Shown piece after piece: positions 1 to 64,000 of a DNA stretch of 64,000 bases. Origin of the DNA: Geodermatophilus pulveris (lineage in GTDB: Bacteria > Actinomycetota > Actinomycetes > Mycobacteriales > Geodermatophilaceae); the NCBI RefSeq assembly GCF_900188375.1, contig NZ_FZOO01000005.1, positions 186,001-250,000 of the forward strand, given 5' to 3'. The position numbers and the translations under genes were made by a program. Every line of letters starts with the position of its first letter. Positions within the stretch are counted from its first letter, which is position 1. The notes under the pieces were generated by a model. It searched no databases. It was not told the origin of the DNA and saw only the letters and a program-made list of their open reading frames with translations.

Positions 1-1689
1 CAGCCCGGCCACGACGTGCTCCGGCTCGACCAGCGCCGGTACCAGCAGCAGCAGCGGCACCCGCACGCCGACCATGCCGAGCTGGAGCAGCGTGGGGGTG
101 CGGGTGTCCTTCATCGCGTAGAAGACCCGCAGCTGCAGCAGGGTGACCGCCATCGGCAGCAGCCCGAACGCGCCCACGGCCAGCGCGACGCCGATGGTGC
201 GGGCCTCCTCCACGCCGGTGTTGCCGCGGGCGAAGGCCACGACCGCGATCGCCGGGCCGAGCACGGTCAGCGCCGCGCTGACCGGCAGCAGGCCCACCGC
301 GGACAGCCGGGTGCCCAGCGCCAGGTCGCGCACCACGCCGGGGACGTCGGAGCGGGCGGCGGCCCGGCTCATCCGCGGCACCAGGGCCGTCAGCAGGGCC
401 ACGCCGATGATCCCGTAGGGCATCTGGAACAGCAGGCTGGCGTTGGCCAGGCCGAGCGACCCCAGCCCGCCGTCCCGCCCGGCGTCGTTGGCGATCCGGG
501 TGGCCACCACGACGCCCACCTGGCTGATCGCCACGTAGCCGACCACCCACAGGCCGAGCGAGCCGACCTCGCGCAGCCCGGTGTCCCGCAGCCCCCAGCG
601 CGGGCGCAGCGGCACGCCGGCCCGGCGCAGCAGCGGCAGCAGCACCAGCGCCTGGACGGCGATGCCCAGCGCGGTGCCGCCGCCGAGCAGCCAGACCTGC
701 AGCGGGGTGATCGTCACCGGGGTCAGCTCGCCGGGCCCGGCCGCCGCGACGACGAGGAAGCCGGTGGCGATCACCACCACGTTGTTGAGCACCGGCGCCC
801 AGGCCGGCGGGCCGAACACCCCCCGGGAGTTGAGGATCGCCTGGGCCAGGGCGCCGACCCCGTAGAAGACGATCTCCAGGAGCAGGATGCGGGCCAGCCA
901 GGTGGCCAGCCGGTACTGGTCCGGGTCCTCGCCGAGGCCGTAGAGGCGGGTCAGCAGCGGTGCGGCCAGCACCGCCAGCGCGGTGACGACGACCAGCCCG
1001 AGGACGGCGACGGTGGCCAGCCGCTGGGCGTAGGCGGCGCCGCCGTCACGGTCCCGCTCCTGGGCGCGCACCAGCAGCGGCACGACCACCGAGGTCAGCA
1101 CTCCGCCGAGCAGCAGCTCGTAGACGATGTTGGGCAGCGTGTTCGAGGTGTTGTAGGCGTCGCCGACCAGGCCGACGCCCAGCGCCGCGGTGAGCACCAT
1201 GGTGCGCAGCAGGCCGGTGACGCGGGAGACCAGCGTGGCCACCGCCATCGTGCCGGCCGCGCGCAGGATGCCGCGGCTGGCGCCGGGGCGGCCCTCCCGG
1301 GCCTCGACCTCCTCGTCGGTCTCGTCGACCCGCCGCGGCACCGCGGGCAGCACCGGGATCAGCTGGGTGTCGTCCGGGCCGGGCACGAACCGCGACGGCT
1401 GCCGCGGCGGGGGCACCGGCGGCAGGTCCCGGACGCGCGGTGTCCGGGGCGGGACCGGCGGCAGCGGCCGCCCGCCCGACGGCGCCTTCGGGTACGGCGG
1501 CGGGGGCAGCGGCAGGGCCGCCGGGGTGGCCGGACCGGACACCGGCGGCGGGCCGGCCTCCCGCTGGGCCAGCTCGGCGGGCGGGGGCGTCGCGGCGCGC
1601 TCGCGGGCCGGGCGGCGCGGGGCGGCTGGGGGCGGCGGCACGGGCGGCAGCGGCCGGCGCTGCTGCTCGTCCACCGGGCGGTCGGTCAC
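1..1689 (-). CDS. murJ: Lipid II flippase MurJ (MviN), 3' end outside the window
   Basis: Polytopic membrane protein of the MurJ/MviN (MOP) family, which flips lipid II across the membrane for peptidoglycan synthesis. The reading frame stays open to the left edge, so the C-terminus is missing. The first ~140 residues are a proline-rich cytosolic extension. Hydrophobic segments begin near residue 148 (GTMAVATLVSRVTGLLRT, a family-typical first helix). The GTG start at 1689 lies 19 bp after the DUF6049 stop, so the genes are probably cotranscribed. The order NUDIX-DUF6049-murJ next to pcnA matches the origin-proximal region of mycobacteria and streptomycetes. No strong Shine-Dalgarno is visible, so the exact start within the proline-rich region is uncertain. 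Confidence 0.9.
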   Translation of the reverse strand, partial: MTDRPVDEQQRRPLPPVPPPPAAPRRPARERAATPPPAELAQREAGPPPVSGPATPAALPLPPPPYPKAPSGGRPLPPVPPRTPRVRDLPPVPPPRQPSRFVPGPDDTQLIPVLPAVPRRVDETDEEVEAREGRPGASRGILRAAGTMAVATLVSRVTGLLRTMVLTAALGVGLVGDAYNTSNTLPNIVYELLLGGVLTSVVVPLLVRAQERDRDGGAAYAQRLATVAVLGLVVVTALAVLAAPLLTRLYGLGEDPDQYRLATWLARILLLEIVFYGVGALAQAILNSRGVFGPPAWAPVLNNVVVIATGFLVVAAAGPGELTPVTITPLQVWLLGGGTALGIAVQALVLLPLLRRAGVPLRPRWGLRDTGLREVGSLGLWVVGYVAISQVGVVVATRIANDAGRDGGLGSLGLANASLLFQMPYGIIGVALLTALVPRMSRAAARSDVPGVVRDLALGTRLSAVGLLPVSAALTVLGPAIAVVAFARGNTGVEEARTIGVALAVGAFGLLPMAVTLLQLRVFYAMKDTRTPTLLQLGMVGVRVPLLLLVPALVEPEHVVAGL

Positions 1690-1708
1690 CGGCCGACCCG
1701 GCCGGGGC

Positions 1709-4027
1709 TCACACCGGGCTCCGCGTCGGCGGCAGCGGGACTGCCGCACCCTCGGGCACCGGACCGCCGGGCAGGTCGTCGTCGCCCTCGCCGGGGGTGC
1801 CGCGGCGGCGGCGCACCAGGAAGCGCACCAGCCGGCGCAGGAACAGCAGCCCGAGCAGCGCGGCCGCGCCGATGGTCACGACCACCGAGATGGACCCGTA
1901 GGCGGTGCTCTGCACCTGCAGCCGCACCGGCTCCCCCAGCGGGACGCCGTCCGGGGTGGTCAGCGTGGCCGCGACGCTGAACCGCCCGGACTGCCGCACC
2001 TCGCTGGGCACCTGCAGCGTCGTGCGCTGCTGCGGGCCGAGCACCTGGTCGCTGATGTCGCCCACGGACAGCGCGTTGCCGCGGGTCTGCACCTGCAGCT
2101 GGACGCGGAGGGCGAAGGGCAGGTCGTTGAGGACGGTGAGCACCAGCGGCGCGTCGCGGGAGGCCAGGCTGTAGGTGCCCTCGGCGGGGGCGAGCAGGGT
2201 GACCCGCTCCAGCAGGCGGGCCGTCGTGGCGCGCACGTCCGCGGCGGCCGCGGCGAAGGCGACCGGGTCGTCCCGCCAGGCCGCCGAGCTGCTCCGGGCC
2301 AGGGCGGCGTCCCAGGGCGCCAGCACCGCGTCCGCGTCCCCGGCCACCGCGCCGGCGAGGTCCTCCCGGACGTGGGCGGCGGCGGCGACGTCGGCCAGCC
2401 CCTCGGGCTCCAGCCCGTCGGGACCGGAGGGGGGCGCCAGCCCGCCGGTGTCGGTGACCGGCCCCTCGCCCAGCCCGGCCACCGTCGCCGGCCGCAGCCA
2501 CGGCAGCCCCGCGGCGGCGGCCATCATGGTGCCCACCGCCGCCGGGGCGGGGTCGACCTCCCGCGGCGGGGCCACCAGCACGCTCTGCCCCCCGGGGGCG
2601 TCGCCGGCCTGCGCGGCGAGCAGCGCGAGCTCGGCGAGGTGCCGCTGCTCGGCGGCCCGGCCGCCCCCCGGCGTCCGCTCCGCGGTCGCCGCGAGCTCGC
2701 CGAGGACACCGTCGGCGACGAGGGCGTCGACCGGCCCGCCGTCGGTGGGCAGCGTCGTGCGGGCCGCCGCCGGGCCGCCCGCACCCAGCGCGGCCTCGCC
2801 GTCGGCGAGCGCGCCGGGGTCGAGCACGACCTCCTCGATGCCGCCGCCGGCCAGCACCTCGAGGGTCCCCAGGCGCATCGAACCGCCGACCGCCCAGGCC
2901 AGGTCGGTGCGCGCCTCGACGCCCAGGACCTCCCGGAGGATGCCCGCGCCGGCGGCCCCGGTGGCCTCGGCCGGGGGTGCGTCCGGTGGGGCGGGGGCCG
3001 CGTCGGGGTCGTCCTGCGCGGTGCCCTCGGGGCTGCCGGGGAGGCTGCGGGCGACGACCCGCGCCAGGCCGGTCGCGGTCAGCGCGTCGGCGTCGACGTC
3101 GCCGTAGGGCAGCGCGACGACGGGGTGGTCGGCGGCCACGGCGCGCAGCCGGTCCAGGAAGGCGGCCGCCTCGTCGGTGCCCTCGCCGCCGTCCGCGTCG
3201 CCGGCGACGGCATAGGGGCCGGCGGTCATGAGCTGCAGCTCCTCGACCAGGGCGGGGTCGACGGCGAGGGTCACCGGCACCACCGGGCCCGGGTCGACGC
3301 CCTCGGCGGGGACCGACCGCGGCAGCCGCTCCACCGTGGCCAGGACGCGGTCCAGCCGCCCGCCCGCCGCGACCTCCGCGGCCAGCTCGTCGTCGACGAA
3401 GGTGCCGGAGGCGTCCCGGTGGGTGCGCTCGACCAGCGGCCACAGCCAGGCCACGTCGGTCGGCGCGGCCGGCGCCGCCGGGGGCTGGACCAGGTAGGTG
3501 GTCAGCTCCCCGACCCGGCGCCGGTCCCCGTCGGACCCGATGCCGTTGAGGTTGAGCAGCACCGGGTAGACGCCGTCCCCGCCGATGGCCAGCGCGTCGG
3601 TGGTCGTGGTCAGCGTGAAGGGCACCGAGTCCTGCGGGCGGAGCTCGTCGGCGACGTCCTGGAACGGGGTGGCGGCGGCGGCCACCGGCTCGGACCCGCC
3701 GGCGAGCGCCTGCAGCTCGCCGCGGGTGGCGACGGGCGCGCCGCGCTGCAGGCGCACGTCGAGGTCGGTCAGGGTCTCGGTGCCGGTGTTGGTCAGCTCG
3801 CCGGCGACGGTCACCGGGGCGCCGGGGGTCAGGGTGCGCGGCTCGAGCACGGTGAGCTCCACGGTCACCGGTCGGTCGTCGGCACCGGGGGCCGGGTCCT
3901 CGGGCGCGGCCGCCGCGGCCGGTGCCAGCGCCACCAGGGGGACGGCGAGCAACGCGGCCAGCGCGCCCCCGGCAGCCGCCCGCCGGGGGGGTGCTGTGCC
4001 TGCCGGTGCGCGAGCCGGCCCGCTCAC
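1709..4027 (-). CDS. DUF6049 family secreted/membrane-anchored protein
   Basis: A 772-residue protein of the conserved actinobacterial family found between the NUDIX gene and murJ (Rv3909-like). It has an N-terminal signal segment (residues ~15-40, Ala/Leu-rich), a large extracytoplasmic part with an NEW3/Ig-like opening ([19 protein letters not shown]), and one C-terminal membrane helix (AALLGLLFL) followed by an Arg-rich cytosolic tail. The GTG start overlaps the NUDIX stop in a GTGA arrangement, which implies translational coupling. The molecular function is not established. Position beside murJ suggests a cell-envelope role, which is inference. Confidence 0.85.
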
Positions 4028-4500
4028 GCGCTGTCGGCGAGGAGCGCGGGCGCCCGCTCGACCAGTGCCCGCTCGTCGGCGTAGGCGAGCCGGGCGCCGA
4101 GCTCGTCCAGCGGCACCCAGGCGACCTCGGTGACCTCGACGTCGGCGTCGGACAGCGCGCCGCCGATGGCGCGCAGCAGGAAGTGGTGCACCGTCTTGTG
4201 CACCCGGCGGCCGTCGGCGACGAACCAGAAGTCGATGATGCCCAGCGGGGCGACGACCTCGCCGATGATGCCGGTCTCCTCGGCGACCTCGCGGACGGCG
4301 GTGTCCTCGGGGGTCTCGCCCGCCTCGATGTGGCCCTTCGGCAGCGACCAGAGCAGCCGCCCGCGGCGGTCGGTGCGGCCGATCAGCGCGGCGCGCGGCC
4401 CCGTGATGGGGTCGTCGGCCACCACCAGGCCCCCGGCGGAGGTCTCGTCGACCCGGCGCAACCGGCGGCCGGGGCGCCCTCGCCCGCCCGTCCCAGCCAT
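4024..4500 (-). CDS. NUDIX hydrolase (MutT4-like)
   Basis: A 158-residue NUDIX hydrolase. The Nudix box is complete: G56, E62, R70-E71, E74-E75 and G77, giving the Mg2+-binding loop-helix-loop that hydrolyses nucleoside diphosphates linked to another moiety. Substrate cannot be read from the sequence; the Rv3908/MutT4 position suggests nucleotide sanitation or Ap4A-type substrates. It is first in the run NUDIX-DUF6049-murJ and diverges from pcnA across 42 bp. A TACCCT hexamer at 4507-4512 is only 6 nt from the ATG and no Shine-Dalgarno is seen, so the mRNA is probably leaderless. Confidence 0.92.
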
Positions 4501-4506
4501 GCGAGG

Positions 4507-4534
4507 AGGGTAGCGCGCGACCGGGCACTACCCT
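4507..4534. promoter_or_regulatory. Divergent leaderless promoters for NUDIX and pcnA
   Basis: The 42-bp gap holds two TACCCT -10-like hexamers on opposite strands. The minus-strand copy (4507-4512) is 6 nt from the NUDIX ATG. The plus-strand copy (4529-4534) is 8 nt from the pcnA GTG. Neither gene has a visible Shine-Dalgarno, so transcription probably starts at the start codons. Convincing -35 boxes are not evident. Confidence 0.55.
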
Positions 4535-4542
4535 GGACCGTC

Positions 4543-6048
4543 GTGTCCGGTCAGCCGCAGAGTCCTGCCCAGGACGGCGCCCCCGTGCCGGCCGCCGTCC
4601 AGGAGACGGTGCGGCAGCTGGTCGACGTCTCCCCGGTGCTGGCCCGGCTGGGCGAGCGGTTCACCGCCGCCGGCCACGAGGTGCACCTGGTCGGCGGGTC
4701 GGTCCGCGACGCGCTGCTGGCCGCCGGTCGCGGCCGCCCGGAGGCGCCGGCCCCGGCGCCCGGTGACCTCGACGTCACCACCGACGCCCGGCCCGAGCAG
4801 GTCCTCCGCCTGCTGCACGGGTTCGCCCGTTCCACGTGGGACACCGGGATCGCGTTCGGCACGGTGGGTGCCGAGGTGGACGGCGTCCGGCTGGAGATCA
4901 CCACCTTCCGCGCCGACCGCTACGACCGCGAGTCGCGCAACCCGGAGGTGGCCTGGGGCGACTCGCTGGTCGACGACCTCGCCCGCCGCGACTTCACCGT
5001 CAACGCGATGGCCGTCTCCCTCGGCCCCGACCGCACCGTCACCGACCCCCACGGCGGGCTGGGCGACCTGCTCGCCGGGCGGCTGCGGACGCCGGGGGCC
5101 GCGGTGGACTCCTTCGCCGACGACCCGCTGCGGATGCTGCGCGCGGTCCGGTTCGTGGCCCAGCTCGGCCTCACCCCGGCCGACGACGTGGTCGACGCGA
5201 TGACCTCGCTGGCGCCGGAGCTCGGGCGGATCACCCCCGAGCGGGTGCAGGTGGAGCTCTCCAAGACGCTGCTGCAGCACTCGCCGCGGGCGGCGCTGGA
5301 GCTGTTCGTCGCCACCGGGCTGGCCGACGTCGTCCTGCCGGAGCTGTCCGCGCTGCGGATGGAGATCGACGAGCACCACCAGCACAAGGACGTCTACACC
5401 CACTCGCTGACCGTGCTGGACCAGGCGATCGCCCTGGAGGAGGCCGACCCGGAGCACGGGTCGCCGGACCTGGTGCTGCGGCTGGCCGCGCTGCTGCACG
5501 ACGTCGGCAAGCCGGCCACCCGGCGGCACGAGCCGCGCGGGCGGGTGTCCTTCCACCACCACGAGGTGGTCGGTGCCAAGCTGGTGCGCCGGCGGCTGAC
5601 CGCGCTGCGGTACCCCAAGGACGTGGTCGAGGCGGTCGCCCGGCTGACCTTCCTGCACCTGCGCTTCCACGGCTACGGCGGCGGCGAGTGGACCGACTCC
5701 GCCGTGCGCCGGTACGTCACCGACGCCGGCGACCTGCTGCCCCGGCTGCACAAGCTGGTGCGCTCGGACTGCACCACGCGCAACCGGCGGCGCGCCGCGG
5801 CGCTGGCGGAGACCTACGACTCGCTGGAGCGGCGGATCGCCGAGCTGTCGGCGGCCGAGGACCTCGCCCGGGTGCGCCCGGACCTGGACGGCAACGCCAT
5901 CATGGCCGTCCTCGGCATCCCGCCGGGCCGCGTGGTCGGCGAGGCGTGGACCTTCCTCAAGGAGCTGCGGCTCGAGCGCGGCCCGCTGGACCCCGAGCAG
6001 GCCGAGGCCGAGCTGCGCGCGTGGTGGGCCCGGCGGGACGGCGCCTGA
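4543..6048 (+). CDS. pcnA: CCA tRNA nucleotidyltransferase / poly(A) polymerase family with HD domain
   Basis: A 501-residue class II nucleotidyltransferase that adds or repairs the tRNA 3' CCA end. The head domain shows GGSVRD at residues 51-56 and the metal-binding DLD at 75-77. The RRDFTVNAMA segment and the LRMLRAVRF helix of the tRNA nucleotidyltransferase family follow. The C-terminal half carries an HD domain (LLHDVGKP, H319-D320), as in actinobacterial homologues. GTG 4543 is chosen because a -10 hexamer lies 8 nt upstream and the conserved region follows soon after. A one-mismatch parS-like sequence lies inside at 4829-4842. Confidence 0.93.
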   Translation: MSGQPQSPAQDGAPVPAAVQETVRQLVDVSPVLARLGERFTAAGHEVHLVGGSVRDALLAAGRGRPEAPAPAPGDLDVTTDARPEQVLRLLHGFARSTWDTGIAFGTVGAEVDGVRLEITTFRADRYDRESRNPEVAWGDSLVDDLARRDFTVNAMAVSLGPDRTVTDPHGGLGDLLAGRLRTPGAAVDSFADDPLRMLRAVRFVAQLGLTPADDVVDAMTSLAPELGRITPERVQVELSKTLLQHSPRAALELFVATGLADVVLPELSALRMEIDEHHQHKDVYTHSLTVLDQAIALEEADPEHGSPDLVLRLAALLHDVGKPATRRHEPRGRVSFHHHEVVGAKLVRRRLTALRYPKDVVEAVARLTFLHLRFHGYGGGEWTDSAVRRYVTDAGDLLPRLHKLVRSDCTTRNRRRAAALAETYDSLERRIAELSAAEDLARVRPDLDGNAIMAVLGIPPGRVVGEAWTFLKELRLERGPLDPEQAEAELRAWWARRDGA

Positions 6049-6089
6049 CCCGGCTGGAGGCCGACCCCCCGGCTGCCGATCGCAGACAC

Positions 6090-6998
6090 GTGCACGACGA
6101 GCCGACCGGCGCCCCGGACCCGCGGCCGCCCGCCCCGCCGGCCGGCCGGCGCCGCCGCGCGGGACGGCGCCGGCTGCTCGCCGTCCCGCTCGTCGCCGGC
6201 TGCGCCCTCGCCGGCGCCCTCCTCACCGGGGTGGTGCCCCGGCCCGGACAGCCGCCCGCGGCGGCCGGGGCGCCGGCCGCCTCCCCGGACCGGCACGTGC
6301 CGGTCGCCGCCCCGCTCCCGGCCGACCGGCCCACCCCGGGCGCCGGCGCGGCCGCCGCGCCGATCGGCTCTCCGCCGCCGGCGCCACCCGGTGGCGGCCC
6401 GCACGTCTTCTCGCTGCTGCAGGACAACGGCGTCTCGCCGGTCGCCTACGACCCGTGCCGGGTCGTCCACTACGCCATCCGGCCGGACGGGGCGCCCGCC
6501 GGCGGGGAGGAGCTGGTGCACGCCGCCGTCGCCCGGATCAGCCAGGCCACCGGCCTGGCCTTCCGGTACGACGGTCCGACCGACGAGGTGCCCAGCCCGC
6601 AGCGGGAGACCTACCAGCCCGCGCGCTACGGCGACCGCTGGGCACCGGTCCTCGTCGCCTGGCAGACCGAGGCCGAGCAGCCCGACCTGGCCGGGGACGT
6701 CGTCGGCCGGGGCGGCAGCACGGCGGTCTCCCTGGGCGACGGGCCGCGGGTCTACGTCACCGGCACGGTCTCGCTGGACGCCGGCCAGTTCCCGGAGGTG
6801 CTGGCCGCGCCGGACGGCGCGACCACCGCCGCCGGCATCGTGCTGCACGAGCTCGCCCACGTGGTGGGCCTGGCCCACGTGGAGGACGCCGGGCAGCTGC
6901 TGCACCCGGAGACGGTGCCCGGCGTCACCGACCTCGCCGCCGGGGACCTCACCGGGCTGGCCCGGCTGGGTCGCGGGCAGTGCGTCCCCGGCCTGTGA
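6090..6998 (+). CDS. Membrane-anchored matrixin-like zinc metalloprotease
   Basis: A 302-residue protein with a short Arg-rich cytosolic start, one membrane helix at about 29-50, a Pro/Ala-rich linker to ~100 and an extracytoplasmic catalytic domain. The metzincin zinc motif is present: H253-E-x-x-H257-x-x-G-x-x-H263. The usual Met-turn after the third histidine is not obvious; GQLLHP occupies the place where family members often have Q-I/L-M-x-P. Two cysteines (C123, C298) could form a disulfide. The GTG start lies 41 bp after pcnA. The 3' end overlaps the convergent MFS gene by 50 bp. The substrate is unknown. Confidence 0.75.
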   Translation: MHDEPTGAPDPRPPAPPAGRRRRAGRRRLLAVPLVAGCALAGALLTGVVPRPGQPPAAAGAPAASPDRHVPVAAPLPADRPTPGAGAAAAPIGSPPPAPPGGGPHVFSLLQDNGVSPVAYDPCRVVHYAIRPDGAPAGGEELVHAAVARISQATGLAFRYDGPTDEVPSPQRETYQPARYGDRWAPVLVAWQTEAEQPDLAGDVVGRGGSTAVSLGDGPRVYVTGTVSLDAGQFPEVLAAPDGATTAAGIVLHELAHVVGLAHVEDAGQLLHPETVPGVTDLAAGDLTGLARLGRGQCVPGL

Positions 6999-8262
6999 GG
7001 CCACCGTCCGGGCCGCCCGGCAGGGGCGAGCGGGCGCCCAGGACGGCGGCGAGCAGGTAGGCGGCACCGACGGCGACCAGGGCCGGCCGGGACTCGCCGT
7101 CGGCGGGCAGCAGGAGGGCCGCGGCCAGCAGGGCGAGGACGTAGCTGACGTTGACCAGCGTGTCGTAGACGGAGAACACCCGGCCGCGGACCTCGTCGTC
7201 GACGACCCGCTGCAGCGTGGCGTCCACGCAGATCTTCACGCCCTGCCCGAGGAACCCCAGCACGGCGGCGGCCAGGGCGATGCCCTCGGGCCGGAACGGC
7301 CAGGCCAGCACGGCCAGCAGCGGTCCCCCGGCGGCCAGCAGCAGGGTCACCCACCGGGCCGTGCCGAGGCGGCGCACCGCCCGCGGCGTCACCACCGCCG
7401 CCAGCAGCGTGCCGGCCGCGCCCGCGGCGACCGCCGCGCCGACCCCCAGCAGCCCGCCACCCGCGGGTGCGGCGGCGCGCGCGTACAGCAGCGTCATCAG
7501 CGTGAGCAGCCCGAGGCACAGCCGGTGCACGGTGACGACGGCCAGGGCGGTGACCGCCGGCGGGCGCGCCCGCACGTGCCGCACCCCGGCCGCCATCCCG
7601 GTGAGCACCTGGCGGGCGGAGGCCCGGGCCGCGCCGTCGTCCGGGCCGAGCGCGCGGTGCCCGAAGCCGGCGGCCACCGCCGCGGCCAGCAGGTAGGGAC
7701 CGGCCGCGCCCAGGGTGACCAGCGCGTACCCGCCGTCCCCGGTGAGGCCGGCGGCCTGCTGCACGGCGATCGCGGTCGCGCCGCCGGCGACCGCGGCCAC
7801 CGCGCCGGAGGTCGTCGACAGGGCGTTGGCCGCCACCAGGTCGGCCGTGGTGTGCGGCAGGGACGCCGACAGCGCGGAGAGCACGAAGCGGGCGACGGAG
7901 AACAGCAGCAGCCCGGTCAGGAGCAGCGGCGCACCGGCGGTGCCGGCGGCCACGAGCAGGGCCAGCACCGCGACCAGCCCGGCGCGCAGCACGCCGGCGT
8001 GCACCAGCACCCGCCGCCGGCTCCAGCGGTCCAGCCAGACGCCGGCGAACGGGCCCACCACCGACCAGGGCAGCAGCAGCACGGCGAAGCCGGTGGCGAC
8101 GGCGAGCGGGTCGGCGGCCCGCTGCGGGTCGAACACGAGGGTGCCGGCGAGCGCGGCCTGCAGCACGCCGTCGCCGAACTGGGCGGACAGCCGGGTGGCC
8201 AGCAGCCGGCGGAAGCCCGGGGCGGACAGCAGGGCGCGCACGGTCGACCCCGCCTGCGGCAC
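6949..8262 (-). CDS. MFS transporter
   Basis: A 437-residue polytopic protein with about 12 hydrophobic segments and MFS signatures, including the loop 2-3 motif GVWLDRWSRRRVLVHAGV and a second-half loop of the form DEVRGRVFSVYDTLVN. Such a loop is typical of the DHA-type/MFS_3 exporters of actinobacteria. The substrate is unknown. The GTG start at 8262 has a TAGGGT hexamer 6 nt upstream and no Shine-Dalgarno, suggesting a leaderless transcript. Its C-terminal 50 bp overlap the convergent metalloprotease gene, so no intergenic terminator separates the two. Confidence 0.85.
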   Translation of the reverse strand: MPQAGSTVRALLSAPGFRRLLATRLSAQFGDGVLQAALAGTLVFDPQRAADPLAVATGFAVLLLPWSVVGPFAGVWLDRWSRRRVLVHAGVLRAGLVAVLALLVAAGTAGAPLLLTGLLLFSVARFVLSALSASLPHTTADLVAANALSTTSGAVAAVAGGATAIAVQQAAGLTGDGGYALVTLGAAGPYLLAAAVAAGFGHRALGPDDGAARASARQVLTGMAAGVRHVRARPPAVTALAVVTVHRLCLGLLTLMTLLYARAAAPAGGGLLGVGAAVAAGAAGTLLAAVVTPRAVRRLGTARWVTLLLAAGGPLLAVLAWPFRPEGIALAAAVLGFLGQGVKICVDATLQRVVDDEVRGRVFSVYDTLVNVSYVLALLAAALLLPADGESRPALVAVGAAYLLAAVLGARSPLPGGPDGGLTGRGRTARDPAGPAR

Positions 8263-8268
8263 GCGGTC

Positions 8269-8274
8269 ACCCTA
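8269..8274 (-). promoter_or_regulatory. -10 hexamer TAGGGT of the MFS gene
   Basis: TAGGGT on the minus strand is separated from the GTG start at 8262 by 6 nt, the spacing expected for a leaderless actinobacterial transcript. Confidence 0.5.
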
Positions 8275-8380
8275 CGGTGGCCGCGCGTCCCGCTCCGGGC
8301 GACGACGGGCCGCGCGACCCGCCGCGGACGGCGCGCCCGGCCCGGCCGGGGGGCCCCGCGGTGGGGCACACTGGACGGCG

Positions 8381-9040
8381 ATGACTCTCCCGTCCTCGCC
8401 TGAACCCGAGTCGGGTCGCCCGGCCCGCCCCGCGACGGGCCGCCGTCGTCGGGACGCGGTCCCCGCGCTCTGGACCGGCGGCCTGGACGACGTGCGCCCC
8501 GGGTCGCTGCTGGTGGCGATGCCGGGACTGACCGACCCCACCTTCGCCGGCACCGTGGTCTACGTGCTCGACCACACCGACGGCGGCACCCTGGGCGTCG
8601 TGCTCGGCCGGCCCAGCCAGGTGGAGATCCGCGACGTGCTCCCGGTCTGGTGCGACCTGGCCGTCGACCCCGGCGTGTTCCACGTGGGCGGCCCCTGCGA
8701 GACCGACACCGCGCTGTGCCTGGCGGTGTGCGGCAGCCCGGGGGAGGACTGCGGGCTGCGGCGGGTGGCCGGCGACGTGCACCTGGTCGACCTGGACGCC
8801 GACCCCGACGAGGTGGCCGGCCGGGTGAGCGGGCTGCGGGTGTTCGCCGGCTACGCGGGCTGGTCGCGCGGCCAGCTGGCGGGGGAGATCGCCGAGGGCG
8901 CCTGGGCGTGCGTGCCCGGCGGTGCCGACGACGTGCTCAGCGAGCTGGCCGGGCCGGAGCTGTGGCGCCGGGTGATGGGCCGCCAGACCGGCCGCCTGGC
9001 GGTGCTGTCCACCGCGCCGGCCGACCCGACGGCGAACTGA
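8381..9040 (+). CDS. YqgE/AlgH family protein (UPF0301)
   Basis: A 219-residue member of the YqgE/AlgH family. Conserved features are the PGLTDPTFAGTVVYVLDH opening, the GTLGVVLGRPS segment, HVGGPC, and RVFAGYAGWSRGQLAGEI, the family's best signature. The biochemical role is not settled. The ATG at 8381 is preceded by CACACT with an 8-nt gap and no Shine-Dalgarno. It converges with the lipoprotein gene across a strong hairpin. Confidence 0.9.
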   Translation: MTLPSSPEPESGRPARPATGRRRRDAVPALWTGGLDDVRPGSLLVAMPGLTDPTFAGTVVYVLDHTDGGTLGVVLGRPSQVEIRDVLPVWCDLAVDPGVFHVGGPCETDTALCLAVCGSPGEDCGLRRVAGDVHLVDLDADPDEVAGRVSGLRVFAGYAGWSRGQLAGEIAEGAWACVPGGADDVLSELAGPELWRRVMGRQTGRLAVLSTAPADPTAN

Positions 9041-9090
9041 CCGGCGTGTCCCCCGGTGCGCGCCGGGCGGGGATCTGGTAGGAATCCGTC

Positions 9091-9125
9091 GGGAGGGGCG
9101 GTCTGGGGAAGAGGCCGCCCCTCCC
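9091..9125. terminator. Bidirectional hairpin terminator
   Basis: Perfect 11-bp arms, GGGAGGGGCGG (9091-9101) and CCGCCCCTCCC (9115-9125), enclose a 13-nt loop between the convergent yqgE and lipoprotein genes. There is no U-tract, as is usual in high-GC actinobacteria. Confidence 0.75.
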
Positions 9126-9135
9126 TCACGTCCTC

Positions 9136-9894
9136 TCAGAGGCCGACGGCCTCCGCGACGTCCGGGTGCTCGTCGCCGTCCACGGACTCCCCCTCGGCGG
9201 GCAGCGTGATCTCCCGCGGGCCGTGGTCCGACAGCGTCACGGTGACCTCGAGCCCCTCCCCCGGCAGCGGCGTGCGGTACTGCACCAGCAGGTCGGTGGA
9301 CCGGTCCACCGCGACCGACCAGCCGGACGCCGAGGCGTAGAGCCCGGTCAGCTCGCCGTCGATCGAGCGGTCGCCCTGCCAGGTGTAGCCGGCCTCCCGG
9401 AACGCCCCGGCCGGGTCGGCCTCCTCCGCGGACAGGTTGAGCACCACCCGGGTGAGCACGTCGACCAGCGGGGCCTCCTCCCCCAGCGTGACCGGCCGCC
9501 GCACGTAGGCGGCCTCGGGCAGCCGGGCGGCCTCCAGTGCCGCGGGCAGGCCCGGGACGTCGCCGAACCACAGCTCGTCGGCGGTGAAGAACAGCGTGCG
9601 GGTGTCGTCGGGCCGGCCGTCGCCGTGCGTGGTCACCGCCTGGGCCCGCCCGACGCCGCCGGCGAGGTCCACCTCCCCGGTGAGGGTGAGCACGGTGTCC
9701 TGGCCGTAGGGCGCGGTGACGACGACGTCCGCGCCGCCCCGCTCCCGGTTGTCGGCCAGCAGCCGGGCCAGCAGCCCGGCCTCCTCGTCGGTGACCGGCG
9801 CGCCCTCGACGCGCTCCTCCGCACCGCCGCACCCGGCCAGCAGGACGAGCACCGCCACGAGCGCCGGGAGCTGCGGACGACGGCGCGCGGGCAT
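9136..9894 (-). CDS. Lipoprotein, possibly LppX/LprAFG-like
   Basis: A 252-residue precursor with a basic start, a short hydrophobic segment and the lipobox LLAGC giving a lipidated Cys22, so the mature protein is anchored outside the membrane. The remainder is rich in beta-prone stretches, with a repeated pattern of strands that resembles the LppX/LprAFG fold (lipid or glycolipid carriers in mycobacteria). That family assignment is tentative. A TAGGCT hexamer lies 7 nt before the ATG, suggesting a leaderless mRNA. The gene is followed by the hairpin at 9091-9125. Confidence 0.7.
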   Translation of the reverse strand: MPARRRPQLPALVAVLVLLAGCGGAEERVEGAPVTDEEAGLLARLLADNRERGGADVVVTAPYGQDTVLTLTGEVDLAGGVGRAQAVTTHGDGRPDDTRTLFFTADELWFGDVPGLPAALEAARLPEAAYVRRPVTLGEEAPLVDVLTRVVLNLSAEEADPAGAFREAGYTWQGDRSIDGELTGLYASASGWSVAVDRSTDLLVQYRTPLPGEGLEVTVTLSDHGPREITLPAEGESVDGDEHPDVAEAVGL

Positions 9895-9901
9895 GCGGCC
9901 C

Positions 9902-9907
9902 AGCCTA
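9902..9907 (-). promoter_or_regulatory. -10 hexamer TAGGCT of the lipoprotein gene
   Basis: TAGGCT on the minus strand is 7 nt from the ATG at 9894. No Shine-Dalgarno is visible, so this fits a leaderless start. Confidence 0.5.
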
Positions 9908-9998
9908 TTCAGCGGTCCCTGCCCGGACCGCCGTCCCCGCGCCGAGCCGCCGGGCCCGCCCCCGGGGGAGGACGGGCCCGGCCGGCCGAGTCCCGGTG

Positions 9999-11078
9999 TC
10001 AGCGCTCGACGTCGCCCCGGATGAAGGCCTCGACGGCGTCTCGGGCCTCGCTGTCGTCGTACTGCACCGGCGGGCTCTTCATGAAGTAGGCCGACGCCGA
10101 GAGGATCGGGCCGCCGATCCCGCGGTCCTTCGCGATCTTCGCGGCGCGGACGGCGTCGATGATGATGCCGGCGGAGTTGGGGGAGTCCCAGACCTCGAGC
10201 TTGTACTCCAGGTTCAGCGGGACGTCGCCGAAGGCGCGGCCCTCCAGGCGCACGTAGGCCCACTTGCGGTCGCTGAGCCACGGCACGTGGTCCGACGGGC
10301 CGATGTGCACGTTGCCCGCGCCCATGTCCCGGTCCACCTGGCTGGTGACCGACTGGGTCTTGGAGATCTTCTTGGACTCCAGCCGCTCGCGCTCGAGCAT
10401 GTTCTTGAAGTCCATGTTGCCGCCGACGTTGAGCTGCATCGTGCGGTCCAGGTGCACGCCGCGGTCCTCGAACAGCTTGGCCAGCACGCGGTGGGTGATC
10501 GTGGCGCCCACCTGGCTCTTGATGTCGTCGCCGACGATCGGCACGCCCGCCGCGGTGAACCTCTCCGCCCACTCCGGGGTGCCGGCGATGAACACCGGCA
10601 GCGCGTTGACGAACGCCACGCCGGCGTCCAGCGCGCACTGCGCGTAGAACTCCGCGGCCTGCTGGGAGCCGACCGGCAGGTAGCAGACCAGCACGTCGGC
10701 GCCCGACTCGCGCAGCGCGGCGACGACGTCCACCGGCTCCTCGTCGGACTCCTCGATCGTCTCCCGGTAGTACCGGCCCAGGCCGTCGAGGGTGGTGCCG
10801 CGCTGCACGGTCACGCCCAGCGGGGGGACGTCGCAGATCGTGATGGTGTTGTTCTCGCTGGCCACGATGGCCTCGGACAGGTCGCGGCCGACCTTCTTGG
10901 CGTCGACGTCGAACGCCGCGACGAACTCCACGTCGGAGACGTGGTACGCGCCGAAGCGGACGTGCATCAGGCCGGGCACCGACGTCGTCTCGTCGGCGTC
11001 GCGGTAGTGGTGGACTCCCTGCACCAGCGAGGCGGCGCAGTTGCCGACTCCGACGATGGCGACCTTGACGGATCCCAT
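9999..11078 (-). CDS. ino1: Inositol-3-phosphate synthase
   Basis: A 359-residue myo-inositol-1(3)-phosphate synthase. It converts glucose-6-phosphate to inositol phosphate with bound NAD+, feeding phosphatidylinositol and mycothiol synthesis in actinobacteria. The N-terminal Rossmann motif [13 protein letters not shown] and the conserved [27 protein letters not shown] and [16 protein letters not shown] segments are present. Length matches the ~360-residue actinobacterial form. A good Shine-Dalgarno (AAGGAGA) precedes the ATG. The PadR regulator lies 99 bp upstream on the same strand, the arrangement seen at Rv0046c-Rv0047c. Confidence 0.96.
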
Positions 11079-11177
11079 GGAGATCTCCTTCTGACCGTGT
11101 GCGGTCGGTGGACACGGACCGTGGACGGTCCTGCTCGGGGTGGCGGGCGGGGCTGGCCCACCGGGTCATCGGGCCGG

Positions 11178-11789
11178 TCAGGGACGCGGTGGCGCCGGCG
11201 GGTCGCCGGTGTCGGCGCCGCCGTCCCGGGGCGGCTGGCCGTCGGTCAGCTCCCGGTCGATCAGCTCGGCGAGCCACCGGACCTCGCGGTCGACGGAGTC
11301 CAGGCCGTGGCGCTGCAGCTCCAGGGTGTAGCGGTCCAGCCGCTCCCGGGTCCGGCTCAGCGAGGCCCGCAGGCCCTCGCGCTGCCGCTCGACGGTGCGC
11401 CGGCGGCCCTCCAGGATGCGCAGTCGCACGTCCGCGGCGGTGTGCCGGAAGAAGGCCAGCCGCACGCCGAACAGCCCGCCGTCGTCGTAGGCCTCCGGGC
11501 CGGACTGGCCGACCAGCTCGTGGAAGCGCTCCTTGCCCTCGGCGGTGATCGTGTAGACCACCTTGCCCCGCCGGCCGGTCAGCGGAGGGGCGTCGGCCGG
11601 CAGCGGGGCGCGCGGGTCGGGCTCGTCGGTGGTGACGTACCCGGCGGCGTGCAGCCGCTTGAGCGCGGGGTACAGCGACCCGTAGGAGATGCTGCGCAGC
11701 CCGCCGAGCACCTGGGCGAGCTGCTTGCGCAGCTCGTAGCCGTGCATCGGCGCCTGGTGCAGCAGGCCCAGGATGGCGAACTCGAGCAC
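11178..11789 (-). CDS. PadR family transcriptional regulator
   Basis: A 203-residue PadR regulator. The N-terminal winged helix is typical (LEFAILGLLHQAPMHGYELR, then GSLYPALKRL and GKVVYTITAEGKERF). The C-terminal half is a helical PadR C-domain rich in Arg/Glu for dimerisation. GTG 11789 is supported by GGGAGGAGG about 6 nt upstream. A perfect 21-bp palindrome lies 30 bp upstream of the start, so autorepression is likely. Control of the downstream ino1 is plausible from position. Confidence 0.92.
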   Translation of the reverse strand: MLEFAILGLLHQAPMHGYELRKQLAQVLGGLRSISYGSLYPALKRLHAAGYVTTDEPDPRAPLPADAPPLTGRRGKVVYTITAEGKERFHELVGQSGPEAYDDGGLFGVRLAFFRHTAADVRLRILEGRRRTVERQREGLRASLSRTRERLDRYTLELQRHGLDSVDREVRWLAELIDRELTDGQPPRDGGADTGDPPAPPRP

Positions 11790-11818
11790 GTCGCCCTCCT
11801 CCCGCTGTCCTGCGGACC

Positions 11819-11839
11819 GATGTATCGGGACGATACATC
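11819..11839. promoter_or_regulatory. Palindromic operator for the PadR regulator
   Basis: GATGTATCG (11819-11827) and its exact complement CGATACATC (11831-11839) flank a GGA spacer. The ATGTATC...GATACAT core fits the ATGT/ACAT half-sites known for PadR proteins. It stands out as AT-rich in very GC-rich DNA and covers the expected padR promoter. Confidence 0.75.
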
Positions 11840-11897
11840 AAGGACCCCGGTGCCCCCACCGCTCGCAGGCTCGCGGCGGGACCCTGCACCGGGCCGG
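11840..11897. repeat. Interspersed nested-hairpin element, copy A
   Basis: It opens with AAGGACCCC. The outer stem is CCCGGTGC (11846-11853) / GCACCGGG (11886-11893). The inner stem is CCGC (11859-11862) / GCGG (11873-11876), closing the loop TCGCAGGCTC. The loop and flanks match the element after ssb (18356), while the stem sequences differ. It lies between padR and the DUF5318 gene. Confidence 0.6.
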
Positions 11898-11957
11898 AGG
11901 ACCGGCCCGGGAGGTCGCCCGGGCCGTTGGAGGGCTTCCGCCGTCACCTGCGTTGCG

Positions 11958-11963
11958 TACATT
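11958..11963 (+). promoter_or_regulatory. -10 hexamer TACATT of the DUF5318 gene
   Basis: TACATT is 6 nt before the GTG at 11970, the spacing of a leaderless transcript. No Shine-Dalgarno is present. Confidence 0.55.
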
Positions 11964-11969
11964 GACGCC

Positions 11970-12383
11970 GTGCCCGGACGTCGATCCGTCGTGGACTACG
12001 CGCTGCAGCGGCGCGCCGTCCTCGCCGACGTGTACGCCGGCCGCACGGGGCTCTCGGAGGTCTGCGACGCCAGTCCGTACCTCACCCGGGCGGCCAGGTA
12101 CCACGGTGAGGCCACGGACCTCACCTGCCCGGTGTGCCGCAGAGAGCGGCTCACGCTGGTCCACTACGTCTACGGGGACCGGCTCGGTCCCACGGCCGGC
12201 CAGGCGAAGACGCCTGCCGAGCTGGCCCGGATGGACCGGGCCCAGGAGGAGTTCTCCGTCTACTCCGTCCAGGTGTGCCGCGGCTGCGGGTGGAACCACC
12301 TGGACTGCTCCTACCTCCTGGGCGCCGAGCCCGACCCGGAGCGCCAGCCGCGCCGGTCGCGGCGGCGGGTGGCCACCGAGTAG
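11970..12383 (+). CDS. DUF5318 family zinc-ribbon protein
   Basis: A 137-residue conserved actinobacterial protein resembling Rv0049. It has an N-terminal VVDYALQRRAVLADVYAGRTGLSEVCDASPYL-type block and two CxxC pairs (C53/C56 and C103/C106) likely to form a zinc ribbon. The C-terminus is short and Arg-rich. Function is unknown. The conserved place immediately before ponA hints at an envelope or cell-cycle link. GTG 11970 is selected because of the -10 hexamer 6 nt upstream. Confidence 0.85.
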   Translation: MPGRRSVVDYALQRRAVLADVYAGRTGLSEVCDASPYLTRAARYHGEATDLTCPVCRRERLTLVHYVYGDRLGPTAGQAKTPAELARMDRAQEEFSVYSVQVCRGCGWNHLDCSYLLGAEPDPERQPRRSRRRVATE

Positions 12384-12582
12384 CCGGCACCGGGCCGCCA
12401 CCCGGCGTGACGTCATCCGCGTCACACGGGGAACACGGAGTGCCCCGCGTGGTCGTTGGGACTGCCGGGCGCCCCTGCGCAGCGGGTCTCCCCCGCCCGT
12501 ACAGCTGAAGACGCCACCCTGGGCGCCGGACGTGTGCCGTCCCGCGCGCCCACCGGAACCGCGAACCAGAGAGGGGCCCCGC

Positions 12583-14997
12583 GTGCCTCCCCACGACGAG
12601 ACCTCACCGGTCGGGCCACGCAGCGGCTCGGTCCGCCGTCCGCCGTCCGGTCGCACCGCCGGTGCCTCGGGCGGGGGCGGCCGCCCCCCGGTGGGCAGGG
12701 GCCGGCCACCGGCCGGCCGCGGGGGGCGGGCGACGGCGACCCGCGGCGGCCCGCCCTCCCGCGGCACCGGCGGGCCGGCGCGGTTGCGCACGCAGCGCCG
12801 CAGGCGCCGGCTCAAGGTCCTCCTCGGGCTGGTCGCCGGCGCCTTCCTGCTGCTCGGCGTCTTCGTCGGCGTCGTCTACGCCACCACCGAGGTGCCCGAC
12901 CCGGACTCGGTGCAGAACGCGCAGACGACCGTCGTCCACTACTCCGACGGCACCACCGAGATGGCCCGCCTCGGCGCGGAGAACCGCACCAACGTGCCGA
13001 TCGGCGAGGTCTCCCCGCAGGCCCGCAACGCCGTCCTGGCCGCGGAGAACCGCAGCTTCTACACCGACCCGGGCATCTCGGCGACCGGCATCCTGCGCGC
13101 GGCGTGGAACAACCTGACCGGCGGCTCGACGCAGGGCGGCTCGACAATCACCCAGCAGTACGTCGGTCTGTCGTTCCTGGACAACGACGCCACCTACCAG
13201 GGCAAGTTCCAGGAGCTCTTCCTCGCCGTGAAGCTGGACAACACGGCCACCAAGGACGAGATCCTGGAGAGCTACCTCAACGCCATCTACTTCGGCCGCG
13301 GCGCCTACGGCATCGAGGCGGCCGCGACCACCTACTTCGGCGTCCCGGCCAGCCAGCTCACCGCCCAGCAGGGCGCCGTGCTGGCCGTCCTGGTCCGCAA
13401 CCCGACCGTGTACGACCCCGAGAACAACCCCGAGGGCGCGCAGGACCGCTGGGGCCTCGTGCTCGACGGGATGGTCGAGGAGGGCTGGCTGACCCAGCAG
13501 GAGCGCGACGCCTCGGTGTACCCGCCGGTCCTGCCGCGCACCGGCACCAACCTGGGCATCCCCAGCGGCCCGGAGGGCCTGGTCGTGCAGCGCGCCATCG
13601 CCGAGCTGGAGGCCAAGGGCTACGACGAGCAGCAGCTGCGCGCCGGTGGCCTGCGGATCACCACCACGGTCGACAAGCGCTACCAGGACGCCGCCATCTC
13701 CTCGGTCGCCGAGGTCATGGAGGGCCAGCCGGACCCGCTGCGCGAGGCCCTGGTGGCCATCGACCCGCGGACCGGGGCGGTGCGCGCCTACTACGGCGGG
13801 CCGACCGGCTCCGGCGACGGCGCCGTCGACTACGCCCAGGCGCTGCGCCAGCCCGGCTCGTCGGTCAAGCCCTACGTGCTGGCCACCGCGCTGGAGGACG
13901 GCATCGGCGTCACCGCCCGGCGCGACGGCTCCTCGCCGAAGACCTTCCCCGACCGCCCGCAGCCGGTCACCAACTCCGGGGGCGCCTCCTGCGGTGCCTG
14001 CACGCTGATGGAGGCGATGACCCGCTCGCTGAACACCACCTACTACGGGCTGGCCTACGAGGTCGGCGCCGACCGGGTGCGGCAGAACGTCCTGGAGGCG
14101 ACCGGCCTGCCGGAGACCTGGCCGGCCGACCCGTCGTTCGGCTCGCTGGCCGGCAAGAACACCCTCGCCGACCCGGAGACCGGGGGGACCGGCGCCTCGA
14201 TCGGCATCGGCCAGTACGAGATGCGCCCGATCGACCAGGCGCACGGCTTCGCCACGCTGGCCAACGAGGGCGTCGAGCACGAGCCGTTCTTCGTCTCCCG
14301 GGTGACCGACACCCAGGGCGCGGTGCTGCTGGACTACGACGGCGACGCCGGCGACCGGGTTCTCGAGGCCGACGTCGTCAACGACACCACCTACGCGATG
14401 ACCGACGTCGCCGCGTACTCGCGCCGCTCGCTGGACGGCGGCCGTGAGGTGGCCAGCAAGACCGGCACCCAGGGCCGCGGCGCGGACAACTCCGACGCCT
14501 GGATGGTGGGCTTCACCCCGTCGCTCTCCACGGCCGTGTGGATGGGCAACGACTCCCCCGCCGACCCCATCGAGGACGCCAGCGGCCGGATCGTCTACGG
14601 CTCGGGCCTGCCCGGTGCCATCTGGCAGACCTTCATGGACACCGTGCTGGCGGACACCCCGGAGGAGGACCTCCCCGACCGGGCGCTGATCCGCGGCGAC
14701 ACCGGCGAGGGCGTCCCGGAGCCGGCCCCGCGGACCCGGGCGCCCGACCCGGTGACCGCGCAGCCGACCCGGCCGTCGGCGCCGTCGACGCAGTCGTCGG
14801 CCCCGCGGACGCAGTCCTCGGCCCCCCGCACCCAGTCCTCGGCGCCGCAGACCCAGTCGTCGGCCCCGCCGTCGGCCCCCGCCGGGCGGTCGACGGCCGC
14901 CGAGGCCCCGGACGTCGCCGGCGGCCGGCCCGCCGACCCGGCCACCGGCACCGAAGGTGCCGCCGACCCCTCCGAGGGGCAGTCGCCGACCCGGTGA
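12583..14997 (+). CDS. ponA: Class A penicillin-binding protein (PonA1-like)
   Basis: An 804-residue bifunctional peptidoglycan synthase. A Gly/Arg/Pro-rich cytosolic tail precedes a membrane helix at ~79-101. The GT51 glycosyltransferase domain includes E155 in ENRSFY and GGSTITQQY. The transpeptidase domain has S426-x-x-K429, S482-L-N484 and K626-T-G628. The C-terminus is a low-complexity Pro/Ser/Thr tail with a repeated TQSSAP unit. The GTG at 12583 follows GAGAGGGG. DUF2029 starts 27 bp downstream, with a strong hairpin at that junction. Role: polymerisation and cross-linking of lipid II-derived glycan strands outside the membrane. Confidence 0.93.
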   Translation: MPPHDETSPVGPRSGSVRRPPSGRTAGASGGGGRPPVGRGRPPAGRGGRATATRGGPPSRGTGGPARLRTQRRRRRLKVLLGLVAGAFLLLGVFVGVVYATTEVPDPDSVQNAQTTVVHYSDGTTEMARLGAENRTNVPIGEVSPQARNAVLAAENRSFYTDPGISATGILRAAWNNLTGGSTQGGSTITQQYVGLSFLDNDATYQGKFQELFLAVKLDNTATKDEILESYLNAIYFGRGAYGIEAAATTYFGVPASQLTAQQGAVLAVLVRNPTVYDPENNPEGAQDRWGLVLDGMVEEGWLTQQERDASVYPPVLPRTGTNLGIPSGPEGLVVQRAIAELEAKGYDEQQLRAGGLRITTTVDKRYQDAAISSVAEVMEGQPDPLREALVAIDPRTGAVRAYYGGPTGSGDGAVDYAQALRQPGSSVKPYVLATALEDGIGVTARRDGSSPKTFPDRPQPVTNSGGASCGACTLMEAMTRSLNTTYYGLAYEVGADRVRQNVLEATGLPETWPADPSFGSLAGKNTLADPETGGTGASIGIGQYEMRPIDQAHGFATLANEGVEHEPFFVSRVTDTQGAVLLDYDGDAGDRVLEADVVNDTTYAMTDVAAYSRRSLDGGREVASKTGTQGRGADNSDAWMVGFTPSLSTAVWMGNDSPADPIEDASGRIVYGSGLPGAIWQTFMDTVLADTPEEDLPDRALIRGDTGEGVPEPAPRTRAPDPVTAQPTRPSAPSTQSSAPRTQSSAPRTQSSAPQTQSSAPPSAPAGRSTAAEAPDVAGGRPADPATGTEGAADPSEGQSPTR

Positions 14998-15024
14998 CCC
15001 CCTCCCGGCGGGGAGACTGATGGC

Positions 15025-16545
15025 ATGAGCACGCAGCCGACGGGCCCGTCCGCACCAGCGGACGGGCCCGTCGTCTCGCACCGGCCCGACCGCGTCGTCC
15101 CCAGTTGGACCGACCCGGTCGTGGCGCAGGCCAGCGAGGCGGTGGGCGGCCCGTGGGGCCGGCACGCCGTCGCCGGGCGCGCGTCGTTCTGGACGCCGCT
15201 GCGGGTGTGCCTGCTGTTCACCACCGCCGTCCTGGCGCTGGCCTGGCTCAAGCAGGCCCCGTGCTCCGACGGGGACTGGACCGGGTCGTTGCAGTACACC
15301 CACCTCTGCTACTCCGACCCGGTGCCGCTGTTCGGCGTCTACGGGCAGGGCGAGGGGGCGCTGCCCTACTGGGACGCCCGGGTGGAGTACCCGGTGCTGA
15401 CCGGTGCGGTGATGGCGCTCGCCGCCCTGCTGTCGGGCTGGTACGACGGGCTGGCGGCCGCCGCCGGGGTGCTGCCGGCCGTGCCGCCGGTGCAGAGCTA
15501 CACGGTGGTGACCGCGCTGCTGATGACGCTGTGCGCGCTGGTCGTCACCCGCGCCGTCCTGCCGCTGACCGGCCGCCGGCCGTGGGACACCGCGATGGTG
15601 GCCCTGTCACCGGTCCTGCTGGTCTACGCGTTCAACAACTGGGACCTGCTGGCCGTCGCGCTGGCCACGCTCGGGATGTGGGCCTGGGCCCGGCAGCGGC
15701 CGGTGCTCGCCGGGGTGCTGCTCGGGCTGGGCGTGGCCGCCAAGCTCTACCCGGTGCTCGTGCTCGGCGCGCTGTTCGTGCTGTGCCTGCGGGCCGGGCG
15801 ACTGGGCGCCTGGGTACGCGCGGCGCTGGCGGCGGCCGGTGCGTGGCTGGCGGTCAACGTGCCCGTGGCCCTGGCCGCGCCGGAGAACTGGGGCTGGTTC
15901 TTCGCCTTCAGCCGCCAGCGGCCGGCCAACCCGGAGTCCGTCTGGAACGTGCTGCTGACCGCCACCGGCGAGCGGGTGCTGGACGGGCCGCTGGCCGAGG
16001 GGGAGACGCCGGCGGTGCTCAACGCGGTCGTGGCCGTCCTGCTGCTCGCGTTGGCCGCCTGGGTGGCCTGGCTGGTGCTGTCCGCCCCGGTGCGGCCCCG
16101 GGTGGCCCAGGTGGCCTTCCTGCTGGTGGCCGGCTTCCTGCTGCTCAACAAGGTCTACAGCCCGCAGTACGCGCTCTGGCTGCTGCCGCTGGCCGTCCTG
16201 GCCCGCCCGCGGTGGCGCTCGCTGCTGGTCTGGCAGGCCACCGAGGCGCTGGTGTGGGTCATGACGATGCTCTACTACCTGGGCACCGCCAACCGCGGCG
16301 TCGAGGTGCAGTGGTTCTTCGCCGCCGTGCTGCTGCGCGACGTGGTCCTCGTGGCGCTGGTGGTGGCCGTCGCCCGCGAGGTGCGGCGCCCGGACGACGA
16401 CGTCGTCCGCACCAGCTGGCCCGGCGTCGACGACCCCGCCGGGGGCGTCCTGGACGGCGCCCGCGACCGGGTGACCCTCGACGGCGGGCGGCTGCGCGCC
16501 CGCCCGGCACCCGCGGCCACGACTGCGGTGCGCCCGCTGCCCTGA
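15025..16545 (+). CDS. DUF2029 / GT87-type membrane glycosyltransferase
   Basis: A 506-residue polytopic protein with ~10 hydrophobic segments of the GT-C DUF2029 family, like Rv0051, which uses polyprenyl-phosphate sugars on the outer face of the membrane. Family-typical pieces are [46 protein letters not shown] and [14 protein letters not shown]. The acceptor is not determinable; a mannosyl- or arabinosyltransferase role is inference from relatives. The ATG at 15025 has GGGGAGA upstream, but a 15-bp perfect hairpin occupies codons 5-16. The true start could be further downstream. Confidence 0.85.
15039..15072. terminator. Strong hairpin at the ponA/DUF2029 junction
   Basis: GACGGGCCCGTCCGC (15039-15053) and GCGGACGGGCCCGTC (15058-15072) are perfectly complementary around a 4-nt ACCA loop. 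It lies 42 bp after the ponA stop and within the first codons of the DUF2029 frame, so it is either a ponA terminator/attenuator or a translation-limiting structure. Confidence 0.6.
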
Positions 16546-16558
16546 GCGCCCGGCTCCC

Positions 16559-16576
16559 GCGTTCCACGTGGAACGC
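16559..16576. other. parS: parS centromere site
   Basis: GCGTTCCACGTGGAACGC is an 18-bp perfect palindrome whose core GTTCCACGTGGAAC is the G/C-rich form of the ParB-binding parS consensus. It lies in the 40-bp gap between two convergent genes. Further perfect cores occur at 37313 and 60439. Confidence 0.85.
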
Positions 16577-16585
16577 GACCGACCG

Positions 16586-17398
16586 TCACCCGAGGGCTCG
16601 GCGCACCATCTCGATCTCCCCCGCGTGGCCAGCCGCGTCGCCGGGGGTCTCCAGCACGACCGGGCAGTCCGCGGCCCGGGCCACCTCGAGCAGCAGCTCG
16701 GCCGGGATCTCACCATCGGCCAGCGGGGCGTGCCGGTCGCGGCTGGAGCCCTGCGGGTCCCGGCTGTTGTTCAGGTGCAGCAGGTCGACACGGCCGGTGA
16801 CCGACCGGACGTCGTCCACCGCGGTGGCGAGGTCCCAGCCGGCGGCCCAGGCGTGGCAGGTGTCGAGGACGAAGCCGGCGCCGAACCCGCCGACGGCGTC
16901 CCACAGCCGGGCGAGGGCGTCCAGGTCGCGGGCCATGGCGTTGCCGCCGCCGGCGGTGTTCTCGATGAGCAGCGGCAGGGGGAAGCCGCCGTCGTCGGCC
17001 TGCCGGGCGAAGGTCTTGCGCCAGTTGTCGACACCGGCGGCCGGGTCGTCGGTGCCCAGCACGTGACCGCCGTGCACCACCATGCCGCGGGCGCCGACGG
17101 CCGCGGCCACCTGCGCGTGCTGGACGAGCGTCTTGCGGCTGGGGATGCGGATGCGGTTGTTCGTCGAGGCCACGTTGAGCACGTACGGCGCGTGCACGAA
17201 GACGGCCGTGTCGCCGGCGAGCAGCGCGAGCTCCTCGGCCGACAGGCGCGGCGCCTTCCACCCCTGCGGGTCGCCCAGGAAGAACTGCACGCCGTCGGCG
17301 TCCATCTCCGCGGCACGGGCCAGCGGGCCGCCGCCGTCCATCCCGCCGTCCTGGGTCAGGCCGGGGCCGACGTGCACGCCGATCGGGTGAGCTGCCAC
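16586..17398 (-). CDS. Endonuclease IV-like AP endonuclease (TIM barrel)
   Basis: A 270-residue protein of the AP endonuclease family 2 / xylose isomerase-like TIM barrel. Motifs fit deoxyribonuclease [37 protein letters not shown], a [19 protein letters not shown] block and the terminal ETPG. These supply the His/Asp/Glu residues for three zinc ions. Expected role: cutting the backbone 5' of abasic sites in base-excision repair. A sugar-phosphate isomerase role is the alternative. GTG 17398 has TACGCT 7 nt upstream, so the mRNA may be leaderless. Confidence 0.85.
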
Positions 17399-17405
17399 GC
17401 GACCG

Positions 17406-17411
17406 AGCGTA
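17406..17411 (-). promoter_or_regulatory. -10 hexamer TACGCT of the endonuclease gene
   Basis: TACGCT on the minus strand sits 7 nt from the GTG at 17398, consistent with a leaderless mRNA. Confidence 0.5.
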
Positions 17412-17456
17412 GGAGGCCCCCCGACCGGACGGTCCGGGCGGCCCGGCCGGCGCTGG

Positions 17457-17462
17457 TAGGCT
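17457..17462 (+). promoter_or_regulatory. Candidate -10 box of the rpsF operon
   Basis: TAGGCT lies about 113 nt before the rpsF GTG. A transcript starting just after it would carry a structured leader that includes the 17521-17564 hairpin. No convincing -35 is seen. Confidence 0.4.
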
Positions 17463-17520
17463 CGCCGGAGCGCGTTCCCCCGGTGTCGTCACCGGGCGGG
17501 GCGCGCGACGCGTGTACGAC

Positions 17521-17564
17521 CCTCCTGCTGCAGAACGACTGCAGCCGCCTGAGACCAGAGGAGG
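17521..17564 (+). promoter_or_regulatory. Structured rpsF leader sequestering the ribosome-binding site
   Basis: CCTCCT (17521-17526) is complementary to the rpsF Shine-Dalgarno AGGAGG (17559-17564). Between them is a perfect hairpin, GCTGCAG (17527-17533) / CTGCAGC (17539-17545), followed by a CCG-containing segment. The layout resembles the known S6:S18 autoregulatory leader, where a CCG trinucleotide beside a hairpin is bound by the ribosomal protein pair. Assignment to that class is inference; the complementarity is seen directly. Confidence 0.5.
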
Positions 17565-17575
17565 TGGGGTTCTCC

Positions 17576-17863
17576 GTGCGTCGCTACGAACTGATGGTCA
17601 TCCTCGACCCCGACCTGGAGGAGCGCACGATCGCTCCCTCCCTCGACCGGTTCCTCACCGTCGTCACCAACTCCGGTGGCTCCGTGAAGACCGAGATCTG
17701 GGGCCGCCGCCGGCTGGCCTACGAGATCAAGAAGCAGGTCGAGGGCATCTACGCCATCGTCGACATCCAGGCCACGCCCGCCGCGGTGGCCGAGCTCGAC
17801 CGGCAGCTGAACCTCAACGAGTCGGTCCTGCGCACCAAGCTGATGCGGCCCGAGGTCCACTGA
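17576..17863 (+). CDS. rpsF: 30S ribosomal protein S6
   Basis: A 95-residue S6 protein ([15 protein letters not shown] start, [19 protein letters not shown] core, LRTKLMRPE end), the partner of S18 on the 30S platform. It is first in the operon rpsF-ssb-rpsR-rplI. GTG 17576 gives the normal N-terminus. An in-frame GTG at 17564 overlaps the Shine-Dalgarno and is unlikely. The spacing from AGGAGG to the start is about 11 nt, longer than usual. Confidence 0.96.
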
Positions 17864-17865
17864 CC

Positions 17866-18354
17866 ATGGCCGGCGAGACCGTCATCACCGTCATCGGCAA
17901 CCTCACGTCGGACCCGGAGCTGCGGTTCACGCCCTCCGGCGCCGCGGTCGCCAACTTCACCGTGGCCTCCACGCCGCGGACCTTCGACCGCCAGTCGCAG
18001 GAGTGGAAGGACGGCGAGGCGCTCTTCCTGCGCTGCAACGTGTGGCGGCAGGCGGCGGAGAACGTCGCCGAGTCGCTGACCCGCGGGTCGCGGGTCATCG
18101 TCTCGGGCCGCCTCAAGCAGCGGTCGTTCGAGACCAAGGAGGGCGAGAAGCGCACCGTCGTCGAGCTCGAGGTCGACGAGATCGGCCCGTCGCTCCGCTA
18201 CGCCACCGCGAAGGTCACCAAGGCCTCCCGCGGCGAGGGCGGCGGTGGCGGCTTCGGCGGCGGCGGTGGCGGTGGCGGCTTCGGTGGGGGCGGCGGCGGG
18301 TCCAGCGACCCGTGGTCCACCCCGGCGCCGTCGTCCGACGAGCCCCCCTTCTGA
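17866..18354 (+). CDS. ssb: Single-stranded DNA-binding protein
   Basis: A 162-residue SSB with an OB-fold ([52 protein letters not shown]), a long glycine-rich linker and the acidic tail ending DEPPF that recruits replication and repair partners. It coats single-stranded DNA at the fork. The ATG is 2 nt after the rpsF stop. The gene is followed by two nested hairpins before rpsR, which may modulate expression of the downstream genes. Confidence 0.97.
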
Positions 18355-18355
18355 A

Positions 18356-18412
18356 CAAGGGCCCCGTCCTCCTCACCCCTCGCAGGCTCGGGGTGAGCCT
18401 CTGGACGGGGCC
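18356..18412. repeat. Interspersed nested-hairpin element, copy B
   Basis: It starts 2 nt after the ssb stop. The outer stem is GGCCCCGTCC (18360-18369) / GGACGGGGCC (18403-18412). The inner stem is CTCACCCC (18372-18379) / GGGGTGAG (18390-18397), closing the loop TCGCAGGCTC. The loop is identical to copy A at 11863-11872, while both stems differ but remain complementary. Confidence 0.7.
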
Positions 18413-18413
18413 G

Positions 18414-18462
18414 CCCCTCGCCCCCACGCCTCGCTCCGCCCGGCGTGGGCCCCTGCGAGGGG
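18414..18462. repeat. Second nested hairpin between ssb and rpsR
   Basis: Outer arms CCCCTCGC (18414-18421) / GCGAGGGG (18455-18462). Inner arms CCCACGCC (18423-18430) / GGCGTGGG (18442-18449). It directly follows copy B, has the same nested layout but a different loop, and ends 33 nt before the rpsR start. Confidence 0.6.
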
Positions 18463-18495
18463 GTCGTTCCACCCCATCACTTCCTGGAGAACCCA

Positions 18496-18732
18496 GTGCC
18501 CAAGCCCCCCGTCCGGAAGCCCAAGAAGAAGGTCTGCCAGTTCTGCAAGGACAAGGCGACCTACATCGACTACAAGGACACGACCCTGCTGCGGAAGTTC
18601 ATCTCCGACCGCGGCAAGATCCGTGCCCGCCGCGTCAGCGGCAACTGCAGCCAGCACCAGCGGGACGTCGCCGTGGCCGTGAAGAACAGCCGCGAGATGG
18701 CCCTGCTGCCCTACACCTCGACGGCGCGCTGA
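18496..18732 (+). CDS. rpsR: 30S ribosomal protein S18 (zinc-binding form)
   Basis: A 78-residue S18 with the zinc ligands C14, C17, C51 and H54 of the C+ form. Many actinobacteria also carry a zinc-independent S18 paralogue for zinc starvation. Conserved [26 protein letters not shown] is present. The GTG at 18496 is preceded by GGAGA. rplI follows 2 nt after the stop. Confidence 0.97.
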
Positions 18733-18734
18733 CC

Positions 18735-19190
18735 ATGAGCACCCAGAAGCTGATCCTGACGCAGGAGGTCACCGGTCTCGGGTCCTCCGGTGACACGGTG
18801 GAGGTCAAGGGCGGGTACGCCCGCAACTACCTCCTGCCCCGCGGCCTGGCCATCAGGGCCACCCGCGGTGCCGAGAAGCAGGTCGAGTCGCTGCGCCGGG
18901 CGCGGGCCACCCGCGAGGTGCGCTCGCACGAGGAGGCGCAGGCCGTGGCCGGGCGCCTGTCCGGCCTCACGGTGCAGGTGCCGGCGCGCGCCGGTGAGGG
19001 CGGCCGGCTGTTCGGCCGCATCACCACCGCCGACGTCGTCAACGCCGTGACCGCCGCCGGCGGCCCCGACCTCGACCGGCGCCGGGTGGAGCTGCCCAGC
19101 AGCATCAAGACCACCGGCCAGCACACGGTCACCGTCCGGGTCCACTCCGACGTGACCGCGCAGCTGACCATCGAGGTCGTCCCGGGCTGA
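18735..19190 (+). CDS. rplI: 50S ribosomal protein L9
   Basis: A 151-residue L9 protein with the normal N-terminal domain (KLILTQEVTGLGSSGDTVEVKGGYARNYLLP split over residues ~5-35), a long central helix and the C-terminal RNA-binding domain (GRLFGRITTADVVNAV). It is last in the rpsF operon and is followed by a 40-bp perfect palindrome. Confidence 0.97.
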   Translation: MSTQKLILTQEVTGLGSSGDTVEVKGGYARNYLLPRGLAIRATRGAEKQVESLRRARATREVRSHEEAQAVAGRLSGLTVQVPARAGEGGRLFGRITTADVVNAVTAAGGPDLDRRRVELPSSIKTTGQHTVTVRVHSDVTAQLTIEVVPG

Positions 19191-19219
19191 GGGAGGCCCC
19201 TCACGGGACTCCCAGCACC

Positions 19220-19259
19220 CCGCGGGGGGCGCCGGACCGCGGTCCGGCGCCCCCCGCGG
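19220..19259. terminator. Terminator of the rpsF-rplI operon
   Basis: A 40-bp perfect palindrome, starting CCGCGGGGGGCGCCGG and ending with its exact complement, lies 29 bp after the rplI stop. It can form an ~18-bp stem with a 4-nt loop. No U-run follows. Confidence 0.8.
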
Positions 19260-19489
19260 CGTCTCCGCCTGCTCGGGGGCACGGCGTCCTCCCGGGCTGT
19301 GGACGTGGGACCGCTGGGACGCCTGCGGCCACCTCCGCGACACGAGACGTACGCCACGGAGATTTCTCGCGGATTTCTCCCGTCCACACCCGGTGGGTGG
19401 CCCCCGTGCAGGTCAGGCGCGTGACGCGGGCGGCGGCGCCGCGGCGTCCCCCGCTGTCTCCACATGTCGACACGTCTGTGTCCACCGAC

Positions 19490-19498
19490 TTGTCCACA
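19490..19498 (+). promoter_or_regulatory. DnaA box upstream of dnaB
   Basis: TTGTCCACA matches the high-affinity actinobacterial DnaA box exactly. It lies about 55 bp upstream of a candidate dnaB -10 box (TAACGT, 19553-19558; possible -35 TTGGAC at 19528-19533, spacing 19), so DnaA could regulate helicase transcription. Confidence 0.55.
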
Positions 19499-19658
19499 AG
19501 TTGTGCAGAAGCGCGTGCACACCGGTGTTGGACGGGTCCCCCTCGTCCTTCCTAACGTCCTCCCCAGCTCCTGAGGTGCGGAACTGTCGGTCCCTGCCGG
19601 TAGGAAGGGCCCGAACACGCGTTCGAGTCAGGTGCACAGCGTGCTGGTGCTCCCCCAC

Positions 19659-19686
19659 CAGGCCCCGGCGGTACCGCCGGGGCCTG
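19659..19686. promoter_or_regulatory. 28-bp perfect palindrome in the dnaB leader
   Basis: CAGGCCCCGGCGGT (19659-19672) is followed immediately by its exact complement ACCGCCGGGGCCTG. It ends 37 bp before the dnaB GTG. It may act as an attenuator or mRNA stability hairpin; no preceding gene needs a terminator here. Confidence 0.45.
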
Positions 19687-19723
19687 CGCGCGGGTGTGCC
19701 GTGAGTGGATGGAGGACCACCCC

Positions 19724-22372
19724 GTGGCGTTGGCCGACGACTTCAGCCGACCGACCCCGACGGCGCCGGCGTACGACCGGCAGCCGCCGCAGGACGTCGC
19801 GGCGGAGCAGTCGGTGCTCGGCGGCATGCTGCTGAGCAAGGACGCCATCGCCGACGTCGTGGAGGTGCTGGGCGGCACGGACTTCTACCGCCCGGCGCAC
19901 CAGGTGATCTTCGACTGCATCCTCGACCTGTACGGGCGGGGCGAGCCGGCCGACGCGATCACCGTGGCCGCCGAACTCAACCGCACCGACCAGCTGTCGA
20001 AGATGGGCGGCGCGGTCTACCTGCACACCCTCATCCAGTCCACGCCGACGGCGGCCAACGCCGGGTACTACGCCGCGATCGTGGCCGAGCAGGCGGTGCT
20101 GCGGCGACTGGTCGAGGCCGGCACCCGCGTGGTGCAGCTGGGCTACGGCGCGGCGGGCGGCAAGGGCGACGTCGACGACATCGTCGACCGCGCCCAGCAG
20201 GAGATCTACGACGTCACCGAGAAGCGCATGAGCGAGGACTACTCGCGCCTCGAGGACGTCCTGCAGCCCACGATGGACGAGCTGGATGCCATCGCCTCGC
20301 GCGGCGGCACCGCGCGCGGCGTGCCCACCGGCATCCGCGACCTCGACGAGCTCACCAACGGCCTGCAGGGCGGCCAGATGGTCGTCATCGCGGCCCGTCC
20401 CGGGGTTGGCAAGAGCACGCTGGGTCTGGACATCGCCCGGTCGGCGACGGTGAAGCACCAGCTGGCCACCTGCATCTTCTCGCTGGAGATGAGCAAGCAC
20501 GAGATCACCATGCGGCTGCTGTCGGCCGAGGCGAAGGTGCCGCTGCACCACATGCGGGCCGGCACGCTCTCGGACGAGGACTGGTCCCGGCTGGCCCGCC
20601 GGATGGGGGAGATCGCCGACGCACCGCTGTACATCGACGACTCGCCGAACATGACGATGATGGAGATCCGGGCCAAGGCGCGGCGGCTCAAGCAGCGCAA
20701 CGACCTCAAGCTCGTGGTGATCGACTACCTGCAGCTCATGACGTCGGGCAAGCGCGTCGAGAGCCGCCAGCAGGAGGTCTCGGAGTTCTCCCGCGCGCTC
20801 AAGCTGCTGGCCAAGGAACTCGACGTCCCGGTCATCGCGATGAGCCAGCTCAACCGCGGTTCGGAGCAGCGCCAGGACAAGAAGCCGATGCTCTCCGACC
20901 TCCGCGAGTCCGGTTGTCTCCCGGCCGGGACGCGCGTCCTGCGCGCCGACACGGGCGCCGAGACGACCATGGGCGAGCTGTTCGCCGGCGGCGCGACCGA
21001 CGTCCCGGTCTGGGCGCTGGACGACAACCTGCGGTACGTGCGCCGGCACCTGACCCACGTCTTCTCGACCGGCCACGAGGACGTCTTCCGCCTCACCACG
21101 TCGTCGGGCAAGACGGTGCGGGCCACGGCGAACCACCCGTTCCTGACCTACGACGGCTTCCGGCCGCTCGGTGAGCTGGCTCCCGGTGACCGCATCGCCG
21201 TGCCTCGGCACGTGCCCGCGCCGGACCGGATGACCGTCTGGGAGGACGAGGAGGTCGTCCTCCTGGCGCACATGATCGGCGACGGCAGCGTCGTCCGGCG
21301 GCAGCCGCTGCGCTACGCCTCCGTCGACGAGGCGAACCTGCGCGCGGTCACCACCGCGGCCCTGCACTTCGGCGTCATCGCGGTCCGGGACGAGTACGCC
21401 GCCGCCCGGTGCACCACGTTGCGGCTGCCCGCTCCCTTCCGGCTCACGCGCGGCCGTCGCAACCCGATCGCGGCCTGGTTCGACGACCTCGGGCTGTTCG
21501 GCTTGCGCAGTCACGAGAAGTTCGTGCCGGAGCCGGTGTTCTCGCTGCCGAAGAAGCAGATCGCGGTGTTCCTCCGTCATCTGTGGGCCACCGACGGTTC
21601 CGTCACGGTGAACAGGAACGGCCGCGGCGGACGCGTCTACTACGCCTCGACCAGCCGCCGGCTCGTCGACGACGTCTCCCGTCTGCTCCTGCGCTTCGGC
21701 ATCTCCTGCCGCGTCCGCCGGGTGCGGAAGGCCGGCTACCGGGACGGCTGGACGCTCGACCTCAGCGGCTGCGACGACCAGCGGCGCTTCCTCGGCGAGA
21801 TCGGGGTCCACGGAGCCCGCGGTGAGGCCGCCGAGCGCCTGCTGGAGATCGTCCGGGAGCTGTCCGGCAACCCCAACGTGGACACGGTGCCGGTGCAGGT
21901 CTGGGAGCGCGTGCGGGCGGTCCTGGAGGAGAAGGGCATGAGCCACCGCGCCTTCGCCGCCGCCATGGACTCCGCGTTCTGCGGCAGCACCATGTGGAAG
22001 CGCTCCCCCAGTCGCGAGCGGCTCGGGCGGATCGCGGCCGTCCTCGACGACGCGGACCTGGAGATGCAAGCGGTCAACGACCTGTTCTGGGACGAGGTCG
22101 TGTCGATCGAGCCGGACGGTGCCGAGGAGGTCTATGACGCGACGGTGCTCGGCGGCCACAACTTCGTGGCCGAGGGGATCGTCGTCCACAACAGCATCGA
22201 GCAGGACGCCGACATGGTCATGATGATCCACCGCGAGGACATGTACGAGAAAGAATCTCCGCGCGCGGGAGAGGCCGACATCATGCTGGTCAAGCACCGC
22301 AACGGCCCGACCGCGAACGTCACGGTCGCCTTCCAGGGCCACTACAGCCGCTTCGTGGACATGGCCAACTGA
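19724..22372 (+). CDS. dnaB: Replicative DNA helicase DnaB, intein-containing precursor
   Basis: An 882-residue precursor. The exteins form a ~456-residue DnaB: N-terminal domain (PPQDVAAEQSVLGGMLLSKDAIADV), RecA-type domain with Walker A ARPGVGKST (K230), and the IDYLQLM and SQLNRGSEQR motifs. The C-terminal SIEQDADMVMMIHRE block follows the intein. A 426-residue intein (residues 398-823) interrupts the conserved RESG/SIEQDAD sequence. After splicing it is the hexameric 5'-3' fork helicase. GTG 19724 is chosen because GGAGG lies 8 nt upstream and the mycobacterial N-terminus aligns; longer in-frame starts at 19694 and 19709 are less likely. Confidence 0.95.
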   Translation: MALADDFSRPTPTAPAYDRQPPQDVAAEQSVLGGMLLSKDAIADVVEVLGGTDFYRPAHQVIFDCILDLYGRGEPADAITVAAELNRTDQLSKMGGAVYLHTLIQSTPTAANAGYYAAIVAEQAVLRRLVEAGTRVVQLGYGAAGGKGDVDDIVDRAQQEIYDVTEKRMSEDYSRLEDVLQPTMDELDAIASRGGTARGVPTGIRDLDELTNGLQGGQMVVIAARPGVGKSTLGLDIARSATVKHQLATCIFSLEMSKHEITMRLLSAEAKVPLHHMRAGTLSDEDWSRLARRMGEIADAPLYIDDSPNMTMMEIRAKARRLKQRNDLKLVVIDYLQLMTSGKRVESRQQEVSEFSRALKLLAKELDVPVIAMSQLNRGSEQRQDKKPMLSDLRESGCLPAGTRVLRADTGAETTMGELFAGGATDVPVWALDDNLRYVRRHLTHVFSTGHEDVFRLTTSSGKTVRATANHPFLTYDGFRPLGELAPGDRIAVPRHVPAPDRMTVWEDEEVVLLAHMIGDGSVVRRQPLRYASVDEANLRAVTTAALHFGVIAVRDEYAAARCTTLRLPAPFRLTRGRRNPIAAWFDDLGLFGLRSHEKFVPEPVFSLPKKQIAVFLRHLWATDGSVTVNRNGRGGRVYYASTSRRLVDDVSRLLLRFGISCRVRRVRKAGYRDGWTLDLSGCDDQRRFLGEIGVHGARGEAAERLLEIVRELSGNPNVDTVPVQVWERVRAVLEEKGMSHRAFAAAMDSAFCGSTMWKRSPSRERLGRIAAVLDDADLEMQAVNDLFWDEVVSIEPDGAEEVYDATVLGGHNFVAEGIVVHNSIEQDADMVMMIHREDMYEKESPRAGEADIMLVKHRNGPTANVTVAFQGHYSRFVDMAN
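20915..22192 (+). mobile_element. Intein with LAGLIDADG homing endonuclease in DnaB
   Basis: A 426-residue intein with Cys1 (CLPAGTRV, block A), block B TANHPF and C-terminal block F/G ending GIVVHN before Ser+1 of the C-extein. All splicing residues (Cys1, block B His, penultimate His, terminal Asn, Ser+1) are present. Two dodecapeptide motifs, LAHMIGDGSV and LRHLWATDGSV, indicate an intact-looking homing endonuclease. A helix-turn-helix-like segment (SHRAFAAAMDSAFCGSTMW) precedes the C-terminal splicing region. The insertion point equals that of the Synechocystis DnaB intein. Codon choice looks slightly less GC-biased than the exteins. Confidence 0.93.
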
Positions 22373-22408
22373 CCGGTCGCTGGGCGTCCCGGCGGGAGGA
22401 CGGGAGGG

Positions 22409-22757
22409 GTGGTGGACGCGGACGGCCGGCAGGTGATCGAGCAGGAACTGGCGCTGCTCGACCCCGAGGTCCGCGGCGACGCGGACCGGGTCCGGTCGTA
22501 CCTGCACCCCGACTTCGTCGAGTACGGGGCCTCGGGGCGGGTGTGGGACCGCGCGTCCATCACCTCGGTGACCAGCGGGACGACCGGGGTCATCACCGCC
22601 GCCGACGTGCAGGTCCGCCGGCTGGGTCCCGGCGCCGTCCTCGTCACCTACCGGTCCCAGGCCTCGGACCGGCGCGCGCTGCGGGGTTCGGGTCTGAGTC
22701 CGCGGGCCCGGACCGGGCTGGCTCTTGCTGTTCCACCAGGGGATGCCCTGCGGGTGA
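22409..22757 (+). pseudogene. Decayed NTF2-like (DUF4440) protein
   Basis: The first ~95 codons read as a DUF4440/SnoaL-like protein (VIEQELALLDPEVRGDADRVRSYL, HPDFVEYGASGRVWDR, VLVTYRSQ). The expected C-terminal strand then appears in another frame: GWLLLFHQGMPCG followed by a stop at 22755-22757. The two parts can only be joined by removing one G near 22690. Even then an in-frame TGA occurs where homologues have Trp. Two lesions make a pseudogene the best call. The frame as it stands continues to 22933 with an unrelated tail. GGGAGG precedes the GTG pair at 22409/22412. Confidence 0.7.
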
Positions 22758-22982
22758 ACCCGCGGGCCCGGGTCCGTCCGGCGCCGGTGCCGGCCCCAGG
22801 GGGGCAGGCCCTGAAGACCTGGTCGGAGGAGCACGTCGAGGCGATGGCCACGGCCCGGGAGCGCCACGACTGCGGCTCGGGCGGCACCGCGCCGGGGCAC
22901 ACCCGGCGGCCGACCGGGCACCCGCGGTGGTGATCCCGGTCACGGTGGGCTAGGAAGGGACTCCCCACAGTTTGGAGATCCC

Positions 22983-24893
22983 GTGCAGCGACGACGCGTG
23001 CCCCGGGCGACCTCGTCGGTCCTCGGCGTCCTGGCCATGACGGCCACCCTCACGGTCACCGCGGCCCCGGTGGCGGCCGGCTCGCCACCGCCGCGGCCCG
23101 TGTCGGTCTTCCCCTCCGACGACCTGACCGTCCGCGACCCGGCCCAGCTGACCGGGCGCCGCGTCGCCCTGCCCACCGGCGACTGCGGGCAGCCGGTGCT
23201 GTGCGGCCTGGTCCGCGAGCTCAACGAGCTCGACGGCTTCGACCTCGACCCGCGGATCGCCGTCCGGTTCGACGGGGTGGTGGACCCGGTGGAGGCCGCG
23301 GGGCGGATCCGCGTCGAGGCGGTCGACGGCCGGTGGCGCACCGGTGTGGACCGGGTCGTCTGGGACCCCGGCACCACCACCCTGTACGCGCATCCCGCCG
23401 AGCAGCTCGCGCCCGGCACCACCTACCGGATCCGGGTGGACGCCGGCCGCGGGGGCAGGGGCGGGGGCGAGACGTTCACGACCGCCAGCGCCACCGACGG
23501 CCTGCTGGACCTGCGCCGGCAGATCGACAGCGGCGAGGCCGCCACCGTCGCCGGCATCACCGACGGCGGGCTGCAGGTCGACGGCGCGTTCCCCGTGGCC
23601 GGCACGGTGCTGCGCTGGGCCCGCGACACCGGCACCACCGACCCGGCGCCCGAACCGCAGCCGCTGGCCCAGCTGCCGCCGACCAGCACGCTGGCCCTCG
23701 GGTCCTTCCCGGCCCCGTCCTGGCTGGGCCCCGACGTCACCATCGAGCAGACCCCGACCGCGGACGCCGGACCCAAGCCCGTGGGCGCCGACCGGCTGCC
23801 GTTCCTCGCCGTCCTCCCGCCCGGGCCGGCGCCCGACGGCGGCTGGCCGGTCGCCGTCTACGGGCACGGCTTCACCCGCTCCACCGCCGACGTCCTGCTC
23901 GCCGCGGCCACCAACGCCCGCAGCGGCATCGCGACCGTCGCCACCAACGTCGTCGGGCACGGCTCCGGCCCGGACAGCCGCTGGCTGGTCACCAGCCCGA
24001 CGGGTGAGCGGGAGCTGCCCACGTACGGCCGCGGGGTCGACCAGAACGGCGACGGCACCATCGCCACCACCGAGGGCTCCTCGGCGACCGGCGACGCCGC
24101 CCCGGCCACGTCCCGCGACGCGCTGCGGCAGACCGCCGCGGACGTCATGACGCTGGTGCGCGCGGTCGGCGGCACCGACGTCGACGCCGACGGGTCGGCC
24201 GACCTGTCCGGCGAGGACGTCACCTACTTCGGGCAGAGCTTCGGCGGCATCTACGGCACCATGCTGACCGGCGCCGACGAGACGGTCGCCCGCTCGGTGC
24301 TCAACGTGCCCGGCGGCCCGATCAGCGAGATCACGCGGCTGTCGCCCGCCTTCCGGCCGGGGACGGAGGCCGCCCTGGCGGCCGCCGGGCTGCTCAACAG
24401 CGACGACCCGACCCGCAACCGCTTCCAGGAGCAGATGCCCCTGCGCGGCGAGGGGCCGGTGACGGTGACCGTGCCGGGTGCGGTGGAGATCCAGGAGTAC
24501 CTGGCGCGGGCCACCTGGCTGTCCCGCGCCGGCAGCCCGGAGACCTTCGCCCCGCTCATCGAGCCGGAGCGGGTGGTGTTCCAGGTGGCGTTCGGGGACC
24601 AGACGGTGCCCAACCCGACGTCCTACACGGTCGTCGACGCCGGGGACCTGTGGTCGCGCACCAGCCTCTACCGCAACGACCGCACGCCGCAGGCGGGCCT
24701 CAACCCGCACGGCTTCCTGCTCGACCCGCGGTTCTCCCCCGGGACGCAGCAGGCCCAGCAGCAGGTGGCCGCCTTCCTCGGTGACGGGGAGGTCGTCGAC
24801 CCCGACGGTTCGCTGCCGGTGTGGGAGGTGCCGATCAGTGACCCGGCGCTGCTGCTGCCGCTGAACTACCCCTCGCCCGCGACGCGGCCCTGA
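22983..24893 (+). CDS. Secreted alpha/beta-hydrolase (lipase/esterase-like) with Ca-binding-like loops
   Basis: A 636-residue exported protein with an N-terminal signal peptide (cleavage probably near residue 33), an Ig-like/lipase N-domain to ~260, then an alpha/beta hydrolase domain. The nucleophile elbow is GQSFGG (S419). Likely acid and base are D539 (AFGDQTVPN) and H576 (LNPHGFL). Two Asp-rich loops, DQNGDGTIATTEG and DVDADGSADLSGED, resemble EF-hand/dockerin calcium sites and sit inside the hydrolase domain before the nucleophile. Substrate is unknown. The GTG is preceded by GGAGA. Confidence 0.75.
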   Translation: MQRRRVPRATSSVLGVLAMTATLTVTAAPVAAGSPPPRPVSVFPSDDLTVRDPAQLTGRRVALPTGDCGQPVLCGLVRELNELDGFDLDPRIAVRFDGVVDPVEAAGRIRVEAVDGRWRTGVDRVVWDPGTTTLYAHPAEQLAPGTTYRIRVDAGRGGRGGGETFTTASATDGLLDLRRQIDSGEAATVAGITDGGLQVDGAFPVAGTVLRWARDTGTTDPAPEPQPLAQLPPTSTLALGSFPAPSWLGPDVTIEQTPTADAGPKPVGADRLPFLAVLPPGPAPDGGWPVAVYGHGFTRSTADVLLAAATNARSGIATVATNVVGHGSGPDSRWLVTSPTGERELPTYGRGVDQNGDGTIATTEGSSATGDAAPATSRDALRQTAADVMTLVRAVGGTDVDADGSADLSGEDVTYFGQSFGGIYGTMLTGADETVARSVLNVPGGPISEITRLSPAFRPGTEAALAAAGLLNSDDPTRNRFQEQMPLRGEGPVTVTVPGAVEIQEYLARATWLSRAGSPETFAPLIEPERVVFQVAFGDQTVPNPTSYTVVDAGDLWSRTSLYRNDRTPQAGLNPHGFLLDPRFSPGTQQAQQQVAAFLGDGEVVDPDGSLPVWEVPISDPALLLPLNYPSPATRP

Positions 24894-24932
24894 CCGGCGG
24901 GAGCCACTGATCGGCGGACCAGGACGGATGGA

Positions 24933-24973
24933 CGCCAGGGGCCCGGAACCGTGTCGGTTCCGGGCCCCTGGCG
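24933..24973. terminator. Bidirectional hairpin terminator
   Basis: Perfect 18-bp arms, CGCCAGGGGCCCGGAACC (24933-24950) and its complement (24956-24973), close a 5-nt loop. It lies between the convergent hydrolase and desaturase genes. Confidence 0.85.
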
Positions 24974-25001
24974 TTCGACGGTCACCCGAGGGCGGCGTTC
25001 C

Positions 25002-26237
25002 TCAGGCCTCGGCGGCGGCCGCGGCCCGCGTCAGGCGCACGCCGGCGGTCAGCTTGCGCTGCAGGGTGCGGCGGACCTTGGGACTGCCCGTGGTCATCTT
25101 GTAGAGCACCGCCAGCTGCGGCAGCAGGTTGCGGCGGTTGGTCAGCTCCAGCCAGCCGTTCGGCAGCGACAACCGGATGATCTTGTGCCAGGCCGAGCCG
25201 ACCTGCTGGGGCAGCGGCGCGGTGTGGTAGTTCAGCCCGTAGCGGTCGAACAGGTCCCGGATCCGCGGCGCGATCTCGGCGTACCGGTTGCTCGGCAGGT
25301 CCGGGAACAGGTGGTGCTCGATCTGGTGGGACAGGTTCCCGGTCATGACGTGCATCGCCTTGGACCCGGAGATGTTCGCCGAGCCGAGCATCTGGCGCAG
25401 GTACCACTCGCCGCGGGTCTCGCCCTCGATCGACTTCTTCTCGAAGGTCTCGACGCCCTCGGGGAAGTGGCCGCACAGGATGACGGAGTTCGTCCACAGG
25501 TTGCGGACCAGGTTGGCGGTGAAGTTGGCCGCCAGCGTGGAGAGGAAGTTCGGGCCCGACAGCAGCGGGTGGATGACGTAGTCCTTGCGCACCTGGGCGC
25601 CGATCTTGCCCAGCACGGCCTTGAGGCGGGCGCGGAACTCCGGGTCGCCGGTCTGCTTCCTGGCGATGACCGCGCCCAGTTCCAGGTCGTAGGCGGCGAT
25701 GCCGTACTCGAAGAAGCAGGCGTTGATGAAGCTCCACAGCGGCTGGCCGAGGTGGAACGGCTGCCACGGCTGGTCCTCGTCGACGCGCATGATGCCGTAG
25801 CCGAGGTCGTTGTCCTTGCCGACGACGTTCGTGTACGTGTGGTGCAGCTCGTTGTGCGAGTGCTTCCACTGGTCGGCCGGGCTGACGATGTCCCACTCCC
25901 ACGTCGTGGAGTGGATCTTCGGGTCGCGCATCCAGTCCCACTGGCCGTGCAGGATGTTGTGCCCGATCTCCATGTTCTCGAGGATCTTGGCCACCGTGAG
26001 GCCGACCGTGCCGAGGACCCACGCCGGCGCGAAGCCGGAGGCCAGCAGGACGGCGCGGCTGCCGAGCTCGAGCTTGCGGTGGACGTCGATCACCTTGCGG
26101 ATGTAGCGGGCGTCGGCCTCGCCACGGGTGTCGATGACGCTCTGCCGGATGTCGTCGAGCTCCTTGCCGAGGAGCTCGATGTCCTCGGGGGTGAGGTGCT
26201 CGATCGGGTTGTCGGCCTTCTTCTGCAGCACGGTCAT
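25002..26237 (-). CDS. Membrane fatty acid (acyl-CoA) desaturase, DesA3-like
   Basis: A 411-residue membrane desaturase with the three histidine boxes of the di-iron family: H93-NIL-H97, H128-NEL-H132-H133 and H304-QIE-H308-H309. Two hydrophobic regions flank them. It introduces a double bond into an acyl chain using electrons from a reductase. The adjacent gene (26263-27363) encodes a flavin/2Fe-2S reductase, the same pairing as mycobacterial DesA3 and Rv3230c. The ATG at 26237 (MTVLQKK) has GGGAG upstream and lies 25 bp after the reductase stop. Confidence 0.92.
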   Translation of the reverse strand: MTVLQKKADNPIEHLTPEDIELLGKELDDIRQSVIDTRGEADARYIRKVIDVHRKLELGSRAVLLASGFAPAWVLGTVGLTVAKILENMEIGHNILHGQWDWMRDPKIHSTTWEWDIVSPADQWKHSHNELHHTYTNVVGKDNDLGYGIMRVDEDQPWQPFHLGQPLWSFINACFFEYGIAAYDLELGAVIARKQTGDPEFRARLKAVLGKIGAQVRKDYVIHPLLSGPNFLSTLAANFTANLVRNLWTNSVILCGHFPEGVETFEKKSIEGETRGEWYLRQMLGSANISGSKAMHVMTGNLSHQIEHHLFPDLPSNRYAEIAPRIRDLFDRYGLNYHTAPLPQQVGSAWHKIIRLSLPNGWLELTNRRNLLPQLAVLYKMTTGSPKVRRTLQRKLTAGVRLTRAAAAAEA

Positions 26238-26262
26238 GCGGGGCTCCCAGCGGTCTCGGGGG

Positions 26263-27363
26263 TCAGTGGTCGATGTCGCAGGCGCCGGCGGCGGCGCTGA
26301 TGCAGGTCTGGACGAGCACGCCGTCACCGGGGACGGCGGTGGTGACCTCGCCGGTGCGCAGGTCGCGGACGGCGCCCTCGCGCAGCGGCAGGACGCAGCC
26401 GAAGCAGATGCCCATCCGGCACCCGCTGGGCATCAGGACGCCGGCGGCCTCCGCGGCGTCCAGGATCGGGGTGGCGCCGTCGGCCTCGACGGCCGCGCCG
26501 TTCCGGGTGAAGGTGACCGTGCCGCCCTCACCGGGGACCAGCACCGTGGCGCGGAAGCGCTCGGTGAACAGCCGGTCGGCGATGCCGGCGGCGCTCCAGT
26601 GCTCCTCCAGGGCCTCGAGCATGGCCACCGGCCCGCAGGCCCAGGTGGCGCGCTCGGCCAGGTCGGGCACCAGCGCGGCGATCGCGGCGGCGTCCAGCAG
26701 CCCGGCGGTGTCGGTGTGCTGCTCGACCAGCCGGATCCGGCCGGCGGCGGCCAGCTCGCGCAGGTCCGCGCCGAAGACGACGTCGTCCGGCGTGGGCGCC
26801 GAGTGCACGACGACGACGTCGCGGAGCTCGTCGTGGTTGCGCAGGATGCCGATGACCGGGGTGATGCCCGAGCCCGCGGTGACGAACAGGACCTTCTGCG
26901 GCGCCTGCGCGGGCAGCACGAACTCCCCGGTGGCCTGGTCCAGGTGCACCAGGGTGCCCGGCCGGGTGCGGTGCACCAGGTGGTTGCTCACCTTGCCTCC
27001 GGGGATGGCCTTGACGGTGATGCTGATGCAGCCGTCGGGCCGGTCCAGGTGCGAGGTCAGCGAGTAGGCCCGCCACATGCGCACGCCGTCGACGTCGATG
27101 CCGATGCGCACCCACTGGCCGGGCACGTGCCGCTGCCAGTCGGCGCCGGGGCGGATGACCAGCGTGGCGGCGTCCCGGGTCTCCCGGTGCACGGCGACGA
27201 CGCGCCCGCGCAGGTCGGCGCCCGCGCGCAGCGGGTTGACCATGTCCAGGTAGTCGGCCGGCAGCAGCGGCGTGGTGGCCAGCTCGGCGAGGCGCAGCAC
27301 CCGGTCGCGCAGGCCGCCGAGCGCCGAACGGGCCGGCGACGGGCGCGGGACGGTGGCAGTCAC
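26263..27363 (-). CDS. Ferredoxin reductase with C-terminal 2Fe-2S domain (desaturase partner)
   Basis: A 366-residue electron-transfer protein. The N-terminal FAD domain has RAYS (98-101). The NAD(P)-binding domain has VTAGSGITPVIGI. The C-terminal plant-type ferredoxin has C315, C320, C323 and C354. It passes electrons from NAD(P)H through FAD and the iron-sulfur cluster to the desaturase encoded next. The GTG at 27363 has a close GAGG, with only 1 nt spacing, so its start or initiation mode is uncertain. It diverges from the PucR-type regulator across 93 bp. Confidence 0.9.
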   Translation of the reverse strand: MTATVPRPSPARSALGGLRDRVLRLAELATTPLLPADYLDMVNPLRAGADLRGRVVAVHRETRDAATLVIRPGADWQRHVPGQWVRIGIDVDGVRMWRAYSLTSHLDRPDGCISITVKAIPGGKVSNHLVHRTRPGTLVHLDQATGEFVLPAQAPQKVLFVTAGSGITPVIGILRNHDELRDVVVVHSAPTPDDVVFGADLRELAAAGRIRLVEQHTDTAGLLDAAAIAALVPDLAERATWACGPVAMLEALEEHWSAAGIADRLFTERFRATVLVPGEGGTVTFTRNGAAVEADGATPILDAAEAAGVLMPSGCRMGICFGCVLPLREGAVRDLRTGEVTTAVPGDGVLVQTCISAAAGACDIDH

Positions 27364-27456
27364 ACCTCGATGGTTCCCAACGCAGCGCGCAATCACCTGT
27401 GTCCTGGACGTGAACCTCGGGCGGCATACTGTCCCGGCCGAACAAGAGGAGGTCCG

Positions 27457-28638
27457 GTGGCACCCGAGCAGGACACCTTCCCGCCCGAGGTGGCCGCGGC
27501 CATGCTCGCCGAGCTCCCCGCCGTCGCGGAGCAGACCGTCGCGGCGATCGTCGTCGAGGTGCCCAGCTACACCGAGGCGTTCACCGGGCCGATGGGCCGC
27601 CGCATCGAGAGCGCCGTCCAGCTGGCGCTGGGCGGCTTCCTGGAGCTGGCCAGCGGCGGTGTCGACCCCAGCCGGCCGGTCGGCCCGGCGCTGGAGGAGG
27701 CGTTCAAGCTCGGGCGGGGCGAGGCGCGCACCGGCCGGCCCATGGACGCGCTGCTCGCCGCCTACCGGGTCGGCGCGCGGGTGGCCTGGCGGCACATGAG
27801 CGAGACCGCCGTGGCCGCGGGGATGCCGGCCGGGGCGCTGGCCCGCTTCGCCGAGCTGGTGTTCGCCTACATCGACCAGCTGTCGGCGGCCAGCGCCTCC
27901 GGGCACGCCGACCAGCTCGACACCAGCGGCCGGCTGCGCCGCCGGCACCTGGAGCGGCTGGCCGACCTGCTGCTCACCGGCGCGCCCCCCTACGACCTCA
28001 CCAGCGCCGCCGAGCGCGCGGACTGGACGCCGCCGCGGACCCTCACCGCCGTGCTGGTGCCCGAGGCGCGGGTGCGCGGCGCGCTCGGCGTGCTCGACGG
28101 CCGCACCCTGCAGGCCGGCGAGGACCTGCCGGGCGCGGAGTCCGGCGGCGAACGCGTGGTGCTGCTCGTCCCCGATGCCGAGGGGTACGCCCGCACCCAG
28201 CTGGTCCGCGCGCTGACCGGGCGCGAGGCGGTGATCGGCCCGACCCGGCCGTGGCAGCAGGCCCGGACGTCGTACTCGCGGGCGCTGCGGGCGGTGCAGC
28301 TGGACCTGCAGCCGGACGGCGACCTGCCCGTGGACACCGAGCTGCGGCTGGCCGACCTGGTGCTGCGGGCCGACGGCGAGGCGCTGGCCGACCTGCGCGC
28401 CCAGGTGCTCGGCCCCCTCGACGGGCTGGGCCCCGGCCCGCGGGAGAAGCTCGTCGAGACGCTGCGCTCCTGGCTGCTGCACCACGGCCGCCGGGAGCGG
28501 GTCGCCGCCGAGCTGTTCGTGCACCCGCAGACCGTCCGCTACCGCATGGGGCAGCTGCGCGAGCTCTACGGCAACCGCCTCGAGGACCCCCGCTCGGTGC
28601 TGGAGCTCACCCTCGCCCTGGCGCTGGCGACCCCCTGA
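27457..28638 (+). CDS. PucR/CdaR-type helix-turn-helix regulator
   Basis: A 393-residue regulator. The N-terminal ~150 residues resemble an RsbRD/PucR-associated helical domain (GRRIESAVQLALGGFLELAS, ALLAAYRVGARVAWRHM). The C-terminus is the PucR HTH_30 domain (KLVETLRSWLLHHGRRERVAAELFVHPQTVRYRMGQLRELYG in pieces). GAGGAGG precedes the GTG. It is divergent from the reductase-desaturase pair, so it probably controls desaturation, likely in response to membrane or lipid state. The ligand is unknown. Confidence 0.85.
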   Translation: MAPEQDTFPPEVAAAMLAELPAVAEQTVAAIVVEVPSYTEAFTGPMGRRIESAVQLALGGFLELASGGVDPSRPVGPALEEAFKLGRGEARTGRPMDALLAAYRVGARVAWRHMSETAVAAGMPAGALARFAELVFAYIDQLSAASASGHADQLDTSGRLRRRHLERLADLLLTGAPPYDLTSAAERADWTPPRTLTAVLVPEARVRGALGVLDGRTLQAGEDLPGAESGGERVVLLVPDAEGYARTQLVRALTGREAVIGPTRPWQQARTSYSRALRAVQLDLQPDGDLPVDTELRLADLVLRADGEALADLRAQVLGPLDGLGPGPREKLVETLRSWLLHHGRRERVAAELFVHPQTVRYRMGQLRELYGNRLEDPRSVLELTLALALATP

Positions 28639-28666
28639 GCCCGGGCCCCGGACCGCGCCCCGCCGG

Positions 28667-29275
28667 TCAGGGGGCGGGGCGGAGGACGGCGACCAGGAAC
28701 TCCGACCCGCCGGTGAACGGGCGCAGGTCCCACGTGGACAGCAGCAGGTCCTCGGCCCAGCCGGCCGCGCGGGCGTCGTCCCGGAAGTCGTCGAAGGCGT
28801 AGCCGCGGCCGGCCCCGAAGCCGATGACCGCCCGCCCGCCGTCGGCCACGTGCGCACGCAGCCGGGCGAGCACCGGCCGCCGGGTGGACGGCGCCACGAA
28901 GGCCATCACGTTGCCGGCGGACACGATGACGTCGAAGGGGTCGGGGACGCCGCGCGCGGGCAGGTCCAGCTCGGCCAGGTCGCCGACCAGCCACCGCGGC
29001 CCGGGGTGGTCCTCCTCGGCGGCGGCGATCAGCACCGGGTCGACGTCCACCCCGACGACGTCGTGCCCGGCGCGGGCCAGCCAGCCGCCGGTGCGCCCCG
29101 GGCCGCAGCCGGCGTCCAGCACCCGGGAGCCGCGGGCCAGCATCGCGTCGACCGTGCGCGCCTCGCCGGCCAGGTCGAAGCCCTGCGCGGCGAGGTCACG
29201 GAACCGCTGCACGTAGGCGGCCGAGTGGCCCGGGTCCTGCTCGGTGATCCGCACCCACGCGCTCCGCTCGACCAT
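28667..29275 (-). CDS. Class I SAM-dependent methyltransferase
   Basis: A 202-residue methyltransferase with motif I VLDAGCGPGRTG and the acidic residue ending strand 2 (VVGVDVDPVLI). DVIVSAGNVMAF supplies motif IV. The substrate cannot be inferred. It lies between the PucR-type regulator (convergent) and dinB (same strand, 73 bp upstream). No strong Shine-Dalgarno is visible before the ATG. Confidence 0.85.
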   Translation of the reverse strand: MVERSAWVRITEQDPGHSAAYVQRFRDLAAQGFDLAGEARTVDAMLARGSRVLDAGCGPGRTGGWLARAGHDVVGVDVDPVLIAAAEEDHPGPRWLVGDLAELDLPARGVPDPFDVIVSAGNVMAFVAPSTRRPVLARLRAHVADGGRAVIGFGAGRGYAFDDFRDDARAAGWAEDLLLSTWDLRPFTGGSEFLVAVLRPAP

Positions 29276-29348
29276 GCGCCCATCCTCGCCCGGACGCTGC
29301 GGGCACCGATGACCGGCACCGAGGACCGGGCACCGGTGCCCGGCGCGG

Positions 29349-30686
29349 TCACGGCCGCCAGTCCGGCGGGTCGGCCGGGTGCAGGGCGGGGTCGTCGGAG
29401 GCCAGCGTGCGCACCGGTCCGGGCGGGGTCAGCGGGCCCTCGAAGCGGACGGTGACCCGCCCCAGCCCACGCCCCCACACCCACCCGGGGCCGAGGTCGT
29501 CGTGCCGCACGTCCTGGCCGGGCCACCACCGCGCCTCGGCGGTCAGCGTCCCGGGCGCCTCCTCGGCCGGCTCGTCGACCGGTGCCGGCCCGTCGTCGGC
29601 CGGCTCGTCGTCGGCGGCGAACAGGTCGCCCTGGGCGTAGAGCGACAGCCCGGAGACGCCGACGCCGAGCAGCCGCAGCCCGCCCTGCGTGCCGGCCTCG
29701 GCGAGCAGCCGGTGCGCGACGGCGGCGATCACCCGCGGGTCGTCCGTCGGCTGCGGCAGGGTCTGGGAGCGGGTGAGCGTGGTGAAGTCGTAGCGCCGCA
29801 GCTTGAGCGTCACCGTCCGGCCGGAGTAGGCGGCGCCGCGCAGCCGGCTGCCGACCCGCGCGGCCATGCTCTCGACGTGGCGGCCCAGCACCGCCCGGTC
29901 GGTGAGGTCGCGGGCGAAGGTCTCCTCCTGGGAGATCGACTTGGCCTCCCGCTCGGCCACCACCGGCCGGTCGTCCTCGGCGCGGGCCAGCGCGTACAGC
30001 CCCGTGCCGTGCGCCCGACCGGCCAGCGCGACCAGGTCCGACAGCGGCTTGGCGGCCAGGTCGGCGACGGTCGCCACGCCCACCTGGCGCAGCCGCTCGG
30101 CCGTGGCCGGCCCCACGCCGCCCAGCCGGGTCACCGGCAGCGGGTGCAGCACGGCCAGCTCGCCGCCCGGCGGGACGACGACCAGCCCGTCGGGCTTGTC
30201 CAGGTCGGAGGCGATCTTGGCCATCAGCTTCGAGGACCCGATGCCCACCGACCCGGTCACCCCGCCGGTGGCCGCCGCGATCCGCTCCTTGAGCTCGCGG
30301 GCCAGCGCCGTCACGCCGTCCACGGACAGGTCGGTGACCCCGCCGGCGGACAGGTCGACGTAGGCCTCGTCGATCGACACCGGCTCCACCAGCGGGGACA
30401 CCTCGCGCAGCAGCCCCATGACGACGTCGGAGGTGCGCCGGTAGGCGGCGAAGCGGCCGCCGAGGAACGCCGTCCCGGGCGGGCAGCGCCGCCGCGCCTC
30501 GGCCGTCGACATCGCCGAGCGCGCCCCGTAGGCGCGGGCCTCGTAGGACGCCGTCGCCACCACGCCCCGGCCGCCCGTGCCGCCGACGACCACCGGCCGC
30601 CCCCGCAGCGAGGGCTTGTCGCGCTGCTCGACCGCGGCGAAGAAGGCGTCGAGGTCCAGGTGCAGGATGCCCGCCTCCCGCCGCAC
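29349..30686 (-). CDS. dinB: DNA polymerase IV (Y-family translesion polymerase)
   Basis: A 445-residue Y-family polymerase. Catalytic segments are HLDLDAFFAAVEQ, SYEARAYGARSAM and SIDEAYVDLS. Helix-hairpin-helix (LGGVGPATAERLRQVG) and little-finger domains follow. QGDLF near residue 365 is a sliding-clamp-binding motif. A further ~75-residue tail contains a WWPGQDVRHDDLGPGWVWGRG-type block seen in actinobacterial DinB1 proteins. It bypasses DNA lesions. GGAGGTG precedes the GTG start with 5-nt spacing. No LexA box was recognised. Confidence 0.94.
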   Translation of the reverse strand: MRREAGILHLDLDAFFAAVEQRDKPSLRGRPVVVGGTGGRGVVATASYEARAYGARSAMSTAEARRRCPPGTAFLGGRFAAYRRTSDVVMGLLREVSPLVEPVSIDEAYVDLSAGGVTDLSVDGVTALARELKERIAAATGGVTGSVGIGSSKLMAKIASDLDKPDGLVVVPPGGELAVLHPLPVTRLGGVGPATAERLRQVGVATVADLAAKPLSDLVALAGRAHGTGLYALARAEDDRPVVAEREAKSISQEETFARDLTDRAVLGRHVESMAARVGSRLRGAAYSGRTVTLKLRRYDFTTLTRSQTLPQPTDDPRVIAAVAHRLLAEAGTQGGLRLLGVGVSGLSLYAQGDLFAADDEPADDGPAPVDEPAEEAPGTLTAEARWWPGQDVRHDDLGPGWVWGRGLGRVTVRFEGPLTPPGPVRTLASDDPALHPADPPDWRP

Positions 30687-30770
30687 GCCCCACCTCCCCG
30701 CCCGTCGTCCCGCCCCATGGTCGCCCGTCCTCCGCCCGGGTGAGAGCGGACGCCCCGGAGCCGGATCTCG

Positions 30771-30800
30771 TTGATCACCGGCACCCCCGCCTGCCAGTGT
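30771..30800 (+). promoter_or_regulatory. Candidate promoter of the nfeD-floT operon
   Basis: TTGATC (30771-30776) and CAGTGT (30795-30800) are separated by 18 bp, about 30 nt before the nfeD start. The TTGATCA is a striking AT-rich spot in this context. Confidence 0.4.
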
Positions 30801-30829
30801 CGGGCGGACACCGACGGGAGAGGGGCAGC

Positions 30830-31372
30830 GTGGAGGTCCTCTTCCTCGTCCTCGGGGCGTTCGGCGTCGGCGTCCTGCTGCTGGCCCTGGTCGTCGGCGA
30901 GATCGGTGACCTCGGCGACGCCGACGGCCCGTTCTCCGTCCCGGCGCTGGCCGCGCTGGCCGGCGGGGTGGGCTTCGGCGGCGCCGCGGCCGCGTCGCTG
31001 CTGCCCGAGGACCTGCCGGACGCCGGCCGGGCCGCGCTCGCGCTCGCCGCCGGGCTGGCCCTCGCCGTCCCGCTCGCCTGGGCCGCGGTCCGGCTGTCCC
31101 GCGGGCTGGGCGACATGCCGACCGCGCCCACCCTGACCCGCCACCACCTGGTCGGCGCCCAGGGCGTCGTCGTGTCCGCCGTCCCGGCGCCGGGCTACGG
31201 CGAGGTCCGGCTGGTGCTGGCCGGCCAGCAGCTCAAGTTCGCGGCGAGCAGCGACACGCCGCTGCCCGCCGGCACCCCCGTGTACGTCGTCGAGGCGCGC
31301 AGCGAGACCGCCGTCCACGTCGTCTCGACCGCACCCGACCCCGACCCCGGAGGTACCGGTCCGTGGACCTGA
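30830..31372 (+). CDS. NfeD-like membrane protein
   Basis: A 180-residue protein with three to four hydrophobic segments in the first ~100 residues and a C-terminal OB-fold typical of NfeD (LVGAQGVVVSAVPAPGYGEVRLVLAGQQLKF in two halves). NfeD proteins are encoded beside flotillins and are thought to work with them in membrane microdomains. The GTG at 30830 follows GGGAGAGGGG. Its last 10 bp overlap the flotillin gene, showing an operon. Confidence 0.85.
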   Translation: MEVLFLVLGAFGVGVLLLALVVGEIGDLGDADGPFSVPALAALAGGVGFGGAAAASLLPEDLPDAGRAALALAAGLALAVPLAWAAVRLSRGLGDMPTAPTLTRHHLVGAQGVVVSAVPAPGYGEVRLVLAGQQLKFAASSDTPLPAGTPVYVVEARSETAVHVVSTAPDPDPGGTGPWT

Positions 31373-32886
31373 CCCTGCTCATCGCCCTCGGCGGCATCGC
31401 CGTCCTGGTGCTCGTGCTCGTGCTGTTCGTGCTGTCCCGGATCAAGGTCGCCGGGCCCAACCAGGCCTTCATCGTCACCGGCCGGCAGGGCCGGGAGGTC
31501 ACCAGCGCCTCGGGGATCACCTCCCGGGACGCCTCCGGGCAGAAGGTCGTCATGGGCGCGAGCGTGTTCGTGCTCCCGGTGGTGCAGAAGCTGCACACCC
31601 TGGACCTGTCCAGCCGGCGCATCCCGGTGGGCATCCGCGGCGCGGTGTCCAAGCAGGGCGTCAAGTGCGACCTCGAGGGCGTGGCCATCGTCAAGGTCGG
31701 CGGCACCGAGGACTCCGTGCGCGCCGCCGCGCAGCGCTTCCTCAACCAGCAGGAGGGCATCGACACCTTCACCTCCGAGGTGCTCGCCGGCGCGCTGCGG
31801 TCGATCGTGGGCCGGCTGACCATCGAGGAGATCATCCGCGACCGGGCGGCGTTCGCCTCCGCCGTCGCGGAGGAGGCGGAGTCCTCGCTCACCGGGCAGG
31901 GGCTGGTGCTGGACACCTTCCAGCTGCAGGACATCCAGGCCGAGGGCAGCTACCTGGCCGACCTCGGGCGCCCCGAGGCCGCCCGGGTGCTCAAGGAGGC
32001 CTCCATCGCCGAGGCGCGCGCCCGGCAGGCCGCCCAGCAGGAGCAGCTGCTCGCCGACGAGGCGATCGCGGTGGCCCAGCGCCAGCTCGCGCTGCGGCAG
32101 GCCGAGATCACCGCCGAGACCGACGCGGCCACGGCCCGCGCGGCGGCCGCCGGCCCGCTGGCCCAGGCCGCCCAGGACCAGGCCATCCTCACCGAGCAGG
32201 AGAAGGTGGCCGTCCGGACGGCGGCGCTGACCGAGCGGCAGCTGGACACCCAGGTGCGCCGGCCCGCCGACGCCCAGCGGTACAAGGTCGAGCAGGAGGC
32301 CGAGGCGCGCAAGAACGCCGCGATCCTCACCGCCGAGGCGCAGCGGCAGGCGACGATCGCCGCCGCGCAGGCGTCCGCCGAGCAGGCCCGGCTCTCCGGT
32401 GAGGGCGAGCGGGCCCGCCGGTCGGCGCTGGCCGAGGCGGAGGCGGTCGAGGGCGCCAAGCGCGGCGAGGCCGAGAAACTGCGCCGGCAGGCGATCGCGG
32501 ACGCCGTCGAGCGCGAGGGCACCGCCGAGGCCGCGGCGATCCTGGCCCGCGGTCAGGCCGAGGCGGAGGCGCTGGACGCCCGCTCGGAGGCGTTCGCCAA
32601 GTACGGCGAGGCGGCCGTGCTGGAGATGCTGGTCAAGGTGCTGCCGGAGGTCGTGCAGGCCGCCGCGGCGCCGCTGTCGAGCGTGGACAAGATGACCGTC
32701 ATCTCCGCCGACGGCGCCGGCGCGCTCGGCCGCTCCGTGGCGGCCAACGTCGCGCAGGGGCTGCAGCTGTCCGGCGACCTCACCGGGGTGGACGTCGCCG
32801 CCCTGCTGCGCCGCTTCGCCGCCGCGGACGGCGGGGCCACCCGGATCCCCATCACCACGACGGACGGGGACGGCACCCAGCCGTGA
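31363..32886 (+). CDS. floT: Flotillin-like SPFH-domain protein
   Basis: A 507-residue flotillin: a single N-terminal membrane helix (~5-26), an SPFH/PHB domain to ~200, then a long Ala/Glu/Arg-rich coiled-coil (~200-430) with EAEA-type repeats, and a C-terminal oligomerisation region. Flotillins scaffold ordered membrane domains. Gene order nfeD-floT with a 10-bp overlap supports joint function. The stop codon is embedded in a 15-bp inverted repeat shared with the convergent thiD side. Confidence 0.92.
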   Translation: MDLTLLIALGGIAVLVLVLVLFVLSRIKVAGPNQAFIVTGRQGREVTSASGITSRDASGQKVVMGASVFVLPVVQKLHTLDLSSRRIPVGIRGAVSKQGVKCDLEGVAIVKVGGTEDSVRAAAQRFLNQQEGIDTFTSEVLAGALRSIVGRLTIEEIIRDRAAFASAVAEEAESSLTGQGLVLDTFQLQDIQAEGSYLADLGRPEAARVLKEASIAEARARQAAQQEQLLADEAIAVAQRQLALRQAEITAETDAATARAAAAGPLAQAAQDQAILTEQEKVAVRTAALTERQLDTQVRRPADAQRYKVEQEAEARKNAAILTAEAQRQATIAAAQASAEQARLSGEGERARRSALAEAEAVEGAKRGEAEKLRRQAIADAVEREGTAEAAAILARGQAEAEALDARSEAFAKYGEAAVLEMLVKVLPEVVQAAAAPLSSVDKMTVISADGAGALGRSVAANVAQGLQLSGDLTGVDVAALLRRFAAADGGATRIPITTTDGDGTQP

Positions 32887-32945
32887 TCACCGGCGTCCGG
32901 CGGGCCGACACGCCGCAGGGGCCCACCACCCGCCGGTGATCACGG
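32881..32945. terminator. Bidirectional hairpin overlapping the flotillin stop
   Basis: CCGTGATCACCGGCG (32881-32895) and its exact complement (32931-32945) enclose 35 nt. The left arm contains the floT stop. The right arm ends 5 bp before the thiD stop. It serves both convergent operons. Confidence 0.75.
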
Positions 32946-32949
32946 CGGG

Positions 32950-33762
32950 TCACCGCTCCCAGATGCCGGCGAAGTGGTGCACCGGGCCGTGCCCGGAGCC
33001 GACGCCGAGGGTGCCGCCGGCCTGCAGCGCCCGCTGCAGGTAGTCCCGCGCCGGGTCGACCAGCCGCGCCCAGTCGCCGGTGCGGTGCCGGGCGGCCAGC
33101 GCGGCCAGCGCGGAGGCCAGCGTGCAGCCGGTGCCGTGCGTCGAGGTGGTGTCCACCCGGGGCCGCCGGGTGACCGTCACGCCGTCGGCGGTGGCCAGCA
33201 CGTCGACGCTGTCCTCCCCGCCGAGGTGGCCCCCCTTGAGCAGCACCGCCCGAGGGCCGAGGCCCAGCAGCGCGGTGGCCTGGGCGGCCAGCTGGTCGAC
33301 GTCGGTGGCCGGCGGCACGCCGAGCAGGACGGCGGCCTCGGGCACGTTGGGCGTCACCAGGTCGGCCAGCGGCAGCAGCTCGCTGCGGACGGCGTCGACG
33401 GCGGCGTCGTCGATGAGCCGGTCGCCGCTGGTCGCGACCATCACCGGGTCGCACACGACCGGCCCGCCCGGGCGGCCGGCCAGCGCGGCGGCGACCGCGT
33501 GCACCACGTCGGCGGTGCCGAGCATGCCGAGCTTGGTGGCGTGCACCGTGACGTCGGCGAACAGCGTGGCCAGCTGCTCGGAGACGAACCCGGCCGGGAC
33601 GGCGTGCACGCCGGTGACGCCGCGGGTGTTCTGCGCGGTCAGCGCGGTGAGCACCGCCGTCCCGTAGACGCCGAGGGCGCTGAAGGTCTTCAGGTCGGCC
33701 TGGATGCCGGCGCCGCCGCTGGGGTCGCTGCCCGCGACGGTCAGCGCCACGGCGGCGCTCAC
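32950..33762 (-). CDS. thiD: Hydroxymethylpyrimidine/phosphomethylpyrimidine kinase
   Basis: A 270-residue ribokinase-fold kinase phosphorylating HMP to HMP-PP for thiamine synthesis. It shows [43 protein letters not shown] and the anion-hole/catalytic motif [12 protein letters not shown]. The GTG overlaps the thiE stop (GTGA), so translation is coupled. It is the last gene of the riboswitch-controlled thiM-thiE-thiD operon. Confidence 0.95.
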
Positions 33763-34415
33763 CGGGCCGCCCCGATCGACTCGCGCAGCGCCCGGGCGGC
33801 CTCCTCCGGGTCGGCCGCCGCACAGATCGCCGAGACGACGCACACGCCGTCCACCCCGGTGGCGGCCACCTCGCCGGCCCGGTCGGCGTCGATGCCGCCG
33901 ATCGCGACGGTCGTGAACCCCCCGGCGCAGGCGGTGTCGGCCAGCGCGCCGACGCCGTCCGGGCCGAGCGCGGCACCCGCGTCGGGCTTGGTCGGCGTCG
34001 ACCACACCGGGCCGATGCCCACCAGGTCGACGGTGCCGGCCGGCAGGGCGCGGGCGACGTCCAGCTCGGCGGCGGAGGAGACGCTGAACCCGAGCAGCCG
34101 GCCGGGGCCCAGGAGGGCCCGCACCTCGGCCGGGGGCAGGTCGTCCTGGCCGAGGTGCACGCCGTCGGCCCCGGCGAGCAGCGCGACGTCGACCGCGTCG
34201 TTCACCCACAGGGCCACGTCGGGCCGGTCGGCCAGCGCGGCCTGCACCGCGCGGGTGAGCGCCAGCAGCTCGCGGCGGGAGGCGGTCTTGTCGCGCACCT
34301 GGACGGTGGTGACGCCGCCGGCCACGGCCGCGCGGACGACGTCGGCCACCGGGCGGGGCCGGCACAGTGCGGTGTCGGTGACCAGGTAGAGGCTCGGGTC
34401 GAACGGCCGTCTCAT
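33759..34415 (-). CDS. thiE: Thiamine-phosphate synthase
   Basis: A 218-residue TIM-barrel enzyme joining HMP-PP and HET-P to thiamine phosphate. Family blocks include [53 protein letters not shown] and [11 protein letters not shown]. The ATG overlaps the thiM stop (ATGA) and its stop overlaps the thiD start. Confidence 0.95.
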
Positions 34416-35200
34416 CGGACGTCGGCCGCGGCCAGCGCCTCGCCGTCCACGGCGTCCAGCGCGTCGAGCCAGGCGGGGGTGAAGGTGCCGGGGCCGCCGG
34501 CCACCGCGGCCGCCCGCTCGGCGGCGACGGCGACGTGCGCGTGCGCGGCGACCGCCCCGGTGAGCGGGTCCCCGGTCGCGGCCACGTAGGCGGCCACCAG
34601 GGCGCCCAGCGCGCAGCCGGCGCCGGTGGTGCGGGTGAGCAGCGGCGAGCCGCCGCCGACGCGGACGGTGCGCCGCCCGTCGGTGACGAGGTCCACCTCG
34701 CCGCTCACCGCGACGACCCCGCCGGTGCGGCCGGCCAGCTCGGCGGCGGCCTCGGTGGCGTCCTCGGCGCTGTCGGTGCTGTCCACGCCGCGGCCGCCGG
34801 CGCCCGCGCCGGCCAGCGCCATGACCTCCGAGGCGTTCCCGCGGACGACGGTCGGCCGCAGGGTCACCAGCTCGGCGGCCAGCGCGGTGCGGAAGGCCAG
34901 CCCGCCGACCGCCACCGGGTCGAGGACCCACGGCGTGCCGGCCGCGCCGGCCGCGCGGGCGGCCAGCCGCATGGCCTCCGCCGTGCGGGCGGTGACGGTG
35001 CCCACGTTGACCAGCACCGCGGAGGCGACCGCGGCGAAGTCACCGGCCTCCTCGGGGGCGTCCACCATCGCCGGCGCGGCACCGGCGGCGAGCAGCGCGT
35101 TGGCGGTGACCGCCTGCACGACGGTGTTGGTCAGGCAGTGGACCAGGGGGGTGCGGGTGCGCAGCGCCGCGGAGGCCGCGCGCAGGTCGAGGACCGGCAT
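34412..35200 (-). CDS. thiM: Hydroxyethylthiazole kinase
   Basis: A 262-residue kinase of the thiazole salvage branch. Signatures are [41 protein letters not shown] and [13 protein letters not shown] with the catalytic cysteine. It is the first gene after the minus-strand TPP riboswitch. The operon makes thiamine phosphate from salvaged thiazole and HMP; de novo genes are not in the window. Confidence 0.95.
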
Positions 35201-35207
35201 GCCGGTG

Positions 35208-35280
35208 ACATCCCTTCGCCAGTGCGAACTGGAGCAGGTTCGACGGGTGTGCTCTCAGTCCCCGGGCGGGGACACCCCGT
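35208..35280 (-). ncRNA. TPP riboswitch upstream of thiM
   Basis: On the minus strand the aptamer core is plain: GGGGTGTCCCCGCCCGGGGA, then CTGAGAGCACACCC, GAACCTG, AGTTCGCACTGGCGAAGGGA. The CTGAGA and GCGAAGGGA signatures and the stems match the THI box. It ends 8 nt before the thiM ATG, so control is probably at ribosome access. A -10-like TTACGT (35291-35296) lies just upstream. Confidence 0.93.
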
Positions 35281-35330
35281 GCCGCGCCGAACGTAACACC
35301 GGCCGGGCCGGTACCGTCCCGGCCACTGAC

Positions 35331-35416
35331 CACGGGAGCCCGCACCGAGCGGGCTGAGAGGGCGGCTGGGGCCGCCGACCGTCCGGACCTGTCCGGGTCG
35401 TGCCGGCGTAGGGAGG
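35331..35416 (+). ncRNA. TPP riboswitch upstream of the zinc dehydrogenase
   Basis: A second THI box, on the plus strand: CACGGGAGCCCG, GCGGGCTGAGAGG, GACCGTCCGGACCTG, TCCGGGT and GGCGTAGGGAGG. The terminal GGGAGG is also the Shine-Dalgarno of the downstream GTG (6 nt away), so ligand binding should block translation. A TACCGT hexamer (35312-35317) is a likely -10. Confidence 0.93.
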
Positions 35417-35422
35417 CCGTAC

Positions 35423-36436
35423 GTGCGTGCCGTCCGTTTCTCCGGGGTGGGCCGCCCCCTGACCGTCGAGGACGTCGAGGCGCTGCGCCCGGGTCCGGGC
35501 GAGGTGCTGCTGGACGTCGCCGCCGCCGGGGTGTGCGGCACCGAGCTGCACTTCCTCGACGGCCTGCTCACCCCGGCCCGGACGCCGATCACCCTCGGCC
35601 ACGAGGTCGCCGGGGTGGTGGCCGCGCTGGGCGAGGGGGTCGACGGCGTGGCGGTGGGCGACCGGGTCGCCGTCCACTACCTGCACGCCTGCCACCGGTG
35701 CCGCTGGTGCACGGCGGGGGACGACCACCTGTGCGACGCACCGCTGGGCTTCCTCGCCTTCGCCACCGACGGGGGGTTCGCCGAGCAGGTCGCCGTCCCG
35801 GCCTCGTCGGTGGTGCCCGTACCGGAGGGGGTGGACCTGCCCACGGCGGCCACGCTGTGCTGCAGCGGGACGACGGCGCTGCACGCGGTGGCGGTCGCCG
35901 AGGTGCGGTCCGGCGCGGACGCGGTGGTGTACGGCGTCGGCGGCGTCGGGCTGGCCCTCGTGCAGGTGCTGCGGGAGGCCGGCGCGCGGGTGGTCGCGGT
36001 GGGCCGCAGCCGGGCGAAGCTGGAACTGGCGCGCGAGCTGGGCGCCGGGGTGACGGTGGACGCGTCCTGCACCGACGTCGCCGCCGCCGTCCGGGAGGCC
36101 ACCGACGGTCGGGGGGCCGACGTGGTGTTCGAGCTGGTCGGCACCAAGGAGACCGGTGTCGCCGCGCTCGCCGCCCTCGGCAAGCGCGGCACGCTGGTGT
36201 ACGTCGGGTACTCCGCCGACCGGGTGGAGGTCGACCCGCTGGCGATGGTGGTGCCCGAGCAGCGGATCGTCACCTCGGTGGGCAACCGGCGGGCCGAGCT
36301 GGTCGCGGCCCTGGACCTGGCCGCCCGCGGCCGGCTGGTCACCAGCGTGACGACGCACCCGCTGGCGGACGCCGCGCGGGTGCTCGAGGACCTGCGCGCC
36401 GGCCGGGTGGTGGGGCGCGCCGTCCTCGTGCCTTGA
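35423..36436 (+). CDS. Zinc-dependent MDR dehydrogenase under TPP control
   Basis: A 337-residue medium-chain dehydrogenase. The catalytic zinc site is in AAGVCGTELHFLDG and GHEVAG. The structural zinc has four cysteines in CHRCRWC...LC. The Rossmann motif is VVYGVGGVGLAL. It oxidises or reduces an alcohol/aldehyde with NAD(P). The substrate is not known, but the upstream TPP riboswitch ties it to thiamine metabolism, for example handling of a thiazole or pyrimidine alcohol. That role is inference. The GTG start is dictated by the riboswitch-borne Shine-Dalgarno. Confidence 0.88.
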   Translation: MRAVRFSGVGRPLTVEDVEALRPGPGEVLLDVAAAGVCGTELHFLDGLLTPARTPITLGHEVAGVVAALGEGVDGVAVGDRVAVHYLHACHRCRWCTAGDDHLCDAPLGFLAFATDGGFAEQVAVPASSVVPVPEGVDLPTAATLCCSGTTALHAVAVAEVRSGADAVVYGVGGVGLALVQVLREAGARVVAVGRSRAKLELARELGAGVTVDASCTDVAAAVREATDGRGADVVFELVGTKETGVAALAALGKRGTLVYVGYSADRVEVDPLAMVVPEQRIVTSVGNRRAELVAALDLAARGRLVTSVTTHPLADAARVLEDLRAGRVVGRAVLVP

Positions 36437-36470
36437 GCCGGGCGGCACCGTCCGAGGCGGGGATCGCGGG

Positions 36471-38198
36471 TCAGCCGCCGGTCAGCGCCACCGGCGGCAG
36501 CCAGTCGGCGTCCAGCAGCTCGGCGACCTCCCGCAGCGCCGAGGTGTCCGCACCGGCGGTGGAGCCGCTGACCGCCAGCCGCTCCACCATCACCCGGGCC
36601 ACCTGCTCCTCGACGGTGTCCGCGGCGAACGCCACCCGCCACGGGGAGACCTGGCCGTCGCGGTGGGTGCGGCCGGTGACCTGGCGGGCCTGGATGCCGG
36701 AGAACCGCGGCTGGTGGAACAGCCCCACCCGCGGCCTGGTCGAGGCGGTCGCGCCGCCGGGCAGCAGCTCGCCGGCGTGCAGGCTGATCGACGCGGTCAC
36801 GGTGAACACGCACACCGGCGCCGCCCCGGTCTGGAAGCGCAGCCGCTCGGCCTCGACGTCGAACCGGTCCCGCCCGTAGATCGACGCCACCGCGACGCCG
36901 CAGTCCAGCAGCGCCTCCCGGATCGGGTCGGCCGCCGTCTCCACGAACTCCACCGACACCGCGACCTGGCGCTCGGCCTCCACCTGGGCCCGCACCCAGT
37001 CGACGGTGGCCCGGGCGCGGATCAGCCCGGCCTTCTGCCGGAACCGCAGCAGCGCGGCCCGCCCGCGCGCGGTCTGCCGGGCGCGGCGGGCCAGCTGCAT
37101 CTCCGCCCGGAACTCCTGCCACTCCGACTCGTAGGCGGCCCGCTCGGCCGGCGTGAGCGCGACCGGCGTCCCGGTGACCGACACCGGACCCCACGGCGCC
37201 GGGCGGTGCAGCGTGGCGGGCGGGTCGCCGCCGGCCAGCCAGCCCTGCAGCCGGGCCAGGTCGGCGCGGCGGGCGTCCGGGTCCTCGGTCCAGGCCCACC
37301 CGTACCGGCCACGTTCCACGTGGAACCCGTGCTCGGCGAGCCGCGCGGGCAGGTCCGCCCAGGCGCGCAGCGGGTCGCCGTGCCGCTGGGCGAACTGCGG
37401 GGCCAGGTAGGGCAGCTCCAGCGGCGTGTGCGCCGGGGTGGCGGTGGCGGCGATGACGAAGGGCACGTCCCTCGCCCGCCCGGCGCCGGAGACGGCCCGC
37501 CAGTGCGCCCACCGCTGGGTGGTCGTGTGCCGGACCATGTGCGCCTCGTCGGCGATGACGACGTCGAACCGCAGGCCGGCGACCTTGGCCAGCCGGTCCC
37601 ACGTGGTGACGCACCAGCGCAGCCCGCCGTCGCCGAAGCCGGCGATCGACCGGGTCCAGTGCGGGACGGTGATGGCGGCCGGGCGGTCGGCGACGACCAG
37701 CACCCGGTCGCCGCCGCGCGCCTCGCAGACCTCGCGGGCGGCCAGGACGGCGGTGCCGGTCTTGCCCACGCCCGGGTCGTCGCCGAGCAGGAACACGCGG
37801 TGCCCGGCGGCCGCGGAGGCGACCACGGCCTCCGCGCCGGTGGCCTGCTCCTCGCGCGGGACCAGCGGCCGGCCGGGCGGGACCGGGCGCGGGGTGTCGT
37901 TGAGCTCGTCCTCGAGGAACCGCTCGACGGTGTACGGCGGCGGGTCGTAGGGCGCCAGCGCCGGGGGCAGCGCGCGGCCGACCCAGACGTGCGCCTGCAG
38001 CTCCGGGTGCCACCGCGCGCCCGGCGCCGGGGCGCGGAAGGGCACGGCGAGCACCCACACCCGCTCCCCCGGCCCGGCGACCGGCCGCTCGGCGGGGGGC
38101 GGCGCGGTGCGGCGGGCCGGCGTCTTCCGCCGGGTGGCCGTCGCGGTGCGGGTGGCCCCGGGAGAGCGGCTGGTCGTCCGGCGGCGCCGTCCGGGCAT
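36471..38198 (-). CDS. SNF2/DEAD-like helicase-type ATPase
   Basis: A 575-residue SF2 protein. Motif I is GDDPGVGKTG, motif II ADEAH (VIADEAHMVR), motif III ATATPAHT and motif VI QVTGRTHRDGQ. The Q-x-x-G-R-x-x-R/H-x-G-Q end is SNF2-like. The N-terminus is Arg/Thr-rich, followed by a VPFRAPAPGARWHPELQ segment reminiscent of the GARW motif of DUF5710-type domains in mobile-element proteins. No nuclease partner is adjacent. A perfect parS core lies inside at 37313-37326. GGAGGAGAGGAG precedes the ATG. Function is unknown; a DNA-repair or element-derived role is possible. Confidence 0.75.
   Translation of the reverse strand: MPGRRRRTTSRSPGATRTATATRRKTPARRTAPPPAERPVAGPGERVWVLAVPFRAPAPGARWHPELQAHVWVGRALPPALAPYDPPPYTVERFLEDELNDTPRPVPPGRPLVPREEQATGAEAVVASAAAGHRVFLLGDDPGVGKTGTAVLAAREVCEARGGDRVLVVADRPAAITVPHWTRSIAGFGDGGLRWCVTTWDRLAKVAGLRFDVVIADEAHMVRHTTTQRWAHWRAVSGAGRARDVPFVIAATATPAHTPLELPYLAPQFAQRHGDPLRAWADLPARLAEHGFHVERGRYGWAWTEDPDARRADLARLQGWLAGGDPPATLHRPAPWGPVSVTGTPVALTPAERAAYESEWQEFRAEMQLARRARQTARGRAALLRFRQKAGLIRARATVDWVRAQVEAERQVAVSVEFVETAADPIREALLDCGVAVASIYGRDRFDVEAERLRFQTGAAPVCVFTVTASISLHAGELLPGGATASTRPRVGLFHQPRFSGIQARQVTGRTHRDGQVSPWRVAFAADTVEEQVARVMVERLAVSGSTAGADTSALREVAELLDADWLPPVALTGG
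37313..37326. other. parS: parS centromere site inside the helicase gene
   Basis: GTTCCACGTGGAAC, identical to the core at 16561. It encodes part of FHVE in the helicase, so the site is maintained within coding sequence. Confidence 0.8.
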
Positions 38199-38344
38199 GG
38201 TGGCGGTGCTCCTCTCCTCCGGCGGTGGCCGGGTGTCCGGGTCGCCGCAGGGATGGTGCGGCGGCCCGGCTGCGATCCCGTGGCGCCCCGCCGGGCCGCG
38301 ATCGGCTCGTCCTCCGCCGCGGACGCCTGTGGTGCGATGACCGG

Positions 38345-39199
38345 GTGACCGACACGGAGGAACGGCTGCACGGCCGGACGCTGGGGGACGCCGGGCCGCG
38401 GGTGGTGTTCGTGCACGGGCTGTTCGGCCAGGGCAGGAACTGGACGACGATCGCCAAGGGACTGTCCGGCGACCACCGGGTCACCCTGCTGGACCTGCCC
38501 AACCACGGGCACTCGCCCTGGACCGACCGGATCGACTACGTCGACATGGCCGGGCTGGTGGCCGCCGAGCTGCGGGCGGCCGACGAGCCGGTCACCCTCG
38601 TCGGGCACTCGATGGGCGGCAAGGTGGCGATGCAGCTGGCGCTGCGGCACCCGGAGCTGCTGCGCGCGCTGGTGGTCGTCGACGTCGCCCCGGTGGAGTA
38701 CCCGGTCTCCGGCGGCCGCACCGACGACCCCGACGAGGAGGCCTCGCCGTTCGCCGCCTTCATCGCGGCCATGCGGGCGGTGGACCTCGACCGGCTGGAG
38801 ACCCGCGAGGACGCCGACGCCGCGCTGCGCGCCGCCGTCCCCAGCACGATGGTGCGCTCGTTCCTGCTGCAGTCCCTGGTGCGCGACGGCGTGGGCCCGG
38901 ACGGCGGCTGGCGCTGGCGGCTCAACCTGGAGGTGCTCGAGCGCGACCTCGGCGAGCTGCGGGGCTTCCCCGAGCCGCCGCCGGGCGCCCGCTACGACGG
39001 CCCGGTGCTGTGGATCGCCGGGGCGAGGTCGCACTACGTGCTGCCCGGCGACCGGGCGCGCATGGAGGAGCTGTTCCCCAGCACCCGGCTGGTGCGGGTG
39101 AAGGACGCCGGCCACTGGGTGCACTCCGAGCAGCCGGAGGTCTTCCTGGAGACCGTGAGACGGTTCCTGGAGCGGGTGGGGGGCCGACCCGGGCGGTGA
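38345..39199 (+). CDS. Alpha/beta hydrolase (YbfF-like esterase)
   Basis: A 284-residue cytosolic alpha/beta hydrolase. The oxyanion region is FVHGLFGQGRNW, the nucleophile GHSMGG, and the catalytic His is in DAGHWVHSEQP. The pattern (LPNHGHSPW, MGGKVAMQLALRHPELL) resembles the YbfF/ABHD11 esterases acting on short acyl esters or acyl-CoA. The GTG at 38345 lacks a clear Shine-Dalgarno. It converges with the phosphodiesterase gene 24 bp downstream. Confidence 0.85.
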   Translation: MTDTEERLHGRTLGDAGPRVVFVHGLFGQGRNWTTIAKGLSGDHRVTLLDLPNHGHSPWTDRIDYVDMAGLVAAELRAADEPVTLVGHSMGGKVAMQLALRHPELLRALVVVDVAPVEYPVSGGRTDDPDEEASPFAAFIAAMRAVDLDRLETREDADAALRAAVPSTMVRSFLLQSLVRDGVGPDGGWRWRLNLEVLERDLGELRGFPEPPPGARYDGPVLWIAGARSHYVLPGDRARMEELFPSTRLVRVKDAGHWVHSEQPEVFLETVRRFLERVGGRPGR

Positions 39200-39223
39200 G
39201 CGGCCCCGGGCCGGCCCCGCACG

Positions 39224-40096
39224 TCAGGCCGCGGCCTGCTGCTCCGCCGGGTCCTCGGCGAGCAGGAACGCCTGCAGCCCGGGCAGGTCGTCGGTGTTGA
39301 CGTGGTCGACGTCGGCGGCCACCAGCTCGCCCCACAGCGCGTCGCGCTGCGGTCCGGGCAGGTCCGGCGTCGCCCAGAACCGCACCCGGTGGCCCTCGGC
39401 GTGCGCCGTGGCGACGATCTCGCGCAGCCGCGCCCGCTCGGCCTCGGGCATCGGGCCGATGCCCAGCCAGGTGAAGTGCCGGGTCCAGTTGTCGCTGACC
39501 AGCGGCACCAGCGTCGACGGCAGCCCGGACCCGAGATCGGCGAGCCGGCCGTCGTAGCCGGCGAAGCGGGTGCGCTGCGCGGTCATCGCGGGCAGGTCGC
39601 GGTTGCCGCTGATGACCGCGGTGACCGCGCGCTCCCGCTCGCGGTCGTCGGTCCAGCGGGTCATCAGCACCGCGTACTCGCGCAGCTGCGCGTCGATGGC
39701 CGCGTAGGTGGCCGACGCCTCGCTCTTGACGTCGACGAGCAGCTGCAGCGAGCCGTCCCAGCCGGGGTACACCGAGCCGCCGCTGGCCGCGACCCGCTCG
39801 GCCAGCGGCTGCAGGTACAGCGACTCCAGCGTCACGCCCGGCTGCGTGTCGATCAGGTCGTGGGCGACCCGCAGCTCGCCGTCCACCAGCCACACGTCGG
39901 CCTCCACGCTGGTGAAGCCGTGCTCCAGCGCGTCGTCCAGCGGGCGGTCGTGCTCGTAGTCGTTGTGCGCGTGCGCCCGCTCGAGCGGCTGGACGTCGGA
40001 GGCGGGCGGGGCGGCGGCGGCCGGGGCGACCGCCGGCGCCAGGGTGGCGGCGACGACGCCGAGGAGCAGGGTCAGCACCCTGCGGGGGGAGGTCAT
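39224..40096 (-). CDS. Secreted glycerophosphodiester phosphodiesterase-like protein
   Basis: A 290-residue exported PI-PLC-like TIM barrel. A signal peptide (~1-30) precedes HAHNDYEHDRPLDDALEHG, then SVEADVWLVDGELRVAHD, the metal and catalytic residues of the GDPD family. The C-terminal VDHVNTDDLPGL is also family-typical. It probably releases glycerol-3-phosphate or head groups from phosphodiesters outside the cell. ATG 40096 (MTSPRR) is chosen because the signal peptide starts there. The EEP-family gene lies 92 bp upstream on the same strand. Confidence 0.85.
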   Translation of the reverse strand: MTSPRRVLTLLLGVVAATLAPAVAPAAAAPPASDVQPLERAHAHNDYEHDRPLDDALEHGFTSVEADVWLVDGELRVAHDLIDTQPGVTLESLYLQPLAERVAASGGSVYPGWDGSLQLLVDVKSEASATYAAIDAQLREYAVLMTRWTDDRERERAVTAVISGNRDLPAMTAQRTRFAGYDGRLADLGSGLPSTLVPLVSDNWTRHFTWLGIGPMPEAERARLREIVATAHAEGHRVRFWATPDLPGPQRDALWGELVAADVDHVNTDDLPGLQAFLLAEDPAEQQAAA

Positions 40097-40188
40097 GGCG
40101 ACGACGGTTCCCCCGCCCCGGGACGGGCCCGGTGCGCGCCGGTGGCGGCCGGCTGGACAGCGGGCGACGCGACGGCCGCCGCCGCGGG

Positions 40189-41475
40189 TCACCGTCGCCC
40201 GCCGCGGACGGCGACGTCGACCCACACCATCCGGTGGTCGGAGCTGGGGAAGCCGTTGGTGTACTGCGGGTCGTAGACCCCGGTCAGCCGGGACAGCGGG
40301 TCCTCCAGCGGCGGCCAGAACACGCCGGCGCCGGTCACCCGCAGGCCGCGCGAGGGCAGCGCGTAGTCGACCCGCAGGTTCCCCGGGCCGGTCGGGCCGT
40401 CGGAGAAGTCGGCGGTGTCGAAGGCCGGGTCGCCCTCGTGCGCGAGGTTGGCCCCGCCCTGCAGCGCGGTCGCCTCGACGGCGCCCTCGCTGGCCGGCAG
40501 CGGGTCGCGGACCTGCGGCAGCGCGAGCAGCTGGTCGGCCGCGCCGGGCAGGCCGTTGCCGTCGTCGGCCGGGTCGGCGTTGAGGTCGCCCATGACGACG
40601 AACGGCTCCCCGCCGGCCAGGCCGCCGGTCCTGCCCTCGTCGTCGTAGACGTACCCGCCGGCCCCCGGGGTGACGTAGTCGGCCCAGAAGCGGATCTCGT
40701 CGGCGTTGCGGGTGCCGTTGCGGTCCTCGGGCCCGTCGAAGCCGGGCGGGGTGGGGTGGCTGGCCAGCACGTGCACGGTGCGCTTCCCGATGCGGACCGG
40801 GACGTCGACGTGGTTCTTGCTGGACAGCCGGAAGACCTCGAGCTCCTCCGGCGAGTACCAGTCGGCGGGCTCCGGGGTGGCCGGGTCGTCGGGCAGCCGG
40901 GCGCCGGGCATGTCGGCCCAGCGGAAGGTCTGGAAGGTGCGGACGTCGTCGGTGTCGATCGGGTGCCTGGACAGGACGGCGAAGGCGTACTGGCCGGGGA
41001 ACTCACCGAAGCCGAAGGAGTCGTCGCCGTAGGCCCGGCCCTCCTCGCCGACCTGGCCGTCGCCGTTCAGGTCGAAGCCGGTGGCCACGCCGGTGTTGGA
41101 CGGGAAGGCGAGCGCGTAGGGGTACTCGATGGGGTCGGCGTCCCCCTGGCCCACGCCGAGGAAGTCCTCCTGGAACCGCTCCAGGGCCACGCCCCCGGCG
41201 TCGAAGTCGAACTCGTTGAGCAGCAGCACGTCGGGGCGCTGCCGCTGGACGATAGCGGCGACGTTCCGGACCTCGGCGTCCTGGGCCTCGTCGTCGGCGT
41301 CGGCCAGGTCGGCGGCCAGCTCCCCCTCGGTGGCGCGGAACATCGACACGTTGAAGGACGCGAAGCGCACCGGGTCCCGCTGGTGGGCGGCCGCGGGGGC
41401 GGCGGTCAGCAGCGGCAGCACCAGGGCGCCGGCGAGGGCCAGGCCGACGGCGGGGACGGGTCGGGACGGGCTCAC
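40189..41475 (-). CDS. Secreted endonuclease/exonuclease/phosphatase family protein
   Basis: A 428-residue exported EEP-fold hydrolase. It has a signal peptide (~1-31), FASFNVSMFR, the catalytic Glu in LLNEFDFD, ASHPTPPG, GDLNADP and the C-terminal SSDHRMVWVD. An insertion holds a calcium-loop-like DLNGDGQVGEEG. It cleaves phosphodiesters or phosphoesters outside the cell; substrate is unknown. GGAGG stands 4 nt before the GTG. With the downstream phosphodiesterase it may form a phosphorus-scavenging pair, which is inference. Confidence 0.85.
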   Translation of the reverse strand: MSPSRPVPAVGLALAGALVLPLLTAAPAAAHQRDPVRFASFNVSMFRATEGELAADLADADDEAQDAEVRNVAAIVQRQRPDVLLLNEFDFDAGGVALERFQEDFLGVGQGDADPIEYPYALAFPSNTGVATGFDLNGDGQVGEEGRAYGDDSFGFGEFPGQYAFAVLSRHPIDTDDVRTFQTFRWADMPGARLPDDPATPEPADWYSPEELEVFRLSSKNHVDVPVRIGKRTVHVLASHPTPPGFDGPEDRNGTRNADEIRFWADYVTPGAGGYVYDDEGRTGGLAGGEPFVVMGDLNADPADDGNGLPGAADQLLALPQVRDPLPASEGAVEATALQGGANLAHEGDPAFDTADFSDGPTGPGNLRVDYALPSRGLRVTGAGVFWPPLEDPLSRLTGVYDPQYTNGFPSSDHRMVWVDVAVRGGRR

Positions 41476-41610
41476 GGGGCCTCCGGGGGAGCGGTGGGGC
41501 GGGCGGTCGCCGGCGACCCTGCGCGCCGGGCGTGACCGGCGGGTGTACCGCAGGCCGCGCGCAGGCGACGGGGAGGCCAGCATCGCCAGCCTGCCGGACC
41601 CGGGCGTGGC

Positions 41611-41616
41611 TACAGT
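41611..41616 (+). promoter_or_regulatory. -10 hexamer TACAGT of the bluB-cobT fusion
   Basis: TACAGT is followed by 6 nt and then the GTG at 41623, the leaderless spacing. No cobalamin riboswitch is recognisable in the 147-bp gap. Confidence 0.55.
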
Positions 41617-41622
41617 GCCCCG

Positions 41623-43362
41623 GTGGTCGGGGAGGGGTGGCCGCGGCCGGTGCCGCTGGTCGGGGACGCGACCTCGGCGTCGCAGCGGGCCGCCGACCCG
41701 GCCGGCTGGGCGATGGACGGCCCCACCCGGGACGCCCTGCACCGGGTGGTCGCCGCGCGCCGCGACGTCCGCCGCTTCCGCCCGGACCCGGTGCCCGACG
41801 AGGTGCTGGAGCGGGTGCTCACCGCGGCGCACGCGGCCCCGTCGGTCGGCCACAGCCAGCCGTGGCGGTTCGTGGTGGTGCAGGACCCGGCGACCCGGGA
41901 CCGCGCCGCCGTCCTCACCGACCGGGAGCGGCTGCGCCAGGCCGCCCGGCTCGCCCCCGACGCCGCCCGCCGGCTGCTGGACCTGCAGCTGGAGGGCGTC
42001 CGCGAGGCGCCGCTCGGGGTGGTGGTCTGCTGCGACCGGCGGGCGCCGGCCGCCGGGGTGCTGGGCCGGGCGACCTTCCCCGACGCCGACCTGTGGAGCT
42101 GCGCGGCGGCGATCCAGAACCTGTGGCTGGCCGCCCGCGCCGAGGGGCTCGGGCTGGGCTGGGTGACCCTCTTCCGCCCCGAGGAGCTGGCCGGGCTGCT
42201 CGGCCTGCCCGACCGCGTGGTCACCCTCGGCTGGCTGTGCCTCGGCTGGCCCGACGAGCGGCCACCCGCGCCGGGCCTGGAGCGGGCCGGCTGGTCGCGG
42301 CGGCTGCCGCTGGCCGACGTCGTCCTGCGCGAGCGGTGGCCGGGTGCGGCGCCGCCGGCCGCCCCGCCGTCGGCACTGCGCGCGCCGGGCCGGCACGCCG
42401 TCGTCGCGGCCCGGGACGAGGCCGACCGGCTGCTCACCCCGCCGGGGTCGCTGGGCGTGCTGGACCGCGCGGTGGACGCCGTGGTGGCGCTCGGCGGCGC
42501 CGGGACCACCAGGGGCACGCTCGTGCTCGCCGCCGCCGACCACCCGGTCGCCGGGCACGGGGTGTCGGCGTACTCCCCCGGCGTCAGCCGCGACGTGGTC
42601 CGCGCGGCGGTGGCCGGCACCTCCCTGGGCGCCACCGCGGCCCGGACGGCGGGCCTGCGGGTGCGGGTCGTCGACGCCGGTGTCGCCGGGGAGCCCGTGC
42701 CCGGGACGACGGTGCTCCGCCCGGCCGGCCCGCGCGGGGACCTCGCCGGGGCACCGGCCATGACGCCGGCCGCGGCCCGGGAGCTGCTGGACGGCGGACG
42801 GCGCCTGGGGGCGGAGGCGGCCGGCGCGGGGCTGGTCGCCCTCGGCGAGGTCGGCGTCGGCAACACCACGGTCGCCGCCGCGCTGGCCTGCGGGCTGCTG
42901 GACGCCGACCCCGGCGACGCGGTCGGGCTGGGCGCCGGCGCCGACGCGGCCGTCCTCGCCCGCAAGCGGCAGGTGGTGGCCGCGGCCGTGGACCGGGCCC
43001 GGCGCGCGGGCGTCGACGACCCGCTGGACGCGCTGGCCGAGCTGGGCGGCCCGGAGCTGGCGGTGCTGGCCGGCGTGGTGCTCGGCGCGGCCGCGGCGGG
43101 GTCCGCGGTGGTGCTCGACGGCTACGCCACCTCGGTCGCCGCCCTCGTCGCCGTCCGGCTGGAGCCCGGGGTGCAGCCGGCCCTGCTGGCCGGGCAGCGC
43201 AGCCGCGAGCGCGGGCACGAGCTGGTGCTGCAGGAGCTGGGCCGCGAACCGCTGCTGGACCTGCGGCTGAGGGCCGGCGAGGGCGTGGGCGCCGCGCTGG
43301 CCGCGGGCCTGGTGCTCGCCGGGCTGGCGCTGCGCCGGGAGACCGCCCGCGTCGACCCCTGA
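41623..43362 (+). CDS. BluB-CobT fusion (DMB synthase and DMB phosphoribosyltransferase)
   Basis: A 579-residue two-domain enzyme for the lower ligand of cobalamin. Residues ~30-245 are a BluB-type nitroreductase (RRDVRRFRPDPVPDEVLERVL, APSVGHSQPWRFVVV) that makes 5,6-dimethylbenzimidazole from FMNH2. Residues ~260-575 are CobT: TPPGSLGVLDRA, AADHPVAGHGVSAYSPGVS, VGVGNTTVAAAL, VVLDGYATSVAAL and PLLDLRLRAGEGVGAALA with the catalytic Glu. It transfers phosphoribosyl from nicotinate mononucleotide to DMB. The GTG start is set by the -10 hexamer. Other cobalamin genes are absent from the window. Confidence 0.9.
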   Translation: MVGEGWPRPVPLVGDATSASQRAADPAGWAMDGPTRDALHRVVAARRDVRRFRPDPVPDEVLERVLTAAHAAPSVGHSQPWRFVVVQDPATRDRAAVLTDRERLRQAARLAPDAARRLLDLQLEGVREAPLGVVVCCDRRAPAAGVLGRATFPDADLWSCAAAIQNLWLAARAEGLGLGWVTLFRPEELAGLLGLPDRVVTLGWLCLGWPDERPPAPGLERAGWSRRLPLADVVLRERWPGAAPPAAPPSALRAPGRHAVVAARDEADRLLTPPGSLGVLDRAVDAVVALGGAGTTRGTLVLAAADHPVAGHGVSAYSPGVSRDVVRAAVAGTSLGATAARTAGLRVRVVDAGVAGEPVPGTTVLRPAGPRGDLAGAPAMTPAAARELLDGGRRLGAEAAGAGLVALGEVGVGNTTVAAALACGLLDADPGDAVGLGAGADAAVLARKRQVVAAAVDRARRAGVDDPLDALAELGGPELAVLAGVVLGAAAAGSAVVLDGYATSVAALVAVRLEPGVQPALLAGQRSRERGHELVLQELGREPLLDLRLRAGEGVGAALAAGLVLAGLALRRETARVDP

Positions 43363-43554
43363 CCCGGCCCGCCCGGCGCCTCAGCCGGCCGGCCCCAGCT
43401 GCAGCGGCAGGCCCGGCGCGCCAGGCGTCGGCCGGGCCGGCGCCGCGCTCGGTGGCCGCCGTCCAGCCGACCGCGATGGCGGCGAAGCCGACCGTGAGGC
43501 CCACCGTCGTCGCCGACGCGCTGCCGGCCGCAGGCCGGGACCGCGACGCCGGCG
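43363..43554. other. Gap between bluB-cobT and the amidotransferase
   Basis: About 190 bp without a supported gene. A minus-strand frame contains one hydrophobic stretch (TTVGLTVGFAAIAVGW) followed by a charged tail, but it has no start or stop context of its own. It may be a remnant of a small membrane protein. Confidence 0.3.
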
Positions 43555-44301
43555 TCAGACCGCCTCGAGCGCCCCCTCGCCGCAGGCCGCGCCGATCGGG
43601 ACGAGCTGCTCCGGGGCCGACGTGTGCACGCCGGCCTGCGCGAGGACCACCCGGAGCGCGGCGTCCGGGTCGACCGCCCGGGCGGCGGCCCACGACGGTG
43701 GCGCGCCCAGCTCCCGCCGGAAGGACCGGGAGGCCCAGCGGGCCTCGCGCGCCGAGAACTCCGGGTGGAACTGCACCCCGACGACGCGGGCTCCCACGGC
43801 GAAGCCCTGGACGGTGGTGACCGGGTTGCCCCACAGGTGCCGCACGGCGGGCCGGGACAGGAACGCCTCGGGCACCTCGGCGACGTGCGCGGTGGCCACC
43901 GTCAGGTCCGGGACGTCCGGTGCGCGGCCGGTGACGACGGTCAGGCCGGCCTCTCCCCCTCCGGCCACCGGGCGCGGCACCAGGCCGGCGACGACGGCGG
44001 CGATCATCTGGGCGCCCAGGCAGACGCCGACCACCGAGCAGCCGTCCCGCTCCGCGGTGCGGACCGCGGCCCGGACGGCGTCCAGCCGGGCGGCCATCTC
44101 CGGCGAGCCGGAGGACACCGGCTCCAGCCCACCGGTGAACACGTGCAGCACCCCGCTGCGGCCCGCGTGCGCGGCGCCGGGATCGCCCCACGGCACGACG
44201 CTCGGCTGCCGGCCCAGGGCGGTCAGCCGGCGGACGAGGGCGTCGTCCCAGGAGGTCAGGGGCCAGGCCGATCCACTGCCCTGCCAGACCACCGTGTCCA
44301 C
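43555..44301 (-). CDS. Class I glutamine amidotransferase-like protein
   Basis: A 248-residue GATase1 domain with the nucleophile in GVCLGAQMIA and the His-Glu pair in GVQFHPEFSA. It resembles stand-alone GMP-synthase-like amidotransferases. The partner synthetase is unknown; divergent asnB next door has its own glutaminase domain. The GTG at 44301 (VDTVVWQGSGSAW) is preferred because GGGGAG precedes it. A longer frame to 44409 adds a Pro/Thr-rich, non-conserved extension. Confidence 0.8.
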   Translation of the reverse strand: MDTVVWQGSGSAWPLTSWDDALVRRLTALGRQPSVVPWGDPGAAHAGRSGVLHVFTGGLEPVSSGSPEMAARLDAVRAAVRTAERDGCSVVGVCLGAQMIAAVVAGLVPRPVAGGGEAGLTVVTGRAPDVPDLTVATAHVAEVPEAFLSRPAVRHLWGNPVTTVQGFAVGARVVGVQFHPEFSAREARWASRSFRRELGAPPSWAAARAVDPDAALRVVLAQAGVHTSAPEQLVPIGAACGEGALEAV

Positions 44302-44504
44302 GGCCGCTCCCCCCGTCCCGGGCACCCGACGCGGGTGCTGGGTGGAGGATGGCGGCGGGGTTCGCGGGACAGGGGTCGACACGGTTTCGCGCAGGTCACG
44401 GATCGGCATCCACCCCGCGGGGTCCGGCCGGCGGCGCTACGTTCGACCGCGGGGTCCGACCGCGGGGAGTCGGTGTCCGGTCGGCCGTGAGGGGTGTTGT
44501 CCGG

Positions 44505-45992
44505 GTGTGCGGCATCGCGGGTGGGTGGGGGGACGTGGTCCCCGAGGACGTCGAGGCGATGACCGCCGCCCTCGCGCACCGGGGGCCGGACGACGCCGGC
44601 CTGCACGTGGCCGGCCGGTCGGTCCTCGGCCACCGCCGGTTGTCCATCGTCGACCTGGAGCACGGGGCGCAGCCGATCGTGGACGGCCATGGCGCCGACG
44701 AGGTCGTCGTGGTGGTGAACGGCGAGATCTACAACGCCCCGCTGCTGCGGACCGAGCTCGGCGGCGGCCGCCCCTGGCTGACCGCCTCCGACAGCGAGGT
44801 GGTCCTGCGGCTGCTCGACGGCCGCGACCGCGACCCGCGCGAGGACGCCGCCGCGGCGGCCCGGCTGCGCGGGATGTACGCCTTCGCCGTGCAGCGGGAC
44901 GGCGAGCTCGTGTTCGGCCGTGACCCGGTGGGCATCAAGCCGCTCTACCTGGGCCGCCGGGGTCCGGCCACCGTCTTCGCCTCGGAGGTGAAGGCCTTCC
45001 CGCCCGGCACGCACGACGTGGCGCCGCTGGCGCCGGGCACGCTGTGGTCCTCGCGGTCCGGGGTCACCCGCTTCGCCGCGATCCCCGGTCCCAATCCCGT
45101 GCCCGGGACGGCCGACGGGCACGTGCGGGCGGTGCGGGCGGCGCTGGAGCGCTCGGTGGAACGGCACCTGATGGCCGACGTGCCGGTGGGTGCGTTCCTC
45201 TCCGGTGGGCTGGACTCCAGCGCCATCTGCGCCCTCGTCGGCGCCCGGGTGCCCGACCTGCACACCTTCGCGGTGGGGCTGGCCGGCAGCCCGGACCTGG
45301 CCGCCGCGCGCCGGGTCGCCGAGCACCTGGGCACCGTCCACCACGAGCGGGTCATCGACCCCGGCGAGGTCGCCGCGGCGCTCCCGCACATCGTGTGGGC
45401 GCTGGAGTCCACCGACCCGGACCTGGTGCGCAGCGCCGTGCCCACCTGGTTCGTGGCCGAGCTGGCCGCCCGGCACGTCAAGGTGGTGCTCACCGGGGAG
45501 GGGGCCGACGAGCTCTTCGCCGGCTACCGGTACCACGCCGACGTCCCGCGGCACCTGCTGCACGCCGAGCTGCGGCGCTCGCTGGGCGAGATGCACCACG
45601 TCAACCTGCAGCGGGTGGACCGGATGACGATGGCGCACAGCCTCGAGGCGCGGGTGCCCTTCCTCGACCTGGACTTCGTCGACGCCGCGCTGCGCGTGCC
45701 GGTCGAGCTGAAGCTGCCCGCCGGCGGCCCGGAGAAGTGGGTGCTCCGCGAGGCGGTCGCCGACCTGCTGCCCTCGGAGATCGTGTGGCGCACCAAGGCG
45801 CAGTTCGACGAGGGCAGCGGCGTCGGCGACCTGGTCGACCGGGCGCTGGCCGACTCGTGGGCCCAGGCCGGGGGTGCCGGGGACGAGCCCCTGCGGGCGG
45901 TCCTGGCCAGCGTCGCCTCGCCGGAGATGGTCGCGCACGTCGCCGCCGTCGCCGGGCGCTGGGACGCCGGCCGGCTCGGCGACGTCGCCTGA
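44505..45992 (+). CDS. asnB: Asparagine synthetase (glutamine-hydrolysing)
   Basis: A 495-residue two-domain enzyme. The start gives V-C-G-I-A-G, placing the nucleophile Cys2 at the N-terminus after Met removal. The glutaminase domain has RGPDDAG, LGHRRLSIVDL and NGEIYN. The synthetase domain has the ATP PP-loop SGGLDSS and GEGADELFAGYRY. It converts aspartate to asparagine with ATP. GTG 44505 is fixed by the Cys2 requirement. Upstream, TACGTT (44439-44444) is a possible -10, followed by a tandem CGACCGCGGGG repeat. Confidence 0.92.
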   Translation: MCGIAGGWGDVVPEDVEAMTAALAHRGPDDAGLHVAGRSVLGHRRLSIVDLEHGAQPIVDGHGADEVVVVVNGEIYNAPLLRTELGGGRPWLTASDSEVVLRLLDGRDRDPREDAAAAARLRGMYAFAVQRDGELVFGRDPVGIKPLYLGRRGPATVFASEVKAFPPGTHDVAPLAPGTLWSSRSGVTRFAAIPGPNPVPGTADGHVRAVRAALERSVERHLMADVPVGAFLSGGLDSSAICALVGARVPDLHTFAVGLAGSPDLAAARRVAEHLGTVHHERVIDPGEVAAALPHIVWALESTDPDLVRSAVPTWFVAELAARHVKVVLTGEGADELFAGYRYHADVPRHLLHAELRRSLGEMHHVNLQRVDRMTMAHSLEARVPFLDLDFVDAALRVPVELKLPAGGPEKWVLREAVADLLPSEIVWRTKAQFDEGSGVGDLVDRALADSWAQAGGAGDEPLRAVLASVASPEMVAHVAAVAGRWDAGRLGDVA

Positions 45993-46062
45993 CCGGCGCG
46001 GCCCCGGACGGGACAGCGGGGCCCGTGCGGCCGCACGGACCCCGCTGCGCACCCGGTGGGGA

Positions 46063-47073
46063 TCAGGCGATGAAGCCGTTCTCCCGCAGGAACTCCTGGG
46101 CCACGTCGGCGTACTGCTCGCCGCCGTTGTCCACCTGCGAGTTGAGCTCGGTGATCGTCTCGTCGGTGAGCAGCTCGGCGATCGGCGCCATGATCTCGGC
46201 GATTGCCGGGTGCTCGTCCAGGACCTCCTGGCGGACGGTGAGCGCGCCGTTGTAGGGGACGAAGAAGTCCCGGTCGTCCTCCAGGACGACGAGGTCGTTG
46301 GAGACGATCCGGGCGTCGGTGGAGAAGACCTCGCCGAAGGCGCAGGTGTCCCCGACCTGCGTGTAGATCAGCCCCAGGTCCAGCTCGACGACGTCGGTGA
46401 ACGCGAAGCCGTAGGCGTCCTGCAGGCCGGGCAGGCCGTCGTCCCGGTTGAGGAACTCGCTGGCCGCGCAGATCGACCCCTGGTCGGGGTTGGCCGCCAC
46501 GAACTCGGCGGCGTCGCTGGTGGTCTCCAGCCCCTCCTGCTCGGCGAGCTCGGCGGAGGTCGCGATCCGGTAGGTGTCCTCGAAGGGCGCCGGCTCCAGC
46601 CAGGCGACACCGTTCGCGGCATCGGCCTCGGACACGGCCGCGAAGAGGTCGTCGGGCAGGTCGTCGGTGGTGTTGCCCAGGATGTTCACCCAGCCGGTGC
46701 CGGTGTACTCCCAGTACATGTCGATGTCGCCGGACTGCAGGGCGGCCCGGACGGTGTCGGTCCCGGTCAGCCCGGTCTGGTCGGCGACCTCGGCGCCGGC
46801 CGCCTGCAGCGCGGCGATGGTGATCTGGCCGAGGACCACCGACTCGGTGAACTCCTTGGACCCCACGGTCAGCGAGGCCCCCGACAGGTCGTGCTCCTCG
46901 GCGATGGAGCCGCCGCCGGCGGCGGCCGCGCCGCCCCCGCCGCCCCCGCCGCCCCCGCCGCCCGCGTCGCTCAGGTCGGTGTCGCCGCCGCACGCGGTGA
47001 CCAGCAGCGCGGTCAGCCCCAGCGCCGCGGTCACGGGCCACGCCCTCGTGGCCCTCGTCGTCCTCGTCGTCAT
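46063..47073 (-). CDS. Osmoprotectant (glycine betaine-type) substrate-binding lipoprotein
   Basis: A 336-residue OpuAC/OsmF-type binding protein. The lipobox LLVTAC lipidates Cys28. A run of 11 glycines then links to the ligand-binding domain. The family block VGSKEFTESVVLGQI is present, as are TGLTGTDTVRAALQSGDIDMYWEYTGT (split) and the late FSTDARIVSNDLVVLEDD. It captures quaternary amines outside the membrane for the permeases encoded next. It is the last gene of the four-gene operon (minus strand), 55 bp after the permease. Confidence 0.92.
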   Translation of the reverse strand: MTTRTTRATRAWPVTAALGLTALLVTACGGDTDLSDAGGGGGGGGGGGAAAAGGGSIAEEHDLSGASLTVGSKEFTESVVLGQITIAALQAAGAEVADQTGLTGTDTVRAALQSGDIDMYWEYTGTGWVNILGNTTDDLPDDLFAAVSEADAANGVAWLEPAPFEDTYRIATSAELAEQEGLETTSDAAEFVAANPDQGSICAASEFLNRDDGLPGLQDAYGFAFTDVVELDLGLIYTQVGDTCAFGEVFSTDARIVSNDLVVLEDDRDFFVPYNGALTVRQEVLDEHPAIAEIMAPIAELLTDETITELNSQVDNGGEQYADVAQEFLRENGFIA

Positions 47074-47128
47074 GCGTGTGTTCCTCTCGGGTGGCCGGTG
47101 GTGCTCGGACGGTGCGCTCGGTGGCGGC

Positions 47129-47911
47129 TCACAGCCCCTTGGGCTTGAGGAGGTCCTCCGCGATGCCCGCCAGGTGGTCGACGAGCAGGGCGAGGACGGC
47201 GCTGAGGATCGCGCCGGTGAGGGAGACGAGGATCCGGTTGGTGGAGAAGCCGGCCACGATCAGCGTCCCCAGCCCGCCGCCGTTGATGTAGGCGGCGAGG
47301 GTGGCCGTGCCCACGTTGATCACCAGCGCCGTCCGGATGCCGGCCAGGATGACCGGGACGGCCAGCGGGAGCTCCAGCCGGCGGAGCACCTGGGCCTGGG
47401 ACAGCCCCATCCCCCGGCCGGCCTCCAGGACCGCGTCGTCGACCTCCTCCAGCCCGACCATGGTGTTCCGCAGCACCGGCAGGACGGCGTAGACGACCAG
47501 CCCAACGACGGCGGCCCAGAAGCCGAGGAAGAAGAAGACGACGGCCAGCAGGGCCAGCAGGCCGATGGTCGGCACCGCCTGGCCGATGTTGGCCACGGTC
47601 AGCAGTGCGCCCCGGACCCGGCGGGTGAACGGACGGGTCAGCACGATCCCCAGCGGCACGGCGATCAGGACGACCAGGACGGTGGAGACCGCCGTGAGCG
47701 CGACGTGCCGCAGCAGGGTCTCCCGGATGGTCGCGGCGTTGAGGCTGCGCGCCTCGATGGAGTCCAGGGTCTGGCTGCTGACGTAGAGCCACAGCACCAG
47801 GCACACGACGGCGAGCACCACCGGCAGGGCCACCCAGCCCACCCACCGCCGCTGCCCGTCGCCGCGGTCGGTGGACGCGGGGCGGGTGACCCCACGGGCC
47901 GGGGCGGTCAT
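47129..47911 (-). CDS. Osmoprotectant ABC transporter permease (ProW/OpuB-type)
   Basis: A 260-residue permease with about six hydrophobic segments and the BPD_transp motif around GLEEVDDAVLEAGRGMGLSQAQ. GQAVPTIGLLALL is typical for the OpuCB/OpuCD family. The ATG overlaps the ATPase stop (ATGA). The N-terminal ~20 residues are polar. The operon has two different permeases, so the channel is likely a heterodimer. Confidence 0.92.
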   Translation of the reverse strand: MTAPARGVTRPASTDRGDGQRRWVGWVALPVVLAVVCLVLWLYVSSQTLDSIEARSLNAATIRETLLRHVALTAVSTVLVVLIAVPLGIVLTRPFTRRVRGALLTVANIGQAVPTIGLLALLAVVFFFLGFWAAVVGLVVYAVLPVLRNTMVGLEEVDDAVLEAGRGMGLSQAQVLRRLELPLAVPVILAGIRTALVINVGTATLAAYINGGGLGTLIVAGFSTNRILVSLTGAILSAVLALLVDHLAGIAEDLLKPKGL

Positions 47912-49140
47912 CGCCGCCGGTCCCGGATCGTCCCCGCGGCCTCGTCCCGCCCGTCGTCGAGGCCCAGCCGGGCCGCGCGCTGGTCGTCGCTGCGCATGGT
48001 CCGGATGGCCTCGGTGATCCGGTCGATGTCGACGACGCCCTGGTAGACGCCGTTGCCGTCGACGACGGTGGCGATGCTGTACCGGGCGGTGATGAGCTCG
48101 TTGAGGGCGTCGCTGAGGGTGGCGTGCGGCTCGACGACCGCCTCCGGCACCATGCCCACCTGGTCGAGCGGACGGCCGTCGGCGCGCTGCAGGTCGGCGC
48201 GGCCGACCCAGCGGCGGGGCCGGCCCTGCGCGTCGAGGACCAGGACGGCGCTGCCCGGGGAGGAACGCAGCACCCCGAGCGCCTCCTCCGCCGACGTCCC
48301 CTCGGGCACGGTGGCCCAGGGGCTGAGCTCGATGTCGCGGACCCGGCTGAGGTTCAGCCGCTTGAGCGAGGCGCCGGCGCCGATGAAGTCGCGGACGAAG
48401 CCGTCGGCCGGGTGGGTGAGGATGGTCTCGGGTGTGTCGTACTGCACCACCTCGGACCCCTCGCGCAGGATGGCGATCCGGTCGCCCATCTTGATCGCCT
48501 CGTCGATGTCGTGCGTGACGAAGACGATGGTCTTGCGCACCTCGGCCTGCAGCCGGAGGAACTCGTTCTGCAGCCGGTCGCGGGTGATGGGGTCGATCGC
48601 GCCGAAGGGCTCGTCCATCAGCATGACGTCGGGGTCGGCCGACAGCGCCCGGGCCACCCCGACGCGCTGCCGCTGACCGCCGGAGAGCTCCTTGGGGTAG
48701 CGGTCCCGGTACTCGGCCGGGTCCATCCGCACGGTGGTCAGGAGCTCGTCGACGCGGTCGGCGATCCGCTGCCTGTCCCAGCCGAGGAGCCGGGGCACCG
48801 TGGCGATGTTGTCCGCGATCGTCATGTGCGGGAACAGGCCGATCTGCTGGATCACGTAGCCGATGCGCCGGCGCAGCTGGTCGGGGTCGGCGTGGGTGAC
48901 GTCCTCGCCGTCGAGCACGATCCGCCCGGACGTCGGCTCGATGATCCGGTTGATCATCTTCATGGTCGTCGTCTTCCCGCACCCCGACGGGCCGACGAGG
49001 ATGACGATCTCCCCCGCCCGGACGTCGAGCGTGAGGTCGTCCACGGCCGGCCGGTCCTGCCCCGGGAAGGTCTTGGTCAGGTGCTCCAGCCGGATCATGG
49101 GGCGGTCGGTGTGCGACCCCGGGGTCGGGGAGTCGGTCAT
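47908..49140 (-). CDS. Osmoprotectant ABC transporter ATPase with CBS domains
   Basis: A 410-residue ATPase: Walker A GPSGCGKTT, Q-loop QQIGLFPHM, signature LSGGQRQR, Walker B VMLMDEP and H-loop VTHD. The last ~120 residues form a tandem CBS module, which in OpuA senses ionic strength or c-di-AMP to gate uptake. It is translationally coupled at both ends: its ATG overlaps the upstream permease stop, and its stop overlaps the next permease start. A diguanylate cyclase elsewhere in the window is unrelated as far as can be seen. Confidence 0.93.
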   Translation of the reverse strand: MTDSPTPGSHTDRPMIRLEHLTKTFPGQDRPAVDDLTLDVRAGEIVILVGPSGCGKTTTMKMINRIIEPTSGRIVLDGEDVTHADPDQLRRRIGYVIQQIGLFPHMTIADNIATVPRLLGWDRQRIADRVDELLTTVRMDPAEYRDRYPKELSGGQRQRVGVARALSADPDVMLMDEPFGAIDPITRDRLQNEFLRLQAEVRKTIVFVTHDIDEAIKMGDRIAILREGSEVVQYDTPETILTHPADGFVRDFIGAGASLKRLNLSRVRDIELSPWATVPEGTSAEEALGVLRSSPGSAVLVLDAQGRPRRWVGRADLQRADGRPLDQVGMVPEAVVEPHATLSDALNELITARYSIATVVDGNGVYQGVVDIDRITEAIRTMRSDDQRAARLGLDDGRDEAAGTIRDRRR

Positions 49141-49781
49141 CGGAGCCCCTTCGGCGTGGTGAGCCGGCCCAGCACCGTGTAGGCCGCGTCGAACAGGACG
49201 GCCACGACCACCACGCCGAGCGTGCCGGCGAGCACCAGGTCGGCCGCGACCGGCGAGCCCACCCGGGCCAGCCCGTTGAAGATGAGGTTGCCGTAGCCGG
49301 GCCCGTTGACGATCGCGCCGATCGCGGCGATGCCCACCAGGACCACGGTGCTGACCCGGATGCCGGTGAGCACGATCGGCCAGGCCAGCGGCAGCTCGAT
49401 GCGCAGCAGCCGCTGCCGGCGGGACAGGCCCATGCCCAGGGCCGACTCCACGACCGCGGGGTCGACCTGCAGCAACCCGGTGATGGTGTTGCGCACCACC
49501 GGGAGCAGCCCGTAGAGGGTGAGCGCCATGACGACCGGCGTCGTGCCGAGTCCGACGAGGCCCAGGAGCAGCACGAACAGCGCGAACGACGGGATGGTCA
49601 GGAAGGCGCCGGTGACCGCGAGGACCGCCCGGCGGGCGCCGGGCCGGCGGTAGCTCAGCACGCCCAGCAGCACACCGAGGGTCGAGGACAGGGCGACCGA
49701 GAGGGCGACCAGCCAGACGTGCTGGACCCCCAGCGTCAGCACGTCGTCGCGCCGGCTCCAGACGAACTCCAGGAAGTCCAG
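49137..49781 (-). CDS. Osmoprotectant ABC transporter permease, first gene of the operon
   Basis: A ~214-residue permease with five to six hydrophobic segments, IPSFALFVLLLGLVGLG and the ESALGMGLSRRQ cytosolic loop. The start is uncertain: the family-like N-terminus LDFLEFVWSRRDDVLTLGVQHVWL begins at a CTG (49781) 7 nt after GAGAGGAG. The nearest standard codon, GTG at 49742, would cut 13 residues off it. A longer frame reaches 50069 but would overlap the divergent phosphoglucomutase. A CTG start is therefore proposed with caution. Confidence 0.8.
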   Translation of the reverse strand: MDFLEFVWSRRDDVLTLGVQHVWLVALSVALSSTLGVLLGVLSYRRPGARRAVLAVTGAFLTIPSFALFVLLLGLVGLGTTPVVMALTLYGLLPVVRNTITGLLQVDPAVVESALGMGLSRRQRLLRIELPLAWPIVLTGIRVSTVVLVGIAAIGAIVNGPGYGNLIFNGLARVGSPVAADLVLAGTLGVVVVAVLFDAAYTVLGRLTTPKGLR

Positions 49782-49989
49782 GACGGCGCTCCTCTCCGTG
49801 TCCGGGCGCGTCGGGGAGGCTCCGGCCGACGCGTTGACCAGGTACTGCGGCTGACGATGGCGAGACCGGGGTGGCGTGGTCAACCCGGGAGGCCGGATCC
49901 GGCACGTCCGCCGCCAGATCGTTGCGCACGGCCCGGCGCCCCGGGGCCCGCCCGTCCGGCCGGGGTCGCGGGGGCGGCGGGTGGCGGGC

Positions 49990-49995
49990 CAGGAT
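49990..49995 (+). promoter_or_regulatory. -10 hexamer CAGGAT of pgm
   Basis: CAGGAT is 6 nt before the pgm ATG. The same hexamer at the same distance precedes the M20 peptidase at 58384. Both genes lack a Shine-Dalgarno and may be leaderless. Confidence 0.4.
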
Positions 49996-50001
49996 CGGCG
50001 C

Positions 50002-51633
50002 ATGACCGACCCCCGCGCCGGACAGCCGGCCCAGCCCGGCGACCTCGTCGACGTCGCCTCGCTGGTCACCGCGTACTACACGCTCGAGCCCGACCCGGCC
50101 GAGCCCGCCCAGCAGGTCGCCTTCGGCACCTCCGGGCACCGCGGCTCGGCGTTCGACCGGGCGTTCAACGAGGCGCACATCCTGGCCACCACGCAGGCCA
50201 TCTGCGAGTACCGCGCCGCGCAGGGGTACGACGGGCCGCTGTTCGTCGGCCGCGACACCCACGCGCTGTCCGAGCCGGCCTGGGCCTCGGCGCTGGAGGT
50301 GCTGGCCGCCAACGAGGTGACCGTGCTGGTCGACGCCGCCGACCGGTACACGCCCACCCCGGCGGTCAGCCACGCCATCCTGCGGGCGAACCGCGGCCGC
50401 TCGACGGGCCTCGCCGACGGCATCGTCGTCACCCCGTCGCACAACCCGCCGCGCGACGGCGGGTTCAAGTACAACCCGCCGAACGGCGGCCCGGCCGACA
50501 CCGACGCGACCAAGGTCATCGCCGCCCGCGCCAACGAGCTGCTCCGGGACGGCCTGGCGGGCGTCCGGCGCACCCCCTTCGCCCGCGCCCGCGCGGCGGC
50601 GCGGCCGCACGACTTCCTCGGCGACTACGTCGACGACCTGCCCTCGGTGCTGGATCTCGACGCGGTCCGCGACGCGGGCGTGCGCATCGGCGCCGACCCG
50701 CTCGGCGGCGCCAGCGTCGACTACTGGGGGGCGGTCGCCGAGCGGCACCGCCTGGACCTCACCGTGGTCAACCCACTGGTCGACCCCACCTGGCGGTTCA
50801 TGACGCTGGACTGGGACGGCAAGATCCGGATGGACTGCTCCTCACCGAGCGCCATGGCCTCGCTGATCGGCGCCAAGGACGACTACCAGGTGGCCACCGG
50901 CAACGACGCCGACGCCGACCGGCACGGCATCGTGACCCCCGACGGCGGGCTGATGAACCCCAACCACTTCCTCGCCGTCGCGATCTCCTACCTGTTCAGC
51001 CACCGCGAGGGCTGGTCCGCGGACACCGCCGTCGGCAAGACGCTCGTGTCGTCGTCCCTCATCGACCGGGTGGTCGGCGGGTTGGGCCGGCGGCTGGTCG
51101 AGGTGCCGGTCGGCTTCAAGTGGTTCGTGCCCGGCCTGCTCGACGGGTCGGTCGGCTTCGGCGGGGAGGAGTCAGCCGGTGCTGCGTTCCTGCGCCGCGA
51201 CGGCAGCGTGTGGACGACGGACAAGGACGGCATCCTGCTGGCCCTGCTGGCCGCCGAGATCCTGGCCGTGACGGGACGGTCCCCGTCGCAGCTGCACGCC
51301 GACCTCACCGGCCGGTACGGGGAGTCGGCGTACGCGCGCACCGACGCGCCGGCGTCCCGGGAGCAGAAGGCCGCCCTGGGGCAGCTGTCGCCGGAGGCGG
51401 TCACCGCCACCGAGCTGGCCGGCGAGCCGATCACCGCGAAGCTCACCCGCGCGCCCGGCAACGACGCGCCGATCGGCGGGCTGAAGGTCACCACGGAGAA
51501 CGCCTGGTTCGCCGCCCGTCCCTCGGGGACCGAGGACGTCTACAAGGTCTACGCGGAGTCCTTCCGGGGCCCGGACCACCTGGCGCGGGTGCAGGAGGAG
51601 GCCCAGGCGGTCGTCACCGCGGCCCTGGGCTGA
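50002..51633 (+). CDS. pgm: Phosphoglucomutase (alpha-D-glucose phosphate-specific)
   Basis: A 543-residue phosphohexomutase interconverting glucose-1- and glucose-6-phosphate. [11 protein letters not shown] opens the first domain. The phosphoserine loop is TPSHNPP. The metal loop is DADADRHG, the sugar loop GFGGEESAG, and the phosphate-binding loop ARPSGTED. Length matches the bacterial Pgm family (~545). ATG 50002 (MTDPRAGQ) fits homologues and the -10 position. It ends at a large hairpin shared with glpK1. Confidence 0.94.
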
Positions 51634-51637
51634 CCCA

Positions 51638-51706
51638 CCCCGCGGTGTGTGCACACACCGTCGTCCACACCGGCGACGGACAGCGCTACGTGCACACACC
51701 GCGGGG
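51638..51706. terminator. Bidirectional hairpin between pgm and glpK1
   Basis: CCCCGCGGTGTGTGCAC (51638-51654) and its exact complement (51690-51706) are 35 nt apart. Each arm also contains GTGTGTGCAC, part of a self-complementary TGTGTGCACACA, so alternative structures are possible. Confidence 0.75.
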
Positions 51707-51714
51707 GACGCGGG

Positions 51715-53232
51715 TCAGCTCACGTCCTCGTCCACCCAGTCGAGGCTCTTGGTGACCGCCTTCTGCCAGTTGCGGTAGCTGCGCTCCCGCTCCTCGGCCG
51801 CCATCTGGGGCTCCCACCGCTTGTCCTCGGCCCACTTGGCGGTGAGCTCGTCGAGGTCGGACCAGAAGCCGACGGCCAGCCCGGCGGCGTAGGCGGCCCC
51901 CAGCGCGGTGGTCTCGGCGATCTTCGGCCGGATCACCGGGACGTCGAGCACGTCGGCCTGGAACTGCATGAGCAGCTCGTTGCCGACCATCCCGCCGTCC
52001 ACCCGCAGCTCGGTGAGGTCCACGCCGGAGTCGGCGTTCATCGCGTCCAGCACCTCGCGGGTCTGGTACGCCGTCGCCTCCAGCACCGCCCGCGCCAGGT
52101 GGCCCTTGTTGACGTACCGGGTGAGCCCGACGATCGCGCCGCGGGCGTCGGAGCGCCAGTGCGGGGCGAACAGCCCGGAGAAGGCGGGCACGAAGTAGGC
52201 GCCGCCGTTGTCCTCGACGGTCCGGGCGACGTCCTCGATCTCCGGCGCACTGGAGATCATCCCGAGGTTGTCCCGGACCCACTGCACCAGCGACCCGGTG
52301 ACCGCGATCGAGCCCTCCAGCGCGTACACCGGCTTGCCCTCGCCGAGCTGGTAGCACAGCGTCGTGAGCAGGCCGTTCTGCGACGGGACGGCCTCCTCGC
52401 CGGTGTTGAGCAGCATGAAGTTGCCGGTGCCGTAGGTGTTCTTGGCCATGCCCTTGGTGAAGCAGACCTGGCCGAAGGTGGCCGCCTGCTGGTCGCCGAG
52501 GGACCCGGCGATCGGCACCCCGGCGAGGAAGCCGGCCTTGCGGCCGCGGCCGTACTCCTCGGAGTTCGACCGGATCTCCGGCAGCATCGACACCGGGATG
52601 CCCATCTCCCCCGCGATGTCGGCGTCCCAGGACAGCGTCCGGTAGTCCATGAGCATCGTGCGGGAGGCGTTGGAGACGTCGGTGAGGTGCAGCCCGCCGT
52701 CGGCCCCGCCGGTCATGTTCCAGATCAGCCAGGAGTCGATGGTGCCCATGAGCAGCTCGCCGCGCTCGGCCCGCTCGCGGGCCCCGTCGACGTTGTCGAG
52801 GATCCAGCGCACCTTGGGCCCGGCGAAGTAGGTCGCCAGCGGCAGGCCGACCTTGTCCTTGTACCGGTCGGCGCCGCCGCCGAGGGCGCCGAGCTGCTCG
52901 ACGATCGCCGTGGTGCGGGTGTCCTGCCAGACGATCGCGTTGTACACCGGCTCGCCGGTGGCCCGGTCCCAGACGACGGCGGTCTCGCGCTGGTTGGTGA
53001 TGCCGACGGCGACGACGTCGGAGTGCCCGACGTTGCCGCGGGCGAGCGCCTGGCCGACCACCTCCCGGGTGTTGCCCCAGATCTCGTTCGGGTCGTGCTC
53101 CACCCAGCCGGCGCGCGGGAAGATCTGCCGGTGCTCCTTCTGCCCGACCGAGACCACGGCGCCGTCGTGGTCGAAGATCATGCAGCGGGTGCTGGTGGTG
53201 CCCTGGTCGATGGCGGCCACGTACTGGCTCAC
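51715..53232 (-). CDS. glpK: Glycerol kinase (paralogue 1)
   Basis: A 505-residue FGGY kinase phosphorylating glycerol to sn-glycerol-3-phosphate. Family blocks include [53 protein letters not shown] and [13 protein letters not shown]. It lies 49 bp after glpF on the same strand, forming the glpF-glpK operon. GAGAGGAA precedes the GTG. A second full-length GlpK is encoded at 54165-55673. Confidence 0.95.
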
Positions 53233-53281
53233 GGGTCGTTCCTCTCGGTCGGTGCGGGGGTCGGGCGGGTCGGGGGGCGGG

Positions 53282-54013
53282 TCAGATGGGCACGCGGGAG
53301 AACAGGCCGGCCAGGACCGCGCCGAGCAGCGGGCCGACGACCGGCACCCACGAGTAGCCCCAGTCGCTGCCGCCCTTGCCGCGGATGGGCAGCACCGCGT
53401 GGGCGATCCGCGGGCCGAGGTCGCGGGCGGGGTTGATGGCGTAGCCGGTCGGCCCGCCCAGGGAGGCGCCGATGCCGACGACGAGCAGGGCCACGGGGAG
53501 CGGGCCGAGTTGGATGGGCGTGTCGCCGAAGCGCAGGATGATGTAGACCAGCACGAACGTGCCGACGACCTCGGCGAGCACGTTGTTGGGGATCGACCGG
53601 ATGGTCGGCCCGGTGGAGAAGGTGCCCAGCACGGGTTCGGTCGCCGCGTCGTAGTGGCTGCGGTAGGTGAGCCACGCCAGGACGGCGCCGAGGAACGCGC
53701 CGACGAGTTGTCCGGCCACGTAGACCAGTGACGTGGCGAGGGTGACCGGCACGCCGGGCGCGTACTCGGCCGTGCCGCTCACCGCCAGCCCGAGGGTCAC
53801 CGCCGGGTTGATGTGCGCCCCCGAGCTGGCCCCGGCGAAGACGCCGGCGAAGACGGCCAGCCCCCAGCCGAAGTTGATCAGCAGCCAGCCACCCCCGTTG
53901 CCCAGGGTCTGCGGCAGTACGACGTTCGCCACCACCCCGATGCCGAGGAGCAGCAGGATCGCCGTCCCGACCACCTCGCTGCCGAACACGGTCCACAGGC
54001 TGATCTCGTCCAT
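53282..54013 (-). CDS. glpF: Glycerol uptake facilitator (aquaglyceroporin)
   Basis: A 243-residue MIP channel with six membrane segments and both NPA boxes ([14 protein letters not shown] and [13 protein letters not shown]). The Asp after the second NPAR is typical of glycerol-conducting members. It admits glycerol by facilitated diffusion, and glpK1 traps it by phosphorylation. GAGGAG is 6 nt before the ATG. It is the first gene of the operon, about 77 nt after a well-formed promoter. Confidence 0.95.
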
Positions 54014-54096
54014 GCGCTGCTCCTCGTCACCGGTGATGCGTGGGTGCGGATCGACGCCGGGACCGCGGGGGCGACCGGGTGCCGGCTGGAGCGGTG

Positions 54097-54125
54097 ACGC
54101 TATTCACACCGGTGACCGGGGACAA
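54097..54125 (-). promoter_or_regulatory. glpF promoter
   Basis: On the minus strand, TTGTCC (54120-54125) and TAGCGT (54097-54102) are exactly 17 bp apart, about 84 nt upstream of the glpF ATG. The proposed IclR-type operator (54134-54150) lies immediately upstream of the -35. Confidence 0.7.
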
Positions 54126-54133
54126 TGGGTGCC

Positions 54134-54150
54134 GTACGACGATGTCGGAC
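54134..54150 (-). promoter_or_regulatory. Glycerol-regulon operator upstream of glpF
   Basis: Minus strand GTCCGACATCGTCGTAC matches the glpD-iclR intergenic copy GTCCGACATTGTCGAAC at 15 of 17 positions. The core CGACA/TGTCG is an imperfect dyad. Likely bound by the IclR-family protein encoded at 55670-56422. Confidence 0.65.
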
Positions 54151-54164
54151 AGCGCCCGCGCCGG

Positions 54165-55673
54165 TCAGGCGCGCTCGCCCCAGGCGATGCTCAGCCGCAC
54201 GGCGCGCTCCCACTCGGGGTAGGCGGCGTCCAGCGCGGCGACCCGGCGCGGGTCGGGGGACCACTGCGCCGAGCGGTGCCAGTTGCGCCGCAGCGCCCCG
54301 GTGTCCGACCACACGCCGACGGCCAGCCCGGCCGCGTAGGCCGCGCCCAGGGACACCGTCTCCCCCACCATCGGGCGCACCACCGGGGTGCCGAGGACGT
54401 CGGCCAGGAACTGCATGAGCAGGTTGTTGGTGGTCATCCCGCCGTCCACCCGCAGCGCGGTCAGGGGCAGCCCGGAGTCGGCGTCCATGGCCCGGACGAC
54501 GTCGCGCGTCTGCCAGCCGGTCGCCTCCAGCGCCGCGCGCGCCAGGTGGCCCTTGGTCACGTAGGACGTCAGGCCGGCGACCAGGCCGCGGGCCCGGCCG
54601 GCCCAGTGCGGGGCGAGCAGCCCGGAGAACGCCGGGACGACGTAGCACCCGCCGTTGTCGGCGACCGTGCGGGCCAGGGTCTCCACCTCCGCGGCCGAGC
54701 CGATCAGCCCCAGGCTGTCCCGCAGCCACTGCACCAGCGCCCCGGTGACGGCGATGGAGCCCTCCAGCGCGTAGTGCACCGGCTCCCCCGCCAGCTGGTA
54801 GGCCACCGTGCTGATGAGCCCGTGCCGGGAGCGGACCAGGTCGGTGCCGGTGTTCTGCAGCAGGAAGCTGCCGGTGCCGTAGGTGCACTTGGCCTCCCCC
54901 GGCGCGAAGCAGGTCTGCCCGAACAGGGCGGCCTGCTGGTCGCCGAGGGCGCCGCCGATGGGCAGCGGCACCGGGAGGGCGCGCGCGGTGCCCAGCACCC
55001 CGACCGACGGGCAGATCCCCGGCAGCATCGCGGCCGGGACGCCGAAGAAGTCGAGCAGGTCGGGGTCCCAGCGGCAGGTGCGCACGTCCATGAGCAGCGT
55101 GCGGCTGGCGTTGGTGACGTCGGTGACGTGCACGCCGCCGTCGGTGCCGCCGGTGAGGTTCCAGACCAGCCAGCTCTCCATGGTGCCGCACAGCAGCTCG
55201 CCGCGCTCGGCCCGCGCCCGGGCCCCCGGGACGGCGTCCAGCACCCAGCGCAGCCGCGGACCGGCGAAGTACCCGGCCAGCTCCAGCCCGGTGCGCTCGC
55301 GGACCAGGCCGGCGTCCGGCCGGGCGGCCAGCTGTTCCACCAGCGGCCCGGTGCGGGTGTCCTGCCAGACCAGCGCGTTGACCACCGGCCGGCCGGTGGC
55401 GCGGTCCCAGACCACCGTCGTCTCGCGCTGGTTGGCGATGCCCAGCGCCACCACCTGCCCCGGCGCCGAGGCGACGTCGCGCAGCGCCTGGGCGGCGGTG
55501 AGCTGGGTGTTCGCCCAGATCTCCTCCGGGTCGTGCTCCACCCAGCCGGGCCGGGGGAAGTGCTGGCGGTGCTCGCGCTGGCGGACGGCGACCAGCCGGC
55601 CGGCCCGGTCGAAGACGATCGAGCGGGTGGAGGTGGTGCCCTGGTCCACCGCCAGCACGTACCTCTCGGTCAC
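54165..55673 (-). CDS. glpK: Glycerol kinase (paralogue 2)
   Basis: A 502-residue FGGY glycerol kinase with the same blocks as paralogue 1 ([64 protein letters not shown]), but clearly divergent elsewhere and richer in Arg/Cys. Active-site regions look intact. The GTG overlaps the iclR stop (GTGA), so it is translated with the regulator. Two GlpKs with separate operons suggest different expression or substrate preference. Confidence 0.93.
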
Positions 55674-56422
55674 GAGGCGAGCTCCCGCGACACGGCCGCG
55701 GCCGCCTCGACGACCATCGCCCGCAGCGCCGGCCGGGCGGTGTCGGCGAACAGCCGCTCGACCGGCCCGCTGATGCCCAGCGCCCCGACCACCAGCCCGC
55801 CGGGGCCGTACACCGGCGCGGCGATCCCGCCGGTGCCGAGCCGGTACTCGTCGCGCTGCTCGGCCCAGCCGCGGCCGCGCACCGCCTGCAGCTGCGCCAG
55901 CAGCACCGCGGGGTCGACGACGGTGCGGGCCGTCAGCGCCTCGAGCGGGCCGTCGGCCAGGGCCCGGGCCATCGCCGGCCGCCCGGCCAGCAGCACCTTG
56001 CCCACCGCCGTGGCGTGCGCGGGCAGCAGCGCCCCGACCTCCAGCTCCTGCGGCGAGTCGTCGGGCCGGAACACGTGGTGGACGACGACCACCTGCGGCC
56101 CGGCCGGCGTGCCGAGCCGGACGGCGCAGCCGCTGCGGCCGGCCAGCGAGTCGGCCCAGTTCGACGCCCGGGAGCGCAGCTCGTTGGCGTCGAGGTAGCG
56201 CGACCCCAGGCCCAGCAGGCCGGCGCCCAGGGCGTAGCGGCCGGTGCGCGGGTCCTGCTCGACGAAGCCCACCGCCAGCAGCGTGCGCAGCAGCCCGTGC
56301 GTGGTCGTCTTCGGCAGGCCGACCGCGGCGGCCAGCTCGGTGACCCCCATCTGGCCGCCGGACTCGACGATGGCGTGCAGCAGGGTGGCGGCGCGCTCGA
56401 TCGACTGGACGGTCCCTGGCAC
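55670..56422 (-). CDS. IclR/GylR-type regulator of glycerol genes
   Basis: A 250-residue IclR-family regulator. The N-terminal winged helix is [15 protein letters not shown]... [22 protein letters not shown]. The C-terminal effector domain has the VGALGISGP end block. Its place between glpK2 and divergent glpD parallels GylR of Streptomyces, whose repression is relieved by glycerol or its phosphate. GTG 56422 has TAGGGT 8 nt upstream and no Shine-Dalgarno. Confidence 0.92.
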
Positions 56423-56430
56423 GGCCGGTC

Positions 56431-56436
56431 ACCCTA
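56431..56436 (-). promoter_or_regulatory. -10 hexamer TAGGGT of the iclR-glpK2 operon
   Basis: TAGGGT on the minus strand is 8 nt from the iclR GTG, a leaderless spacing. The operator at 56447-56463 begins 10 bp upstream, covering the expected -35 zone. Confidence 0.55.
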
Positions 56437-56446
56437 GGCCCTGCAC

Positions 56447-56463
56447 GTCCGACATTGTCGAAC
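56447..56463. promoter_or_regulatory. Glycerol-regulon operator between iclR and glpD
   Basis: GTCCGACATTGTCGAAC, an imperfect dyad centred on CGACA-T-TGTCG. It is nearly identical to the site upstream of glpF and lies where it can control both divergent promoters. Confidence 0.65.
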
Positions 56464-56494
56464 GCAGGGCGTCGACCGGCCCGTGACCCGCGCC

Positions 56495-56500
56495 TACCGT
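56495..56500 (+). promoter_or_regulatory. Candidate -10 of glpD
   Basis: TACCGT, with a weak -35 TCGACC (56472-56477) 17 bp upstream. The glpD ATG is at 56534 with AGGAG before it, so this transcript has a short leader. Confidence 0.45.
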
Positions 56501-56533
56501 GGACGGCGAGCAGTCCCCGCCCTAGGAGTCGGC

Positions 56534-58261
56534 ATGCCAGTAGTCCCCGCTCTCGGCCCCGAGCAGCGCGCCCGTGCCTGGTCCGAACTCGCGGAGGAGT
56601 CCTTCGAGGTGCTCGTCGTCGGAGGCGGGGTGACCGGTGCCGGCGTGGCGCTCGACGCCGCGACCCGCGGCCTGCGGACGGCGCTCGTCGAGGCCCGCGA
56701 CTTCGCCAGCGGCACCTCGTCGCGGTCCTCCAAGCTGTTCCACGGCGGCCTGCGCTACCTGGAGTCCTTCGACTTCGGGCTGGTCCGCGAGGCGCTGCAC
56801 GAGCGGGACCTCAGCGTCACCCGGCTCGCCCCGCACCTGGTCAAGCCGGTGCCGTTCCTCTACCCGCTGACCCGGCACTGGGAGCGGCCGTACGTGACCG
56901 CGGGGCTGACCCTCTACGACGCCCTGGCCCGCGTCGGCGCCCTGTCCACGCCCCTCCCGCCGCAGCGGCACCTGACCCGCACCGGCGCCCGCAAGCTGTT
57001 CCCCGCGCTGCGGCCGGACTCCCTCGTCGGCGCCGTCCGCTACTACGACGCGCAGGCCGACGACGCCCGGCACACCCTCGGCGTCGTCCGCACCGCGGCC
57101 GCCTACGGCGCCACCGTGCTCAACTCCGCCGCGGTCGTGGCGTTCACCCACGCCGGCGGCCGGGTCACCGGGGTGCGGGTGCGCGACGTGGAGACCGGCG
57201 CGGAGACCGACGTGCGGGCCGAGGTCGTCGTCAACGCCACCGGCGTGTGGACCGACGACATCCAGACCCTCATCGGCGGGCGCGGCCGGTTCCACGTGCG
57301 GGCCAGCAAGGGCGTGCACATCGTCGTCCCCCGGGACCGGATCAACGGCGAGACCGGGCTGATCCTGCGCACCGAGAAGTCGGTGCTGTTCGTCATCCCG
57401 TGGGGCAGCCACTGGATCGTCGGGACCACCGACACCGACTGGGACCTCGACAAGGCCCACCCGGCGGCGTCCCGCGCCGACATCGACTACATCCTCGAGA
57501 ACGTCAACAAGGTGCTCGCCGTGCCGCTGACGCACGACGACATCACCGGCGTCTACGCCGGGCTGCGCCCGCTGCTGGCCGGCGAGTCCGAGATCACCAG
57601 CCAGCTCTCCCGCGAGCACGCCGTCGCCCGGCCGATGCCCGGCGTGGTGGCGGTGGCCGGCGGCAAGTACACGACCTACCGGCCGATGGCCGCCGACGCG
57701 GTGGACGCCGTTGCCGCCGACGTCACCCGGGCCGTGCCGCCGAGCGTCACCGAGAACGTCCCGCTGGTCGGCGCCGAGGGCTACCACGCGATGGTCAACC
57801 AGCTGCACGGGCTCAGCCAGCGCTGGGGCATCCCGCGCTTCCGCGCCGAGCACCTGCTCAACCGCTACGGCTCGGAGACCCCCGAGGTGCTCGCCCTGGC
57901 CGCCGGCGACCGCTCGCTGCTCGAGCCCGTCCCCGGCGCCGAGGAGTACCTCATGGTCGAGATGGTGTGGGGGGCCTCCCACGAGGGCGCGCTGCACCTG
58001 GACGACCTGCTGGCCCGGCGCACCCGCATCTCCATCGAGACGCCGCACCGCGGCGCGGCCTCCGCCGAGCCGGTGGCCCGGGCCGTCGCCGGGGTCCTCG
58101 GCTGGGACGAGGAGCGCATCGCCAACGAGGTGGACAGCTACGCCGCCCGGGTGGAGGCCGAGCGCCGCTCGCAGGCCGAGCCCGGTGACCAGGAGGCCGA
58201 CGCGGTGCGGGTCGCCGCCCCGGACACCCGCGCCGTCGCGGTGGGCCGCGCGCTCGTCTGA
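56534..58261 (+). CDS. glpD: Aerobic glycerol-3-phosphate dehydrogenase
   Basis: A 575-residue membrane-associated flavoenzyme oxidising glycerol-3-phosphate to dihydroxyacetone phosphate and feeding electrons to the quinone pool. The FAD motif is [19 protein letters not shown]. Conserved [34 protein letters not shown] and [12 protein letters not shown] follow, then the C-terminal DAO_C domain. AGGAG precedes the ATG. It completes the glycerol pathway with GlpF and the two GlpKs. Its stop is followed directly by the third nested-hairpin element. Confidence 0.95.
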
Positions 58262-58263
58262 AG

Positions 58264-58308
58264 AAGGACCCCCCCTCGCGAGCTCGGGGCGGTGCCCTGG
58301 AGGGGGCC
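58264..58308. repeat. Interspersed nested-hairpin element, copy C
   Basis: Begins 3 nt after the glpD stop with AAGGACCCC. The inner stem is CCCC (58272-58275) / GGGG (58286-58289), closing the loop TCGCGAGCTC, 8 of 10 identical to the other copies. It ends CCTGGAGGGGGCCG, like copy B. The outer stem is imperfect. A decayed or minimal copy is likely. Confidence 0.55.
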
Positions 58309-58371
58309 GCCCGGACCTGCGCGCCCCGCTCGCCTGTGCCCACGCCGTGCGCGGGCCGGGCGCGTGAGGGG

Positions 58372-58377
58372 CAGGAT
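58372..58377 (+). promoter_or_regulatory. -10 hexamer CAGGAT of the M20 peptidase gene
   Basis: CAGGAT is 6 nt before the ATG at 58384, the same arrangement as at pgm, with no Shine-Dalgarno. Confidence 0.4.
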
Positions 58378-58383
58378 CGGGTC

Positions 58384-59478
58384 ATGACCGCGCCTGCTCC
58401 CGCCCTCGACCTGACCGCGCTGGTGCGCGAGCTGGTCGGCCGCAGCACCGTCTCCGGGGACGCCGCCGCCCAGCGCGACGTGCTCGGCCTGCTCACCGAG
58501 GTGGTGCGGGAGCGGGCGCCGCACGTGCGGGTCACCGAGGGCCGCGACGCCGACCACCCGTGGACGCTGCTGCGCACCCCGGCCGACCCCGGCCGCCCGC
58601 AGCTGCTGCTGGCCTGCCACGTCGACACCGTGCCCGTGCCCGACGCCGGCGCCTGGCAGCGTGACCCGTTCGGCGCCGACCTCGAGCAGGGGCGGGTGTG
58701 GGGCCGCGGCGGCAGCGACATGAAGGCCGGCGTGGTCGCCGCCGTCGCCGCGCTGGCCACCGCCGACCCGCAGACGCCGGTCGCGCTGCTGCTCACCAGC
58801 GACGAGGAGACCGGCTCCCAGGGAGCGGCCGCCGCGGCCGCCGCCGTCGAGGGGCTGCCGGTCGGCGCGGTGGTCGTCCCCGAGGCCACGGGCAACCAGG
58901 TCGTCCTCGGCCACAAGGGGGCGCTGTGGCTCGCCGTCCGCACCGCCGGGCGGGCCGCGCACGGCAGCACCCCGGAGCGCGGGCACAACGCCGTCCTGGA
59001 CCTGGCCGCGCTGCTCGGCCGGGCCGGCGGCGCGCTGCCGCTGCGGACCGACCCCTTCCTCGGCACCGAGACCTGGAACCCCGGCGTCGTCTCCGGCGGC
59101 ACGGTGTTCAACGTCGTCCCCGACCGGGCCGAGGTGCTGGTCGACATGCGCACCGTCGGCGAGGGCGCCGACCTGCTGGCGTGGTGGCGGGCCCAGCCCG
59201 AGGTGGCCGACGTCGAGGTGCGGGTGGACCTGCCGCCGGTGGTCACCCCCACCGACGACCCGTGGGTCACCGCGCTCCCGGCCGCGGTCCGGCCCACGCC
59301 GGCGACCTACTTCACCGACGCGTCGGTGCTGGTCCGCGTGGTCGGCGGGGCGCCGATCGTGGTCTGGGGGCCGGGCACCCCCGCGGTGATGCACGCCGTC
59401 GACGAGTACGTGGAGGTCGCCGAGGTCGAGCAGGCCGCGGCCGCCTTCGCCGGCGTCATCGCCCGCTGGGGCGGCTGA
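58384..59478 (+). CDS. M20 family metallopeptidase/deacylase
   Basis: A 364-residue M20 hydrolase of the ArgE/DapE/CPG2 type. Metal-binding and catalytic segments are ACHVDTVP, GRGGSDMKAG, TSDEETGSQG, VPEATGN and the late HAVDEYVEV. The dimerisation-domain block KGALWLAVRTAGRAAHGSTPERGHNA is typical. It removes an N-acyl or peptide group from a small substrate. Succinyl-diaminopimelate desuccinylase is one possibility but cannot be confirmed. The GGDEF gene converges 2 bp after its stop. Confidence 0.87.
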   Translation: MTAPAPALDLTALVRELVGRSTVSGDAAAQRDVLGLLTEVVRERAPHVRVTEGRDADHPWTLLRTPADPGRPQLLLACHVDTVPVPDAGAWQRDPFGADLEQGRVWGRGGSDMKAGVVAAVAALATADPQTPVALLLTSDEETGSQGAAAAAAAVEGLPVGAVVVPEATGNQVVLGHKGALWLAVRTAGRAAHGSTPERGHNAVLDLAALLGRAGGALPLRTDPFLGTETWNPGVVSGGTVFNVVPDRAEVLVDMRTVGEGADLLAWWRAQPEVADVEVRVDLPPVVTPTDDPWVTALPAAVRPTPATYFTDASVLVRVVGGAPIVVWGPGTPAVMHAVDEYVEVAEVEQAAAAFAGVIARWGG

Positions 59479-59480
59479 GC

Positions 59481-60368
59481 TCAGCGGCGGCGGGCGGCCT
59501 TGTCGGCGTACATCGCGTCGTCGGCCTCGCGGACGAGTCGCTCGAGGGCCCGCTCGGGGTCGGTGCCCCCGGGGACGGTGCCGATCCCGATGCTCATGCC
59601 GATCGGCAGGTCCACGTCGCCGACCCGCAGCGGCTCGGTGACCGTGCTCCGCAGCCGCGCGGCCAGCACCTCCGCGTCGGCCCGCGCGCTGTTCTCGCAG
59701 ACGATGCTGAACTCGTCCCCGCCCACCCGGGCGGCGGTGTCGCTGGCCCGCAGCACCGAGGTGAGCCGCTCGGCGACGGCGACCAGCACCGCGTCGCCGA
59801 CCGGGTGGCCGTACCGGTCGTTGATCTCCTTGAACCCGTCCAGGTCGATGCCCAGCACGCAGGTGGCGGTCCGCTCCCGGTGGCCGCGCTCCAGGGCGTG
59901 CCGCAGCCGGTCGCGGAAGAGGATCCGGTTGGGCAGCCCGGTCAGCGGGTCGTGCAGCGAGCGGTGCACCAGCGAGGCCTCCAGGGCCTTGCGCTCGGTG
60001 ATGTCCTCGACGATGGCGACCACGTGCGGCGGGTCGCCCTCCGGCGTGCCGTCCACCCACGAGGAGGTGACCTGCACCGGGACGACGGACCCGTCCGCGC
60101 GCACCAGCCGGGTCTCGTGCCGCATCATCCGGCGCAGCTCGAGGAGCTCGGCGAACGCCTCCACGGCGGCCGCGTGGTCGTCCGGGTGGACCAGGTCGAG
60201 CATCGAGTGCCCGTAGAGCTCCCCGGCGCTGCGCCCGACCATCGCCGCGAGGGCCGGGTTCGCGTCCACGACGAGACCGGTGGTGGTGGCGAGGGCGATG
60301 CCCATGGGGGCGTTGGCGAACGCGCTCCGGCGGTCCGCCGGCGGCAACGTGCGGGTCTCGTCCGTCAA
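59481..60368 (-). CDS. PAS-GGDEF diguanylate cyclase
   Basis: A 295-residue signalling enzyme. A PAS domain (~15-140, with HPDDHAAAVEAF and VVAIVEDITERK) precedes a GGDEF domain with HDPLTGLPNR, DLDGFKEINDRYGH and the intact active site RVGGDEFSIV. RASD, five residues before GGDEF, is a product-inhibition I-site. It should make cyclic di-GMP. The TTG at 60368 is chosen because GGGAGG lies 6 nt upstream. A longer frame from GTG 60419 lacks such support. Confidence 0.88.
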   Translation of the reverse strand: MTDETRTLPPADRRSAFANAPMGIALATTTGLVVDANPALAAMVGRSAGELYGHSMLDLVHPDDHAAAVEAFAELLELRRMMRHETRLVRADGSVVPVQVTSSWVDGTPEGDPPHVVAIVEDITERKALEASLVHRSLHDPLTGLPNRILFRDRLRHALERGHRERTATCVLGIDLDGFKEINDRYGHPVGDAVLVAVAERLTSVLRASDTAARVGGDEFSIVCENSARADAEVLAARLRSTVTEPLRVGDVDLPIGMSIGIGTVPGGTDPERALERLVREADDAMYADKAARRR

Positions 60369-60435
60369 CTCCCACCTCCCTGGCGGCCATGCTGGGCGAG
60401 TACCCGTCCCTCGCCGCACGTCCGGCTGCCCCGAG

Positions 60436-60455
60436 CCGGTTCCACGTGGAACCGG
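60436..60455. other. parS: parS centromere site
   Basis: CCGGTTCCACGTGGAACCGG is a 20-bp perfect palindrome with the same 14-bp core as 16561 and 37313. It is intergenic between divergent genes. Confidence 0.85.
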
Positions 60456-60496
60456 CGAGGGGGCAGGATGGCACGGGGACGAGCGAGGAGGGGTCC

Positions 60497-61435
60497 GTGA
60501 GCGAGTTCGACCTGGTGTTGCCCGCGACGGTGGACGTGCGTGAGGTGGGCATGCGCGACGGCCTGCAGCTGGAGGCCCCGGTGCCCCTGGCGGACAAGCT
60601 GGCCATGCTGGAGGCGCTCGTGGCCACTGGCGTCCGGCGGATCGAGGTGACCTCCTTCGTCTCGCCGAAGGCCGTGCCCGCGCTCGCCGACGCCGCCGAG
60701 CTCGCCGCCGAACTGCACCAGTTCGACGGCGTGCACTTCTCCGCGCTGGTGGCCAACGCCCGCGGGGCGACCCGGGCCCTGGACGCCGGGATGGCCCACC
60801 TGGAGTACGTCGTGTCCGCCTCCGACGGGCACAGCCGGGCCAACGCGGGGCGCTCCACGGCCGAGGCGGTGGCCGCTGTCGGCGAGATCGCCGCCCTGGC
60901 CGCCGCTGCCGGGGGCTCCCTGGAGGTGGTCATCGCCACCGCGTGGGACTGCCCGTTCGACGGCCGGACGCCGATCTCCCGCACCGTGGACGTCGCCCGT
61001 GCCGCGGTCACCGCCGGCGCCGACCGGCTCTGCCTCGGCGACACCATCGGCACCACCACACCGCTGCGGGTCGTGCAGCTCGTCGACGCCGTCCGCCGGG
61101 CGTGCCCGGGCGTGGACGTCGGCGTGCACTTCCACGACACTCGCGGGACCGGTCAGGCCAACGCGCTGGCCGCCGTCCAGGCCGGGGTCACCCAGCTGGA
61201 CTCCTCCGTCGGCGGCCTCGGCGGCTGCCCCTTCGCGCCCGGCGCGAGCGGCAACATCGCCACCGAGGAGCTCGTCTACATGCTGGAGGAGTCCGGCGTG
61301 CACACCGGGCTGGACCTCGACGCCGTCCTGGCCGCCGCCCGCGTCACCGAGCGGGCCGTGGGCCGGCCGCTGCCCAGCTCGCTGTACCGGGCCGGGGGCC
61401 CCTCGGTGCCCCGGCCGGCCTCGCCCGTCGGGTGA
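60497..61435 (+). CDS. HMG-CoA lyase-like enzyme
   Basis: A 312-residue HMGL-like TIM barrel. Key parts are VDVREVGMRDGLQLE, the EVTSFVSPKAVPALADA block, DTIGTTTP, the metal-binding HFHDTRGTGQAN and GGLGGCPFAPGASGNIATEELVYML with the catalytic-loop Cys. It probably cleaves hydroxymethylglutaryl-CoA (leucine breakdown) or a related acyl-CoA. GAGGAGG precedes the GTG. The flavin reductase gene follows 37 bp downstream. Confidence 0.9.
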   Translation: MSEFDLVLPATVDVREVGMRDGLQLEAPVPLADKLAMLEALVATGVRRIEVTSFVSPKAVPALADAAELAAELHQFDGVHFSALVANARGATRALDAGMAHLEYVVSASDGHSRANAGRSTAEAVAAVGEIAALAAAAGGSLEVVIATAWDCPFDGRTPISRTVDVARAAVTAGADRLCLGDTIGTTTPLRVVQLVDAVRRACPGVDVGVHFHDTRGTGQANALAAVQAGVTQLDSSVGGLGGCPFAPGASGNIATEELVYMLEESGVHTGLDLDAVLAAARVTERAVGRPLPSSLYRAGGPSVPRPASPVG

Positions 61436-61472
61436 CGTCGCCGGGTCCGGGCCCCGTGGTTGAGTGGGGGGC

Positions 61473-61982
61473 ATGAGCCAGCCGCCGGCGGGGGACGGCG
61501 TGATCGACCCGGGGACCATGCGGGACGTCCTCGGCCACTTCGCCTCCGGGGTCACCGTGGTGACCGCCCGGGGCGAGGGGGGCCCCCTCGGCTTCACCTG
61601 CCAGTCGTTCAGCTCGCTGTCGCTGGACCCGCCGCTCGTGGTGGTCGCGCCGGCCCGCACCTCGCGCACCTGGCCGCAGCTGCGCGCGCTGGGCCGCTTC
61701 TGCGTCAACGTGCTGGCCGAGGACCAGACCGAGCTGTCGGTGACCTTCGCCCGCTCCGGCACCGACAAGTTCGCCGGCGTCCCGTGGCGGCCCGGCAGGC
61801 TGGGCCAGCCGGTGCTCGAGGGCGTCGTCGCCTGGATCGACTGCGAGCTGTGGGCCGAGTACGACGGCGGGGACCACACCCTCGTCGCGGCCCGGGTGCT
61901 GGACCTCGGCGCCGACCCCGGCCGGCGGCCGCTGCTGTTCCACCGCGGCGCCTACGGGTTGCTGGAGGCCCCGCGCGGCTGA
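61473..61982 (+). CDS. Flavin reductase domain protein
   Basis: A 169-residue FMN-binding split-barrel flavin reductase: MRDVLGHFASGVTVVTA, GFTCQSFSSLSLDPPLVVV, FCVNVLAEDQ and FHRGAYG are family-typical. It reduces FMN/FAD with NAD(P)H for a monooxygenase or acts as a small reductase. No partner oxygenase is adjacent. It converges with the phosphatase gene 13 bp downstream. A weak TTGAGT lies 7 nt before the ATG; no Shine-Dalgarno is clear. Confidence 0.88.
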   Translation: MSQPPAGDGVIDPGTMRDVLGHFASGVTVVTARGEGGPLGFTCQSFSSLSLDPPLVVVAPARTSRTWPQLRALGRFCVNVLAEDQTELSVTFARSGTDKFAGVPWRPGRLGQPVLEGVVAWIDCELWAEYDGGDHTLVAARVLDLGADPGRRPLLFHRGAYGLLEAPRG

Positions 61983-61995
61983 CCCGCGGCCGGCC

Positions 61996-64000
61996 TCAGC
62001 AGAAGCGGACGGCGAGCAGCGCGACGTCGTCGCGACCGTCGATGGAGCCGGCGACCGCGGCGGCGCACAGCTCGCGGGGCCCCGCGCCGGCGCGGGCGGC
62101 GGCCAGCCGGCCGACCAGCTCGGCGATGCCCTCGTCGAGGTCGGTGCCGGGCCGCTCGATGAGCCCGTCGGTGTAGGCCAGCAGCGTGGTGCCCGGCGGC
62201 AGCTCCAGCGTCGTCGACGGCCGCACCGCGCCGCCGTCGACGCCGACGAGCAGGCCGGTCACCTCGTCGAGCACCCGGACCCCGCCGTCCGGCGCGCGCA
62301 GCAGCACCGGCGGGTGGCCGGCGCTGGCCACGTGCAGCTGCCACGGGCCGCCGTCCTCCGCCGGGGGCAGGGCGCGGGCGTAGACGAGGGTGGCCATGGC
62401 GGCCACCCGCAGCCCCTGTACCAGCCGGTCCACCCGGGCGAGGACGGCGCCGGGGTCCGGGTCGGGTGCCTCCCAGGCACAGGCCCGGATCAGCCCGCGC
62501 AGGTGCCCCATCGCCGCGGCAGCGACCACGTCGTGGCCGACGACGTCGCCGATCACCAGGCCGATCGACCCGTCGGGCAGGTGCAGCAGGTCGTAGAAGT
62601 CGCCGCCGACGTCGGCCGCGGTCGAGGCGCTGACGTAGTGCGCGGCCGACTCGATCCCGGGGATGTCCGGCAGCTCGGGCAGCAGCGAGCGCTGCAGCGT
62701 GACGGCGACCGTGTGCTCCTGCTGGTAGAGGCGCACGTTGTCCATCGCCAGCGCGGCGCGGCGGGCGAGGTCCTCGGCGAGGTCGACGTCCTCCTGGCCG
62801 AAGGGCCGCTCCCCGTCGGCGCGGGCCAGCAGGATGGCGCCGCGGGTCCGCCGGCGGGCGACCATCGGGACGGCGAGCAGCGAGCCGGTGCCCAGCGTGC
62901 GGACGGCCCGGCGGGTGGCCTCCGTGGGGAGCAGCGCGTCCAGGTCGGCGTCGCTCAGCTGCGCCAGCACCGGGCGGGCGGTGGTGGTGCTGCGCCGGGT
63001 CGGGGAGTCCGGGGGCAGGTGCGGCGCGTACTCGGTGGCCAGCAGGTGCAGCTCCTGCTCCCTGCCGTCCCGGTGGCGCGAGGCGGTCTCGCGGACGGCG
63101 CCGGAGTCGTCGACCAGGGAGATGAACACCCAGTCGGCGAGCAGCGGCACGCAGAGGCGGGCCAGCCGGTCGAGGACGTCGGAGAGGTCCAGGGTCGCGA
63201 TCAGCGTGCTGGTCGCCTCGGCCATGAGCGCCAGGCGGCCCTGGATGCGCTCGGCGTCCGCGCGGGCCAGCTCGGCCTCCGACCGCGCCCGCTCGGCGGC
63301 CGCGCGGGCGAGCTCGGCCTCGTGGCGGGCGGCCTGCTCGGCGGCGAAGGCGGCCTCGCGCTCCCGCTCGACCCGCACCCGCTCGGTGACGTCGGTCTGC
63401 ACGCCGACGAAGCTGACCAGCCGGCCCTCGCCGTCGAAGACCGGGCTGATCGCCAGCTGGTTCCAGAAGGCGGTGCCGTCCTTGCGGTGGTTGAGCAGCG
63501 TCGTGGTGACCGGCCGCCCGGCGGTCAGCGCATCGCGGATCTCCGCGACCGTCCGCGGGTCGGTGGCCGGGCCCTGCAGGAAGCGGCAGTTGCGGCCCAC
63601 CACCTCGCCGTACTCGTACCCGGTGATGCGGGTGAAGGAGGGGTTGACCCACACCAGCGGGTCGTCCTCCTGGCGCGGGTCGGAGATCGTGAAGGCGATG
63701 TCGGTGGCCACCACGGCCCGCTCGCGCAGCGCCTGCAGCTGGTCGTCGGCCCGGTCCGGGCCGCCGCCCTCGACCTCGAGGAAGACGACCAGGGACAGCT
63801 GCTCCTCGCCGTCGGTCCGCGACATCGGGAAGCCGGTGACCCACAGCAGCCGCTCCCCCGGGGCGCCGTCCCCCCGGGCGACCCGGTCCGGCGTCATCCG
63901 CACCGCCTCGCCGGTGACCGGCTGGCCCTCGGCGACCAGCGACAGCGGGCTCGACGTGCGCGCGAGGGCCTGCCCGCCCAGGCCGGTCAGGCCGACCGAG
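61996..64000 (-). CDS. PAS-LOV-GAF-SpoIIE phosphatase, 5' end outside the window
   Basis: The frame is open to the right edge, so the N-terminus is missing; the ATG at 63903 lies inside a PAS-like domain and is not the start. The order is a partial PAS domain, a LOV domain with GRNCRFLQG (photoactive Cys codon 63586-63588), NHRKDGTAFWNQ and FVGVQTDVT, an Ala/Glu-rich coiled coil, a GAF domain and a C-terminal PP2C/SpoIIE phosphatase (GGDFYDLL, IGDVVGHD, AYTDGLIE, DDVALLAVRF). It is likely a blue-light-sensing phosphatase of a partner-switching pathway. Confidence 0.9.
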   Translation of the reverse strand, partial: SVGLTGLGGQALARTSSPLSLVAEGQPVTGEAVRMTPDRVARGDGAPGERLLWVTGFPMSRTDGEEQLSLVVFLEVEGGGPDRADDQLQALRERAVVATDIAFTISDPRQEDDPLVWVNPSFTRITGYEYGEVVGRNCRFLQGPATDPRTVAEIRDALTAGRPVTTTLLNHRKDGTAFWNQLAISPVFDGEGRLVSFVGVQTDVTERVRVEREREAAFAAEQAARHEAELARAAAERARSEAELARADAERIQGRLALMAEATSTLIATLDLSDVLDRLARLCVPLLADWVFISLVDDSGAVRETASRHRDGREQELHLLATEYAPHLPPDSPTRRSTTTARPVLAQLSDADLDALLPTEATRRAVRTLGTGSLLAVPMVARRRTRGAILLARADGERPFGQEDVDLAEDLARRAALAMDNVRLYQQEHTVAVTLQRSLLPELPDIPGIESAAHYVSASTAADVGGDFYDLLHLPDGSIGLVIGDVVGHDVVAAAAMGHLRGLIRACAWEAPDPDPGAVLARVDRLVQGLRVAAMATLVYARALPPAEDGGPWQLHVASAGHPPVLLRAPDGGVRVLDEVTGLLVGVDGGAVRPSTTLELPPGTTLLAYTDGLIERPGTDLDEGIAELVGRLAAARAGAGPRELCAAAVAGSIDGRDDVALLAVRFC

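Follow-up and report, generated by a model that had tools for sequence, protein, structure and literature searches.

The thiamine genes of Geodermatophilus pulveris stand back to back with the gene of a zinc-binding dehydrogenase (MDR), and this locus raises the question of whether the dehydrogenase obeys the same TPP signal as its neighbors and what it could contribute to vitamin B1 metabolism. The window, i.e., the whole stretch of 64,000 nucleotides that was analyzed, carries thiM for hydroxyethylthiazole kinase at 34412..35200 (−) (PF02110, 251 bits; NF006830 over its cut-off), followed on the same strand by thiE for thiamine-phosphate synthase at 33759..34433 (−) (PF02581; TIGR00693 over its cut-off) and thiD for HMP-P kinase at 32953..33726 (−). 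The latter was detected by PF08543 with 284 bits in the frame 32953–34365 (−), and its span is given from the Pfam start to the frame end with the start codon not fixed. The MDR gene at 35423..36436 (+) is an open reading frame of 337 residues with a GTG start and is divergent to the three thi genes, with thiM starting at 35200 (−), MDR at 35423 (+), and a gap of 222 nt in between. A flotillin-like Band 7/SPFH protein encoded at 31363–32886 (+) adjoins the thiamine genes, and a Band 7 gene is found in the same neighborhood in locus L004 (844–2364).

The Rfam scan of positions 33000–38000 of the window at E ≤ 0.1 yielded two matches, both of them RF00059 and located on opposite strands, which confirms the claim of the first-pass annotation that the thiM–MDR gap holds two opposed TPP aptamers. 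The aptamer of the thiM leader spans 35194..35289 (−) and scores 54.9 bits, with the gathering score being 54.3; in L061, the R1 model matches at the same place. The aptamer of the MDR leader spans 35322..35431 (+) with a paired core at 35327–35419 and scores 50.2 bits (E 5.9e-8), which is below the gathering score of 54.3. The matched spans are separated by only 32 nt. The originally marked span of 35208–35422 clips both elements. The two leaders are of the same kind and of the same ligand class on opposite strands of one gap.

The plus-strand aptamer features a Shine-Dalgarno sequence within its fold. In the cmscan alignment, P1 is formed by 35327–35331 with 35415–35419 and has a single mismatch, while P4 extends on its 3′ side into AGGG. 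The sequence GGGAGG at 35411..35416 (+) is, hence, partly paired—35411–35412 in P4 and 35415–35416 in P1—and is separated from the GTG start of MDR by 6 nt. Its earlier assignment as the Shine-Dalgarno sequence of the dehydrogenase is borne out by the sequence, by the cmscan alignment, and by the spacing in relatives: AGGGA is present in 28/28 leaders inspected, and its end is 6–11 nt away from the assumed start in 26 of the 28 and 8 nt away in 18. The exceptions are L017 with 14 nt and L018 with 22 nt, or 8 nt if counted from an upstream in-frame ATG. In its conserved boxes, the helices P1–P5, the optional P3a, and the Shine-Dalgarno sequence in the 3′ part, the element resembles those members of RF00059 that bury the ribosome-binding site; it differs from a typical TPP riboswitch by its target, an MDR dehydrogenase, and by the two copies facing each other at such close range.

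The CUGAGA, ACCUG, GGCG, and AGGGA boxes of TPP aptamers contact the ligand. All four are invariant in 23/23 aligned aptamers including both of the window, and the joint P2–P4 reads CCGGA in the plus-strand aptamer of the window and UCGAA in most relatives. A preference of the plus-strand RNA for a relative of TPP over TPP itself would agree with the variable joints J2-4 and J4-5 of this aptamer group, but it is made highly improbable by the boxes that do not vary in the 23-row alignment and by a layout identical to that of a leader before a cytosine/thiamine-type permease in the same genome. The leaders of L027 and L089 from Modestobacter, which are identical to each other, lie outside this alignment and depart from the boxes with UUGAGA for CUGAGA and ACCCG for ACCUG; this switch is perhaps decaying.

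Covariation supports the three-way junction fold predicted for the TPP aptamer, with the covariation score and the share of paired cells both exceeding 500/500 shuffles. The number of doubly changed pairs was not above that of the shuffles (7 versus 6.1, and 9 versus 8.9), the counts of further pair types did not exceed them either, and P1 is weak, its paired cells amounting to 41.7% and 64.8%. When single leaders were folded by free energy, neither strand showed excess stability (z 0.08 and −0.18). The case for the aptamers rests on the covariance model, covariation, and conservation.

The promoters of both transcripts were proposed to lie within about 30 bp of each other. A scan of the gap for a strict σ70 consensus promoter came back empty, but two −10-like hexamers are located 16 nt apart and, to this extent, fit the proposal: TACCGT at 35312..35317 (+) for the MDR transcript, which reads TAGCGT in many relatives, and TACGTT at 35290..35295 (−) for the thiM transcript, the same or a near form of which is seen by eye in the minus leaders inspected. 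TANNNT occurs at a near-fixed place before the plus aptamer in 26/27 leaders, with 2000 mononucleotide shuffles giving a mean of 0.8 and a maximum of 5; the leaders had been viewed before the position range was set, and L020, which is cut by its contig, was left out. The single miss, L016, stems from a misplaced anchor, and TAGCGT is present there. Before the minus aptamer, TANNNT (mostly TACGTT) was found by eye in 12/12 leaders inspected. Transcription probably starts almost at the edge of the aptamer on each strand.

The terminator scan of the plus leader detected no terminator-like hairpin and, with the strict promoter scan empty as well, there is therefore no sign of transcription attenuation. 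Since the Shine-Dalgarno sequence lies inside the aptamer, control of MDR is probably exerted by direct translational occlusion, a mode described in a passage of PMC2258182 as most common for TPP, preQ1, and SAM-I riboswitches. Upon binding of TPP, the plus-strand aptamer would enclose GGGAGG in its helices P1 and P4 and thereby keep the dehydrogenase from being translated; at low TPP, the enzyme would be made along with ThiM, ThiE, and ThiD. As judged by its sequence features, the plus-strand RNA very probably binds TPP and represses MDR in this way.

The conservation of the pairing was followed with a pattern scan of one genome per species, which gave 57 loci with MDR relatives from 84,980 species, and with a TPP model derived from 23 aptamers. 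The aptamer is directly upstream in 27/29 loci of the MDR's own clade (L020 is cut by the contig start), and 14 of the 27 supplied rows of the TPP model and, hence, match by construction. However, the orthologues of the plus-strand aptamer score at least the Rfam gathering value at 11/13 loci of a first set (L011 and L012 fall short) and at 5/13 loci of a second set, and this score is independent of the model. Outside the clade, 0/28 loci have an aptamer match at E ≤ 1. The clade members L019 and L029, Pseudonocardiaceae by record, show no aptamer with filters off—nothing exceeds 6.1 bits—and the enzyme can therefore run without the switch.

The family itself was covered by 112 genomes. MDR is present in 30 of them (E ≤ 1e-60), and the aptamer is located directly upstream on the same strand at all 30 loci (L077 is truncated at the contig end); G034, in which the aptamer lies at a contig end and MDR is probably cut, was not counted among the 30. 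In addition to Geodermatophilaceae, the pairing occurs in the MAGs L017 (Gaiellaceae, Thermoleophilia) and L018 (Egibacteraceae, Nitriliruptoria) with an MDR protein identity of 59–64%. The survey of TPP-linked MDR genes recommended at the outset, with its 30/30 family loci and the MAGs of two other classes, upholds the idea of a zinc dehydrogenase under presumed TPP regulation. The plus-strand aptamer might also be a mere by-product, namely a THI box that was copied or is drifting, shares a divergent promoter region, and has no hold on MDR. The window copy below the gathering score and a degenerate copy in one Modestobacter would be in line with this, but the near-fixed spacing to the gene is kept without an adjacent thiM in Modestobacter, L013, L014, L017, and L018, which leaves such an origin hardly credible.

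The quick tree of the MDR proteins comprises 40 rows; before it was built, eight loci were removed as short or distant, among them the clade fragment L039, and L051–L060, including the clade fragment L057, never entered. The 26 aptamer-bearing rows together with L019 and L029 form one group with an SH-aLRT of 100. The tree needs two changes of aptamer state, and long branches prompted a warning by the program. Among named organisms, Geodermatophilus provides the nearest relatives of the MDR. The MDR of L011 groups with Geodermatophilaceae, although its MAG is labeled Acidimicrobiia; this may reflect either a mislabeled bin or a transfer of the gene. At E 1e-60, no plasmid-borne relative was found in 72,556 records, and in the window's class, a sample of 394 genomes contained at E 1e-72 no match besides the own genome, with five candidates scored per listed genome and sensitivity limited accordingly. 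The 299 genomes of the class of L017 contributed one further MDR match, L105, at 46% identity. Its upstream stretch has no RF00059 match, and the best R1 score of 10.3 bits (E 0.055) falls inside an apparent preceding coding frame. The stretch ahead of the MDR of L105, at about 2526–2700 (−), looks by eye like the final part of an aldehyde dehydrogenase gene.

The MDR protein features both domains of a zinc-dependent alcohol dehydrogenase, with ADH_N at 103.1 bits and ADH_zinc_N at 93.9 bits, both over the Pfam cut-off. In an alignment of 14 rows, C38, H60, E61, and C147, which we take to be the catalytic zinc ligands, are invariant, as are C90, C93, C96, and C104, presumably the structural ones; both zinc sites are intact as judged by these residues. 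The glycines of the nucleotide-binding motif, G171, G173, G174, and G176, are invariant in the same rows. The motif is of the NADP type, a call that rests on two residues, and NADP(H) is predicted as the cofactor. A dN/dS of 0.12–0.30 was obtained among six relatives including the window, and the predicted structure has a pLDDT of 93.9. The best named NCBIfam equivalog reaches 182.7 bits with a cut-off of 344, and none of the best 25 of 30 passes. Assigning a function from named families or from the nearest structures was rejected as too general. From the zinc-dependent alcohol dehydrogenases 1llu, 3meq, and ADH-A of R. ruber, the MDR is set apart by the NADP-type motif and by the CGTELHF segment of its clade.

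The MDR is co-located with thi genes and shares their riboswitch class, and its membership in B1 metabolism is likely on these grounds. In most Blastococcus and Geodermatophilus loci, it adjoins the thiM–thiE–thiD genes. The divergent minus-strand aptamer recurs in 11 loci (L004–L010, L012, L015, L016, and L057) besides the window, and 10/11 pass the Rfam gathering score (L057 not given). In L011, aptamer, MDR, thiD, and thiE follow each other in this order on one strand. No co-location with thi genes is seen in Modestobacter, where the placed genomes have MDR apart from thiM, nor in L013 and L014 (G006 and G016 by coordinates), where thiM is elsewhere and MDR is still preceded by the aptamer. 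Within about 4–8 kb of MDR or its aptamer on the same contig, ThiC is encoded in four genomes (G027:C70, G039:C41, G044:C35, and G034:C182), i.e., in 4/10 ThiC-positive genomes of the family, which suggests that a larger thiamine cluster was acquired or retained as a unit.

Within the family, thiM is present in 29/30 genomes with MDR versus 53/82 without (Fisher p 0.0005), thiG in 25/30 versus 35/82 (p 0.00012), and thiC in 7/30 versus 3/82 (p 0.0036), the p values being uncorrected for kinship and four of the genomes with MDR being 72–81% complete. The first-pass annotation had suggested a possible role of the enzyme in the salvage of thiazole or pyrimidine. The context agrees with this by the divergent thiM–thiE–thiD genes, the order of TPP aptamer, MDR, thiD, and thiE in L011, and the high share of thiM, but two assemblies with the TPP–MDR pair, the MAGs L018 and L011, have no thiM match. 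No thiM match was found in the genome of L019 either, and a strict partnership with ThiM is weakened by these three. Furthermore, MDR is undetected in 82/112 genomes of the family, and since thiM is present in 53 of these 82, thiazole salvage in itself does not require MDR.

The main rival explanation places the MDR outside the pathway, as a TPP-sparing backup in redox metabolism, e.g., in the disposal of aldehydes or carbonyls, when TPP enzymes fail. The logic of the riboswitch fits, since the gene would be made at low TPP, and B12 riboswitches that control B12-independent isozymes offer a parallel. Among solved structures, general alcohol dehydrogenases come closest, the next gene in the window is on the opposite strand, and the partners vary between an MFS transporter in Modestobacter and a PfkB kinase in L017. 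A backup of this kind nevertheless appears unlikely, with MDR beside thiM–thiE–thiD in most Blastococcus and Geodermatophilus and ahead of thiD–thiE in L011, and with its presence tracking thiM in 2/4 genera (6/6 versus 10/17, and 6/6 versus 2/10). The PfkB-family kinase of L017 at 6045–6860 (+) begins 27 nt after the TPP-switched MDR and resembles sugar and inositol kinases, with a full-length but weak match to TM0415. It was considered as a ThiM or ThiD and rejected, the best matches being 2-keto-3-deoxygluconate kinase and other sugar kinases.

The downstream genes of Modestobacter bear on the direction of the reaction. A gene of one cluster follows MDR at 13–44 nt in 9/10 loci with sequence beyond, with L021 being the exception in the gene calls. 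It is carried by L020, L022–L028, and L043, was identified as an MFS transporter in L022 (6056–7306 +) and L025, and is a candidate for a B1-precursor transporter. Zinc alcohol dehydrogenases are reversible, and together with the transporter gene at these nine loci, this would allow for an MDR that oxidizes a precursor alcohol, or thiamine itself, with NADP+, perhaps for trapping or export. The destruction of a precursor under TPP starvation would make little sense, however, and the NADP-type motif favors reduction, so that the oxidative direction is quite improbable.

We favor reduction because this reading explains the regulation, the partners, and the cofactor motif with the least strain. 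The zinc MDR would turn an oxidized B1 building block—thiazole or pyrimidine aldehyde—into the alcohol, which would then be phosphorylated by ThiM or ThiD, while the divergent riboswitch pair would repress both arms of a single vitamin B1 module. Taken as a whole, paired TPP switches plus a reductase of a B1-precursor aldehyde is an explanation to which we give about an even chance. The enzymatic part, an NADPH-dependent reductase of such an aldehyde, is put forward tentatively, and a novel salvage step, in which a TPP-repressed NADPH-dependent zinc MDR would convert thiazole or pyrimidine aldehydes to HET or HMP, is a conjecture held with still more reserve.

The thiamine metabolism of the host gives this proposal its setting. 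The own genome, 99.99% complete as listed, contains three TPP matches, two of them in the thiM–MDR gap. The third aptamer (57.1 bits; G000:C9, L001, and L091) precedes a permease of the cytosine/purine/thiamine family; nearby, two TenA-family genes are found on the other strand, with ThiG about 2.7 kb downstream of the aptamer. No ThiC match was obtained in the own genome, and ThiC was found in only 10/112 family genomes; these bacteria, hence, probably rely on pyrimidine obtained by scavenging, and the host is likely an HMP auxotroph. In scavenging hosts, each additional salvage enzyme would reveal which B1 fragments are in circulation, and the MDR may assist, so far unnoticed, in the recycling of vitamin B1 building blocks. 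Passages of PMC5899164 and PMC10470507 name HMP, AmMP, FAMP, HET, and cHET as salvage vitamers, and the word aldehyde is absent from both main texts. A reductase of precursor aldehydes would, if true, widen this list and imply that bacteria which, like the host, have no ThiC match and probably live by scavenging can draw on aldehyde-level B1 fragments as vitamers.

Among the literature matches listed, no TPP-switched MDR was seen, and no paper was found that joins thiamin, riboswitch, and "zinc-binding dehydrogenase". A mention in the 2002 comparative study of the thiamin regulon, which reportedly names a regulated hypothetical oxidoreductase (oarX), is possible. Some papers contain both TPP riboswitch and alcohol dehydrogenase; the passages of two of them draw no link. 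The TPP regulon is described in a passage of PMC3766115 as thiamin biosynthesis and transport genes, with the word dehydrogenase absent from the main text, and a passage of PMC8079986 lists two TPP leaders in S. lividans, those of the thiG operon and of thiamine transport. thiM differs from MDR as an already reported TPP target, e.g., cg1655 of C. glutamicum in a passage of PMC3890552. The initial statement that the dehydrogenase is outside the standard thiamine genes agrees with this literature, but a TPP-switched oxidoreductase of another family has already been reported: according to the same source, RNA-seq revealed a TPP riboswitch at cg0825 of C. glutamicum, which encodes a putative short-chain oxidoreductase, and the authors speculate on a part for this gene in thiamine-dependent processes. 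Both are actinobacterial oxidoreductases under a TPP riboswitch; cg0825 is of the short-chain type according to that paper, whereas the present protein is a zinc MDR and, hence, belongs to another superfamily. As far as the literature found extends, the riboswitch is ordinary and the MDR target is new to the TPP regulon, which is joined by a conserved uncharacterized enzyme clade. As a minor observation, L007 contains a Cobalamin riboswitch at 7190–7363 (−) with 102.3 bits.
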